A stretch of 44,793 nucleotides of DNA from an uncultured Asticcacaulis sp. GTDB lineage: Bacteria > Pseudomonadota > Alphaproteobacteria > Caulobacterales > Caulobacteraceae. The stretch's first letter is position 1. Each line of letters opens with the position of its first letter. The stretch lies in assembly GCA_936940865.1 (NCBI GenBank), contig CAKZJB010000222.1, positions 1-44,793 of the forward strand. The letters are read 5' to 3'. This document shows, one piece after another, positions 1 to 44,793 of this stretch. The translations under genes were made by a program, and so were the position numbers. The notes under the pieces were generated by a model that was given only the letters and a program-made list of their open reading frames with translations, had not been told where the DNA came from and did no database searches.

Positions 1-1
1 A

Positions 2-130
2 ATCCGGACTCAAATGGAATCCTCAATCAGAGTCACCACTTATTGCCGTTGGTATAAGATTGGCTTCGTTCCGGTCGAATGCAAAGTCGGCGGGGAGCCG
101 ACCTCGGAATTGGCGGAGGCGATTTGGTAA
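2..130 (+). CDS. Possible C-terminal fragment of an unidentified protein
   Basis: One frame is open from the left window edge to a TAA at 128-130 and encodes about 42 residues ending in Glu-Ala-Ile-Trp. It converges on nadC. No family is recognised and no start can be fixed: an internal ATG at 14 would give only 38 residues. It may be the tail of a gene that lies mostly outside the window, or chance. Positions 131-182 hold nothing recognisable. Confidence 0.22.
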   Translation: MRTQMESSIRVTTYCRWYKIGFVPVECKVGGEPTSELAEAIW

Positions 131-182
131 TTCATCGCGACGCGCTTCCCCTGACGACCTTTACCCGCATCGCAGACATCGC

Positions 183-1031
183 TTAGACCGCATCGAGCCC
201 GATGTCGAAATTGGGCGCCGAATGCGTCAGCGCGCCCACCGAGATGACGTCGACGCCGGTTTCGGCAATGGCGCGCACCGTGTCGAGATTCACGCCGCCC
301 GAGGCTTCGAGGATCGTCTTGCCCGCCGCCAGTTTCACGGCCTCGGCGTACATGTCGAGGGTAAAGTTGTCGAGCAGCAGGACGTCCGGCTTATAGGGCA
401 GGGCCTCTTTCAACTGGGCGATGGAATCGACTTCGATCTCGATCTTCATGGTATGGCCGACGCCGGCGCGTGCGCGCTCCATGGCGGTCGAGACGCCGCC
501 GCAGATGGCGATATGGTTGTCCTTGATCAGGATGGCGTCGTCGAGACCATAGCGGTGATTGTGGCCGCCGCCGCACTTGACCGCGTGCTTTTGGAGGGCC
601 CGCAGGTTGGGCAGGGTCTTGCGGGTACAGGCGATCTTGGTCTTGAGGCCGTCGACGGTGGCGACGTATTTCGCCGTCAGGGTCGCGATGCCCGACAGGT
701 GGCACAACAGGTTAAGGGCCACGCGCTCGGCGGCCAGTATGGCGCGTGCCTTGCCTTCGACCCGCGCCAGGACGTCGCCGGGATTGACGGCGCTGCCATC
801 GGGCAACAGGGTTTCGAAGCGCACCTGCGGGTCCATCATGGTGCAGGCCAGGCGGGCGCAGTCGATACCGGCGGATACTCCGGCTTCGCGGGCCCTGAAC
901 TCGGCCTTGAAGCGCGCCTTGGGCTGGATGACGGCCGAGGCGGTGACGTCTCCCGCCAGCCCAAGGTCTTCCTTGAGGGCGTCGCGGACGACGGGCTCGA
1001 TCAGCAGGTCAGGCAGTCCGGTGATAAACAT
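183..1031 (-). CDS. nadC: Nicotinate-nucleotide diphosphorylase (carboxylating), quinolinate phosphoribosyltransferase
   Basis: Cytoplasmic enzyme that joins quinolinate and PRPP to give nicotinate mononucleotide, CO2 and PPi, the third step of de novo NAD synthesis. The 282-residue protein has the usual family length. It carries the QPRTase core with Arg-Lys-Thr followed by the Lys-x-Ala-Val-x-Cys-Gly-Gly-Gly segment and Asn-His-Arg, then the alpha/beta barrel motifs Glu-Ile-Glu-Val-Asp, Leu-Leu-Asp-Asn-Phe, Glu-Ala-Ser-Gly-Gly and Ile-Ser-Val-Gly-Ala near the C-terminus. The ATG at 1031 is chosen because homology begins there; a longer open frame upstream is only the shadow of nadB. Its start overlaps the end of nadB by 31 bp, so the two are probably translationally coupled. 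It is the last gene of nadABC. Confidence 0.95.
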   Translation of the reverse strand: MFITGLPDLLIEPVVRDALKEDLGLAGDVTASAVIQPKARFKAEFRAREAGVSAGIDCARLACTMMDPQVRFETLLPDGSAVNPGDVLARVEGKARAILAAERVALNLLCHLSGIATLTAKYVATVDGLKTKIACTRKTLPNLRALQKHAVKCGGGHNHRYGLDDAILIKDNHIAICGGVSTAMERARAGVGHTMKIEIEVDSIAQLKEALPYKPDVLLLDNFTLDMYAEAVKLAAGKTILEASGGVNLDTVRAIAETGVDVISVGALTHSAPNFDIGLDAV

Positions 1032-2563
1032 GGCGTTTCCCCTTGGTTCACACGCTTTACGATCTCCGCCCAGCGGACGAAGGTGCGTTCGCCCTTCGCG
1101 TCCGTCTGCGGATAGTCGCTGCGGTAATGAGAACCGCGACTCTCGTGCCGTTGCAAGGCGCATTCTGCAACAAGTCGCGCGCTTACCAGCGCCAATGCGC
1201 CCGGGGCCTTCATTTCGAGGCCGTCGATCAGGGATATGAGCGCCTTCAGGCCGGCGTCGTCGCGCACCAGGCCGGCATGACGGCTCATGGCTTCGCGGAG
1301 GGCGCGCAGGTCGGCGTCGGACAGGCGGCCGGGCAGGGCGGGCAGAACGGCGTCCTCGACCGTTTCGACGCGGCCGAGGTCGCGCAGTTGCATGCCCACG
1401 CGCTCGCCGAAGGCCGCGGCTTCGAGCAGCGAATTCGACGCCAGCCGGTTGGCGCCGTGCACGCCGGTCGATGCGCATTCGCCGGCGGCATAGAGTCCTT
1501 TCAGCGAGGTGCGGCCGAAGATGTCGGTGGCGACGCCGCCCATGTGATAGTGCGCCGCCGGGGCGACCGGCATGGGCTGGATGCGCGGGTCAACGCCGTT
1601 GTCCATGCACGAGGCGAAGACGGTGGGGAATTCGTCCGGAAAATGCGCGCCGACGGCCTTGGTGGCATCCAGGAACGCGCCCCGCCCCGACATCTTCGCC
1701 TTGTGGACGGCGCGGGCGACGATATCGCGCGGCGCCAGTTCGCCGTCGGGATGGTCTTCCAGCACGAAGCGCACGCCGTTTTTGTCGATCAGCGTCGCGC
1801 CTTCGCCGCGCAGCGCTTCGGTCGCCAGCGGCGCCGGGTCGCGGCCGAAATCGAGCGCGGTGGGGTGAAACTGGACGAATTCCGGGTCGGCGATGACGGC
1901 GCCGGCCAAGGCGGCCATGGCCATGCCTTCGCCGCGCAAGGCGGCAGGGTTGGTCGTGACGGCGAACAGGCCGCCAAGGCCGCCGCTGGCCAGCACCACG
2001 GCCGACGCATAGACGGCGACACGGCGGCCGTCATGTTCGACAACGGCGCCGATGACGGCGCCTTGCCTGCCGGTGATCAGGCCGAGCGCGAAAGCGGGTT
2101 CCCAGATTTCGATGTGGGGCGCTGCCAGGGCCTTGGCGGCCACGGCCTCCAGGATGGCCTTGCCGGCGAGATCCCCGCCGACGCGCGCGACACGGGCGCG
2201 GCCGTGGGCGGCTTCGCGATTGAGGACGAAGCCGCCGTCGGGCGTATGATCGAACGGCGCGCCCATGGCGTCCAGGGCGCGGACCACGTCGGGTCCCATT
2301 TCGGTCAGGGTTTTGGCGGCCAGCGGATCGACGATTCCCGCGCCGGCGGCGACGGTGTCGCGTTCGTGCTCGGCAGGCGAATCTTCACTCGACAGGGCGG
2401 CGGCGATCCCGCCCTGCGCCCAGGCCGACGAACAGGCCTTGCCGAGCGCGACAGGCGCCAGCACCAGCACATTGGCGGGCGCGGCGTGCAGCGCCACCGA
2501 CAGCCCGGCCAGGCCGGCGCCAATGACAAGGGGACCGTTGTGGATATAGGTTTCAAGGGCCAT
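1001..2563 (-). CDS. nadB: L-aspartate oxidase
   Basis: FAD enzyme that oxidises L-aspartate to iminoaspartate, the substrate NadA condenses with dihydroxyacetone phosphate. The 520 residues begin with the FAD-binding GxGxxG (Gly-Ala-Gly-Leu-Ala-Gly, about residues 16-21). They continue with the succinate dehydrogenase/fumarate reductase flavoprotein fold, including the Ala-Gln-Gly-Gly-Ile segment, the His-Tyr-His-Met-Gly-Gly active-site stretch and the family signature His-Gly-Ala-Asn-Arg-Leu-Ala-Ser-Asn-Ser-Leu. A good ribosome-binding site (CAGGAGGC) precedes the ATG. Middle gene of nadABC: it lies 44 bp downstream of nadA and overlaps nadC. Confidence 0.95.
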   Translation of the reverse strand: MALETYIHNGPLVIGAGLAGLSVALHAAPANVLVLAPVALGKACSSAWAQGGIAAALSSEDSPAEHERDTVAAGAGIVDPLAAKTLTEMGPDVVRALDAMGAPFDHTPDGGFVLNREAAHGRARVARVGGDLAGKAILEAVAAKALAAPHIEIWEPAFALGLITGRQGAVIGAVVEHDGRRVAVYASAVVLASGGLGGLFAVTTNPAALRGEGMAMAALAGAVIADPEFVQFHPTALDFGRDPAPLATEALRGEGATLIDKNGVRFVLEDHPDGELAPRDIVARAVHKAKMSGRGAFLDATKAVGAHFPDEFPTVFASCMDNGVDPRIQPMPVAPAAHYHMGGVATDIFGRTSLKGLYAAGECASTGVHGANRLASNSLLEAAAFGERVGMQLRDLGRVETVEDAVLPALPGRLSDADLRALREAMSRHAGLVRDDAGLKALISLIDGLEMKAPGALALVSARLVAECALQRHESRGSHYRSDYPQTDAKGERTFVRWAEIVKRVNQGETPCLSPDCLTC

Positions 2564-2581
2564 GCCAGGCCTCCTGTGACA

Positions 2582-2599
2582 TCCGCCCCGAAAGGCGGA
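2582..2599 (-). other. Intercistronic hairpin between nadA and nadB
   Basis: TCCGCC and GGCGGA form a 6-bp stem around a 6-nt loop, just upstream of the nadB ribosome-binding site. There is no U-tract on the operon side, so it is not an intrinsic terminator for nadA. It might stabilise the 3' end of nadA or modulate nadB translation; that is inference. Confidence 0.4.
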
Positions 2600-2607
2600 C
2601 TGAAAAA

Positions 2608-3729
2608 TTAGCTAATCATCTCGACGTCGACATGGTGCCGCGCCTTGACCATGTCGTAGCGCGCGGGCGTCGTGGTCGGCGGCATGTCGATCATCCGCTG
2701 TACGGCCAGCGCCGCGCGCGGGATGATGGTGGGATCGACCGTGACCTCGTGCTGGCGCTTTACCAGGCTGTCATAGATGCCTTGCAGGGTGATGCGCTTC
2801 ATGTGCGGGCAAAGGTTGCACGGCCGCAGGAATTCGACGCCCGGCGCGTCGGCCGTGACATTGTCCGACATCGAGCATTCGGTGATCAGCACGACCTGCT
2901 TGGCGCCCGATCTGGTTACGAAATCCCCCATGGCGGTGGTCGAGCCGGTGAAGTCCGAGGCCGCGATGACCTCCGGCGGACATTCGGGGTGCGCCAGCAC
3001 GACCGCGCCCGGATAGGCGGCGCGGACCTCGGCGATGTCGTCGGCGTCGAAGCGCTCATGCACCTCGCAGGCGCCAGCCCAGGCGATGATCTTGATATCG
3101 GTCTGCCGCGCCACGTTTTTGGCCAGGAACTGGTCGGGGATCAGGATGACTTGCTGAGTGCCCCATTCCTTCGCCGCCCATTCGACGACCTGGACGGCGT
3201 TGGCCGAGGTACAGCAGATATCGGTTTCGGCCTTCACGTCAGCCGTCGTGTTGACGTAGGTGACAACGGGCACGCCGGGATAGCGCTGCTTGATCAGGCG
3301 CACGTCGGCGCCCGTGATGCTCGACGCCAGCGAACAGCCGGCGCGCAGATCGGGGATCAGCACGGTCTTTTCGGGCGCCAGAATCTTGGACGTCTCGGCC
3401 ATGAAGTGCACGCCGCCCTGGACGATGATTTCGGCGTCGGACTTGGCGGCCTCGCGCGCCAGGCCCAAACTGTCGCCGACATAGTCGCCGACGCCATGGA
3501 AAATGTCGGGCGTCATGTAGTTGTGCGCCAGGATGACGGCGTTCATATCCTTCTTCAGGCGGTTGATCTCGTGGATCAGCGGCGCCTGGAGTTGCCATTC
3601 CAGCGGTGACACCTTCGTCTTCAGCTTGTCGTAGATCGGCGCAGTCGCGGCCTCGACCTCCGGCGTGAAGGCCAGCGGCGGCCCGGCGTCCGCCTTGGGC
3701 GCGTCCAGAGTGATGGCGGTGTGCGGCAT
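2608..3729 (-). CDS. nadA: Quinolinate synthase, 4Fe-4S
   Basis: Condenses iminoaspartate with dihydroxyacetone phosphate to quinolinate, the second step of de novo NAD synthesis. The 373-residue protein has the three NadA repeats and the three cysteine regions that bind the 4Fe-4S cluster: Cys-Ser-Leu-Ala in the first third, His-Pro-Glu-Cys-Pro in the middle and Cys-Asn-Leu-Cys-Pro-His-Met-Lys near the end. The frame stays open to 3792, but the ATG at 3729 is preferred: it has an AGGAG about 6 bases upstream, and the extra residues would be translated from a palindromic repeat. First gene of nadABC. The palindrome at 3846-3868 is a likely control site. Confidence 0.95.
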
Positions 3730-3743
3730 GCGCGTCTCCTGGG

Positions 3744-3787
3744 GCGCATCCCGAAAAGCGTGACGCACTTTTCGGATTAAGATGCGC
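3744..3787. repeat. Alphaproteobacterial-type intergenic palindrome
   Basis: GCGCATC plus CCGAAAAG on the left mirrors CTTTTCGG plus GATGCGC on the right, with 9 bases at the centre and a 5-base insertion (ATTAA) in the right arm. The arms CGAAAAG and CTTTTCGG flanked by GATGCGC resemble dispersed palindromes common between genes of many Alphaproteobacteria. It lies in the nadA 5' untranslated region, 15 bp from the start codon, so it could form a stem-loop in the leader. Family assignment is from memory. Confidence 0.55.
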
Positions 3788-3845
3788 GACAAAACAAATC
3801 CCGAGCATCACGCCTCGTTTCCGTCCGTATCCGGAGTGGTGGAGG

Positions 3846-3868
3846 CTTATGCTCAAATTTAGCATAAG
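3846..3868. promoter_or_regulatory. Candidate nadABC operator (perfect 8-bp inverted repeat)
   Basis: CTTATGCT and AGCATAAG are perfect 8-bp arms around a 7-base AT-rich spacer. Reading toward nadA, TTGCAT and TATTTT lie just upstream with a 16-base gap, so the palindrome would sit at the transcription start, where a repressor would act. NAD synthesis operons of Alphaproteobacteria are known to be controlled by the repressor NadQ at palindromic sites with an ATGCTC-type core; the match to NadQ is inferred from memory. No regulator gene is in the window. Confidence 0.55.
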
Positions 3869-3990
3869 GTAGCTTTAAAATAGACCCATAACGCGGGGAT
3901 GCAAGAGGCATTGTGCCGAAAGCGATCACATATTTTGTCATAATCCGGCTGGATCGTGTCTTGCGGCGGTACCGGATGGCCTTGATGAGC

Positions 3991-4013
3991 CGGATTCCAC
4001 AGGACGGAATCCG
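3991..4013. promoter_or_regulatory. Inverted repeat upstream of dps
   Basis: CGGATTCC and GGAATCCG form perfect 8-bp arms around a 7-base spacer, about 70 bp before the dps start. It may be an operator or a leader hairpin. TTGAAT at 4021 followed by CATATC 16 bases later is a weak promoter candidate downstream of it. No known regulator motif is recognised. Confidence 0.35.
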
Positions 4014-4081
4014 ATCCCCCTTGAATCCTTACAACCGCTTATCATATCCGGGTTTGCCAACTTTTGAGAGGAGCCGGCACC

Positions 4082-4549
4082 ATGGCTGCAGCAGCGAAAA
4101 CCGCGGATACCGACAAGGGCGTCGCCCACGAACTGTCGAAGGTCCTGGCCGACAGTTTCACCATCTACCAGAAGACTCACGGCTATCACTGGAACGTTCG
4201 CGGCCCCAACTTTCGCGGCCTGCACCTGCTGCTGGAAGAGCAGTACAACGAAATCTGGACGGCCATCGACGAAATCGCCGAGCGCATCCGCGCGCTCGAC
4301 CAGTTCGCCCCCATGGGGCACGGCGCCCTCGGCAACCTGACCTCGATCAAGGACGGCGATCCGGCCCTTTCGGCCAGGGACATGCTGAAGGACCTGCTCG
4401 ACGGCCAGGAAGTGACGATCGCCACGCTGAAGCGTGCGGCGCAAGTTGCCGACGAGGCCGGCGACATCTCGACCAACGACCTGTGCACCCAGCGCATCAC
4501 GGCGCACGAAAAGCACCGCTGGATGCTGAAGGCCAGCCTGGAGGCCTAG
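4082..4549 (+). CDS. dps: Dps family DNA-binding ferritin-like protein
   Basis: Forms a hollow dodecamer that oxidises and stores iron and shields DNA during starvation and peroxide stress. The 155 residues make the four-helix Dps fold. The inter-subunit ferroxidase ligands are visible: His36 in the His-Trp-Asn-Val segment, His48, Asp63 and Glu67 in Asp-Glu-Ile-Ala-Glu. The short N-terminus has only a few Lys residues. The ATG at 4082 is chosen over an upstream in-frame start at 4064 because GAGAGGAG lies about 8 bases before it. It is followed by a strong intrinsic terminator, so it is probably monocistronic. Confidence 0.93.
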   Translation: MAAAAKTADTDKGVAHELSKVLADSFTIYQKTHGYHWNVRGPNFRGLHLLLEEQYNEIWTAIDEIAERIRALDQFAPMGHGALGNLTSIKDGDPALSARDMLKDLLDGQEVTIATLKRAAQVADEAGDISTNDLCTQRITAHEKHRWMLKASLEA

Positions 4550-4572
4550 GCGCTCCGGGTACGAATGCATAA

Positions 4573-4599
4573 GGCCGGTGGTGTTCCGCCGGCCTTTTT
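4573..4599 (+). terminator. Intrinsic terminator after dps
   Basis: A 9-bp stem with one G-U pair (GGCCGGTGG with CCGCCGGCC), a TGTT loop and then five T. It ends only 13 bases before the arfB start codon. Confidence 0.85.
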
Positions 4600-4612
4600 G
4601 CTATGCGCGCAC

Positions 4613-5044
4613 ATGGTCTTCATCACGCCGAAAATCAGCGTTCCCGACGACGAACTGCACGAAAGCTTCGTGCGGGCCTCGGGGGCTGGCGGCCAGAACG
4701 TCAACAAGGTGTCGAGCGCGGTCGAGCTGCGCTTTTCGATCGCCAACAACTGGACCATCCCCTACGACGTCAAGCAGCGCCTGACCAAGCTGGGCGGGCG
4801 CCGCGTGACGACCGAAGGCGAACTGGTGCTGTTCGTCCAGGTCCACCGCACCCAGGAGATGAACCGAAAGGCGGCGCTGGAGCGTTTCGTCGAACTGGTG
4901 CGCAAGGCCGCCGAACCGCCGCCTCCGCCGCGCATCAAGACGAAGCCCACCAAGGGGGGCGTGCGCCGGCGTCTTGAAGGCAAGGCCATCCGGTCGACGA
5001 TCAAGAGCAACCGCGGCAAGGTGTCGGGCGAAGATGAGGATTGA
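4613..5044 (+). CDS. arfB: Alternative ribosome-rescue factor, peptidyl-tRNA hydrolase ArfB
   Basis: Releases peptides from ribosomes stalled on mRNAs without a stop codon. The 143-residue protein has the class I release-factor catalytic loop Gly-Gly-Gln at residues 26-28 in the context Ser-Gly-Ala-Gly-Gly-Gln-Asn-Val-Asn-Lys. It lacks stop-codon recognition domains and ends in the basic Lys/Arg-rich tail that enters the empty mRNA channel. The ATG at 4613 is chosen because homology starts there; the longer frame from 4565 would run through the dps terminator stem. No clear Shine-Dalgarno is visible in the 13 bases after the terminator. Its last 11 bases overlap the downstream acetyltransferase gene. 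Confidence 0.92.
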   Translation: MVFITPKISVPDDELHESFVRASGAGGQNVNKVSSAVELRFSIANNWTIPYDVKQRLTKLGGRRVTTEGELVLFVQVHRTQEMNRKAALERFVELVRKAAEPPPPPRIKTKPTKGGVRRRLEGKAIRSTIKSNRGKVSGEDED

Positions 5045-5540
5045 CATCCGCGACGGGCACCTCGGTGATTTCGAGGCGCTTCTCAACCTCTACCGTGAGG
5101 TGGCGGCCGTGCCCGGCGGCCTGCTGCGCCGCGAGGCCGAGATTACGCCCGACTATATCCGATATTTCGTCGAGCACGCCCGGGCGCGCGGACTCTCCGT
5201 TGTGGCGGTCGACGAAGATCGTCACGTCGTCGGCGAACTGCATGGCTGGGTGCCGAATATCCGCCAGCTTCTCCACGTCATGAGCGACCTGACCATCGCC
5301 GTCTCGCCGCGGGCCCAGGGGCAGGGCGTGGGGCGCCGCCTCTTCGAGGGCTTTCTCGCGCGTGTCCGCGAACGGTTCTCCGGCGTCGAACGCGTCGAGC
5401 TGTTCTGCCGCTCCGACAACGCGCGTGCGGTCGCGCTTTATAAATCGCTGGGCTTTATCGAGGAGGGGCGGCTGGTCGGCCGGGTCAGGGACGAGCGCGG
5501 ATTTGTCGCCGACGACCTGATTATGACGCTGCGTTTCTGA
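5034..5540 (+). CDS. GNAT family N-acetyltransferase
   Basis: 168-residue single-domain acyl-CoA N-acyltransferase. The acetyl-CoA pyrophosphate loop is visible as Gln-Gly-Gln-Gly-Val-Gly-Arg-Arg-Leu. The late-domain pattern Asn-Ala-x-Ala-x-x-Leu-Tyr-x-x-Leu-Gly-Phe follows, as in RimI-like enzymes. The substrate cannot be told from sequence. The ATG at 5034 lies inside the end of arfB, which suggests coupled translation. Its 3' end overlaps the convergent glycosyltransferase gene by 20 bp. Confidence 0.85.
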   Translation: MRIDIRDGHLGDFEALLNLYREVAAVPGGLLRREAEITPDYIRYFVEHARARGLSVVAVDEDRHVVGELHGWVPNIRQLLHVMSDLTIAVSPRAQGQGVGRRLFEGFLARVRERFSGVERVELFCRSDNARAVALYKSLGFIEEGRLVGRVRDERGFVADDLIMTLRF

Positions 5541-6624
5541 GCAGCTTGCCCCGCAAAATCACCCAGCCGATGCTGAGCATGACGGCGATGGCGGCCAGCA
5601 CGGGAAAACGCAGGTCGACGCCGATGGCGTTGCCGTAGAAGCGGGCGATTACGCCGGCCGCGGAAGACAGGGCGCACAGAGCCCAGACGCGCAGGGCCAG
5701 CTTTCCGTGGCTGGGGTCGCGGTGCTGCAGCCACAACTGATAAAGGTGTTCCTTGTGCGGCCTTAGCAGGTTCTGGCGGCGGCGCGCCCTGACGATCAGG
5801 GTCAGCACGACGTCGACGAACAAAGGCGCCAGGAGGTAGCCGCCGAGCCAGACGGATGCGATGCTGTAGGTCTTGACCTGGAGGCAGGCGCCGGTGACCA
5901 GCGCGCCGCCGAACAGGGCGCCGGAATCGCCCTGGAAGACGCGGTTGAGCGGCAGGTTGAGCGGCAGGAAGCCCAGTTGCGCGCCGGCGGCGCAGACCCA
6001 TACCACCAGCGGCACGCCGAGATACCAGGCCAGGGGCGCAGCCGGAGCCACGGCCAGCGCCAGGCCGGCGATGACGATGAGGGCGATGCTCTGGGTCCCA
6101 ACCGCCAGGCCGTTCGAGCCATCCATGAAGTTGATGGCATTGATGCCCAGCAGCAGCCATGCCGCGCTGCCCAGCAAGCCGAGCGGCGGCCACACGGGCA
6201 CTGACAGACCGAAGCCGAAGGAGAGCGAGGTGACGCGATAGAACAGGGCGAACACAAGACACAGCGCGATCTGGAACAGCAATCGCGCCCTGGCCGGCAG
6301 GCCGAAGACGTCGTCTATCCCGCCCGACAGGCCCATCAGGGCGGCGAAACCGAACAGCAGCAGACCATCCTGGCCCGGTCCCGGAATCTGCGACCGCCAG
6401 GTCCACAGGATGACGGCCAGTGGAATGGCGGTCGCGGTGATGACCGCCATGCCGCCGCTGGTCGGCGTGGGGTTTGAGTGCAGCCCGCGCGCCCGCGGGG
6501 CGTCGACGGGGCCGCACCGGACGACCAGCAGCCCCAGCAGCAGCGCCAGGACAAAAGCAGCGAAAAAGCCGCCGGCGAGGATCGCCGGCGGCACAAGCCA
6601 TTCGTGAGGCATGAAAGAGGCCAC
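5521..6624 (-). CDS. WecA/WbpL-like polyprenyl-phosphate N-acetylhexosamine-1-phosphate transferase
   Basis: Integral membrane enzyme predicted to move a sugar-1-phosphate from a UDP-sugar to undecaprenyl phosphate, starting a surface polysaccharide or O-antigen. The 367 residues have about ten membrane segments. MraY/WecA motifs are present: Asp-Asp at 104-105, Asn-Phe-Met-Asp-Gly at 165-169, Gly-Asp-Ser-Gly at 232-235 and His290-x-x-His293 in a Pro-His-Lys-Glu-His-Leu-Tyr-Gln loop that is closer to WbpL/WecA than to MraY. The first possible start is GTG at 6624; an ATG at 6612 is as likely and neither has a strong ribosome-binding site. It begins 12 bp after the aspartate aminotransferase gene on the same strand. 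The sugar specificity is unknown. Confidence 0.85.
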   Translation of the reverse strand: MASFMPHEWLVPPAILAGGFFAAFVLALLLGLLVVRCGPVDAPRARGLHSNPTPTSGGMAVITATAIPLAVILWTWRSQIPGPGQDGLLLFGFAALMGLSGGIDDVFGLPARARLLFQIALCLVFALFYRVTSLSFGFGLSVPVWPPLGLLGSAAWLLLGINAINFMDGSNGLAVGTQSIALIVIAGLALAVAPAAPLAWYLGVPLVVWVCAAGAQLGFLPLNLPLNRVFQGDSGALFGGALVTGACLQVKTYSIASVWLGGYLLAPLFVDVVLTLIVRARRRQNLLRPHKEHLYQLWLQHRDPSHGKLALRVWALCALSSAAGVIARFYGNAIGVDLRFPVLAAIAVMLSIGWVILRGKLLRNAAS

Positions 6625-6636
6625 CGAAGTCCGCGC

Positions 6637-10125
<3,489 letters not shown>

Positions 10126-10246
10126 TAGGATGTAACCTGTCCCTGAGTCGTCGCGTAAACGACATATAGCCGACACGGGACACCGGTAACGATAGGCAAG
10201 ATAACCAGAGAGTTTTCCGGCCCGGGACGGGCAAAGGAAGTCAAGC

Positions 10247-11434
10247 GTGCCTTACGGGGACAACAAGCATTTCGAGCACCTGAAACTGCCCGTTACATGG
10301 GCAGTGATGGGCATCGTCGTCGTGGTCAGCATCATCGCCGCGCTCATGTTCCTGGGCGACCGGCGCGAAGAGGTCGACGGCAAGTCCTTCGGCGACCGGT
10401 CGGGTTTCGACAGCGCCGCCGAACCCGCCAATGCCGTCCTGTCGACGCCGGTCCATGTGGTCGGCGCGGGGACGTCCTGGCTCGACGACTATCTTTTCGC
10501 CGTGCGCGAAAACCGCATCCTGAAGAAAAAGGTGGCGGAGCTTTCGCAGTACAAGGACGCCTATCTCGAGATGAAGGACATCAACACGCGCTATGAGGCG
10601 CTGTTGAACCTGCGCACCGAGCCGCCGGTCGAAACCGTGACGGCGCGGTCGGTTTCGGTGGCGCGCGGTCCGTTCAACAACAACCGCCTGATCGACGCCG
10701 GCTCGGACAAGAAGATCGCCTTCGGCAATCCCGTCATCACCGATCAGGGCCTTGTCGGCCGTATCGTGGGCGTCAGTCCGCACGTCGCGCGCGTCCTGAT
10801 GGTCACCGACGTCAACAGTCACGTGCCGATCATGGTCATGCGCACCGATGCGCGCGCCATGATGGACGGCGATGGCGGCGGCTATCCAAAGCTCGATTGG
10901 GTGCGCGGCAAGGACTCGGTGCGCAAGGGCGACCAGATCCTGACCTCGGGCGACGGCGGCATCTTCCCGCGCGGCCTGCCCGTCGGCGAGGCCGTGCAGG
11001 GCATAGACGGCGGCTGGCGCGTGCGCCTCTATGCCGACCGCGCCCCGATCGATTTCGTCAAGGTTTTGCTGTTCAAGGATTTCTCGCAGCTTCCCAATGC
11101 CGAGAGCCTGTTGCGGTCGCCGCCGGTCAACCAGGTGCTGCCGGCGCCGGTCATGCCCAAGGTGGCAGCCAACACGTCGGGCGCATCGGCCTCGGCCGCC
11201 AGCGGGACTGCGTCGGCCTCCGCGGCGTCTGCGTCCGCCAGGCCGGTCGCTGCCAGTGTCTCGTCCTCCTCCGCGGCCAAGCCGGCCACGGCCAAGCCTG
11301 CTACGGCGAAGCCGGCCACGCCCAAGCCGGCCAGGCCCGCCGCTTCCTCCTCTTCGGCGGCGCCGGTCGCCGGCGATCTTAAGCCCTTCACGCCGCCATC
11401 GACGACCTCTTCCGCGGGAGGCGGCGCCCGATGA
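10247..11434 (+). CDS. mreC: Rod-shape-determining protein MreC
   Basis: Bitopic periplasmic scaffold that binds PBP2 and MreD and activates cell-wall elongation. It starts with GTG, preceded by AAAGGAAG. The 395 residues have one membrane segment near 18-38, a coiled coil near 85-115, and the beta-rich MreC core ending about 285. The last 100 residues are low-complexity Ala/Ser/Pro/Lys, with Lys-Pro-Ala-Thr-Ala repeated; such tails vary widely among alphaproteobacterial MreC proteins. Its stop overlaps the mreD start as ATGA. Confidence 0.93.
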   Translation: MPYGDNKHFEHLKLPVTWAVMGIVVVVSIIAALMFLGDRREEVDGKSFGDRSGFDSAAEPANAVLSTPVHVVGAGTSWLDDYLFAVRENRILKKKVAELSQYKDAYLEMKDINTRYEALLNLRTEPPVETVTARSVSVARGPFNNNRLIDAGSDKKIAFGNPVITDQGLVGRIVGVSPHVARVLMVTDVNSHVPIMVMRTDARAMMDGDGGGYPKLDWVRGKDSVRKGDQILTSGDGGIFPRGLPVGEAVQGIDGGWRVRLYADRAPIDFVKVLLFKDFSQLPNAESLLRSPPVNQVLPAPVMPKVAANTSGASASAASGTASASAASASARPVAASVSSSSAAKPATAKPATAKPATPKPARPAASSSSAAPVAGDLKPFTPPSTTSSAGGGAR

Positions 11435-12024
11435 AAACGCCGCTCGACCGGGGTTTTTTCAGCCGCGATAACGCGAAGAAGTTTGCCAGGTTGAGCGGAA
11501 AGTCCCTGCGCAGCGGCATGGCGTCGCGCGTCATCGGGCCCTGGGACTGGATATTCTTGCCGGCCCTGCTGGCCGTCGCGGCGACCGTCATTCTTGGCAC
11601 GCCGTTCCAGCCCTTCGGCTTCCAGTTGCCCGAGCCCGTCTGGCCCCTGGTCCTGGCTTTTGCCTGGCCGCTGATCCGTCCGTCCTACATCGCGCCTGTC
11701 GTGCTGGGCCTGCTCGGACTTTTCCTGGATTTCTACTGGTCGGCGCCGGGGGGCTTTTATACCCTGAACCTGATGCTTATTTACGGCGTGCTGATCCTGG
11801 CGCGCACCTATGTCGTCGGCCAGGACTGGCGCGTCGTCTTCGGCGCCTGGCTTGGCGCAGAACTCGCCTTCTTCTCTATCGGCGTCCTGTTCATGGCGCT
11901 CGACACCGGCTTCGTGGTCCGGCTGTGGGGTGTTTTCGAACAGATGGTCGCCACGACCGCTCTGTTTCCTGTCGTTTTGTACATGCTGGAAAAATTCGTC
12001 AACGCCGACGTCCGCTTCCAGTAG
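11431..12024 (+). CDS. mreD: Rod-shape-determining protein MreD
   Basis: Small polytopic membrane partner of MreC in the elongasome. The 197 residues include about five hydrophobic helices after a basic N-terminal stretch of roughly 35 residues. Sequence conservation in MreD is poor, so the call rests mainly on position between mreC and pbp2, on length, and on the Leu-Gly-Leu-Phe-Leu-Asp-Phe-Tyr-Trp-Ser segment, which fits the family core. Translation is likely coupled to mreC through the 4-bp ATGA overlap. Confidence 0.9.
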   Translation: MKTPLDRGFFSRDNAKKFARLSGKSLRSGMASRVIGPWDWIFLPALLAVAATVILGTPFQPFGFQLPEPVWPLVLAFAWPLIRPSYIAPVVLGLLGLFLDFYWSAPGGFYTLNLMLIYGVLILARTYVVGQDWRVVFGAWLGAELAFFSIGVLFMALDTGFVVRLWGVFEQMVATTALFPVVLYMLEKFVNADVRFQ

Positions 12025-12033
12025 GGTCTTTCC

Positions 12034-14025
12034 ATGGCCGAACCTTCGATCGTTTTTACCGATGTCAATGAGCGCCAGGGGGCGTTCCATCGCCGTGCCT
12101 TCATAATGGGGGGCGTGGTGGCCTTCGGCCTGTTTGCCCTGACCGGACGCCTTGCCAGCCTGCAGATCGTCCAGGGCAGCAAATATCAAAAGCTGTCCGC
12201 CGCCAACCAGTTCAATTTCCGCCTCATCGCGCCGCCGCGCGGCAATATTCTCGATCGCAACGGCAAGCTGATTGCCGGCAACAGGCCGTCCTTCCGCGTC
12301 ATGATCGAGGCCAACGAAGTCAAGAACATCGACGAGACCCTGGACCAGCTGTCCTACATCCTGCCGCAAACCCTTATTTCGCGGCGCCGGATCCTGCGCG
12401 ACATCAACCAGAACCAGCGTTCGGTTCCGACCATCGTTGCCCAGGACCTGTCGTGGGACGATTTCTCGCGCGTCAGCCTCTATGCCAATGACATCCCGGG
12501 CGTGGTGGCCGACATGGACTGGATGCGGGCCTACTATTACGGCGGCGCCTTCAGCCACGTCGTGGGCTACGTATCGAAGATTTCCGACAAGGACATGGCG
12601 CGCGAGCTGGCGCAGCCCGACGCCGACGCGGACCTGCTGCACCATCCATCCTTCCGTATCGGCAAGCAGGGGATCGAGAAGGCCTACGACAAGGACCTGC
12701 GCGGCGTCAAAGGCGGCCGCAAGGTCGAAGTCGATTCGCGCGGCCATGTGGTGCGCGAAGATCCCGCCGGCTCGATCGCGCCCAAGCCCGGCAAGGAAAT
12801 CGTCCTGACGCTGGACGCCGACATCCAGCAGCGCGCCATCGATGTCTTCGGAACCGAGTCCGGCGCGGCCGTCATGATGAATGTCCATACCGGCGAAGTC
12901 CTGTGCATGACGTCGAGCCCGGGCTTCGACCCCAACCTGTTCGTGTCGGGCATCCCCAGCGATACCTACAAGCTGCTGCACGACTACGAGAAGAACCCTC
13001 TTCTCGACAAGGCGCTGACGGCGACCTTTCCGCCGGGCTCGACCTTCAAGACGATGGTGGCGCTCGCCGCGCTGGAAAACGGCTACGATCCGAACATCAC
13101 CCACACCTGCAACGGTGTCTTTCCGTTCGGCAACCACGTCTTCAAGTGCGACCAGCACCACGGCACGATCAACCTGCACCAGGCGATCGTCACCTCCTGC
13201 GACGTCTATTTCTACCAGTGCGCCCTGTCCATGGGCGGTCCCGATCCCGTGGCCAGGGTGGCGACAAAGTTCGGCCTGGGCCAGATTTTCGATATCGGCA
13301 TCGACGGGCAAAAGGCCGGTCTGGTCCCGACGCTCGACTGGAAGAAGAAATATTTCGAAAAGCGCAACCCCGCCAATATGCGGTGGTGGCCCGGTGAAAC
13401 CCCGTCCTTCGGCATCGGCCAGGGCTATACCAACGTCAACGCCCTGCAGAACTGCGTGATGGTGTCGCGCATGGCCAACGGCAAGAAGGCCATCAACCCG
13501 ATCCTCGTCAAATCGATCGACGGCGTCGACCAGGTGTCCAAGGTCGTGCCCGAGGACCTGCCGTTCAATCCCGAGCATATCGCCTTCGTGCATGCCGCCA
13601 TGGCGGATGTGGTCAACAGCGGCACCGCCGCGGCGACCGCGAACCTCGGTCTGGGGCCGGTCAAGATGGCCGGAAAGACAGGCACCGCCCAGTCGATCGG
13701 CGCCGGCGGTGGCCGCACGGCCCACGGCGCCGTCGGCCAATGGGACCGGCGCGACCACGCCTGGTTCGTGGCGTTCGCACCCGCGGACGACCCGAAATAC
13801 GGGATTGCCGTCATCGTCCAGCACGGCGGGTTTGGCGCCGCCGCCGCCGCCCCGAAGGCCCGTGAGATCATGCGCACGGCGCTGCTCAAGGACCCGGACA
13901 TCCAGAAACGCATTGTCGGAGTCAATATCCTGGACGCCCCCCCGCCCATGGGCGACGCGACCTCGACCGATCCCGATACGGCCGCCGGCGACGCCACCAC
14001 GCCCGCCGCGCCCCCAACGACCTGA
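12034..14025 (+). CDS. mrdA: Penicillin-binding protein 2, elongation-specific transpeptidase
   Basis: Class B PBP that cross-links peptidoglycan during elongation, together with the RodA glycosyltransferase encoded next to it. The 663 residues have one N-terminal membrane helix (about 24-45), a pedestal domain beginning with the Pro-Pro-Arg-Gly-Asn-Ile-Leu-Asp-Arg motif at 67-75, and a transpeptidase domain. The catalytic motifs are Ser336-Thr-Phe-Lys339, Ser388-Cys-Asp390 and Lys548-Thr-Gly550. The tail from about 635 is Pro/Ala/Thr-rich. The ATG at 12034 follows mreD by 9 bp. Confidence 0.96.
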   Translation: MAEPSIVFTDVNERQGAFHRRAFIMGGVVAFGLFALTGRLASLQIVQGSKYQKLSAANQFNFRLIAPPRGNILDRNGKLIAGNRPSFRVMIEANEVKNIDETLDQLSYILPQTLISRRRILRDINQNQRSVPTIVAQDLSWDDFSRVSLYANDIPGVVADMDWMRAYYYGGAFSHVVGYVSKISDKDMARELAQPDADADLLHHPSFRIGKQGIEKAYDKDLRGVKGGRKVEVDSRGHVVREDPAGSIAPKPGKEIVLTLDADIQQRAIDVFGTESGAAVMMNVHTGEVLCMTSSPGFDPNLFVSGIPSDTYKLLHDYEKNPLLDKALTATFPPGSTFKTMVALAALENGYDPNITHTCNGVFPFGNHVFKCDQHHGTINLHQAIVTSCDVYFYQCALSMGGPDPVARVATKFGLGQIFDIGIDGQKAGLVPTLDWKKKYFEKRNPANMRWWPGETPSFGIGQGYTNVNALQNCVMVSRMANGKKAINPILVKSIDGVDQVSKVVPEDLPFNPEHIAFVHAAMADVVNSGTAAATANLGLGPVKMAGKTGTAQSIGAGGGRTAHGAVGQWDRRDHAWFVAFAPADDPKYGIAVIVQHGGFGAAAAAPKAREIMRTALLKDPDIQKRIVGVNILDAPPPMGDATSTDPDTAAGDATTPAAPPTT

Positions 14026-14034
14026 GGCACTCGA

Positions 14035-15201
14035 ATGGCCGAATCCGCCCTTACCCGTCCCGGACAACGCGAGCGCTACGACAGCAAGCTCACCCAGATC
14101 AACTGGGTTTTCGTCGGCCTGCTGGTCGCGCTCACCGGCATCGGCATCCTGATCCTGTACAGCGTCGGCGGCATGAACTGGCAGCCGTGGGCCTACAAGC
14201 AGCTTATTACCTTCGCCGCCTGCCTGATCCTGATGCTGGGCCTTTCCCTGCTCGATCTGCGCGGCTGGCTGTGGCTGGCGTATCCGGTGTACGGCATCTC
14301 GCTTCTGCTGCTGGTTGCCGTGGCCGTGCACGGTTCGGTCAGCCACGGTGCCCGGCGCTGGCTGGACATCGGGCCGATCCAGATCCAGCCTTCGGAATTC
14401 ATGAAGCTGGCTATCGTGCTGGCGCTGGCGCGTTTCTACCACGACCGCGACGCCAAGGACGCCAACTTCAGTCTCTGGCTGATGATCCCGCTGGCCATGA
14501 TCGGCGCGCCGGTGCTGCTGGTGCTCAAACAGCCGGACCTCGGCACGGCCGTTCTGATCGCCCTGACCGGCCTGACCGTCATGATCCTGGCGGGGCTCAA
14601 CTGGCGAGTTATCGCCGCCGGGGCGGTCGCCATCATTCCGGCCGGCTGGGTCGCCTTCAAGTTCCTGATGCACGACTATCAGCGCAAGCGCATCCTGACC
14701 TTCCTCAATCCGGAAGGCGATCCGTCGGGTGACGGCTATCACATCCTGCAGTCCAAGATCGGCATCGGGTCGGGTGGGCTGCTCGGCAAGGGACTGGGCC
14801 TGGGCTCACAGTCGCAGCTCAACTTCCTGCCCGAAAAACACACCGACTTCATCATGGCGGCGGTATGCGAGGAACTGGGATTTATCGGCGGCTTTGCCGT
14901 CCTGTTCCTGTACGGCGCGATCATCCTGATGGCGCTGCGCATGGCGGCGGTGTCGCATTCGCACTTCGGCAAGCTGGCGGCCGCTGGCGCCACCGCGACC
15001 TTCGCGCTCTACGTGCTGATCAACGGCGCCATGGTGATGGGCGTATTCCCGGTCGTCGGCGTGCCCATGCCGCTGGTGTCGTTCGGCGGCTCGGCCATGC
15101 TGATGGTGATGACGGGTTTCGGGCTGGTGCTGGGCGTGCGCGTGCACCGATACCAGGAACTGCCCAAGAAGGACTCGTTCTTCTCGCGCTTGTTTGAATA
15201 G
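14035..15201 (+). CDS. rodA: SEDS peptidoglycan glycosyltransferase RodA
   Basis: Polymerises lipid II into glycan strands at the lateral wall in complex with PBP2. The 388-residue protein has about ten membrane segments and SEDS family marks: His-Gly-Ala-Arg-Arg-Trp, Gln-Pro-Ser-Glu-Phe-Met-Lys, Lys-Gln-Pro-Asp-Leu-Gly-Thr, Glu-Lys-His-Thr-Asp-Phe-Ile and, near the end, Pro-Leu-Val-Ser-Phe-Gly-Gly-Ser. It begins 9 bp after pbp2 and ends the cluster. A large imperfect inverted repeat follows immediately and may end transcription. Confidence 0.96.
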   Translation: MAESALTRPGQRERYDSKLTQINWVFVGLLVALTGIGILILYSVGGMNWQPWAYKQLITFAACLILMLGLSLLDLRGWLWLAYPVYGISLLLLVAVAVHGSVSHGARRWLDIGPIQIQPSEFMKLAIVLALARFYHDRDAKDANFSLWLMIPLAMIGAPVLLVLKQPDLGTAVLIALTGLTVMILAGLNWRVIAAGAVAIIPAGWVAFKFLMHDYQRKRILTFLNPEGDPSGDGYHILQSKIGIGSGGLLGKGLGLGSQSQLNFLPEKHTDFIMAAVCEELGFIGGFAVLFLYGAIILMALRMAAVSHSHFGKLAAAGATATFALYVLINGAMVMGVFPVVGVPMPLVSFGGSAMLMVMTGFGLVLGVRVHRYQELPKKDSFFSRLFE

Positions 15202-15204
15202 ACG

Positions 15205-15304
15205 AAAGCCTTGAAATTGGCGATCTGGTGCGTCGCCTTCGCTTGCCTGTATTCAAATACAGGCGGCGCTCGGCTCCTGCCATCTCATCCAATTTGAAGG
15301 CTTT
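15205..15304. repeat. 100-bp inverted repeat between rodA and pip
   Basis: The outer arms AAAGCCTTGAAATTGG (15205-15220) and CCAATTTGAAGGCTTT (15289-15304) pair with one mismatch. At the centre, GCCTGTATT and AATACAGGC (15244-15263) form a 9-bp stem with a 2-base loop. The sequence between pairs partly. It lies between convergent genes, so it may act as a two-way terminator, or it may be a palindromic mobile repeat. No second copy was noticed in the window. Confidence 0.6.
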
Positions 15305-15325
15305 TCCGGTCCGAAGCCTGTGGTT

Positions 15326-16345
15326 TTACTTCGCCAGTAGCGTCAGGGCTTCGTCGGCGGCGGCGACCAGACCTTCCAGGATGCCCAGGTCGCTGGACGA
15401 GTGGCCGGCCTTTTTCACCAGGTTGAAGCGCGCTTCGGGCCAGGCCTTGTGCAGGTCCCACGCCGTGCGCATCGGCGTCACCACGTCGTAGCGGCCCTGG
15501 ACGATCCAGGCCGGAATGTCGCGAAGCTTGCCGATATTGTCGAGCACCCAGGTGTCGCTTTCGAAGAAGCCGCGGTGCTTGAAATACCAGGACTCGATAC
15601 GGGCAAAGGCCAGGGCGAATTCCGGATCGGAGAACTTGGTGCCGGCTTCCGACGGCCCCTCGATCGACAGGGTGTCGCCCTCCCAGCCGCTCCACGCCAG
15701 GGCGCAGGCGCGCTGCGCCGCCTTGTCCGGCCCATTCAGCCGCTTGATATAGGCGTTCAACAGGTCGCCGCGTTCCGCTTCGGGGATCGGCGCAATGAAC
15801 TTTTCCCAGATGTCGGGATAGATATGGCTGGCGCCTTCCTGGTAGAACCAGTCGAGTTCCGACTGCCGCACCAGGAAGATGCCGCGCAGGATCAGGCCCA
15901 GCACCCGCTCGGTATGTGTCAGCGCGTAGGCCAGGGACAGGGTCGAGCCCCAGGACCCGCCGAACACCACCCACTGCTTGACGCCCAGCTTTTCGCGTAA
16001 GGATTCGATATCCGACACAAGGTGCCAGGTCGTGTTGTCTTCCAGCGAGATGTTTTCGGAGGCGTGGGGCGTCGACTTGCCGCAGCCGCGCTGGTCGAAC
16101 AGGATGATGCGGTAACCGTCCGGATTGAAGTAGCAGCGCAGGTTGGGCGACACGCCGCCGCCGGGCCCGCCGTGCAGGACGACGACCGGCACGCCGGCCG
16201 GATTGCCGCACTGCTCATAATAGATGCGGTGCTTGCCGCCGACCGTCAGGTGGCCGCTGTCATAGGGCTCGATGTCGGGATAGAGGCCGCGTGGGGCAGG
16301 GGTGCGCGAGCGGGCGGAATAGGTGGAATTGGCGGAATCGATCAT
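15326..16345 (-). CDS. pip: Proline iminopeptidase
   Basis: Alpha/beta-hydrolase (peptidase family S33) that removes N-terminal proline from peptides. The 339 residues contain the oxyanion motif His-Gly-Gly-Pro-Gly-Gly-Gly, the family segment Asp-Gln-Arg-Gly-Cys-Gly-Lys-Ser, the nucleophile elbow Gly-Gly-Ser-Trp-Gly-Ser and a late Asp and Gly-His (Lys-Ala-Gly-His) that complete the triad. The ATG at 16345 has AGAAG just upstream; the open frame continues to 16384 without support. It lies downstream of the dipeptide epimerase on the same strand, and both act on peptides. Confidence 0.92.
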   Translation of the reverse strand: MIDSANSTYSARSRTPAPRGLYPDIEPYDSGHLTVGGKHRIYYEQCGNPAGVPVVVLHGGPGGGVSPNLRCYFNPDGYRIILFDQRGCGKSTPHASENISLEDNTTWHLVSDIESLREKLGVKQWVVFGGSWGSTLSLAYALTHTERVLGLILRGIFLVRQSELDWFYQEGASHIYPDIWEKFIAPIPEAERGDLLNAYIKRLNGPDKAAQRACALAWSGWEGDTLSIEGPSEAGTKFSDPEFALAFARIESWYFKHRGFFESDTWVLDNIGKLRDIPAWIVQGRYDVVTPMRTAWDLHKAWPEARFNLVKKAGHSSSDLGILEGLVAAADEALTLLAK

Positions 16346-16459
16346 GATCTTCTGAAAGCAGGCTGGCCCGGTTAAGCCCCGCAAACCGGAACCCGATATG
16401 TCCCAAGCTTACGACGCAAACGGCACCGGCCACAACCCCCATGGGATCACAAGACGCTG

Positions 16460-17437
16460 TCAGCCCCACAATTCGGGGCTGGGCGGCGCCAGCATCGAAC
16501 CGGTAATCTCCAGGCCGTGCTCGCGGTCGCGGGCCAGCAGGAGCGGCCCGTCGAGATCGACGAAGTCCGCCCCCTGCGCCACCAGCATGGCCGGAGCCAT
16601 CGAGAGCGACGTCGCCACCATGCAGCCGACCATGATGCCCATGCCCTTGTCCTTCGCGGCCTGTTTCAGCGCCAGGGCCTCGGTCAGGCCGCCCGCCTTG
16701 TCGAGCTTGATGTTGACGTAGCTGTACAGGGCGGCGCAGTGCTCCAATTCGGCGCGCGTATGCAGGCTTTCGTCGGCGCACAGCGGCACCGGAGAGGCGT
16801 AGCCCTTCAGCTGTTCGTCGTCCCCAGCCTTCATCGGCTGCTCGATCAGCCTGACCCCCAGGCGCTTGAGGTCCGGTGCGATGCGGACGAAATCGTCGAA
16901 ACCCAGGCCCTCATTGGCGTCGACGATCAGCCGGGCCTTCGGCGCCCCCTTCCGCACGGCTTCGACACGGTCGATGTCGTGCGCCCCGCCGATCTTGATC
17001 TTCAACAAGGGCCGCCGGGCATTGGCCTCAGCCTGCGCGCCCATGGCCTCCGGGCTGTCGAGGCTGATCGTATAGGCGGTCTTCAACGGATCGAGACGCC
17101 TGAGGCCCGCCGTCTTCCAGGCCGGGATACCGCTGCGCTTGGCGTTGAGGTCCCACAGGGCGCAATCGACGGCGTTACGCGCCGCGCCGGCCTTGAGCCG
17201 GGTTTGCAGCGCCTCAGCCGTCATGCCGGCCTCGATCTGCGTCCGCACGGCTTCGAGCTCGGCCATGGCGCTGCCAATGGTTTCGCCATAACGCGGATAG
17301 GGGACGCCTTCGCCGCGGCCCATGTGGGGGCCGTCTTCCAGTTCTACGTAAAGCACCTGGGCTTCGGTCTTGGACCCGCGGGCAATAGTGAAGCGTCCAG
17401 CGATCGGAAAAGTCTCGTCCCGCTGGATGAACCGCAT
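16460..17437 (-). CDS. L-Ala-D/L-Glu (dipeptide) epimerase
   Basis: Enolase-superfamily enzyme related to YcjG/YkfB, which epimerise L-Ala-D-Glu from recycled murein peptides. The 325 residues carry a capping domain with Gly-Glu-Gly-Val-Pro-Tyr-Pro-Arg-Tyr-Gly-Glu and a barrel with the expected acid/base and metal residues: Lys146-x-Lys148, Asp173 (Val-Asp-Ala-Asn-Glu), Glu199 (Ile-Glu-Gln-Pro), Asp222 (Cys-Ala-Asp-Glu-Ser) and Lys244 (Asn-Ile-Lys-Leu-Asp-Lys). It starts 5 bp after the end of tipN, so the two are probably co-transcribed. A link to peptidoglycan recycling is supported by family and context; other dipeptide specificities exist. Confidence 0.87.
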   Translation of the reverse strand: MRFIQRDETFPIAGRFTIARGSKTEAQVLYVELEDGPHMGRGEGVPYPRYGETIGSAMAELEAVRTQIEAGMTAEALQTRLKAGAARNAVDCALWDLNAKRSGIPAWKTAGLRRLDPLKTAYTISLDSPEAMGAQAEANARRPLLKIKIGGAHDIDRVEAVRKGAPKARLIVDANEGLGFDDFVRIAPDLKRLGVRLIEQPMKAGDDEQLKGYASPVPLCADESLHTRAELEHCAALYSYVNIKLDKAGGLTEALALKQAAKDKGMGIMVGCMVATSLSMAPAMLVAQGADFVDLDGPLLLARDREHGLEITGSMLAPPSPELWG

Positions 17438-17442
17438 GGCAT

Positions 17443-20112
17443 TCAGATGAGATCAGCGATGGCGGCGTCAACCAGCAGGTAGGCGCGGCCCCGATCGTTG
17501 CTCAGCACTTCCTGCAGACCGCGCGCCACGTCCTTCGACATCAGCGCGATATTGATCTGCTGGTCGTAGGCATTGGTGAAGTCGTTGGCCTGCTGGCGCA
17601 GCACGGGGTCAGAGAGCAGGCGGCGGCTCAGGCGGCGGATGGCGGCGGGCGCCACGCGGCGGACCAGATTGCGCGCGCCTTCGTTATCTTCCGACATGAT
17701 GGCGAGAATCGCTTCGTCTATGCGCGAACGGCTGAGGAGGGCGGCGGCGTCGACCCCCATGGCGCTGACCTCGCCGACCATCAGGTCGTCGAGATTGTCG
17801 AAATCGGCATCGGCCGGCGGCTGCGGCACGGGCGTCTGTGCCGGTTGCGGCGCTGCAGCAGCCGGTTGGCCGTTGCTGTCCATGCCGTTCAGCAGGTCGC
17901 GCCACGACCAGCCGGCCGATTCGCCGGCGCGGCTGCCCTGCGGCACAGGACGCTGGGCCGCAGGGGCGGCCGGGCGGCTTTCGGCACTGATCGGCGAGAG
18001 GCGCAGACGAGGCCGTTCGGCCGGCTGTTGCGTCTGGGGCACCGCTTGTGGCGTCGGGGGAACCGGACGCGGCATGGGCGGCGGGGCCGCCACGGCCGGT
18101 CGATTTATGCCTTCGTTGCCCGAAATGACACCCATCAGGCGCACGGCCTCGGTCAGCATGTCGTAGTTGCGGCGCACGCGTTCCTGGAAGGCCTGATCGA
18201 CCGCTTCGGTCTCCAGCGCGGCCTTGCGCGCCGCGGCCGTCATGGCCGACAGGCCGTCCTCGACGGACTTGCGGATGTCGTGCAGGCGGTCCTGCGCCAT
18301 CAGCGGCAACTGGTCGGCGCTGGCCGTCAGTTCGTTGAGCGCCTCGTTGACCTCGGCGATCGTCTGGCGCGTGTGGGCGAAGCTGGCGTCGAGCTTTTCG
18401 GCGGTCTGGTCGCCGGCCTCGATGATCAGGCCGGCCGAATCCTCGATCAGGCGGCGCGCCGCGTTGAAGCGCGCGTCGAAGACCTCGTCGGCCTTCTTGC
18501 TGGCTTCGAAAATGGTTTCGTTAAGGCGATCGACGCGTTGCTGCGCCACCTGCGCGGCCGTATCGGCGGCGCGTTTGGTCTCGGCGGCGGCGTTGATCAG
18601 CTGTTCCAGCGAACGCCGCGTCTCGGCGATAAGGTCGTCGCGGGCGTCCGCGGCCATGACCGAGATGTTCGACAGGGTGGCGTGGATGCGCGTTTCGAAC
18701 GCGGTGCGTTCGTTTTCCGCCGCGGTCATCAGGCCGCGGAAGTTCTCCTGCGCCGACAGCACGATGTCGCGCAGCACGTCGACGCCGCGCGCCGAGGTCT
18801 CGCCAAGGTCGACGGTCGCCACGCGGGTGATGGCCAGGGCCTCGGTCAGCTGGGCGCGCTGGTTTTCGATGTGGACGGCGAAGTCCTCCTGGTCGGCGCG
18901 CAGCGACAGGGCTGCGGATACCAGGCCGGCGCGCTGCTGCGACAAGCCTTCCTCGACGACGCGGATCTGGTCGGCGACGCCTGAGCCGGCGGCCTCCAGG
19001 CGCTGGGTCTGGCGGTCGAGATCCTCGCTGATCCTGCGTGCGGTCGAAGACACGTCGGTCGCCGCGCTCATCATGTCGGACGAGCGCACGGCCAGGGTGG
19101 CCTCGGCTTCGCGCAGTTGCGTCTGGGCCAGGTCCGATGCGTCGGCGATCATCCGCGCCTGGCGGTCCACAGCCTCTATGATGCCGTTCGACTGTTCGCT
19201 GAGCTGAGCGCTCATCTGCTGCACGGCCAGGCGTTCATGCTCGATCGAGCGGGCGACGCTGTTGGTGGTGGCGCGGGCGATCTGGGCGGCGTCGTGAAGG
19301 CGGTCGGTTTCGGCCTTGAGACGTGCCGACAACTCGGCGATGTCGTTATGCGCCAGGCGGACGGCGCGGACGGCATGGTCGACCTGGCTACGCAGGGCGT
19401 CGACCAGTTCGTTGGTCTGCATGGCGGCGGACGCCGCCGGCGCCAGCATGGAATCGGCGAGCGCCGCGGCGCGCGCCGATTGCCGCGACAGGGCGGCGGC
19501 ATTGCGCAGCGCGAAAGCCGAGGCGAAGATCAGGGCGGTCGGGAAAAGCGCCAGGAAGCCCAGCACGATGACGCGCACCGGGGCGGTGGCGAAGGCCGTC
19601 AGGTTGTTCTGCGCCGCCAGCACGAACGCCGTCATGCCGCAGGCCCACAGCAGGCTGACGAAGGTGACCGTGCCCCAGAACACGAAGGGCGATGCGCTCG
19701 TCGCCTTCAACACGCCTTCCGGCTCGACCTTGCGCGGCGCGATGTCGCGTTTGCCCGTCTTTTCCGGGGCGGACGCCGTCTTCTCCCAGCGGGCCGGAGG
19801 GGTCCCGTCGGGCGCCGGCGGCGGCAGGTCGCCGGACCCGGCGGCTTCGGAAATGAAGAACGCATCCTCGGGGCGTTCGAGGTCCGGCGTTGCGGGCGCT
19901 GGGTCAGGTTCGGGAGCGGCCGCGGATTCAGGCGTTTCCTCGACGACTTTTTCAGTCAACGGCGCCTCCAGCAGGTCGTCCGCGGCGGCGGCTTTCGTCA
20001 CGTCTTCGCTTTCCGCTGTGTCCGACGAGGATTCAGGCACATCCACCGCAGCTCTGGACCGGATTCGCGACTTCGTCTCGGACAGGTTCAAAGGGGGGCG
20101 TCGTGTTCTCAT
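17443..20112 (-). CDS. tipN: TipN-like polarity (birth-scar) protein
   Basis: In Caulobacter, TipN marks the new pole, helps place the flagellum and acts in chromosome segregation with ParA. This 889-residue protein fits that architecture: an acidic Pro/Ala-rich cytoplasmic N-terminus (1-140), two membrane helices (about 142-168 and 179-202), a very long Ala/Glu/Gln-rich coiled coil (about 205-660), a Pro/Gln-rich linker (about 670-780) and a helical C-terminal domain. The ATG at 20112 is chosen because GCAGGA precedes it and gives a length almost equal to the roughly 888 residues recalled for Caulobacter TipN; the frame stays open 32 codons further upstream. The identity rests on architecture and length, not alignment. 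Confidence 0.72.
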   Translation of the reverse strand: MRTRRPPLNLSETKSRIRSRAAVDVPESSSDTAESEDVTKAAAADDLLEAPLTEKVVEETPESAAAPEPDPAPATPDLERPEDAFFISEAAGSGDLPPPAPDGTPPARWEKTASAPEKTGKRDIAPRKVEPEGVLKATSASPFVFWGTVTFVSLLWACGMTAFVLAAQNNLTAFATAPVRVIVLGFLALFPTALIFASAFALRNAAALSRQSARAAALADSMLAPAASAAMQTNELVDALRSQVDHAVRAVRLAHNDIAELSARLKAETDRLHDAAQIARATTNSVARSIEHERLAVQQMSAQLSEQSNGIIEAVDRQARMIADASDLAQTQLREAEATLAVRSSDMMSAATDVSSTARRISEDLDRQTQRLEAAGSGVADQIRVVEEGLSQQRAGLVSAALSLRADQEDFAVHIENQRAQLTEALAITRVATVDLGETSARGVDVLRDIVLSAQENFRGLMTAAENERTAFETRIHATLSNISVMAADARDDLIAETRRSLEQLINAAAETKRAADTAAQVAQQRVDRLNETIFEASKKADEVFDARFNAARRLIEDSAGLIIEAGDQTAEKLDASFAHTRQTIAEVNEALNELTASADQLPLMAQDRLHDIRKSVEDGLSAMTAAARKAALETEAVDQAFQERVRRNYDMLTEAVRLMGVISGNEGINRPAVAAPPPMPRPVPPTPQAVPQTQQPAERPRLRLSPISAESRPAAPAAQRPVPQGSRAGESAGWSWRDLLNGMDSNGQPAAAAPQPAQTPVPQPPADADFDNLDDLMVGEVSAMGVDAAALLSRSRIDEAILAIMSEDNEGARNLVRRVAPAAIRRLSRRLLSDPVLRQQANDFTNAYDQQINIALMSKDVARGLQEVLSNDRGRAYLLVDAAIADLI

Positions 20113-20319
20113 ATACGTGTCCTGCAGCCCCTTCGCAGCCGGCCGTGCGGCTGCAGGGAGCGAGTCCAAAAAAGCATCTGTCGGTCCCGCCGGAACGGGT
20201 TCTCCCATCAGGGGAAAGCTAGCCCCAACTTGTCATTTAGGCAAAGGATTTCGTCAAGAACGCCTTTTGCGGCCGGGGACGGACGCGGCATTGCCTGTCC
20301 TTGCACGGATCGAGGCGGA

Positions 20320-20550
20320 TTATAGCGAGGTGTTGGCGTTGTGCCCGCCGGCGGCGCGGCCCTGGCGATCGCCATCGGCCGTCGATTCGCGCTGATTCGC
20401 CGTCGATGCCGAACTGTCGTCGGCGTGCGGCCGGCTGACCTCCTGGGGCGGCGATTCAGAGCGCGGCGCGGCAGACCCGCCGAAATGCAGCAGGGCGGCA
20501 GACATCAGGAACGCCACGATGGCGCTGATCATGTCAAAAAGGGTGGACAT
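20320..20550 (-). CDS. Possible small membrane protein
   Basis: A 76-residue frame whose first 28 residues form a plausible single membrane helix beginning Met-Ser-Thr-Leu-Phe-Asp-Met-Ile, followed by a polar Ser/Ala/Gln/Arg-rich tail. No family is recognised, no Shine-Dalgarno is evident, and the tail looks compositionally like random GC-rich sequence. It lies between tipN and a divergent cupin gene, where no other gene is supported. Confidence 0.4.
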   Translation of the reverse strand: MSTLFDMISAIVAFLMSAALLHFGGSAAPRSESPPQEVSRPHADDSSASTANQRESTADGDRQGRAAGGHNANTSL

Positions 20551-20697
20551 GCCGAAAAAGCTGGGTGGAATCGATCCAGGATGGTTAAGCTATGCGCCGG
20601 GTTGCTTGCGCCCGCAACAATCCATATCGCCCAGCGTGTATGTTGCTGCGACCTTGCGGCAATTTAGACACGCTGCGAATGCCTTCGGAGGGGTTTC

Positions 20698-21687
20698 ATG
20701 TCCGACTATCCGCCGGCCGACAGCACGAGCGGCGTGATCGCATCCCGGTTGAGAGCGGCGGTTGCCGGGCGCGACCGGCCGGTGGTGTTCAGGGGGGCGG
20801 TCACCGACTGGCCGATCGTCGCCGCCGCTGGCCAGGGCACACCGGCCCTGGTCGCCTACCTCAAGGCGCGCGACAGCGGCCGGCCGGTCGAAACCTTCCG
20901 CCAGGCCCCCGACGGTGACGGCAAGTACTTCTACGACGGCGACATGGCGGGATTCAATTTCGCCCGCGCGGCCATTCCTTTGCCGGCCGTGCTCGATCGT
21001 CTGGGACGCCCCGGCTCGGAACCGATCTATGTCCAGTCCGCGCTTCTCAAGGACCATCTGCCGGGCGTTAAGGCCGAAAACCGGTTGCCGGGTGTCGAGG
21101 CCGAGCCGCGTATCTGGATCGGCAATCGTTCGAAGACCCAGATTCACTTCGATCTTTACGACAACCTGGCCTGCATGGTGGCGGGCCGGAAGCGTTTCGT
21201 GCTGTTCCCGCCCGACCAGGTCGGCAACCTCTATATGGGGCCGTTCGAAGCGACGGTGTCGGGTGTGCCCACGTCCATGGCAGACCTGGAAAACCCGGAT
21301 TTCGAAAGGCACCCGCGTTTCGCGGAGGCGCTGAAACACGCCACCATCGCCGACCTCGAACCCGGCGATGTCCTCTATATACCGTACATGTGGTGGCACC
21401 ACGTCGTATCGGACGGGACCTTGAACGCCCAGATCAATTTCTGGTGGGACGAAGGCGGGGCAGGCCTGAGCCAGCCTATCCACGCGCTCTTCCACGCCAT
21501 GCTCAGCCTCCGCGATCTGCCGGCGCACTACAATACCGCATGGAAGACGATGTTCGATCACTTCGTCTTCGGCAGCGCCCGAGGGGAACACCTGCCCCCG
21601 CAAGTCCGCGGCCTGCAAGGCGACCTCAGCGACGAACAGCGCGCCGCGATCCGCAAACAAGTCGGCCGGAACCTTTCCGACGACTGA
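20698..21687 (+). CDS. JmjC/cupin-8-like Fe(II)/2-oxoglutarate oxygenase
   Basis: 329-residue protein with the cupin-8 (JmjC-like) fold, a family whose members hydroxylate proteins or small substrates. The facial triad is visible as His150-x-Asp152 in Gln-Ile-His-Phe-Asp, with a distal His in Trp-Trp-His-His-Val (234-235). The conserved Gly-Arg-Lys-Arg-Phe-Val-Leu-Phe-Pro-Pro strand and Glu-Pro-Gly-Asp-Val-Leu-Tyr-Ile-Pro lie between them. A ribosome-binding site (GGAGG) precedes the ATG. The substrate is unknown. Some family members sit near surface-sugar or TonB-receptor genes; nothing like that is adjacent here. Confidence 0.82.
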   Translation: MSDYPPADSTSGVIASRLRAAVAGRDRPVVFRGAVTDWPIVAAAGQGTPALVAYLKARDSGRPVETFRQAPDGDGKYFYDGDMAGFNFARAAIPLPAVLDRLGRPGSEPIYVQSALLKDHLPGVKAENRLPGVEAEPRIWIGNRSKTQIHFDLYDNLACMVAGRKRFVLFPPDQVGNLYMGPFEATVSGVPTSMADLENPDFERHPRFAEALKHATIADLEPGDVLYIPYMWWHHVVSDGTLNAQINFWWDEGGAGLSQPIHALFHAMLSLRDLPAHYNTAWKTMFDHFVFGSARGEHLPPQVRGLQGDLSDEQRAAIRKQVGRNLSDD

Positions 21688-21690
21688 AGG

Positions 21691-22191
21691 TCAGAATACG
21701 GCGGCGGCCGAAGCCGCGCCCGGCGGAGGACCGTACCGGTTGGCGACCGGCTTGCCTGCCTGGCTCAGTTGAAAGCGCAGGAAGATGTTGAAGGCGACGG
21801 ACGGAATGATCAGCACCCAGATCCAATCGATGCTGCCCAGCAGCCACTGCGGCATGCCTTCCCCCGTCAGGTCGGATATGGCAACAGCGCCGATAAAGCC
21901 GAGAACGGCGACCAGGATCACCGGGCTCAGCAGTAAAATCTTGCCCGACATGTTGCGGTCGTGGAGCCGGCGGACCATGACCTGGAAGAACCGGTAGCGA
22001 TAGTAGGACAACAGGATGAATCCGACCAGCCATGCCGTGCCGCCCACCCAGGCGGGCACGGATTTGAAGCTGACGCCACCGGCGACGAACAGGACGATCG
22101 GGATGATACAGAAGGCGAAATGGCGCCAGCGCGCCTTGTTGTATTCCGCCACGCCGATGCGGCCGTGGCTGTTCCATGACAGATCGATCAT
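21691..22191 (-). CDS. DUF805-family membrane protein
   Basis: About 166 residues with four hydrophobic segments. The DUF805 (YhaH-like) signature Arg-Arg-Leu-His-Asp-Arg-Asn-x-Ser-Gly follows the second helix. The C-terminus is a Pro/Gly/Ala-rich tail. No function is established for the family. The start is uncertain: the ATG at 22191 has a G-run 6 bases upstream, and an ATG two codons earlier (22197) is also possible. It converges on the cupin gene with 3 bp between stop codons. Confidence 0.7.
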   Translation of the reverse strand: MIDLSWNSHGRIGVAEYNKARWRHFAFCIIPIVLFVAGGVSFKSVPAWVGGTAWLVGFILLSYYRYRFFQVMVRRLHDRNMSGKILLLSPVILVAVLGFIGAVAISDLTGEGMPQWLLGSIDWIWVLIIPSVAFNIFLRFQLSQAGKPVANRYGPPPGAASAAAVF

Positions 22192-22245
22192 TGTCATCCC
22201 CCCCAAAACAGGGAAGACTATAACCGATCTCGCCGTTCTGTAAAC

Positions 22246-22890
22246 CTATCCCCGATGCCGTTCGCGTAAGGTTTCGAGCACGGCATCGAGCGAGGTCTCG
22301 CGGGCCATCAGCAGCACGGTCAGATGATAGAGCAGGTCGGCGGCTTCGTTATGCAGTTCGTCGAGATCGCCGGCACGGCCGGCCAGCGCTGTTTCCAGGC
22401 CTTCTTCGCCGACCTTCTGCGCGATCTTGGCGATGCCCTTGTGCATCAGGCGGGCGGTGTAGCTGTCGGCCGGATCGGCCTTGGCGCGATCGGCGACGAC
22501 ATTGGCGAGCTCTCCCAGGAAGCCGATGCCCGGCGCGTCCTCGTGGCCGAAGCAGGAGGTCGTCTTGGTGTGGCAGGTCGGACCGGCCGGACGGGCATAG
22601 ACCAGCAGGGCGTCTTCGTCGCAATCTGTCAGGATGCGATCGAGCCTAAGCGAATCGCCCGACGTCTCGCCCTTGGTCCACAAACGGCCTTTCGAACGCG
22701 AAAAAAAGGTCACCAGACCGCTGTCGAGCGTCCTGGTCAGGGCCTCGGCGTTCATATAGCCGAGCATCAGCACCTGCAGCGTGTCGGCGTGCTGCACGAT
22801 GGCCGGCACGAGACCGCCGTCCTTGTTGAAGTCGATCCGCGCCACGTCGTTGAGCGTAAGCGGGTTCGGGATGTGGTGCGCTTCGGGCAT
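22246..22890 (-). CDS. hisIE: Bifunctional phosphoribosyl-AMP cyclohydrolase / phosphoribosyl-ATP diphosphatase
   Basis: Catalyses steps 2 and 3 of histidine synthesis. The 214 residues combine an N-terminal HisI domain (about 1-115: Gly-Tyr-Met-Asn-x-Glu-Ala, Phe-Phe-Ser-Arg, Leu-Trp-x-Lys-Gly-Glu-Thr-Ser-Gly, then metal-binding cysteines in Asp-Cys-Asp and Gly-Pro-Thr-Cys-His plus Ser-Cys-Phe) and a C-terminal HisE domain (Lys-Val-Gly-Glu-Glu-Gly-x-Glu-Thr, Asn-Glu-Ala-x-Asp-Leu-x-Tyr-His). This fused form is the enteric arrangement; many Alphaproteobacteria keep hisI and hisE apart. The ATG at 22890 is chosen from homology; the upstream open frame runs through a repeat. Last gene of the his operon. 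Confidence 0.93.
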   Translation of the reverse strand: MPEAHHIPNPLTLNDVARIDFNKDGGLVPAIVQHADTLQVLMLGYMNAEALTRTLDSGLVTFFSRSKGRLWTKGETSGDSLRLDRILTDCDEDALLVYARPAGPTCHTKTTSCFGHEDAPGIGFLGELANVVADRAKADPADSYTARLMHKGIAKIAQKVGEEGLETALAGRAGDLDELHNEAADLLYHLTVLLMARETSLDAVLETLRERHRG

Positions 22891-22910
22891 GGTCGTGTGC
22901 CTTGTGAAAG

Positions 22911-23047
22911 ACCCCTCCACCGCTTCCTTGCGCGGCAAGCGCAATTCGCTTGCTTCGCTCACCCCCTCCCCACGCTGTGCGTAGGGAGGAGATGTCTTCT
23001 CCTCTCCATCTTTGATGGGGAAGGGGACCGCGAAGCGGTGGAGGGGT
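22911..23047. repeat. Dispersed palindromic repeat, copy A, between hisF and hisIE
   Basis: Perfect 16-bp inverted arms, ACCCCTCCACCGCTTC at 22911-22926 and its complement at 23032-23047, bracket C/T-rich then G-rich sequence. Its right half (22996-23047) resembles copy B at 28001-28051 between hisD and hisG, both following CTCCTCYCCATNNTTGATGGGG then GTGGAGGGGT. The GTGGAGGGGT-type ending recalls repeats common in Caulobacteraceae genomes (from memory). It lies inside the transcribed operon, 20 bp from the hisIE start. Confidence 0.65.
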
Positions 23048-23053
23048 ATCTTG

Positions 23054-23821
23054 CTATAATCGGATCGAAATTCCGTCGGCCTTGAGCTGCTGCTTGAGGT
23101 CGGGGATGGCGATGATCTTCTTGTGGAATACACTGGCGGCCAGTGCGCCGGAAACGTCTGCCTCGACGAAGGCGTCGCGGAAGTGTTCGGGCGCACCCGC
23201 GCCGCCGGACGCGACGAGCGGGATGTGCAAAAGGTCGCGCACAAGCTTGAGCTGCTTGAGGTCGTAGCCCTTGCGCACGCCGTCCTGGTTCATGCAGTTG
23301 AGCACGATTTCACCCGCGCCGCGCTTTTGCGCTTCGACCACCCAGTCGAGCGTGCGACGGCCGGCCTGGCGGATCTTGTCGGGATCGCCGGAATACTGAT
23401 GGACGTAGTAGTCGTTGTCCATCTCGCGCGAGTCGATACCCACCACGACGCACTGCGAGCCGGCCATCTCCGCCAGTTCGTCGATCAGGTCCGGGCGTTC
23501 CAGCGCGGGAGAATTGATCGACACCTTGTCGGCGCCGGAATCGAGGCAGCGCACTGCCTGTTCGGCCGTCCGCAGGCCACCGGCGACGCAGAAGGGGATG
23601 TCGAGCGCGCGCGCGATGTCGCGCACCCAGTTGTAGTCGACCGTGCGGCCTTCCGACGAAGCCGTAATGTCGTACAGCACAAGCTCGTCGGCGCCTTCGT
23701 CGCGGTAGCGCAGCGCCAGGTCCACGGCGTCGCCCAGAACTTCGTGGCCTACGAACTGCACGCCTTTGACGACCTTGCCGTCCTTGACGTCGAGGCAGGG
23801 GATGATGCGTCTAGCCAACAT
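23054..23821 (-). CDS. hisF: Imidazole glycerol phosphate synthase cyclase subunit HisF
   Basis: With HisH forms imidazole glycerol phosphate and AICAR from PRFAR and glutamine-derived ammonia. The 255-residue beta/alpha barrel has the N-terminal Ile-Ile-Pro-Cys-Leu-Asp-Val with catalytic Asp, two phosphate-binding Gly-Gly/Gly-Ala regions and the second catalytic Asp in Asn-Gln-Asp-Gly-Val-Arg. The C-terminus (Ala-Ala-Ser-Val-Phe-His-Lys, then a final Ile-Arg) is of the enteric kind. Its start overlaps the end of hisA by 11 bp. Confidence 0.95.
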
Positions 23822-24542
23822 TAATCGCGGCTTTCAAATCGATAAGTCCTTCGTAGATCGCCTTGCCGACGATGGCCCCGTGCACGCCCAGCGCCTTGAG
23901 ATCGTAAAGATCTTCGACCGAACGCACGCCGCCGGATGCCTGAATCTCCAGGTCCGGGCGCTTACGGCGCAGGGCCTGCATCAGCTCCATGTTCGGCCCC
24001 ATCAGCATCCCGTCGCGCGACACGTCGGTGACCAGGATACGCTGTGCGGTGCCTGCCGGATAGTAGTCGAGCACATCCCACAGCGAGATGCCCGAACCTT
24101 CGACCCAGCCGTGGAGGGCCGCGTCGAAATCGCCGTCCCTGGTCGGAATGACGTCGAGCGCCAGCGTGATGCGGTCCTTGCCGAAGTCCTTCAGCCAGCC
24201 GCGCACCTCCTCCGGGTTTTTCACCGCCGCCGAGCCGACGACGACGGCCGAGACACCGGCGTCGAGCAGGGTCTGGACGTGCTCGCGTGAGCGCACGCCG
24301 CCGCCTGTCTGGATTTTCGCTCTGGACGCCGCGGCCAGGCGGCCGATCAGTTCGTGCTGCTGTGGCGAGCCGGCCTTGGCGCCGTCGAGATCGACGATGT
24401 GCACCCATTCGGCATGCTCTTCGTTGAACAGGTTGAGGCGCTTGAACGGATCGGAATCGTAGCGCGTTACGGCGTCGAAACGGCCCTGCGCCAGGCGAAC
24501 GCATTCGCCGTTGATCAGGTCTATGGCGGGGTACAGGATCAT
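23811..24542 (-). CDS. hisA: ProFAR isomerase HisA
   Basis: Isomerises the aminoaldose ProFAR to the ketose PRFAR. The 243-residue barrel starts with [11 protein letters not shown], holding the first catalytic Asp. It continues with Gln-Thr-Gly-Gly-Gly-Val-Arg, the second catalytic Asp in Val-Thr-Asp-Val-Ser-Arg-Asp-Gly, and Ala-Ser-Gly-Gly-Val. It lies between hisH (1 bp gap) and hisF (11 bp overlap). Confidence 0.95.
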
Positions 24543-24543
24543 A

Positions 24544-25131
24544 TCAAAGCTCTACGAAATTCTTCAGGATCTGCGCGCCGGCGGCGCTCGATCGCTCGGG
24601 GTGGAACTGGCAGCCCCAGACATTGTCCTTACGCACCATGGCGGCGAAAGGGTGGCCATAGGTGGCGGTGGTCAAGGTATATTTGTTCGCCGGGCACACA
24701 TAGGAGTGGACGAAATAGGCGAAGTCGCCGTCCTTCAGGCCTGCGTTCAGCGGGTCTTGCGTTTTGATTTCCAGCTGGTTCCAGCCCATGTGCGGCACGA
24801 CCAGTTCGCGGCTGGCCTCGATCCGCGTCACCTCGCCGGGGATCAGGCCCAGGCATTCGACATCGCCCTCGGTCGAGCGGTCGAACAGCAGTTGCTGGCC
24901 GAGGCAGACGCCCATCAAGGGCACGTCAAGCCCCCGGATGATGTCGTAAAGACCCAGTTCGTGGATGCGGCTCATGGCGAAGCCGGCGGCGCCGACGCCC
25001 GGCAGGATGACCTTCCTGGCGCCCTTGATCTCGGCCTGGTCGGACGACAGTTTCGCCTCGGCGCCCAGACGGTCGAGCGCGAACAGCACCGACGCCGTGT
25101 TGGCGCACCCAAGTTCTATAACAGTAATCAT
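24544..25131 (-). CDS. hisH: Imidazole glycerol phosphate synthase glutaminase subunit HisH
   Basis: Class I glutamine amidotransferase that supplies ammonia to HisF. The 195 residues carry the nucleophile in Gly-Val-Cys-Leu-Gly-Gln-Gln and the His/Glu pair in Phe-His-Pro-Glu-Arg-Ser-Ser-Ala-Ala-Gly, with the oxyanion-strand motif Pro-His-Met-Gly-Trp-Asn. The N-terminus Gly-Cys-Ala-Asn and the ending Leu-Lys-Asn-Phe-Val-Glu-Leu resemble enteric HisH. It follows the hisC-like/hisB fusion by 34 bp. Confidence 0.94.
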   Translation of the reverse strand: MITVIELGCANTASVLFALDRLGAEAKLSSDQAEIKGARKVILPGVGAAGFAMSRIHELGLYDIIRGLDVPLMGVCLGQQLLFDRSTEGDVECLGLIPGEVTRIEASRELVVPHMGWNQLEIKTQDPLNAGLKDGDFAYFVHSYVCPANKYTLTTATYGHPFAAMVRKDNVWGCQFHPERSSAAGAQILKNFVEL

Positions 25132-25165
25132 GTGCTAACGCTTCGCTCCTTGAGCACGACGGTAA

Positions 25166-26650
25166 TCACGCGAGCATTCCTTTGGTAGACGGCAGGGCGT
25201 CGCCTTCGATACGCGTCGCCTGGCGCAGCGCCCGGCCCAGCGCCTTGAAGCAGGCCTCGGTCTTGTGGTGGTCGTTGCCGCCCTCGACCTCGACATGGAT
25301 CGATGCGCCCAACGTCTCCGACAGCGAGCGGAAGGCGTGCGCCGTCATCTCGGTCTGGTAGTCGCCGATATGCGTCGTTTCGAACGTGCCTTTGAAGACG
25401 CAGAAGGGGCGGCCGCCGAGATCGATCGACACCTTGGCCTCGGTCTCGTCCATCGGCAGCACGAAGCCGAAGCGCGCCATACCGACGCGGTCGCCCAGCG
25501 CGATCTTCAGCGCCTGACCGAAGGCCAGCATGCAGTCCTCGACCGTGTGGTGGCCGTCGATGTGCAGGTCGCCTTCGCAGGCCAGTTGCAGCGAAAAACC
25601 GCCGTGGGTCGCCACCTGGTCCAGCATGTGATCGAAGAAGCCGATGCCGGTATTGACCTTGACCGGCTTGGGATCGTCGAGATTGACCAGGACCGAGATG
25701 CGCGTCTCCTTGGTGTCGCGCAGGATTTCGCCGGTGCGCGGCGCCTTTTCGGTCGCCGGAACGTCCAGCGCCTTGAGGATGCGGTTGTTGGTCGCCGCGT
25801 CACCCAGCGCCAGCAGCAGGCCGTTGGGCGTATTCTGCGCCGACAGGCCCATCTTCTTCAACGCCGTCTGGGTCTTGAGCAGATTGACCGGGCGCAGCAG
25901 CATGAAGGGGCCGTCGTTGAGATCGAAGCCTTCGAGTTGCGCGGAACGCGACAGGGCCGCGCGCACGCGCGCCTGCTCGGCCCGGATCAGGTCTATGCGC
26001 GCCTGGACGCTCAAGGCCCGCGACGGCGACAGTGACGCTTCGGCGGCGCGGACCGACGGCGTTGGGATAGGGTGCGGCTCGCAGTATTTCAGCAGGCCCT
26101 GCAACGTCTTGGTGTTGGCGATCAATGCACCGACGCGCGCGCCGGCCATGCCGAACAGGTAGGACAGGCTCTTCAGCACCACGACGTTAGGCTCGGCGAC
26201 GGCCAGTTCGACCAGCGAAGCGGCGGTCGACGCATCGAAATAGCTTTCGTCGATCACCAGGATCGAGGGGAAGATTTCGACGGCCAGCGTTCGCGCCGCG
26301 ACGAGGTCGAGCGCCTTGCCGTCGCGCTGGCTGGGATTGTGCGTCAGGTAGAAGCCGCCGCCCTTCGAAATCGGACCCGACTGGGGCGGCTGGCGTACGG
26401 TCAGGTTATAGACGGCGCACAGGTCTTCCAGATAGTGATCCGCGCCCGCCCAGACGAATTCGTGGCCGTGGACACGCAGGCGCCGCATCAGGACTTCCAT
26501 GGCGTGCGACGCGCCGCGCGTCACCATCAGCTGATGCGCCTCGACGCCGTAGAATTCGGCCATGCGCTCACGCAACGGCTCGAGCGACGGCGGCAGAGAT
26601 TCCAGGCCCGCGCCGCTGGCGTTCAGGGATGTGAAGGGCGAATTGAACAT
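25166..26650 (-). CDS. hisB: Fusion of a degenerate HisC-like domain to imidazoleglycerol-phosphate dehydratase (HisB)
   Basis: 494 residues in two parts. Residues 1 to about 297 follow the enteric HisC aminotransferase fold but start roughly 50 residues late. Asp134-Glu-Ser-Tyr137 and Arg172 match HisC. At the position of the PLP Schiff-base lysine the protein reads Ser163-Tyr164-Leu-Phe-Gly (codon TAC), and Leu279 stands where HisC has its substrate-carboxylate Arg. The Asn-Glu-Asn/Tyr start motif is also lost. Residues about 305-494 are IGPD, the dehydratase of histidine synthesis, with Gly-Phe-Phe-Asp-His-Met-Leu (337-343) and both Mn-binding motifs, His-His-Thr-Val-Glu-Asp (367-372) and Asp-His-His-Lys-Thr-Glu (460-465). 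The HAD phosphatase domain of enteric HisB is absent. IGPD activity is expected; aminotransferase activity is not. Confidence 0.9.
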   Translation of the reverse strand: MFNSPFTSLNASGAGLESLPPSLEPLRERMAEFYGVEAHQLMVTRGASHAMEVLMRRLRVHGHEFVWAGADHYLEDLCAVYNLTVRQPPQSGPISKGGGFYLTHNPSQRDGKALDLVAARTLAVEIFPSILVIDESYFDASTAASLVELAVAEPNVVVLKSLSYLFGMAGARVGALIANTKTLQGLLKYCEPHPIPTPSVRAAEASLSPSRALSVQARIDLIRAEQARVRAALSRSAQLEGFDLNDGPFMLLRPVNLLKTQTALKKMGLSAQNTPNGLLLALGDAATNNRILKALDVPATEKAPRTGEILRDTKETRISVLVNLDDPKPVKVNTGIGFFDHMLDQVATHGGFSLQLACEGDLHIDGHHTVEDCMLAFGQALKIALGDRVGMARFGFVLPMDETEAKVSIDLGGRPFCVFKGTFETTHIGDYQTEMTAHAFRSLSETLGASIHVEVEGGNDHHKTEACFKALGRALRQATRIEGDALPSTKGMLA

Positions 26651-26684
26651 CGGTTATACGATCTTTTTTGTGTAAAACGTTTGT

Positions 26685-27983
26685 TTAAACTTCGAGACGG
26701 AAATCCGCGGCCAGGGCGTGGGCTTCGAGGCCCTCCAGGCGCGCCAGCCGGGCGGCGGCGGGCGCGATTGTGGCCGCGCCGGCCTTTGTGGCGCGCTGAA
26801 CGACAAAGCTGGTGAGGAAGGAGCGCACGGTGATGCCGTCCCACGCCTTGGCGGCGCCGTCGGTCGGCAGGACGTGGCTGGGACCGGCCGCATAGTCGCC
26901 GAAGGTTTCGGCGGCGTAGGTCCCGGCGAAGATGGTGCCGGCGGCGGTCAGGTGCGGGATGATGCCGTCGATGTCCACGACCTGGATCGCCAGGTGTTCG
27001 GGGCCATAGAGGTTCGACACCTCGGCGGCTTCGGCGATCGAGGACACCACGAACAGGCGCGCCTGGTCGAGCGAAGCCCTGGCGATAGCGGCGCGCGGCA
27101 GGCGTTCGACCTGAACGCGGACTTCGGCGGCGATCTTTTCGGCTATGTCGCGCGACAGGGCGACCAGGATGACCTGGGCGTCGGCGTCGTGCTCGGCCTG
27201 GCTGAGCAGATCGGCCGCGACCAGCTTTGCGTTGGCCGTGTCGTCGGCGATGACCAGCAGTTCCGACGGCCCGGCCGGCATGTCGATGGCCAGGCCGGAC
27301 ACGCGCTCGGTGGCGTAACGCTTGGCCTCGGCGACGTACTTGTTGCCCGGGCCGAAAATCTTGTCGGCGGCCGGAATGCCTTCGAGCACGCCCAGCGCCA
27401 GGGCGGCAATGCCGTGCGCCCCGCCGACGCGCCATACGGTGTCGAGGCCCGAGGCAGCGCCTGCGGCGATCATCATCGGGTGGATGGAGCCGTCCGTGGC
27501 CGGCGGCGTGATGCAGACGCGGTTCTTCACGCCCGCGACAAGGGCCGGCACCGCCGTCATGATCAGGGTCGAGAACAGCGGCGCCGTGCCGCCCGGGGCA
27601 TAGAGGCCTGCCGTGGTCAGCGGACGATAGACGCGCTGCAGGCTCAGGCCCGGCTTGGGCGCGATGACGGGGCCGTCACCCGGCAATTCGGCGGCCTGGA
27701 AAGCGCGGACGTTTTCGACCGCCAGTTCCATGGCGGACAGGTCGTCCGCGGTCAGCTGCGCGCGCGCGGCGTCGACCGTCGCGGCGTTGAGGCGCACCGC
27801 GTCGGGCGCGTGGCCGTCGAGCCTGACCGCCCAGTCGCTCAGGGCTTCGAAGCCACGAGCTTCGATATCGTCGAAGATGGTCTTGACGCGCGCGGCGACC
27901 GCCGGATCGCGGCGGTTTTCCGGCCGGCGCAGCGCCGCCGTGCGTTCGGCTGTGCTTAAGTCTTTCCAGACGAAGGTTTTCAT
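26685..27983 (-). CDS. hisD: Histidinol dehydrogenase
   Basis: Zn enzyme that makes the last two NAD-dependent oxidations, L-histidinol to L-histidine. The 432 residues match family length. Visible motifs are Ala-Gly-Leu-Tyr-Ala-Pro-Gly-Gly, Phe-Gly-Pro-Gly-Asn-Lys-Tyr-Val, the Gln and His ligands in Leu-Ser-Gln-Ala-Glu-His-Asp, the catalytic Glu-His in Tyr-Gly-Pro-Glu-His-Leu, and a late His in Leu-Glu-Ala-His. The ATG at 27983 is used; further upstream the frame enters a repeat. The gene ends 34 bp before the hisC-like/hisB fusion, across an unusually AT-rich gap. Confidence 0.95.
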   Translation of the reverse strand: MKTFVWKDLSTAERTAALRRPENRRDPAVAARVKTIFDDIEARGFEALSDWAVRLDGHAPDAVRLNAATVDAARAQLTADDLSAMELAVENVRAFQAAELPGDGPVIAPKPGLSLQRVYRPLTTAGLYAPGGTAPLFSTLIMTAVPALVAGVKNRVCITPPATDGSIHPMMIAAGAASGLDTVWRVGGAHGIAALALGVLEGIPAADKIFGPGNKYVAEAKRYATERVSGLAIDMPAGPSELLVIADDTANAKLVAADLLSQAEHDADAQVILVALSRDIAEKIAAEVRVQVERLPRAAIARASLDQARLFVVSSIAEAAEVSNLYGPEHLAIQVVDIDGIIPHLTAAGTIFAGTYAAETFGDYAAGPSHVLPTDGAAKAWDGITVRSFLTSFVVQRATKAGAATIAPAAARLARLEGLEAHALAADFRLEV

Positions 27984-28000
27984 CGGTGTGTCTACCCCAT

Positions 28001-28051
28001 CTCTCCTCCCCATAATTGATGGGGAGGGGGACCACGAAGTCGTGGAGGGGT
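28001..28051. repeat. Dispersed palindromic repeat, copy B, between hisD and hisG
   Basis: Contains CTCCTCCCC facing GGGGAGG around ATAATTGAT, then ACCACGAAGTCGTGG (a near-perfect small palindrome) and GTGGAGGGGT. Its layout and much of its sequence match 22996-23047 (copy A) in the same orientation. It fills most of the 74-bp hisD-hisG gap. Confidence 0.6.
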
Positions 28052-28057
28052 CCTTTC

Positions 28058-28939
28058 CTACTTCATCATCTTTTCGATCGGCAGCACCAGAATGGCCGAG
28101 GCGCCGGCGGCTTTCAGCTTGTCGAGCGTTTCCCAGAAGACGTTTTCCTGGCAGACGGCGTGGACGGCGACGGTGTCGTCGCGGCCGGCCAGTTGCATGA
28201 TGGTCGGTGCGTCGGCGCCGGGGATCAGCTCGATGATTTCATCCAGGTGCGCCTTGGGGGCATTCAGCATGACATATTTGGCGCCCGTCGAGGCGACGAC
28301 GCCGTCGAAGCGGCGCACGACGATGTCGTAGAGGTGGGCCAACTCGGCGGGCGGGGCGTGCGGCGCCTTGATCAGAACGGCCTCGGACTTGAGCACCAGG
28401 TCGGTGGCGCGCATGCCGTTGGCCTCCAGCGTGGCCCCGGTCGACACCAGGTCGCAGATGGCGTGAGCGATCTTCATGCGCGGGGCGACTTCGACGGCGC
28501 CGCGCATCTCGATGATTTCGGCCTTGACGCCCTTGTCCTTCAACCAGCGCGCCAGGATGTTGGGATACGAGGTTGCGATACGCTTGCCGTCCAGGCTTTG
28601 CGGCCCGTCATAGGCGACGTCGTTCGGCACGGCGATCTTCAGCGTGCAGCCGCCGAAACCCAGGCGCATGACGATCATGCTTTCGATATCGGCGTCGGGA
28701 AAGTGTTCCTGCAAGACGTTCAAGCCGACGATACCCAGTTCGGCGACATTGTCGGCGACGAAGGTCGGGATGTCGTCGTCGCGCACGCGCAGCAGGTCGA
28801 TGGGCTGGTTTTCGATGCGATACAGAAGGTCGTTGATGCCCTTCATGACGCGCAGGCCCGCGCCGGAAATCAGCTCCAGCGAACGGTCGGCCAGACGGCC
28901 CGACTTCTGGACGGCGATACGCAAACGGGGTTCGGTCAT
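28058..28939 (-). CDS. hisG: ATP phosphoribosyltransferase, long form
   Basis: First and feedback-controlled step of histidine synthesis: ATP plus PRPP to phosphoribosyl-ATP. The 293 residues are of the long HisG type with a C-terminal histidine-binding regulatory domain, so no HisZ partner is needed. Motifs include Gln-Lys-Ser-Gly-Arg-Leu, Leu-Arg-Val-Arg-Asp-Asp-Asp-Ile-Pro, the PRPP loop Asp-Leu-Val-Ser-Thr-Gly-Ala-Thr-Leu, and the ending Ser-Ala-Ile-Leu-Val-Leu-Pro-Ile-Glu-Lys-Met. It reads as strongly enteric-like, while many Alphaproteobacteria use short HisG with HisZ. Its start overlaps the upstream regulator gene as ATGA. Confidence 0.95.
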   Translation of the reverse strand: MTEPRLRIAVQKSGRLADRSLELISGAGLRVMKGINDLLYRIENQPIDLLRVRDDDIPTFVADNVAELGIVGLNVLQEHFPDADIESMIVMRLGFGGCTLKIAVPNDVAYDGPQSLDGKRIATSYPNILARWLKDKGVKAEIIEMRGAVEVAPRMKIAHAICDLVSTGATLEANGMRATDLVLKSEAVLIKAPHAPPAELAHLYDIVVRRFDGVVASTGAKYVMLNAPKAHLDEIIELIPGADAPTIMQLAGRDDTVAVHAVCQENVFWETLDKLKAAGASAILVLPIEKMMK

Positions 28940-29241
28940 TGGGAATCTTTCAGTTTATCCAGGACAACCCGGTAGCCTTGATGCGGCATCTCGCGCAGGA
29001 ACCGCGCCACCCGCGTCACCGTCGTCGTCGAGGCGCCGGTGCGGGTGGCGATGTCGCGATAGCTGAGTTGCCCCTCGTCGAGCAGGCGCGCCACCTTGAA
29101 GCGCTCGGCAAAAGCGCGGAGCTCGGCGGGTGTGCACAGGTCGTTGAGGAAGGCCTTGACCTCTGCGGCGCTGTCCAGCGACAGCAGGGCGCGCACAAGC
29201 ACGTCCTGGTCGTCGGCAAGATCCTGAGGAGAAGGCTGCAT
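28936..29241 (-). CDS. TrpR-family (YerC/YecD-like) transcriptional regulator, probable his-operon regulator
   Basis: 101 residues forming the all-helical Trp-repressor fold: Leu-Cys-Thr-Pro-Ala-Glu-Leu-Arg-Ala-Phe-Ala-Glu-Arg and then a helix-turn-helix, Leu-Ser-Tyr-Arg-Asp-Ile-Ala followed by Thr-Gly-Ala-Ser-Thr-Thr-Thr-Val-Thr-Arg-Val-Ala-Arg. It is the first gene of the his operon and overlaps hisG by 4 bp. As I recall, a TrpR-family regulator also heads the his operon in Xanthomonadales. Three 8-bp repeats directly upstream of its start suggest autoregulation by histidine supply. No Shine-Dalgarno precedes the ATG. Confidence 0.88.
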   Translation of the reverse strand: MQPSPQDLADDQDVLVRALLSLDSAAEVKAFLNDLCTPAELRAFAERFKVARLLDEGQLSYRDIATRTGASTTTVTRVARFLREMPHQGYRVVLDKLKDSQ

Positions 29242-29242
29242 C

Positions 29243-29299
29243 TGTGTTACCGTGTTAATGTGTTAGCGTGCTGATACAGTAACACATGTGGCGATGCAA
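29243..29299 (-). promoter_or_regulatory. Candidate his-operon promoter and repeat operator
   Basis: Reading toward the operon, TTGCAT (29294-29299) and TATCAG (29271-29276) are 17 bp apart and could be -35 and -10. Between them and the start codon lie three head-to-tail octamers of form NTAACACR (29243-29250, 29251-29258, 29259-29266). A fourth copy in inverted orientation, TGTGTTAC, occupies 29279-29286 in the spacer. Trp-repressor dimers are known to bind in tandem at 8-bp spacing, so the phasing fits the TrpR-family gene just downstream. Confidence 0.6.
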
Positions 29300-29335
29300 G
29301 CCGGGAAAGCAAGGTCGGGCGATAAAATATCGCCG

Positions 29336-30028
29336 TCAGATCTCGATCAGGACGTCGGGCAGTTCGTTGGGATTGTCGGCATCGGGCGGGAAGTGCTGGG
29401 CCAGGGCGACGCCGCAGGCGGCGACGGCTTCGACGAAACCGGTGGTCAGGTCGCCGCCCTTGATGTTCTTCAGCAGCACGTTGACCGTGTTGTTCCACGT
29501 CGATTTGTCGACCTTGGTGAAGATGCCTTCGTCGGCGATGACCTCGACGAAGCGTTCTTCCAGCGCACAGAAGATCATCACCCCGGTGTGCCCCCGGGTC
29601 AGGTGCAGGCCGCGGGCGTAGAACTGCTCCATGGCTTTTTCGTGCGCCTTCTTGCGGCGCGTGGCTTTGGGCGTAAGCGCCAGTTTCAGGCCGGTGAAAT
29701 TGACAACCGCGTACACCAGCGCGAAGACCAGGATTTGCAGGGCCGCATAGGCCAGCAGGATTTCCCATGCAGGGAAATCGCCGGCGACGCCGATCCCGTT
29801 CCACCCAAGCACGGCGTTGAGGGCCGGCGCCAGCCATTGATGTGGCAGGAAGCCGAGCGCACCCAGGACCAGCGGCAGAATCAAAGCAGAAGCCGCCGCC
29901 CAGCCAAGCGGGGTTTCGCCGTAGTCGAGCGCCTTGCCCTTGACGACGCAGGTGATTTCGCCCGAAGTGGCCGTTTCGGCCTGGGCGATGGCCGCGTTGA
30001 TGCGGCTATGGTCGATTTTCAAGGCCAT
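29336..30028 (-). CDS. TPM-domain membrane protein
   Basis: 230 residues. An N-terminal segment including Gly-Glu-Ile-Thr-Cys-Val-Val leads into two membrane regions, and the C-terminal half contains the TPM-type stretch Gly-Val-Met-Ile-Phe-Cys-Ala-Leu-Glu-Glu-Arg followed by Ile-Ala-Asp-Glu-Gly-Ile. The layout fits the short COG3762-type proteins encoded beside YgcG-like genes; their function is unknown. The ATG at 30028 has GGAG 8 bases upstream. It is last in a three-gene run after lemA and the long TPM protein, with only 17 bp between the two TPM genes. Confidence 0.75.
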   Translation of the reverse strand: MALKIDHSRINAAIAQAETATSGEITCVVKGKALDYGETPLGWAAASALILPLVLGALGFLPHQWLAPALNAVLGWNGIGVAGDFPAWEILLAYAALQILVFALVYAVVNFTGLKLALTPKATRRKKAHEKAMEQFYARGLHLTRGHTGVMIFCALEERFVEVIADEGIFTKVDKSTWNNTVNVLLKNIKGGDLTTGFVEAVAACGVALAQHFPPDADNPNELPDVLIEI

Positions 30029-30045
30029 CTTACCAGCTCCCAATC

Positions 30046-30864
30046 CTACCAGCTTCCCGAACTGCCGCCGCCGCCGAACGATCCGCCGCCGCCGCTGAAA
30101 CCGCCGCCGCCGCCCCAGTCGCCACCACCACCACCACCCCAGCCACGGCCGCCACCGCCCAGGATGTTGCCGAGAATGAACCAGGGCAGCCAGCCGCGCG
30201 AGAACAGCAGGAAGACGACGATGATCAGGATGATAACGCCGATCGGCAGGCCGCGTTCGTGGCTCACCGGCTGTTGTTCCGCTGCCTGCGCCTTCTGGAT
30301 CGCTACGCCGCGGTCCAGCGCCAATTGCTGGATGACGGCGTCGGTGCCGGCTTCGACCCCGCCGTCATAGTCGCCGGCCTTGAATTTCGGCAGGATGTCC
30401 TCGCGGATGATCAGCGACGACATGGCGTCGGTCATGACGGGCTCAAGCCCGTAGCCGACCTCGATGCGCACCTTGCGCTCGTTCGGCGCGACCAGCAGGA
30501 TCAGGCCATTATCCTTGTAGGTCTGGCCGTTCGGCGCCTTGACATCGCCTTTGTGGCCGATGCCCCAGTGGCGGCCGAGCTGGTAGCCGTAGTCCTCGAT
30601 CTCGCGGCCCTGCAGGCTGTCGACCGTGACGACGACCACCTGGTCGCTGGTTGCGTCCTCGACGCCCTTGAGCTTTTGCTCGAGGTCCTGTTCGGTCTGC
30701 GCCGACAGGATGTTGGCCTGGTCGACGACCCGGTGCCCGTTGAGGTCGGGAAACTTCAGGTCGTCGGCACGGACGGACGGCGCAATCGCCAGCAAAAGCA
30801 CCATGGCCGCAGCCAGAAGCGACTGCAGCCCGGCGATATGCCGGCCAACCATTTTCGGGGACAT
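30046..30864 (-). CDS. YgcG-like TPM-domain protein with Gly-rich tail
   Basis: 272 residues: a signal peptide ending near Val-Arg-Ala-Asp, a periplasmic TPM domain (Val-Val-Asp-Gln-Ala-Asn-Ile-Leu; Asp-Gln-Val-Val-Val-Val-Thr-Val; Asn-Gly-Leu-Ile-Leu-Leu-Val-Ala; Arg-Ile-Glu-Val-Gly-Tyr-Gly-Leu-Glu), one membrane helix near 210-230 and a Gly/Ser/Trp tail of about 40 residues typical of YgcG. Family members are found with LemA; some plant relatives act in photosystem repair, but the bacterial role is open. The ATG at 30864 is used. lemA lies just upstream. Confidence 0.8.
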   Translation of the reverse strand: MSPKMVGRHIAGLQSLLAAAMVLLLAIAPSVRADDLKFPDLNGHRVVDQANILSAQTEQDLEQKLKGVEDATSDQVVVVTVDSLQGREIEDYGYQLGRHWGIGHKGDVKAPNGQTYKDNGLILLVAPNERKVRIEVGYGLEPVMTDAMSSLIIREDILPKFKAGDYDGGVEAGTDAVIQQLALDRGVAIQKAQAAEQQPVSHERGLPIGVIILIIVVFLLFSRGWLPWFILGNILGGGGRGWGGGGGGDWGGGGGFSGGGGSFGGGGSSGSW

Positions 30865-30888
30865 GGGCTCAGGCCTTGTCAAAAGGGC

Positions 30889-31524
30889 TTACTTCGAGGC
30901 GTTCGACGCACCGATGTCCGAGAAATCGACCGTCGGCGCATTGGCGTCGGCGGCGGGCGCCGTGAAATAGGCCATGGGCTTGGAGCTGCCATACATGGTC
31001 TTGGCCCAGACGATGGTCGGGAAGGTGCGCAAGCTGGTGTTATAGTCCTGGGCCGCGTCGTTATAGTCCTTGCGGGCGATGGCGATGCGATTTTCCGTGC
31101 CTTCCAGCTGGTCCTGCAGGGTCTGGAAGTTGGCATTGGTCTTCAGGTCCGGATAGCGTTCCTGGATGACCATCAGGCGGCCGAGCGCCGAGGACAGGCC
31201 GTCCTGGGCCTGCTGGAACTGGCGGAATTTCGATTCGTCGGTCAAGGTCGAGGCATCGACATTGACCGAGGTCGCCTTGGCGCGGGCTTCGATGACGGCC
31301 GTCAGGGTCGTGCGTTCCTGGGCGGCGGCGCCCTTCACGGTCGCGACCAGTTGCGGCACCAGATCGGCGCGGCGCTTGTATTCGTTTTCCACCTGAGACC
31401 ACTTGGCCTTGGCGTTTTCTTCCTTGGTCGGGATGGTGTTGATGCCGCAGCCGGATAGGCTGGCGGCCATGGCCACCGTCAGCACGACGCCGGCAACCGG
31501 ACGAACAACGCGTTTCGAGATCAT
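30889..31524 (-). CDS. lemA: LemA family lipoprotein
   Basis: 211 residues with a lipoprotein signal peptide: hydrophobic stretch, then Leu-Ser-Gly-Cys26. The mature part is the long-helix LemA domain, including Trp-Ser-Gln-Val-Glu-Asn-Glu-Tyr-Lys-Arg-Arg-Ala-Asp-Leu-Val-Pro-Gln-Leu and a late Arg-Thr-Phe-Pro-Thr. The ATG at 31524 has GAGGAG 7 bases upstream. It is the first gene of lemA and two TPM genes, a recurring bacterial neighbourhood of unknown function. Confidence 0.9.
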   Translation of the reverse strand: MISKRVVRPVAGVVLTVAMAASLSGCGINTIPTKEENAKAKWSQVENEYKRRADLVPQLVATVKGAAAQERTTLTAVIEARAKATSVNVDASTLTDESKFRQFQQAQDGLSSALGRLMVIQERYPDLKTNANFQTLQDQLEGTENRIAIARKDYNDAAQDYNTSLRTFPTIVWAKTMYGSSKPMAYFTAPAADANAPTVDFSDIGASNASK

Positions 31525-31636
31525 GGGGAGCTCCTCTGTGGTCCCTGAATTCCATCCAAGACAGAGGCAGCGTATCGACGCCCATCCCCCTGCCGTACCC
31601 AATGTGGGGACGTCATAAACCATTTTGAAGGGGGCG

Positions 31637-32119
31637 TCACGTCTTCAGCTTGCGCGTCTGGTCGCGCAATACGTCCGTCGTCGCGGCGATATAGCCCAGG
31701 ATCAGCCTCCGTTCCTCGGCCGTATACCGGCCGAGCAATGCGTCCATGGCGGCGGTCAGCGAGGCAAAGATCGGGCCCTGGGTTTCGCGGATCTTGTCGA
31801 CCTGCAAGGCGTGGATCAGCACGCTGCGCCGGTCGTCGGGGTTGGGGGCGCGGCGGGCATAGCCCTGCTTTTCAAGGCGGTCGACGATGCCGGTGATGGC
31901 GCCGGTGGTCAGGCCCGTGGCATTGGCCAGCTGGCCGGCGGTCACGACGCCCATTTCCGCCAGGACGCCCAGAGTCTTGCGCTCGGCCGCGGTGATGCCC
32001 AAGGCGCGCGCGGCGGCCTCATGGAAATTGATGACGGCGGTCGCGAGATCGCGGTGCAGGCGATGCGGATCGTCCAGAACGGCGGGTGCGGTATCGATGC
32101 TTGAATTTATCTTAGACAT
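31637..32119 (-). CDS. MarR family transcriptional regulator
   Basis: 160-residue winged-helix regulator. The helix-turn-helix is in Val-Thr-Ala-Gly-Gln-Leu-Ala-Asn-Ala-Thr-Gly-Leu-Thr-Thr-Gly-Ala, followed by Val-Asp-Arg-Leu-Glu-Lys-Gln-Gly-Tyr-Ala-Arg-Arg and the wing Asp-Asp-Arg-Arg-Ser-Val. MarR dimers usually repress and are released by small ligands. Its start codon lies inside a double palindrome shared with the divergent membrane-protein gene, so both genes are likely under its control. Confidence 0.88.
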   Translation of the reverse strand: MSKINSSIDTAPAVLDDPHRLHRDLATAVINFHEAAARALGITAAERKTLGVLAEMGVVTAGQLANATGLTTGAITGIVDRLEKQGYARRAPNPDDRRSVLIHALQVDKIRETQGPIFASLTAAMDALLGRYTAEERRLILGYIAATTDVLRDQTRKLKT

Positions 32120-32139
32120 AAGATAGTTATATCTAAGAT
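32108..32139. promoter_or_regulatory. Nested palindromes, candidate MarR operator
   Basis: TATCTTA (32108-32114) and TAAGATA (32119-32125) are perfect arms around 4 bases. ATCTTAGA (32109-32116) also pairs with TCTAAGAT (32132-32139). The first palindrome covers the marR start codon (32117-32119). The divergent gap is only 44 bp, so binding here would affect both promoters. Confidence 0.65.
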
Positions 32140-32163
32140 TTATAGAAATGGAAGGGCGCGGCG

Positions 32164-33189
32164 ATGCCTGCGGCTGTCGAAAACCGGAAAAAATCGTGGT
32201 TCCACCGGGCCCTGCCCGCCCTGACCCTGATGATCATGGCGCCGCTGATCGCCGAGGTGCTGCCGGGGGCGACCCGGATCAGCTCGATCTTCGTCTTCCC
32301 GATCGAAATCGTGATCTGGGGCGGCGGGGCGGTCATGGCGCGGTATTTCGTGCGCCGCTTGCGCCTGGGCTGGGGCAATCTTCTATTGCTGGCGCTCGCC
32401 CTGGCCGTGGCGGAAGAGTGCCTTATCCAGCAGACGTCGTTCGCGCCCCTGGTCATCAAGCTCAAGGGTGTCGAATACGGCCGCGAATGGGGCTTCAACT
32501 ACGTCTATTTCGTCTGGGCCATGCTGTATGAAGCCCTGTTCGTGGTGCTGGTGCCCGTCGGCCTGACGGAACTGATCTTCCGCGACCGCAAGAACCAGCC
32601 CTGGCTGAGCGGCTGGGGGATCGGCACCATCTGCGTCCTGTTTATCCCGGCTTGCCGCGCCGCCTGGTTCGGCTGGACGCAGATCGCAAGGACCCAGGTC
32701 TTCCATATGCCGGCCTATACCCTGCCGCTGCCACTGGCCGGAGCGGGGGCTGCCGCCGTCGCCGTCCTGGTGTTTGCCGCCCTTGGGCCGGCGCGCCGGC
32801 TATTGGCGGCGCCGGCCAGGCCGCTGACCCCGCCGCATCCGCTGGTGCTGTTCGGCCTGGGTGTGCTGGTGTCGGTGGCGGTTTTCGGCATAGAGATCGT
32901 TGCCTTCGGAATTGCGCCGCAGGTGCCGACGGCGGCGCCGGTCGCCGCTGGCATAGGTCTGGCGTTCGCCATCGCGGCGACAGCGCCGCGGTTCATGGCC
33001 GATGCCCGTTGGAGCGCCGCGCATGATGTCGGCGCGCTTTACGGCGCGACGCTCGGCAATTTCGCCGTCATGTTCCTCGCCTTCCAGGGCGCCGCGCCGC
33101 TCGACCTTTACGGCAAGATCGTCCTCGACGCGGCCGCCGTCCTGCTGATGGTGTGGCTGATGCTGGCGCGGGGCGGGCGAAAGGCGTAA
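32164..33189 (+). CDS. Polytopic membrane protein of unknown function
   Basis: 341 residues with about eight to ten hydrophobic segments; the N-terminus is basic. Charged residues inside the membrane region include Glu-Glu-Cys in the third segment. No family is recognised. GAAGGG lies upstream of the ATG. It is divergent from a MarR regulator and followed after 10 bp by a CPBP-protease gene, suggesting a two-gene unit under MarR control. A transporter or resistance role is possible from context only. Confidence 0.7.
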   Translation: MPAAVENRKKSWFHRALPALTLMIMAPLIAEVLPGATRISSIFVFPIEIVIWGGGAVMARYFVRRLRLGWGNLLLLALALAVAEECLIQQTSFAPLVIKLKGVEYGREWGFNYVYFVWAMLYEALFVVLVPVGLTELIFRDRKNQPWLSGWGIGTICVLFIPACRAAWFGWTQIARTQVFHMPAYTLPLPLAGAGAAAVAVLVFAALGPARRLLAAPARPLTPPHPLVLFGLGVLVSVAVFGIEIVAFGIAPQVPTAAPVAAGIGLAFAIAATAPRFMADARWSAAHDVGALYGATLGNFAVMFLAFQGAAPLDLYGKIVLDAAAVLLMVWLMLARGGRKA

Positions 33190-33199
33190 ACACGGGTCT

Positions 33200-33706
33200 A
33201 TGCCGCTGCTGTCCCGCCTGAAATCCACGCTTCTGACCTGGCCGAAGGCCGGCGAATGGGCTATTTCGCTGGCAATCTTCTGCGGAGCGGCGGTTATGAT
33301 TGTGGCCGTCGCCCTTGTGTCCGGGCTGATTCACTGGCAGCCCCGGCTCGACACCTGGCCCGCGCGCTTAAGCGTTTTCGCGGTGCCCGCCTTTGCCGAG
33401 GAACTGGTCTTCCGCGGGCTGCTGGTCCCCGGACGCGGCGAAAGCCGTCATGCCGTCCGCTGGATCGCGTTCGGCGCCCTGGCCTTCGTCCTGTGGCACG
33501 TGATCGAAGCCGCCACCATCCTGCCGGGGGCGGGATTATTCCTGCATCCGGCGTTTCTGGCATGCGCGGGCCTGCTGGGCCTGGCCTGCGCCGTCGCCCG
33601 CTATCGCACCGGCAGCCTGTGGCCGGCCGTGCTGTTCCATGGCGTCGTGGTGTTCGCCTGGCAGGTGCTTTTCGGTGGGCCGACGGTGCAGGAACTGCTG
33701 CGTTAA
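33200..33706 (+). CDS. CPBP (CAAX-like) intramembrane metalloprotease family protein
   Basis: 168 residues, about four to five membrane segments. The Abi/CPBP motifs are present: Glu67-Glu68-x-x-Phe-Arg72, His100 in Phe-Val-Leu-Trp-His, and His147 in Leu-Phe-His after Trp-Pro-Ala. Family members include the eukaryotic prenyl protease Rce1 and bacteriocin self-immunity proteins; the bacterial substrate is not predictable here. It follows the unknown membrane protein by 10 bp and overlaps the convergent acetyltransferase gene by 4 bp. Confidence 0.8.
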   Translation: MPLLSRLKSTLLTWPKAGEWAISLAIFCGAAVMIVAVALVSGLIHWQPRLDTWPARLSVFAVPAFAEELVFRGLLVPGRGESRHAVRWIAFGALAFVLWHVIEAATILPGAGLFLHPAFLACAGLLGLACAVARYRTGSLWPAVLFHGVVVFAWQVLFGGPTVQELLR

Positions 33707-34200
33707 TTCCGCAGGTCCTTGTTCATGACATAGTCGGTGAAGCCGTAATTGCCGAGTTCGATCGGGATTTCACGGTCGACCGTGAAGCCGCGGCGCAGGC
33801 AGAAATCCACCGCCATGTCCTGGTCCTTGTGGACGCAGACCGACATGGCTTGCGCGGGCGAGAAATAGTCCTGGACCGCCTGGATCAAGGCCTTGCCGAG
33901 GCCGAAGCCGCGATAGTCCTGCAGGACATAGAGCTTGGTGATCCACACGCGCGACCCTTCAAGGTGCGCGGAGGCGAAACCGACGTCGCGATGACCGACG
34001 CGCACGACCCAGTAGATGTGGCCCTTCTGGATCATGTCGGCTTCGAGCGTATCGAGGTCGAACAGGGCGGCAAGCATTTCGTCGATATGGTCGGGAGCTA
34101 TCATGTGACGATAGCATTTGGGCCAGATCTGGAGGGCCAGATCGCGGACGATTTCGAGTTCGGCCAGGCTGATCGCTCGGGTACGGGGCGCATAGGGCAT
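33703..34200 (-). CDS. GNAT family N-acetyltransferase (paralogue 1)
   Basis: 165 residues. The start Leu-Glu-Ile-Val-Arg-Asp-Leu-Ala and Ile-Trp-Pro-x-Cys-Tyr-Arg segment, the acetyl-CoA loop Tyr-Arg-Gly-Phe-Gly-Leu-Gly-Lys-Ala-Leu-Ile, and the end Arg-Gly-Phe-Thr-Val with Phe-Thr-Asp-Tyr-Val-Met are shared position by position with the gene at 34560-35069. The target amine is unknown. A 359-bp non-coding stretch separates the pair. Confidence 0.82.
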   Translation of the reverse strand: MPYAPRTRAISLAELEIVRDLALQIWPKCYRHMIAPDHIDEMLAALFDLDTLEADMIQKGHIYWVVRVGHRDVGFASAHLEGSRVWITKLYVLQDYRGFGLGKALIQAVQDYFSPAQAMSVCVHKDQDMAVDFCLRRGFTVDREIPIELGNYGFTDYVMNKDLRN

Positions 34201-34559
34201 TTTTGTCTCCCATTATCTACACGGGCAGTACGGGCAGGTCAGGATGTCGCTTTGGGGACGTCTCAACTCCAGGGTTCGATGAGGCGGGCATTCTTGCGGC
34301 CGCCTGCCGCGTTAACCGTTCGTTAGGCGCGGTTTAACGAGGCCTTAATTTTGTATCATAGAAAAATTGCGCCTGACAGGCGAGAATGATGCAGTAACAC
34401 GAATGTTTACTGGCAGGATATGTACCCGACACAAGACTCGACCAAACCTTTATTTGGCTTCGGGTCGGAAAATTTAAGTAAAGTAAAAAATTTAATCCCG
34501 TTAGCGCTCACATTATAAAGCCGCTATAAAGATGTGAGCGCCTGCGAAAGGACAGGCGC
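34201..34559. other. 359-bp non-coding stretch between the two GNAT genes
   Basis: No gene is supported. From about 34335 to 34500 it is clearly AT-richer than its surroundings. At 34501-34559 there are hairpins treated separately. Another, CCAAA with TTTGG inside CGACC with GGTCG, lies near 34439-34468. The promoter of the downstream GNAT gene should lie at the left end, but no clear boxes were found. Confidence 0.35.
34504..34559 (-). terminator. Overlapping hairpins after GNAT paralogue 2
   Basis: For the minus-strand transcript, GCGCCTG with CAGGCGC (34538-34544 and 34553-34559) forms a first stem directly after the stop codon. GCGCTCACAT with ATGTGAGCGC (34504-34513 and 34532-34541) forms a 10-bp second stem. 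The two share bases 34538-34541, so they exclude each other. A run of six T on the minus strand follows about 15 bases after the second stem, so termination is plausible but not canonical. Confidence 0.5.
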
Positions 34560-35069
34560 CTACATATCGCGCTGCATCATGTAATCGGTGAAGTCATACG
34601 GTCCCATGGTGACCGGAACCTCGGCGGCGATGGTAAAACCGGAACGCAGATAGTAATCGATAGCGGGTTTATTATCGCGATTGACATAGAGCACCAGTTG
34701 GCGCGCACCGTCTCCGAAATGGCCGAGCGCGGCCTCGATCAGGCCCTTGCCGATACCGTGCCCGCGATGGTCGTCACGGACGTACAGCTTCTTGAGCCAC
34801 AGGCGCTCGCCGTCACGATAGGCGGACGCATAGCCGACATCGCGATCATTGAAGCGGGCCACCCAGAAAACGTGGCCATCTTCCAGCATTTCCTTTTCCA
34901 GCGCATCGGTTGCGTAGAGTACGGCCAGCATGGCATCGACACGATCGGGACCGATAATGTTGCGATAACAGCCGGGCCAGATGGCAAGCGCCAGTTCGCG
35001 GACGACTTCGAGTTCGTCCGCGCCTATTCTGCGAATAACGCCCTTTCGTCCGTTGCTCTGGAAAGCCAT
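34560..35069 (-). CDS. GNAT family N-acetyltransferase (paralogue 2)
   Basis: 169 residues, closely resembling the gene at 33703-34200: Leu-Glu-Val-Val-Arg-Glu-Leu-Ala, Ile-Trp-Pro-Gly-Cys-Tyr-Arg, the acetyl-CoA loop His-Arg-Gly-His-Gly-Ile-Gly-Lys-Gly-Leu-Ile, Tyr-Leu-Arg-Ser-Gly-Phe-Thr and the final Phe-Thr-Asp-Tyr-Met-Met-Gln-Arg-Asp. The pair probably arose by tandem duplication. Substrate unknown. A hairpin pair follows the stop codon. Confidence 0.82.
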   Translation of the reverse strand: MAFQSNGRKGVIRRIGADELEVVRELALAIWPGCYRNIIGPDRVDAMLAVLYATDALEKEMLEDGHVFWVARFNDRDVGYASAYRDGERLWLKKLYVRDDHRGHGIGKGLIEAALGHFGDGARQLVLYVNRDNKPAIDYYLRSGFTIAAEVPVTMGPYDFTDYMMQRDM

Positions 35070-35131
35070 GTTTGCCGCCCCGTCTTGTCTTGTTCTGACA
35101 ATATTGGCGACAAAACATCTTTTTTCAAATT

Positions 35132-36988
35132 CTATTTCCTGGTCTTCAGGCCGACCACGCGGCCGGGCTGGCCCGCGGCATCGAGATAGGTCTCGCCGTC
35201 GGCGCTCTGCGTTTCCAGGACGGTGGTGAAGCCGTTGGCTGCGGGATCGGAGCGCACCACGGCCGAGGTCGAGGGCGTCGCGGCGGGGCCGCCCGGCAGG
35301 GCCTCATGCAAAACGCGGCCGACAAGGCTGCCCCTGGGCGCCAACTGGAAGCCCAGGATGTGCGCCAGGGTCGGTGTGATATCGGCATTGGAAACCGGCG
35401 AGGAGTCGGCAAAGCCGGCCTTGAAGTCCGGGCCGATGGCGGCCATGAAGTTACGCGTATTGGCGCGGGTCAGCGCACCGTGGCTGCCCTGGCCCTGCTG
35501 CAGACTGGCGTCGGCGGTCAGGATCGAGCAGACTTCCGGGTTCTGCCATTTTTTGACGCAGGACGGCAGGGCGTAGTCGGCGAACGAGATATAGATGGCG
35601 GGCTTCGGCGTCCTGGCCGTGCCGCTGAGCCGCGCGTCCTTGAGCGTCAGGGCGCCCTTGACCGGACCCAGGCTTTCGTCGGCGAAGAGCGCGCCCGTAT
35701 AGTCTTCCCTGGACAGGGCCGCGACGATCTTCGGCGCCAGGTCCTTCGCCTTGGCGGGATTCAGGTACAGGATATCCGAGCCGCCGCCGACCACGACGAT
35801 GATGTCGGGGTTTTGCGGGTCGGCGCCGATCAGCGACACGCCGCCCGGATGGAAGCGTTTGCCGAGCGGCTGGCCGTAGGCGTCGTTGAGCGGCAGGTTC
35901 AGGGCGTGCGCCAGGTCGAGTGCGACGAAGCCCGCCGGCAGGAAGCCCTTTACCGTGTCGTCGGGGAAGCTCAGCGTAGCGGCATAGGACGTCTTCGACT
36001 GGCGGCTGATGGTCGAGAAGCCATGGTCGGCGGTGACGAAGATGTCGGTATTGTCGTAGAGGCCCTGCGCCTTCAGGGCGTCGATCAGGGCCTGGAGGTT
36101 GTCGGACGCGTTGCGTACGGCGGCCAGCGAGGTCGGTCCGTTGATGCCGGGCGAAAGCGTGTTCAGGCTGTCGCCATTATTGTGCTGGGTGCCGTCCGGG
36201 TCGCGCGACCAGTAGACGATGGCAAAGGGCTGGCCGGACTTCGCGAAGCGGGGCAGCACGACCTTGGTCGTCACATCGACGAACCATTGTTGCTGGTAGG
36301 TATTGGCCACGATGACGCCGGGCATGTTGTAGGCGCCGGGCGACCCGTTGAGGCCGCGGTCGCGCGCCATGGTGTCGACGCCCGCATCCTTCATCGCCTG
36401 GACGACGTCGGCCGGCAGGGGGACGCTGCCGCTGCCGGCATATTTGCCGTAGCCCGTCGCGTCGTCGAAGACCAGCGTGCCCTTGCCGTCGGCGGCGGCG
36501 ATGTCCTGGATGAGGACCGGGCCTTCCTTCCCGATGGCCGCCGTCTGGTAGCCGTGGTCGCGGGCCAGCTTCAACAGGCTGTCTTCGTTGAGGTAGTTGC
36601 CGCCGAGGCGTCCGTTGACCTCTTCCAGGACGATGTCGTCCTCCATGTCGCCGACGACGCTGCCATTGGCCTTGAGCGCCTGGGGCCCCCAATACATGTT
36701 GTTGGCGTATTCGCCGGTGTCGCCGGGCGCATGGCCCGTGGCGATGACGGAGGCGTTGACCGTGGTCACGGTCGGGTAGACCGAATGCGAATTGCGGAAG
36801 TCCACACCCTTTTGCTGAATCTCATAGAGGGTCGGCGCCGTGTCTTTGTTGACGATTCCGTAGCGCAGGCCGTCGGCGACGAAGACGACGATGTTGCGCG
36901 GTTTCTGCGCCGCCGGATCGGCGTGCACGGACGAGGCGGCGAGAAGGCTGGAGGCCAGCAGGGCGGCTTTGAGGGCGGAACGGAGCAT
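35132..36988 (-). CDS. Secreted type I phosphodiesterase / nucleotide pyrophosphatase-like enzyme
   Basis: 618 residues with a signal peptide cleaved near Val-His-Ala-Asp24, so periplasmic or extracellular. Alkaline-phosphatase superfamily features are visible: the metal-binding Asp39 in Val-Ala-Asp-Gly, the nucleophile Thr75 in Tyr-Pro-Thr-Val-Thr-Thr-Val-Asn, Trp-Ser-Arg-Asp-Pro-Asp-Gly-Thr-Gln-His with metal ligands, Thr-Ala-Asp-His-Gly-Phe-Ser, and a final His in Gly-Ser-His-Gly. The Thr nucleophile favours phosphodiesterase/pyrophosphatase over sulfatase. The substrate is unknown; phosphate scavenging is a fair guess. Confidence 0.85.
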   Translation of the reverse strand: MLRSALKAALLASSLLAASSVHADPAAQKPRNIVVFVADGLRYGIVNKDTAPTLYEIQQKGVDFRNSHSVYPTVTTVNASVIATGHAPGDTGEYANNMYWGPQALKANGSVVGDMEDDIVLEEVNGRLGGNYLNEDSLLKLARDHGYQTAAIGKEGPVLIQDIAAADGKGTLVFDDATGYGKYAGSGSVPLPADVVQAMKDAGVDTMARDRGLNGSPGAYNMPGVIVANTYQQQWFVDVTTKVVLPRFAKSGQPFAIVYWSRDPDGTQHNNGDSLNTLSPGINGPTSLAAVRNASDNLQALIDALKAQGLYDNTDIFVTADHGFSTISRQSKTSYAATLSFPDDTVKGFLPAGFVALDLAHALNLPLNDAYGQPLGKRFHPGGVSLIGADPQNPDIIVVVGGGSDILYLNPAKAKDLAPKIVAALSREDYTGALFADESLGPVKGALTLKDARLSGTARTPKPAIYISFADYALPSCVKKWQNPEVCSILTADASLQQGQGSHGALTRANTRNFMAAIGPDFKAGFADSSPVSNADITPTLAHILGFQLAPRGSLVGRVLHEALPGGPAATPSTSAVVRSDPAANGFTTVLETQSADGETYLDAAGQPGRVVGLKTRK

Positions 36989-37116
36989 CGGGGACCTGAC
37001 GCGAAGAGGGGAAGGAGTGCGTTGGGGGACTAGCAGGCCTCCATGACGCTTGTGTTACAGCCGCGGCCTGCGGTGGGCCTCATGTTTGCACATTGTCAAC
37101 CAAGCCCCGGGCGGGG

Positions 37117-37133
37117 CGTATCGTCTTGATACG
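37117..37133. other. Small hairpin upstream of the 446-residue hypothetical gene
   Basis: CGTATC and GATACG flank GTCTT, followed by CTTTTC. It lies about 30 bp before the start codon at 37164. It may be a leader hairpin or a weak terminator; no more can be said. Confidence 0.35.
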
Positions 37134-37163
37134 CTTTTCGCATTCCGGGGGTGGTGGGATGTC

Positions 37164-38504
37164 ATGTTTGAATTCGGGCGTGAACTGCGGCGCATCTTCG
37201 GTAACTCCGGACGGATCGATACCGATCCCAGCCTGTACGAACTGCTGAACCTGAAGCTGCTGATCGGGCAGGGGCGTCATCTCGACGTCGAGGCCGGCCG
37301 CGTCTCGACCAAGAACCGTTTCACACCCTATATCGAATCCGCGCAGATCTGGCGCGAATATGCCCGCCGCACCGGCGATCCGGTGGCGCTGCGCCGCGCC
37401 GCCAATGCGGCCGAGAACGCCGGCAAGGAAGCCAGGACGACCGATGAAGCCGTCATGGCCGCGCTGGAACAGGCGGAAACCTGTATCCTGGGCGTGGAAC
37501 TGTTCGAAACCTGGGACCTTCTGCAATCGGCCGAAAACCTGCTGTCTGGCGGCAGGGCCGCGCTCGGCGGCGACGAAGGCCTGAAGGCGCGCCTGTCGCA
37601 GACCGAAGCCCGCCTGCTGGCGCGCCTGGCGGCCAAGGCCGGCGTCGAGGACCTGGAGCCGGCTCTTGCCGCCATGGCGCGCATCGACCGCGCCATCGAA
37701 CGCGCCGACACGCGGGTCCGCGCGACCGGCCAGGCGCGTGACCGCATCGAGGCGGCCCTGGCGCGGTTCGAGCGCGGCGACCTGTTGATGCTGGTCGGGT
37801 TGGATCGTGGCGACTCTTCGCTCATGCGCGCCGTCATCACGGACTTCGAAGCCCTGGTTCAGCGCATCGACGCAGACTATGAGCCGATCACCCATGCGCG
37901 CGTGACGCTGCGCCTGGCCCTGGCGCACATATGGGCCGGCCAGATCGACGGCGAGGCCAATGCGGTCAGCGAAGGCGTGTCGCTGCTCAGCGCCGGCGAC
38001 GGCGGTCCCGATTACGAACATTCGCCGCTCGACTGGGTGGCGCACAAGCATGCCCTGGCGCTCGGCCTGCAGGTCCTGGCCGAACTGACGCAGAACGACG
38101 AGGTCTACGACCAGGCCCTGGCCGTCTACGACCTGACGCTGAAACGGCCCCTGCAAAAGCACCTGGCGGTGCGGGCGCAACTGGTCAACAACCGCGCCGG
38201 CTGTATCGCGCGCTATGCGGAACTCAAGGGTGACCTTGGTGCGCTGGACAGGGCGGAAGCCGCGTTCAAGGCGGAGCTGCGCACCATCCGCGCCTCGGAA
38301 GATCCGGTCGGCTGGGCGATCCTGCAAAGCAATCTCGGCCGGCTCTATGTGGCGCGCGGCGATATCACGGGCTTCATGGTCGAACGCGCCGAAGCCGCCT
38401 ATGCGCTTGAAGCCGCTCACGAAATCTTTGGTGAGCACGGCATGAAAGCCCTGGCCGTGGCGGCGCGCGAAACGCTCGACCGGGTGCGCGCCAGCGAAGA
38501 GTAA
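37164..38504 (+). CDS. Helical repeat (TPR-like) protein of unknown function
   Basis: 446 residues, almost entirely predicted helix, rich in Ala, Leu, Glu and Arg, with paired-helix periodicity resembling degenerate TPRs, for example Ala-x-Ala-Glu-Asn-Ala-Gly-Lys-Glu-Ala early and Gln-Ser-Asn-Leu-Gly-Arg-Leu-Tyr-Val-Ala-Arg-Gly-Asp late. No signal peptide or membrane segment, so cytoplasmic. The ATG at 37164 is preferred, preceded by GGTGGGAT; an open frame continues upstream to 37050. A scaffold role is only a guess. Confidence 0.72.
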   Translation: MFEFGRELRRIFGNSGRIDTDPSLYELLNLKLLIGQGRHLDVEAGRVSTKNRFTPYIESAQIWREYARRTGDPVALRRAANAAENAGKEARTTDEAVMAALEQAETCILGVELFETWDLLQSAENLLSGGRAALGGDEGLKARLSQTEARLLARLAAKAGVEDLEPALAAMARIDRAIERADTRVRATGQARDRIEAALARFERGDLLMLVGLDRGDSSLMRAVITDFEALVQRIDADYEPITHARVTLRLALAHIWAGQIDGEANAVSEGVSLLSAGDGGPDYEHSPLDWVAHKHALALGLQVLAELTQNDEVYDQALAVYDLTLKRPLQKHLAVRAQLVNNRAGCIARYAELKGDLGALDRAEAAFKAELRTIRASEDPVGWAILQSNLGRLYVARGDITGFMVERAEAAYALEAAHEIFGEHGMKALAVAARETLDRVRASEE

Positions 38505-38569
38505 CCCCCTACGGCTTGCGAGAACGGCGTTTTGCTGTAAACCTTCTGTTAATGATGAAGGGGCGGGCT

Positions 38570-39127
38570 ATGGCGAAAGACAAATCGCAATCGATGTTTG
38601 CGTTGCTGAGCGGCAACATGCAGGCCTATGTCATCAGTTGGGTGACGACCTTCTTTGCATCCTTGATCAATTCCGTCTGGACGACCTGGGTCTTCCATTT
38701 CGACTTCGTGTCGTCGATCGACGGCGCATTGGCCAGCCAGATCGGCGTCGTGCTGCTCAACGAGCTCTACCTGCTCTATGCGGTCTTCAGCGGCCGGCGG
38801 AAACTGCTGAGCGCGTCGGGACCGCTGTTTTTCGTCCTGATCCTGCTCAATGCCGCCATCATATGCCTGCTGATCTATGCGCCGATGATGGCGTTCAAGG
38901 CCTTTGCGCAGGTCATCCATGCCGAAATCGGCGGCCATTCGCCGATCTACGATAAGATCGCGGGCCTGTCGGACCAGGCGGTGGCCTTCGTCATGAACCG
39001 CCCGCACTGGGAGTTGCCGCAGATCCATGCGCAATACGGATCGCTGATGGTGACCTGGCAAGGCGTGCTTGGCGTGGTGATCGCGCTGATCTACGTGACT
39101 TCATTCTTCCGCAAGAAGAAGGCCTGA
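38570..39127 (+). CDS. Four-helix membrane protein of unknown function
   Basis: 185 residues with hydrophobic segments near 20-40, 55-75, 85-110 and at the C-terminal end, closing with a basic Arg-Lys-Lys-Lys-Ala tail. The loop between helices three and four is about 50 residues. No family is recognised. The ATG at 38570 has AAGGGG upstream; earlier in-frame ATGs at 38549-38552 are less likely. It follows the helical repeat gene by 65 bp on the same strand. Confidence 0.65.
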   Translation: MAKDKSQSMFALLSGNMQAYVISWVTTFFASLINSVWTTWVFHFDFVSSIDGALASQIGVVLLNELYLLYAVFSGRRKLLSASGPLFFVLILLNAAIICLLIYAPMMAFKAFAQVIHAEIGGHSPIYDKIAGLSDQAVAFVMNRPHWELPQIHAQYGSLMVTWQGVLGVVIALIYVTSFFRKKKA

Positions 39128-39224
39128 TCACCGCGCGCCGCCGGCTTGTCCTCAAGGAGCGAGGCGTTGGGACGCTTCGATGGGCGGCGAGCCATGCGGC
39201 GCTTGAGCTGAAAAAAGCTTAATT

Positions 39225-39240
39225 CCAACGGTTACGTTGG
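39225..39240. terminator. Hairpin terminator between convergent genes
   Basis: CCAACG and CGTTGG make a 6-bp stem with a 4-base loop. Read on the minus strand it is followed by AATTAAGC and then six T, which would end the DUF2336 transcript. On the plus strand ATTT follows, so it may also serve the upstream membrane-protein gene. Confidence 0.55.
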
Positions 39241-39242
39241 AT

Positions 39243-40328
39243 TTAAGCCGCGTGGCCGCCGACGCGGCGCATGCGCCAGAAGCGGATTGTGCGCAGCGCC
39301 GTATCGCGCGGCAGGTCGGTATAGAGCTGGCCGTATTCGGCCGCCTTGCCCATGGCGTTCTGCTGGTCGGACAGCATGATCATGGCGTAGGTCAGGAACA
39401 GCGCCTTGTCGAGGCCGGCCGCCTTGCAGGCGATGGCCAGGGCGTCGATCTCGCGCTTCTCGACCAGGTGCTTGGCGGTGAGGAAGTCGATTTCCGCCAT
39501 CTGCGACAGGGCGCACAGGAAGTAGGTCGGGTTCGGGTCCCGCATGTACTTGGCCAGCAGTTGCGGCGTCAGCTTGTTGTTCTGGCGCAGCAGGCTGACA
39601 TCCTTCGAGATCTGCTCGTAGTCCTCGGGGAAGCTGCCATAGGCGACGGCGACCTTGTCGCGGCTCTTGGAAATCGCCTGCTCGACCACGGTGGGGTCGA
39701 GCTTGGCGTTTTCAGCGATGATGCGTTCGCGCAGGCGCGATTCGACGACGAAATACATGTCGTTCATCAGGTCGGCCGGCAGGTCCTTGCGGTTGACGAC
39801 GACTTCGTGCAGCGCCGGATTGGCCTGGGCGCGCTGGACGACCTCTTCGTTGGTGGCGCGCGACAGGCGGGCGCCGTCGTTGGACAACAGGGTATGCAGC
39901 GTGTCGTCGTCGCCGCGGCGGACGATGACCCCCGACACGCTTTCCGGCACCTCGTCGCGGCGGGAAACGGCGCGCAGGTGCTCCTGCCCCTTGGTCTCGA
40001 CGACGTGCATCAGGTCGCTTTCGGTCAGCGCCTTGGATCGCGTCAGGATGGGTTCGGCAACCTCGATCTCGTCGGTCGCCAGCCGGCGCAGCAAGCCCAG
40101 CGGCGCCACGCGGGAAGAGGCGATGGTGTTGGCGATTTCGGCGCGGACGATCGACTCCATATCGGACGACAACTGGCTCATGACCGAGTCGTAGAGCGCC
40201 ATTTCGGCCTCGGCGATCTCCTCGGGATGGGTCATGAAGATGCTTGTCACCTGGCGCAGCAACTCGCGGCGCTTCTCGCTCGACGGCTCCTTCGCCAGTT
40301 CGATCAGGTTGATGAGAGAGGAACTCAT
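39243..40328 (-). CDS. DUF2336-family protein
   Basis: 361 residues, nearly all helical, resembling HEAT-like DUF2336 proteins found mainly in Alphaproteobacteria. Early Met-Thr-His-Pro-Glu-Glu-Ile-Ala-Glu, then Val-Arg-Ala-Glu-Ile-Ala and Leu-Arg-Arg-Leu-Ala-x-Asp-Glu-Ile-x-Val-Ala are typical. The Ala-Val-Ser-x-Arg segment in the middle fits the repeated helical pattern. Function is not established. Its ATG overlaps the stop of the upstream secreted protein gene as ATGA, so the two are translated together. Confidence 0.75.
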   Translation of the reverse strand: MSSSLINLIELAKEPSSEKRRELLRQVTSIFMTHPEEIAEAEMALYDSVMSQLSSDMESIVRAEIANTIASSRVAPLGLLRRLATDEIEVAEPILTRSKALTESDLMHVVETKGQEHLRAVSRRDEVPESVSGVIVRRGDDDTLHTLLSNDGARLSRATNEEVVQRAQANPALHEVVVNRKDLPADLMNDMYFVVESRLRERIIAENAKLDPTVVEQAISKSRDKVAVAYGSFPEDYEQISKDVSLLRQNNKLTPQLLAKYMRDPNPTYFLCALSQMAEIDFLTAKHLVEKREIDALAIACKAAGLDKALFLTYAMIMLSDQQNAMGKAAEYGQLYTDLPRDTALRTIRFWRMRRVGGHAA

Positions 40329-41392
40329 TGGGTCACCTTTCGGGTGTCCGCCTTATTGGCGTCCGCCGTTTTGGCGGAAGAGTCGTCTGAATCGGGTGCG
40401 GACGTTTCGTCCGAAGTCTTGTCCTTTTCCTCGACCGAGCCAGCATCGATGTCGGCCGTGTCGAGAAGGGCGCCGGTGGCATTGTGGTCGACCGTGATCG
40501 GATCGGGCGTCAGGCCGTAGGCGCGGTGCAGGCTGTAAAGGCGCGGGGCGTCCGACGCGTTCTTGTACTGCTCGCCCGGAATAAAGACGTGGTCGGTTTC
40601 CTCGGTCGCCATCTGCGCGGTCGGCGCGGGCACGGTTGCCTTGGCGTCGGTCTTTTTGTCCGGAGCCTTGACCGCCGGCTTCCCGGTCTTGGCCGGGGCG
40701 GGCGTTGCATCGGCTTCCTGCTTCGCGGCGGCTGCGCGCGCCGAGGCGATGCGTGCAGCATACTTGCTGGTCGCCGGCACCTGGTAACCGGCGGATGCCG
40801 CCTGTGCCTGTGCTTGTGCCTGGGGCGCTGGCGCCGGAGCGGCGGATACGGGTTTGGCGGCAGCCACCGGTGCCGGTGCTTGCTGCGGAACAGGCTTTTT
40901 CGCGGGGGCGGCTTGTGGCTGCACCGGCGCCTTGGGCGCGGGCTGTAGCGCGGCTTCCGGTACGGTTACGGGATGGGGCTGCGGAACGGGCACCGGCGCG
41001 CTGACCTGCGGGATCGGGTGCTGCGGCACCGGCAAGGGCTCGATATTGGCCATCTGCTGACGCGGCGGCTCGGCAGGCCGTGGCGGCGCCGGACGTACCG
41101 GCGGGGCGGGGGCGGTCGCGACCGGTTGCGGTTGGGCCTGTTGCGGTTGGGCCTGTTGCGGCGTGCGGCCCTTGCCGGACCAGGTCAGCGTGCGCGCGAA
41201 CGGGTCGCCGACCTGACCGTAGGGCGAAGGCGGCACGACGTAGTCCTGTCCGCCGCTCGATACGGTCGGCGCGGCCTGTGTCGTGTCGCTCTTGTGCTGC
41301 CAGGTGAGATAGCCGGTATCGGCGAGCGCAACGCCGGGCAGGCTGAGTGACGCAAGCGTCACGCAGAGGCTACGGCGAAGGCGAAGGGGCAT
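40325..41392 (-). CDS. Secreted Pro/Ala/Gln-rich protein of unknown function
   Basis: 355 residues: a signal peptide ending near Val-Ala-Leu-Ala-Asp, a short ordered region (Tyr-Leu-Thr-Trp-Gln, then Val-Pro-Pro-Ser-Pro-Tyr-Gly and Leu-Thr-Trp-Ser-Gly-Lys), about 200 residues of Pro/Ala/Gln low complexity, a conserved-looking stretch ending in Leu-Tyr-Ser-Leu-His-Arg-Ala-Tyr-Gly-Leu-Thr-Pro, and an acidic Asp/Ser/Lys tail. Disorder of this kind suits an envelope spacer or anchor. No Shine-Dalgarno is obvious. It is coupled to DUF2336 by a 4-bp overlap. Confidence 0.7.
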   Translation of the reverse strand: MPLRLRRSLCVTLASLSLPGVALADTGYLTWQHKSDTTQAAPTVSSGGQDYVVPPSPYGQVGDPFARTLTWSGKGRTPQQAQPQQAQPQPVATAPAPPVRPAPPRPAEPPRQQMANIEPLPVPQHPIPQVSAPVPVPQPHPVTVPEAALQPAPKAPVQPQAAPAKKPVPQQAPAPVAAAKPVSAAPAPAPQAQAQAQAASAGYQVPATSKYAARIASARAAAAKQEADATPAPAKTGKPAVKAPDKKTDAKATVPAPTAQMATEETDHVFIPGEQYKNASDAPRLYSLHRAYGLTPDPITVDHNATGALLDTADIDAGSVEEKDKTSDETSAPDSDDSSAKTADANKADTRKVTQ

Positions 41393-41410
41393 CTGACAAC
41401 CGGCGGCAAA

Positions 41411-41462
41411 GGACTATTTTGACCCAACCTAAGGCAATCGGTTTAATAACCGCCTAATAGTC
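41411..41462. repeat. Nested inverted repeat between uup and the secreted protein gene
   Basis: GGACTATT (41411-41418) pairs with AATAGTCC (41455-41462). Inside, CGGTT and AACCG (41439-41452) pair around TAAT. It lies downstream of uup and upstream of the next gene on the same strand, so it could be a terminator without U-tract or a control site for the secreted protein gene. Confidence 0.45.
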
Positions 41463-41484
41463 CGTTGCGTGGAGCGACTTTCCC

Positions 41485-43290
41485 TCAGCCGGCAAGGCTC
41501 TCGCGCTTCTCCTCAAGCTCCAGCCACTCCATCTCGCCGGATTCGAGTTCGGCGCGCAGGGCATCGAGCTTTTTCATTGTGGCGTCGAAGCGTTTCGGAT
41601 CGCGGCTGTACAGCGTCGCGTCGTCGAGCACGGCTTCGAGCTGTTTGATCTCGGCCGACCATTTCGGCATCAGGCCGTTGAGGTCGTCGAGGCGCTTCTG
41701 GTCCTTGTAGCTCAGCTTCTTGGGCGCGGATTTCACCGGTGTGGCGGCGGGTTTCGTGTCCGCCTTGATCTTCTGCGCTTCCTTTTGCGAAATTTCGGCG
41801 AAGAAGTCGGGGTTCTGGCGGATGAAGTCCTGCCAGCCGCCGGGCGTTTCCGCCGCGCGGCCGTTGCCGTTGAGCGCAAGCGTCGAGGTCGCCAGGCGGT
41901 CGATGAAGTCGCGGTCGTGCGACACCAGGATCAGCGTGCCGTCATAGTCGGCCAGCATGTCTTCCAGCAGGTCGAGCGTATCGATATCGAGATCGTTGGT
42001 GGGTTCATCGAGCACCAGCATGTTGGTCGCCTTGGCCAGGGCGCGCGCCAGTTGCAGCCGGTTGCGCTCCCCGCCCGACAGCGACTTCACCGGCTGGCGC
42101 AACTGCTTTTCGCGGAACAGGAAGTCCTTGGCATAGGCGGCGACGTGGCGCGGCTGTCCGCGCACCATGATCGAATCCGAGCCCGAATTGGCCAGTACGT
42201 CCCACAGGGTTTCATCGCCCTTCAGCGCGTCGCGGCCCTGGTCGAGATAGGCGACTTCGAGATTGGTGCCCAGCTTGATCTCGCCGGCATCGGCGGGAAT
42301 TTGCCCGATCAGCAGCTTGACCAGGGTCGACTTGCCGGCGCCGTTCGGGCCGACAATGGCCAGGCGGTCGCCGCGGATGATGCGCGTCGAGAAATTCTTC
42401 AGCAGGACCTTGTCGCCGAAGGCTTTCGAGACACCGCGCAGTTCGGCGACCAGCTTGCCCGAGACGGGGCCGCTGTCGATCGCCATGTCCATCGGCTTGT
42501 CCATGGCGCGCATGCGTTCGGCGTGGTCGGCGCGCATGGCGCGCAGGCGGGCGGCGCGGCCTTCGTTGCGCGTGCGCTGGGCCGTGATCGAGCGATAGAA
42601 GGTATAGGTTTCGCGCTCGATTGCCTTTTCCAGGCGGCGCAACGATTCAGCGGTTTCGGCCTCGACCTTGGCGGCCCACTCGTCGAAGCCGGCATAGCTG
42701 GAGTCGAGGCGCAGGATACGGCGGTCGTAGAGCCAGAAGCAGCGTTGGGTAACGCGCTCCAGGAAGGTGCGGTCGTGCGATACGATCAGCGCGCCGCCGC
42801 GAAACGCCCGCAGGCGGTCTTCGAGCGTTTCGATGGCGAAGATGTCGAGGTGGTTGGTCGGTTCGTCGAGGAAGATCAGGTCGGGATCCTCGGCGAACGC
42901 CTTTGCCAGGGCCGCCCGACGCTTTTCGCCGCCCGAAAGCGACGTCGTGCCGGTCGACGGATCGACGCCGAAGGCCCACAGTTCGGCCTCCGCCGTATGG
43001 CTTTCCGCGCCGCCGGACGTCGCCCAGTCGAGCAGGGTTTCCCCCTTGGGCTCGGGCTCCTGGAGCACGAATGCGAAGCGCAGGCCCTGGGTGACGAAGC
43101 GCTCGCCGGAATCCGGTTCGATCAGGCCGGCCATCATGCGCATCAGGGTCGACTTGCCGGTGCCGTTCCTGCCGACCAGACAGGCGCGGACGCGCGGTTC
43201 GAGCGCGATGTCGACGCCGTCGAACAGCGGTGTCAGGCCGTCCATCAGCTTGACGTCTTTGAGGGCGAGGAGGGGAGCGCGGGCGTTCAT
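41485..43290 (-). CDS. uup: ABC-F family ATPase, Uup type
   Basis: Soluble protein with two ABC domains and no membrane segments, acting on ribosomes or nucleic acid rather than in transport. 601 residues: Walker A Gly-Arg-Asn-Gly-Thr-Gly-Lys-Ser and Gly-Pro-Asn-Gly-Ala-Gly-Lys-Ser, signatures Leu-Ser-Gly-Gly-Glu in both halves, Walker B ending Leu-Asp-Glu-Pro-Thr-Asn twice, and the switch Ser-His-Asp-Arg twice. The basic inter-domain linker and the C-terminal coiled coil (Lys-Lys-Leu-Ser-Tyr-Lys-Asp-Gln-Lys-Arg-Leu-Asp) point to Uup. Uup has been tied to ribosome function and to limiting tandem-repeat deletion in E. coli. Confidence 0.92.
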   Translation of the reverse strand: MNARAPLLALKDVKLMDGLTPLFDGVDIALEPRVRACLVGRNGTGKSTLMRMMAGLIEPDSGERFVTQGLRFAFVLQEPEPKGETLLDWATSGGAESHTAEAELWAFGVDPSTGTTSLSGGEKRRAALAKAFAEDPDLIFLDEPTNHLDIFAIETLEDRLRAFRGGALIVSHDRTFLERVTQRCFWLYDRRILRLDSSYAGFDEWAAKVEAETAESLRRLEKAIERETYTFYRSITAQRTRNEGRAARLRAMRADHAERMRAMDKPMDMAIDSGPVSGKLVAELRGVSKAFGDKVLLKNFSTRIIRGDRLAIVGPNGAGKSTLVKLLIGQIPADAGEIKLGTNLEVAYLDQGRDALKGDETLWDVLANSGSDSIMVRGQPRHVAAYAKDFLFREKQLRQPVKSLSGGERNRLQLARALAKATNMLVLDEPTNDLDIDTLDLLEDMLADYDGTLILVSHDRDFIDRLATSTLALNGNGRAAETPGGWQDFIRQNPDFFAEISQKEAQKIKADTKPAATPVKSAPKKLSYKDQKRLDDLNGLMPKWSAEIKQLEAVLDDATLYSRDPKRFDATMKKLDALRAELESGEMEWLELEEKRESLAG

Positions 43291-43386
43291 GCGGCGGATG
43301 TAGTGGGTGGATGCGGGAAATTCAAAGGAATTCTGCTATGGCGCCTTTATGGGCGTGGGCGTTAAATGCAACGACAGGAGGCGGCC

Positions 43387-43605
43387 ATGACAGATGACAC
43401 CAAATCGGAAGACTGCGAAGTCAAGGTGGCGAGCCACGCCGAACGGCTGGCCGACGATGACGACAACGATTCCTTCCCGCCGGAGGGGACCGATGACCAG
43501 ACGGTGCAGCACGACGACACGGGCGCCAAACCCTTCAGTGACGACGAGGCCCTGAAGGCAACGCGCGCGGCGCTCGATCACGACGTGCCTCATCGTCGAA
43601 ACTAG
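43387..43605 (+). CDS. Small acidic protein of unknown function
   Basis: 72 residues, rich in Asp and Glu, with an Asp run at about 24-29 and no hydrophobic segment. A strong ribosome-binding site (AGGAGG) lies 6 bases before the ATG at 43387, which is good evidence for translation despite the low-complexity composition. It is divergent from uup and upstream of the Cys-cluster gene. No family recognised. Confidence 0.65.
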   Translation: MTDDTKSEDCEVKVASHAERLADDDDNDSFPPEGTDDQTVQHDDTGAKPFSDDEALKATRAALDHDVPHRRN

Positions 43606-43630
43606 TGCAATTTCCGGCGAGGCGGCCTAT

Positions 43631-44122
43631 ATGGGCCGCATGAGTAGTGCACCCTTCTGGGAAACCAAAACCCTTGTTGAGATGAACGCCCGGGAATGGG
43701 AGTCGTTGTGCGACGGCTGCGGCCTGTGTTGTCTGGTGCGGTTCGAGGACGAGGAGACGCTTGAGGTCATCCCGACGCGCGTCCACTGCAAGCTTTTCGA
43801 CGGCGAGTTGTGCCGCTGTTCCGACTACGCCAATCGCAAAAAGTACGTGCCGGACTGCATCAAGTTGACGCCGCACAACATCGAGGCGCTGGAATGGATG
43901 CCGCCGTCGTGCGCCTATCGCCGTTTGCACGAGGGCAAGCCCTTGCCGCGCTGGCATCCGCTGGTCACGGGCGATCCGGACTCGACGCATAAGGCGGGGG
44001 TGTCGATCCGCGGCCAGACGATTTCGGAACTGGCGCTGCCCGATGTCGAAGACGCGCTCGACTTTGCCGCATGGGATCTGAACGAGGACCGCAGTGACTG
44101 GGAACCGATCGAGGACGAGTAA
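43631..44122 (+). CDS. YcgN-type (UPF0260) Cys-cluster protein
   Basis: 163 residues. The family mark Trp-Glu-Ser-Leu-Cys-Asp-Gly-Cys-Gly-Leu-Cys-Cys is followed by Cys in Val-His-Cys-Lys, a Cys-Arg-Cys pair and Pro-Asp-Cys-Ile-Lys-Leu-Thr, then Pro-Pro-Ser-Cys-Ala-Tyr-Arg. The cysteines form a zinc- or iron-chelating YkgJ-like cluster. The molecular function is unknown. Start taken at 43631, with GGCGG upstream; a second ATG at 43640 is equally possible. Confidence 0.88.
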   Translation: MGRMSSAPFWETKTLVEMNAREWESLCDGCGLCCLVRFEDEETLEVIPTRVHCKLFDGELCRCSDYANRKKYVPDCIKLTPHNIEALEWMPPSCAYRRLHEGKPLPRWHPLVTGDPDSTHKAGVSIRGQTISELALPDVEDALDFAAWDLNEDRSDWEPIEDE

Positions 44123-44139
44123 GCAAGAGAAGGAAGTGA

Positions 44140-44298
44140 TCCACAGATTACACAGATTTCACAGATTTTTCAGTGCCTTGTCTTGCAGTTGCGGAGCGTG
44201 CCCCACGAAATCGAGCGCTTCGTGCGAAGCGCAATTAAACCTGATCGTTATGCGCTCAATGCGGCATAATACTCGGAATAATCTGTGTAATCTGTGGA
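44140..44298. repeat. Long inverted repeat between convergent genes
   Basis: TCCACAGATTACACAGATT (44140-44158) is repeated in perfect inverted form at 44280-44298, and AGGAAG just outside is mirrored by CTTCCT. Inside the left arm CACAGATTT recurs (44156-44165), giving a short tandem look. At the centre GCGCTTCG and CGAAGCGC (44215-44232) make an 8-bp stem with a 2-base loop. ACACAGATT-type repeats are seen in many unrelated bacterial genomes (from memory). It may act as a two-way terminator. Confidence 0.65.
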
Positions 44299-44311
44299 CT
44301 GCTTCCTTTCT

Positions 44312-44793
44312 TTACGCCAAAGCGCGCGCCGCCTTATCCAGCGCGGCGAAGTCCTCGTCCGACAGCGCGATCTCGGCCGCAGCGACATTGTCCTCCAGAT
44401 GCTTGACCTTCGACGTGCCGGGGATCGGCAGCATGACCGGCGACCGTTTCAACACCCAGGCTAACGCGATCTGGCTGGGTTGGGCGTTGTGCTTGTGCGC
44501 GATCGTGTCGAGGATCGAACCCGGCTTGGCCAGGTCGCCAGCGGCCAGCGGATACCATGGAATAAAGCCAATTCCGTTGGCCTCGCAGTAATCGAGCACC
44601 GCCTCGGACTGGCGGTCGACCAGGTTATAACGGTTCTGAACCGTGTGAACCGGAAAGATTTTTCGCGCGATCTCGATGTCCTCGACCGAGACTTGCGACA
44701 GGCCTGCATAGCGGATGACACCGTCGTCTAACAATTGTTTTACGGCGCCGAACTGTTCGTCGCGCGGTACTTTAGGATCGACCCGGTGAAGCT
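44312..44793 (-). CDS. Aldo/keto reductase, partial (5' end beyond window)
   Basis: The visible 160 C-terminal residues begin with Leu-His-Arg-Val-Asp-Pro-Lys-Val-Pro, the catalytic-His region of AKR enzymes. They continue through Gly-Val-Ile-Arg-Tyr-Ala-Gly-Leu-Ser, [10 protein letters not shown], Pro-Trp-Tyr-Pro-Leu-Ala and the NADPH-binding Pro-Ile-Pro-Gly-Thr-Ser-Lys. The enzyme would reduce aldehydes or ketones with NADPH; the substrate is unknown. The frame is open to the right edge, so the Met near 44734 is internal. Confidence 0.9.

Follow-up and report, generated by a model that had tools for sequence, protein, structure and literature searches.

HisC is a dimer in which Tyr55 reaches into the site of the partner subunit. 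In E. coli, the his genes follow the order hisG-D-C-[NB]-H-A-F-I, and the IGPD (HisB activity) is preceded in the same chain by a histidinol phosphatase of the HAD type (HisNB). Several other his genes are found in fusions; the available text of a review (PMC10138114) names hisD, N, B, H, F, I and E, and hisC is absent from this list. The term "hisC" is also absent from the main text of PMC1963479 according to a term count. Searching the literature for HisC–HisB fusions, we recognised no description in the portions of text that were available; two candidate texts contained operon notation. We refer to the fusion described here as a pseudoenzyme domain joined to IGPD.

A his operon with a HisC-like domain in front of IGPD

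The window, by which we mean the entire 44,793-nucleotide stretch of Asticcacaulis DNA under analysis, contains the operon hisR-hisG-hisD-[psi-hisC/IGPD]-hisH-hisA-hisF-hisIE with every gene on the minus strand. Leaving hisR aside, the gene order matches that of E. coli without HisN. The first gene, hisR (28936–29241), codes for a YerC/YecD regulator of the TrpR family (TIGR02531, 70.5 bits, cut-off 42.2). It precedes hisG (28058–28939; TIGR00070, 175.6 bits; TIGR03455, 101.7 bits) and hisD (26685–28013; TIGR00069, 428 bits), which lies directly upstream of the fusion. On the other side follow hisH (24544–25131; TIGR01855, 210.5 bits), hisA (23811–24542; TIGR00007, 243.2 bits), hisF (23054–23821; TIGR00735, 324.6 bits) and a frame at 22246–23244 that ends with hisIE (NF002747, 259.8 bits), with the domain at frame residues 133–331 and the true start inside the frame. 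A candidate HisR box (29259–29278, no strand assigned) is located 17 bases before hisR and deviates at two positions from the proteobacterial motif in the available part of PMC9413887. With up to three mismatches, this motif matches four times in the window against 0.59 expected, two of these matches being one palindrome read on both strands. According to the same portion of that paper, TrpR-family HisR is the first operon gene in most HisR-bearing Proteobacteria, which include 11 genomes of Rhodobacterales/Caulobacterales. Past the downstream end of the operon, the window codes for a Cupin_8/JmjC-like protein (20698–21687, plus strand) and for a 921-residue frame (17443–20208, minus strand) that appears coiled-coil-like by eye and has no Pfam match at E 1e-5.

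The fusion itself is a single frame of 494 residues (25166–26650, minus strand) with its ATG at 26650 and its stop codon at 25166–25168. It exceeds the Pfam cut-offs for Aminotran_1_2 (residues 102–245, 55.5 bits) and for IGPD (PF00475, residues 334–475, 188.8 bits), and thus agrees with the initial annotation, which had read one frame joining a HisC-like half to an IGPD with intact metal motifs. Since both matches exceed their cut-offs and the frame is open in 24 of the 25 genomes of the genus, the fusion must be more than chance. The IGPD domain (residues 304–494, 25169–25741, minus strand) also passes NF002111 (237.2 bits, cut-off 231). Eight of its residues (His341, His367, His368, Glu371, His438, His461, His462 and Glu465) are invariant in all 71 aligned fusions; we assign them as the metal ligands because of their spacing, compared with the ligands named in the available part of PMC10978614. 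With all metal-binding His and Glu residues in place, this half has the sequence features of an IGPD. The view that the protein is an IGPD with a HisC pseudoenzyme domain in front is well supported at the level of sequence: it looks like a working histidine-pathway enzyme that carries an apparently dead second enzyme at its front.

Probable loss of catalysis and persistence of the HisC half

The pseudo-HisC domain (residues 1–298, 25757–26650, minus strand) is predicted to keep the fold-type I architecture of HisC without the N-terminal arm. The AlphaFold model has a pLDDT of 90.9, a value to be read with the inclination of homologue-guided AlphaFold to draw the parental fold. Against the HisC model TIGR01141 the fusion reaches only 88.6 bits (cut-off 276.55). 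Codons 160–166 read AAG AGC CTG TCC TAC CTG TTC, and in a phmmer alignment of the fusion (SLSYLFGMAGARVG) with E. coli HisC (1fg3, TLSKAFALAGLRCG) Tyr164 (TAC, 26159–26161, minus strand) falls on the Schiff-base residue Lys214. All 24 sequences of the genus have an aromatic residue at this position (Tyr in 11, Phe in 13). Leu279 (CTG, 25814–25816, minus strand) takes the place of the carboxylate-binding Arg335 in the multiple alignment, where the genus has Leu in 15 and Ile in 9 of 24 sequences. Where intact relatives have the (L)DANENP motif, the fusion has its start codon, with Met1 over Ala and Pro5 over Pro; the Asn-Glu-Asn motif and the arm before it are gone. Each of these losses had been claimed by the initial annotation and is borne out. 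It had also named Lys160 as a conceivable Schiff base that would overturn this reading; Lys160 pairs with Arg210 of E. coli HisC, away from the Schiff-base position. What persists of the site includes Asp134 (26249–26251, minus strand; present in 79 of 80 Lys-less fusions), which corresponds to Asp184 of HisC and hence to what we take to be the pyridine-nitrogen aspartate, and Arg172 (26135–26137, minus strand), which corresponds to Arg222 and is present in 23 of 24 fusions of the genus. For annotators, this means that the fusion passes the Pfam aminotransferase cut-off yet lacks the residue needed for usual transamination. The score against the model of the threonine-phosphate decarboxylase CobD, TIGR01140, also stays far below its cut-off (90.4 bits, cut-off 290.55).

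An alignment of 123 fusions to E. coli HisC, tabulated site by site, shows how far this loss extends. Lys214 is present in 43 fusions, all of which keep Y55, D184, Y187, S213, R222 and R335; Asn157 is kept by all of these except L064, which has Ser. The 80 fusions without Lys214 comprise 24/24 of the genus, 41/41 from Brevundimonas-type genomes and 15/58 others. At the position of the lysine, the Brevundimonas-type fusions contain Leu (40) or Met (1), and the 15 others contain Leu (4), Ala (3), Tyr (2), Gln, Met, Ser or Ile (one each) or a gap (2). Asticcacaulis fusions retain D134 (D184) and S163 (S213) in 24/24 sequences, Y137 (Y187) and R172 in 23/24 and Lys160 in 24/24; according to the alignment they lack D85, N157, R335 and Y55. 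Brevundimonas-type fusions have lost Y187 (41/41) and N157 and kept S213 and R222 (41/41 each), R335 (40/41) and Y55 (38/41). R222 is lost in all 15 of the others. One locus (L054, genome G099) codes for a full-length HisC–IGPD in which Ser replaces the Schiff-base lysine, possibly an intermediate or early stage of lysine loss. In a tree of the IGPD domains, Asticcacaulis groups weakly with the Lys-bearing fusions (88/88, unstarred), which suggests that lysine loss may have occurred repeatedly; a single clade is not rejected (AU p 0.337).

The same fusion, sought in relatives, is present in 24 of the 25 genomes of the genus, the remaining genome being 87% complete, and a search across 398 genomes of the order gave matches in 377. 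The four best named loci are from Asticcacaulis, and their HisC halves are 78–87% identical over the best segment. No internal stop interrupts any fused match among the matches listed, contrary to what a stop-ridden HisC half would have required. The IGPDs we examined fall into two groups: some stand alone and have about 200 residues, whereas the others are preceded by another open stretch. The free-standing IGPDs, 30 loci from 42 genomes that were chosen for weak or missing matches, form one clade (support 99). In the clade of the fusion type, none of the 153 tree rows, all gathered by similarity to the window protein, contains a free-standing IGPD. The N-terminal parts found on this type are full HisC with the lysine, Lys-less HisC, a domain of about 200 residues, or HisD. 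The outgroup IGPDs follow HisN (E. coli) or other open stretches. Wherever the start is readable, Lys-less HisC halves are truncated, with the exception of L054, and an alignment of 14 truncated fusions shows one common truncation point. Where at least 400 bases of flank were available, HisC-bearing fusions have hisD upstream in 119/119 loci and hisH downstream in 123/123 loci.

HisD is fused straight to IGPD without a HisC between them in L087, L088, L090 and L162–L164. The domains of about 200 residues in L091–L100, L165 and L278–L284 belong to no known Pfam family and are probably shrunken HisC. In Sphingomonas parva (L215, 1850–5488), HisD, a full Lys-bearing HisC and IGPD share one stop-free frame, a possible triple fusion unless a start lies inside this frame. 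Four Brevundimonas-type genomes (g2; G081, G230, G323 and G374), each listed as 100% complete, have no IGPD match and may for this reason be histidine auxotrophs.

Genomes with a Lys-less fusion usually contain a second HisC. Calling free-standing HisC by TIGR01141 at its curated cut-off of 276.55 bits, we found one in 55 of 57 such genomes, the window's own genome included; of the two exceptions, G291 is 65% complete and G094 scores 275.6 bits. All eight genomes with a remnant or a HisD fusion also contain a free-standing HisC. By contrast, only 6 of 34 genomes with a Lys-bearing fusion do (G111, G014, G035, G203, G223 and G372); the other 28, all from the order, have no HisC over the cut-off besides the fused one. 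The difference (62/64 versus 6/34 with the window left out) corresponds to a Fisher p of 2e-16 with kinship ignored. Lysine loss is thus correlated with a second HisC gene, so that a trigger for the loss can be named, although the order of events is inferred. The six genomes with both a Lys-bearing fusion and a second HisC would fit an intermediate state; one of them, assigned to the Brevundimonas-type genus, combines a full Lys-bearing HisC–IGPD (L145, G111) with a free-standing HisC. In the window's genome, the free-standing HisC (297 bits, motif RTFSK) adjoins a chorismate mutase gene on contig C51, a different contig from that of the fusion. This arrangement differs from that in ten other genomes (G077, G276, G097, G187, G241, G152, G147, G207, G033 and G099), where only a few kb of one contig separate the fusion and the free-standing HisC.

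Purifying selection on the apparently dead half is strong in Asticcacaulis, no weaker than that on live HisC. Pooled over 10 disjoint pairs (20 of 24 sequences), its dN/dS is 0.070 (0.058–0.084), compared with 0.037 (0.025–0.048) for IGPD and 0.090 (0.077–0.107) for live HisC of the same genome pairs; it is lower than that of live HisC in seven of nine comparable pairs. The lowest value along this half, 0.039, belongs to residues 161–200, the former active-site segment. The impression that this open frame is no decaying relic is supported, and with a catalytic residue absent across species the domain behaves as a pseudoenzyme should. The dead half of Brevundimonas-type fusions is clearly relaxed, with a dN/dS of 0.252 (0.231–0.275) versus 0.097 for IGPD in 19 disjoint pairs (38 of 40 sequences). 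Medians over all pairs with dS below 1.5 are higher, at 0.271 for Asticcacaulis (262/276 pairs) and 0.318 for the Brevundimonas type (776/780 pairs), and argue against uniformly strict constraint, with dS near saturation in many pairs or older relaxed phases counted. Invariant positions among the 24 sequences of the genus amount to 97 of 298 in the dead half versus 132 of 191 in IGPD.

Proposed history and role of the dead domain

We propose, with a probability of roughly 55%, that a once-bifunctional HisC–IGPD lost the catalysis of its redundant HisC half and kept this half as a folded module for the folding or assembly of IGPD. Gene order and the tree of IGPDs suggest that a HisC–IGPD fusion without the HisN phosphatase part may have arisen from a compact operon of the gamma type, hisR-G-D-C-[NB]-H-A-F-IE. 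This ancestor would have been bifunctional, since relatives with full HisC, lysine and pocket residues usually have no other HisC. A free-standing HisC would then have taken over transamination, and the fused copy would have lost its N-terminal arm as well as Lys214 and further catalytic residues. The dead domain would have been retained with its predicted fold, in Asticcacaulis under selection no weaker than that on live HisC, and could now stabilise the folding or pairing of IGPD subunits. The N-terminal sheet of plant IGPD is on the outer face of the 24-mer (available text of PMC10978614); by analogy, 24 pseudo-HisC domains would coat the outside of the shell. IGPD might shed them only by shrinking or by a swap for HisD. 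The fusion-type clade is never free-standing in the tree, among rows gathered by similarity to the window protein, and HisC has been shrunk or replaced by HisD instead of being cut off, which suggests dependence on an N-terminal partner. The HisD–IGPD fusions count against a need for the module, in that a fusion-type IGPD can manage without any HisC part.

Selection seems to guard the dead half with about the strictness seen for a live enzyme, which suggests that the half still does a job, but low dN/dS could mirror no more than the avoidance of misfolding in an essential chain. A functionless domain tied to an essential enzyme, with missense changes purged and occasional deletions fixed, is an unlikely alternative, though the most probable among those considered. 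It would account for the repeated shortening of the HisC part from about 280–310 residues to about 200 and then to none, for the relaxed dN/dS of the Brevundimonas type and for the drifting lysine position of the 15 other Lys-less fusions (L, A, Y, Q, M, S, I or a gap). It is harder to reconcile with selection in Asticcacaulis as strong as on live HisC, and with the minimum of dN/dS at the former active site.

A residual PLP/phosphate pocket in Asticcacaulis, formed by Asp134, Tyr137, Ser163, Arg172 and the aromatic residue in place of lysine, might bind histidine, PLP or a phosphate ester of the pathway with no Schiff base involved and make IGPD allosteric, much as HisZ tunes HisG. We regard such ligand sensing as doubtful. 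The near-constancy of these five positions in the genus speaks for it, as do precedents in the available portions of papers on HisZ (PMC9734150) and a TSB-like protein (PMC12727527). According to the available text of PMC10978614, there are no reports of cooperative regulation at the IGPD step; a ligand-sensing dead HisC, if true, would be a control point of IGPD recruited from the enzyme one step downstream. However, the alignment shows Asticcacaulis without Asn157, Asp85, Arg335 and Tyr55, and the domain persists despite the loss of Tyr187 in all Brevundimonas-type and of Arg222 in all 15 other Lys-less fusions. With pocket residues partly lost in these relatives, ligand sensing cannot be the function common to all. 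We infer that a role in structure or assembly accounts for more of the observations.

Docking is less probable still: the dead HisC would pair with live HisC or HisD and place the product-using enzyme beside IGPD. Fusions do unite enzymes of nearby steps (HisC–IGPD and HisD–IGPD), and Tyr55, the residue that reaches across the HisC dimer, is kept in most Brevundimonas-type fusions, but Asticcacaulis has neither Tyr55 nor the N-terminal arm. Residual chemistry, with PLP or PMP held without the lysine or with Tyr164 or Lys160 as a stand-in, is very improbable despite the pocket residues and the constant Lys160, because the Arg210 position of Lys160 holds Arg or Lys in Lys214-bearing fusions as well, 13 of 24 sequences have Phe at 164, and neither Arg335, Asn157 nor the arm remains.

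The loci at this one gene position are a natural series for the possible path by which a bifunctional enzyme gives up one of its functions: Lys-bearing HisC–IGPD, full-length Lys-less, truncated Lys-less, a remnant of about 200 residues, and HisC gone. The window fusion is the best guarded member of this graded series. Asticcacaulis is its odd step, where the catalytic residues are gone yet guarding is as strict as for the living enzyme; with a half both dead and guarded, the purpose of the domain becomes testable by a simple histidine-growth assay.

Comparison with known systems

The dead half resembles HisC (TIGR01141; E. coli 1fg3/1gey) in predicted fold, in gene place between hisD and hisB, and in the Asp-Glu-Ser-Tyr and Ala-Gly-Ala-Arg motifs; it differs by the absence of the Schiff-base lysine, the N-terminal arm and Arg335, and by its score far below the model's cut-off. 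Relative to IGPD/HisB (PF00475; PRK00951 models), the fusion has a complete domain over the cut-off with metal ligands and adds the N-terminal pseudo-HisC. The model of E. coli HisNB (NF003937) scores best for the IGPD half, with 278.5 bits over residues 302–493 only (cut-off 443). Both proteins combine an N-terminal enzyme with IGPD in the same operon order, but the partner in the window is a dead HisC, and the HAD histidinol phosphatase of HisNB is missing. The Lys-bearing HisC–IGPD fusions from other genomes of the order and from Sphingomonas/Sphingosinicella have the same domain order, a homologous IGPD and, where the flank was read, the same operon place; they differ in keeping the lysine.

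Non-catalytic relatives of enzymes are known from other pathways and from histidine synthesis itself. SPTLC1 is an inactive partner with a PLP fold, and HisZ of ATP-phosphoribosyltransferase has the fold of HisRS. Like the dead HisC, HisZ is a relative of an enzyme that histidine synthesis has retained without catalysis; it is a separate subunit with a measured allosteric role (available text of PMC9734150), whereas the dead HisC is fused to IGPD. The plant TSB-like protein (accessible part of PMC12727527) and SPTLC1 are likewise non-catalytic descendants of PLP enzymes kept as partners. Both are separate subunits that act on their own paralogue or partner, in contrast to the dead HisC, which is fused to IGPD.
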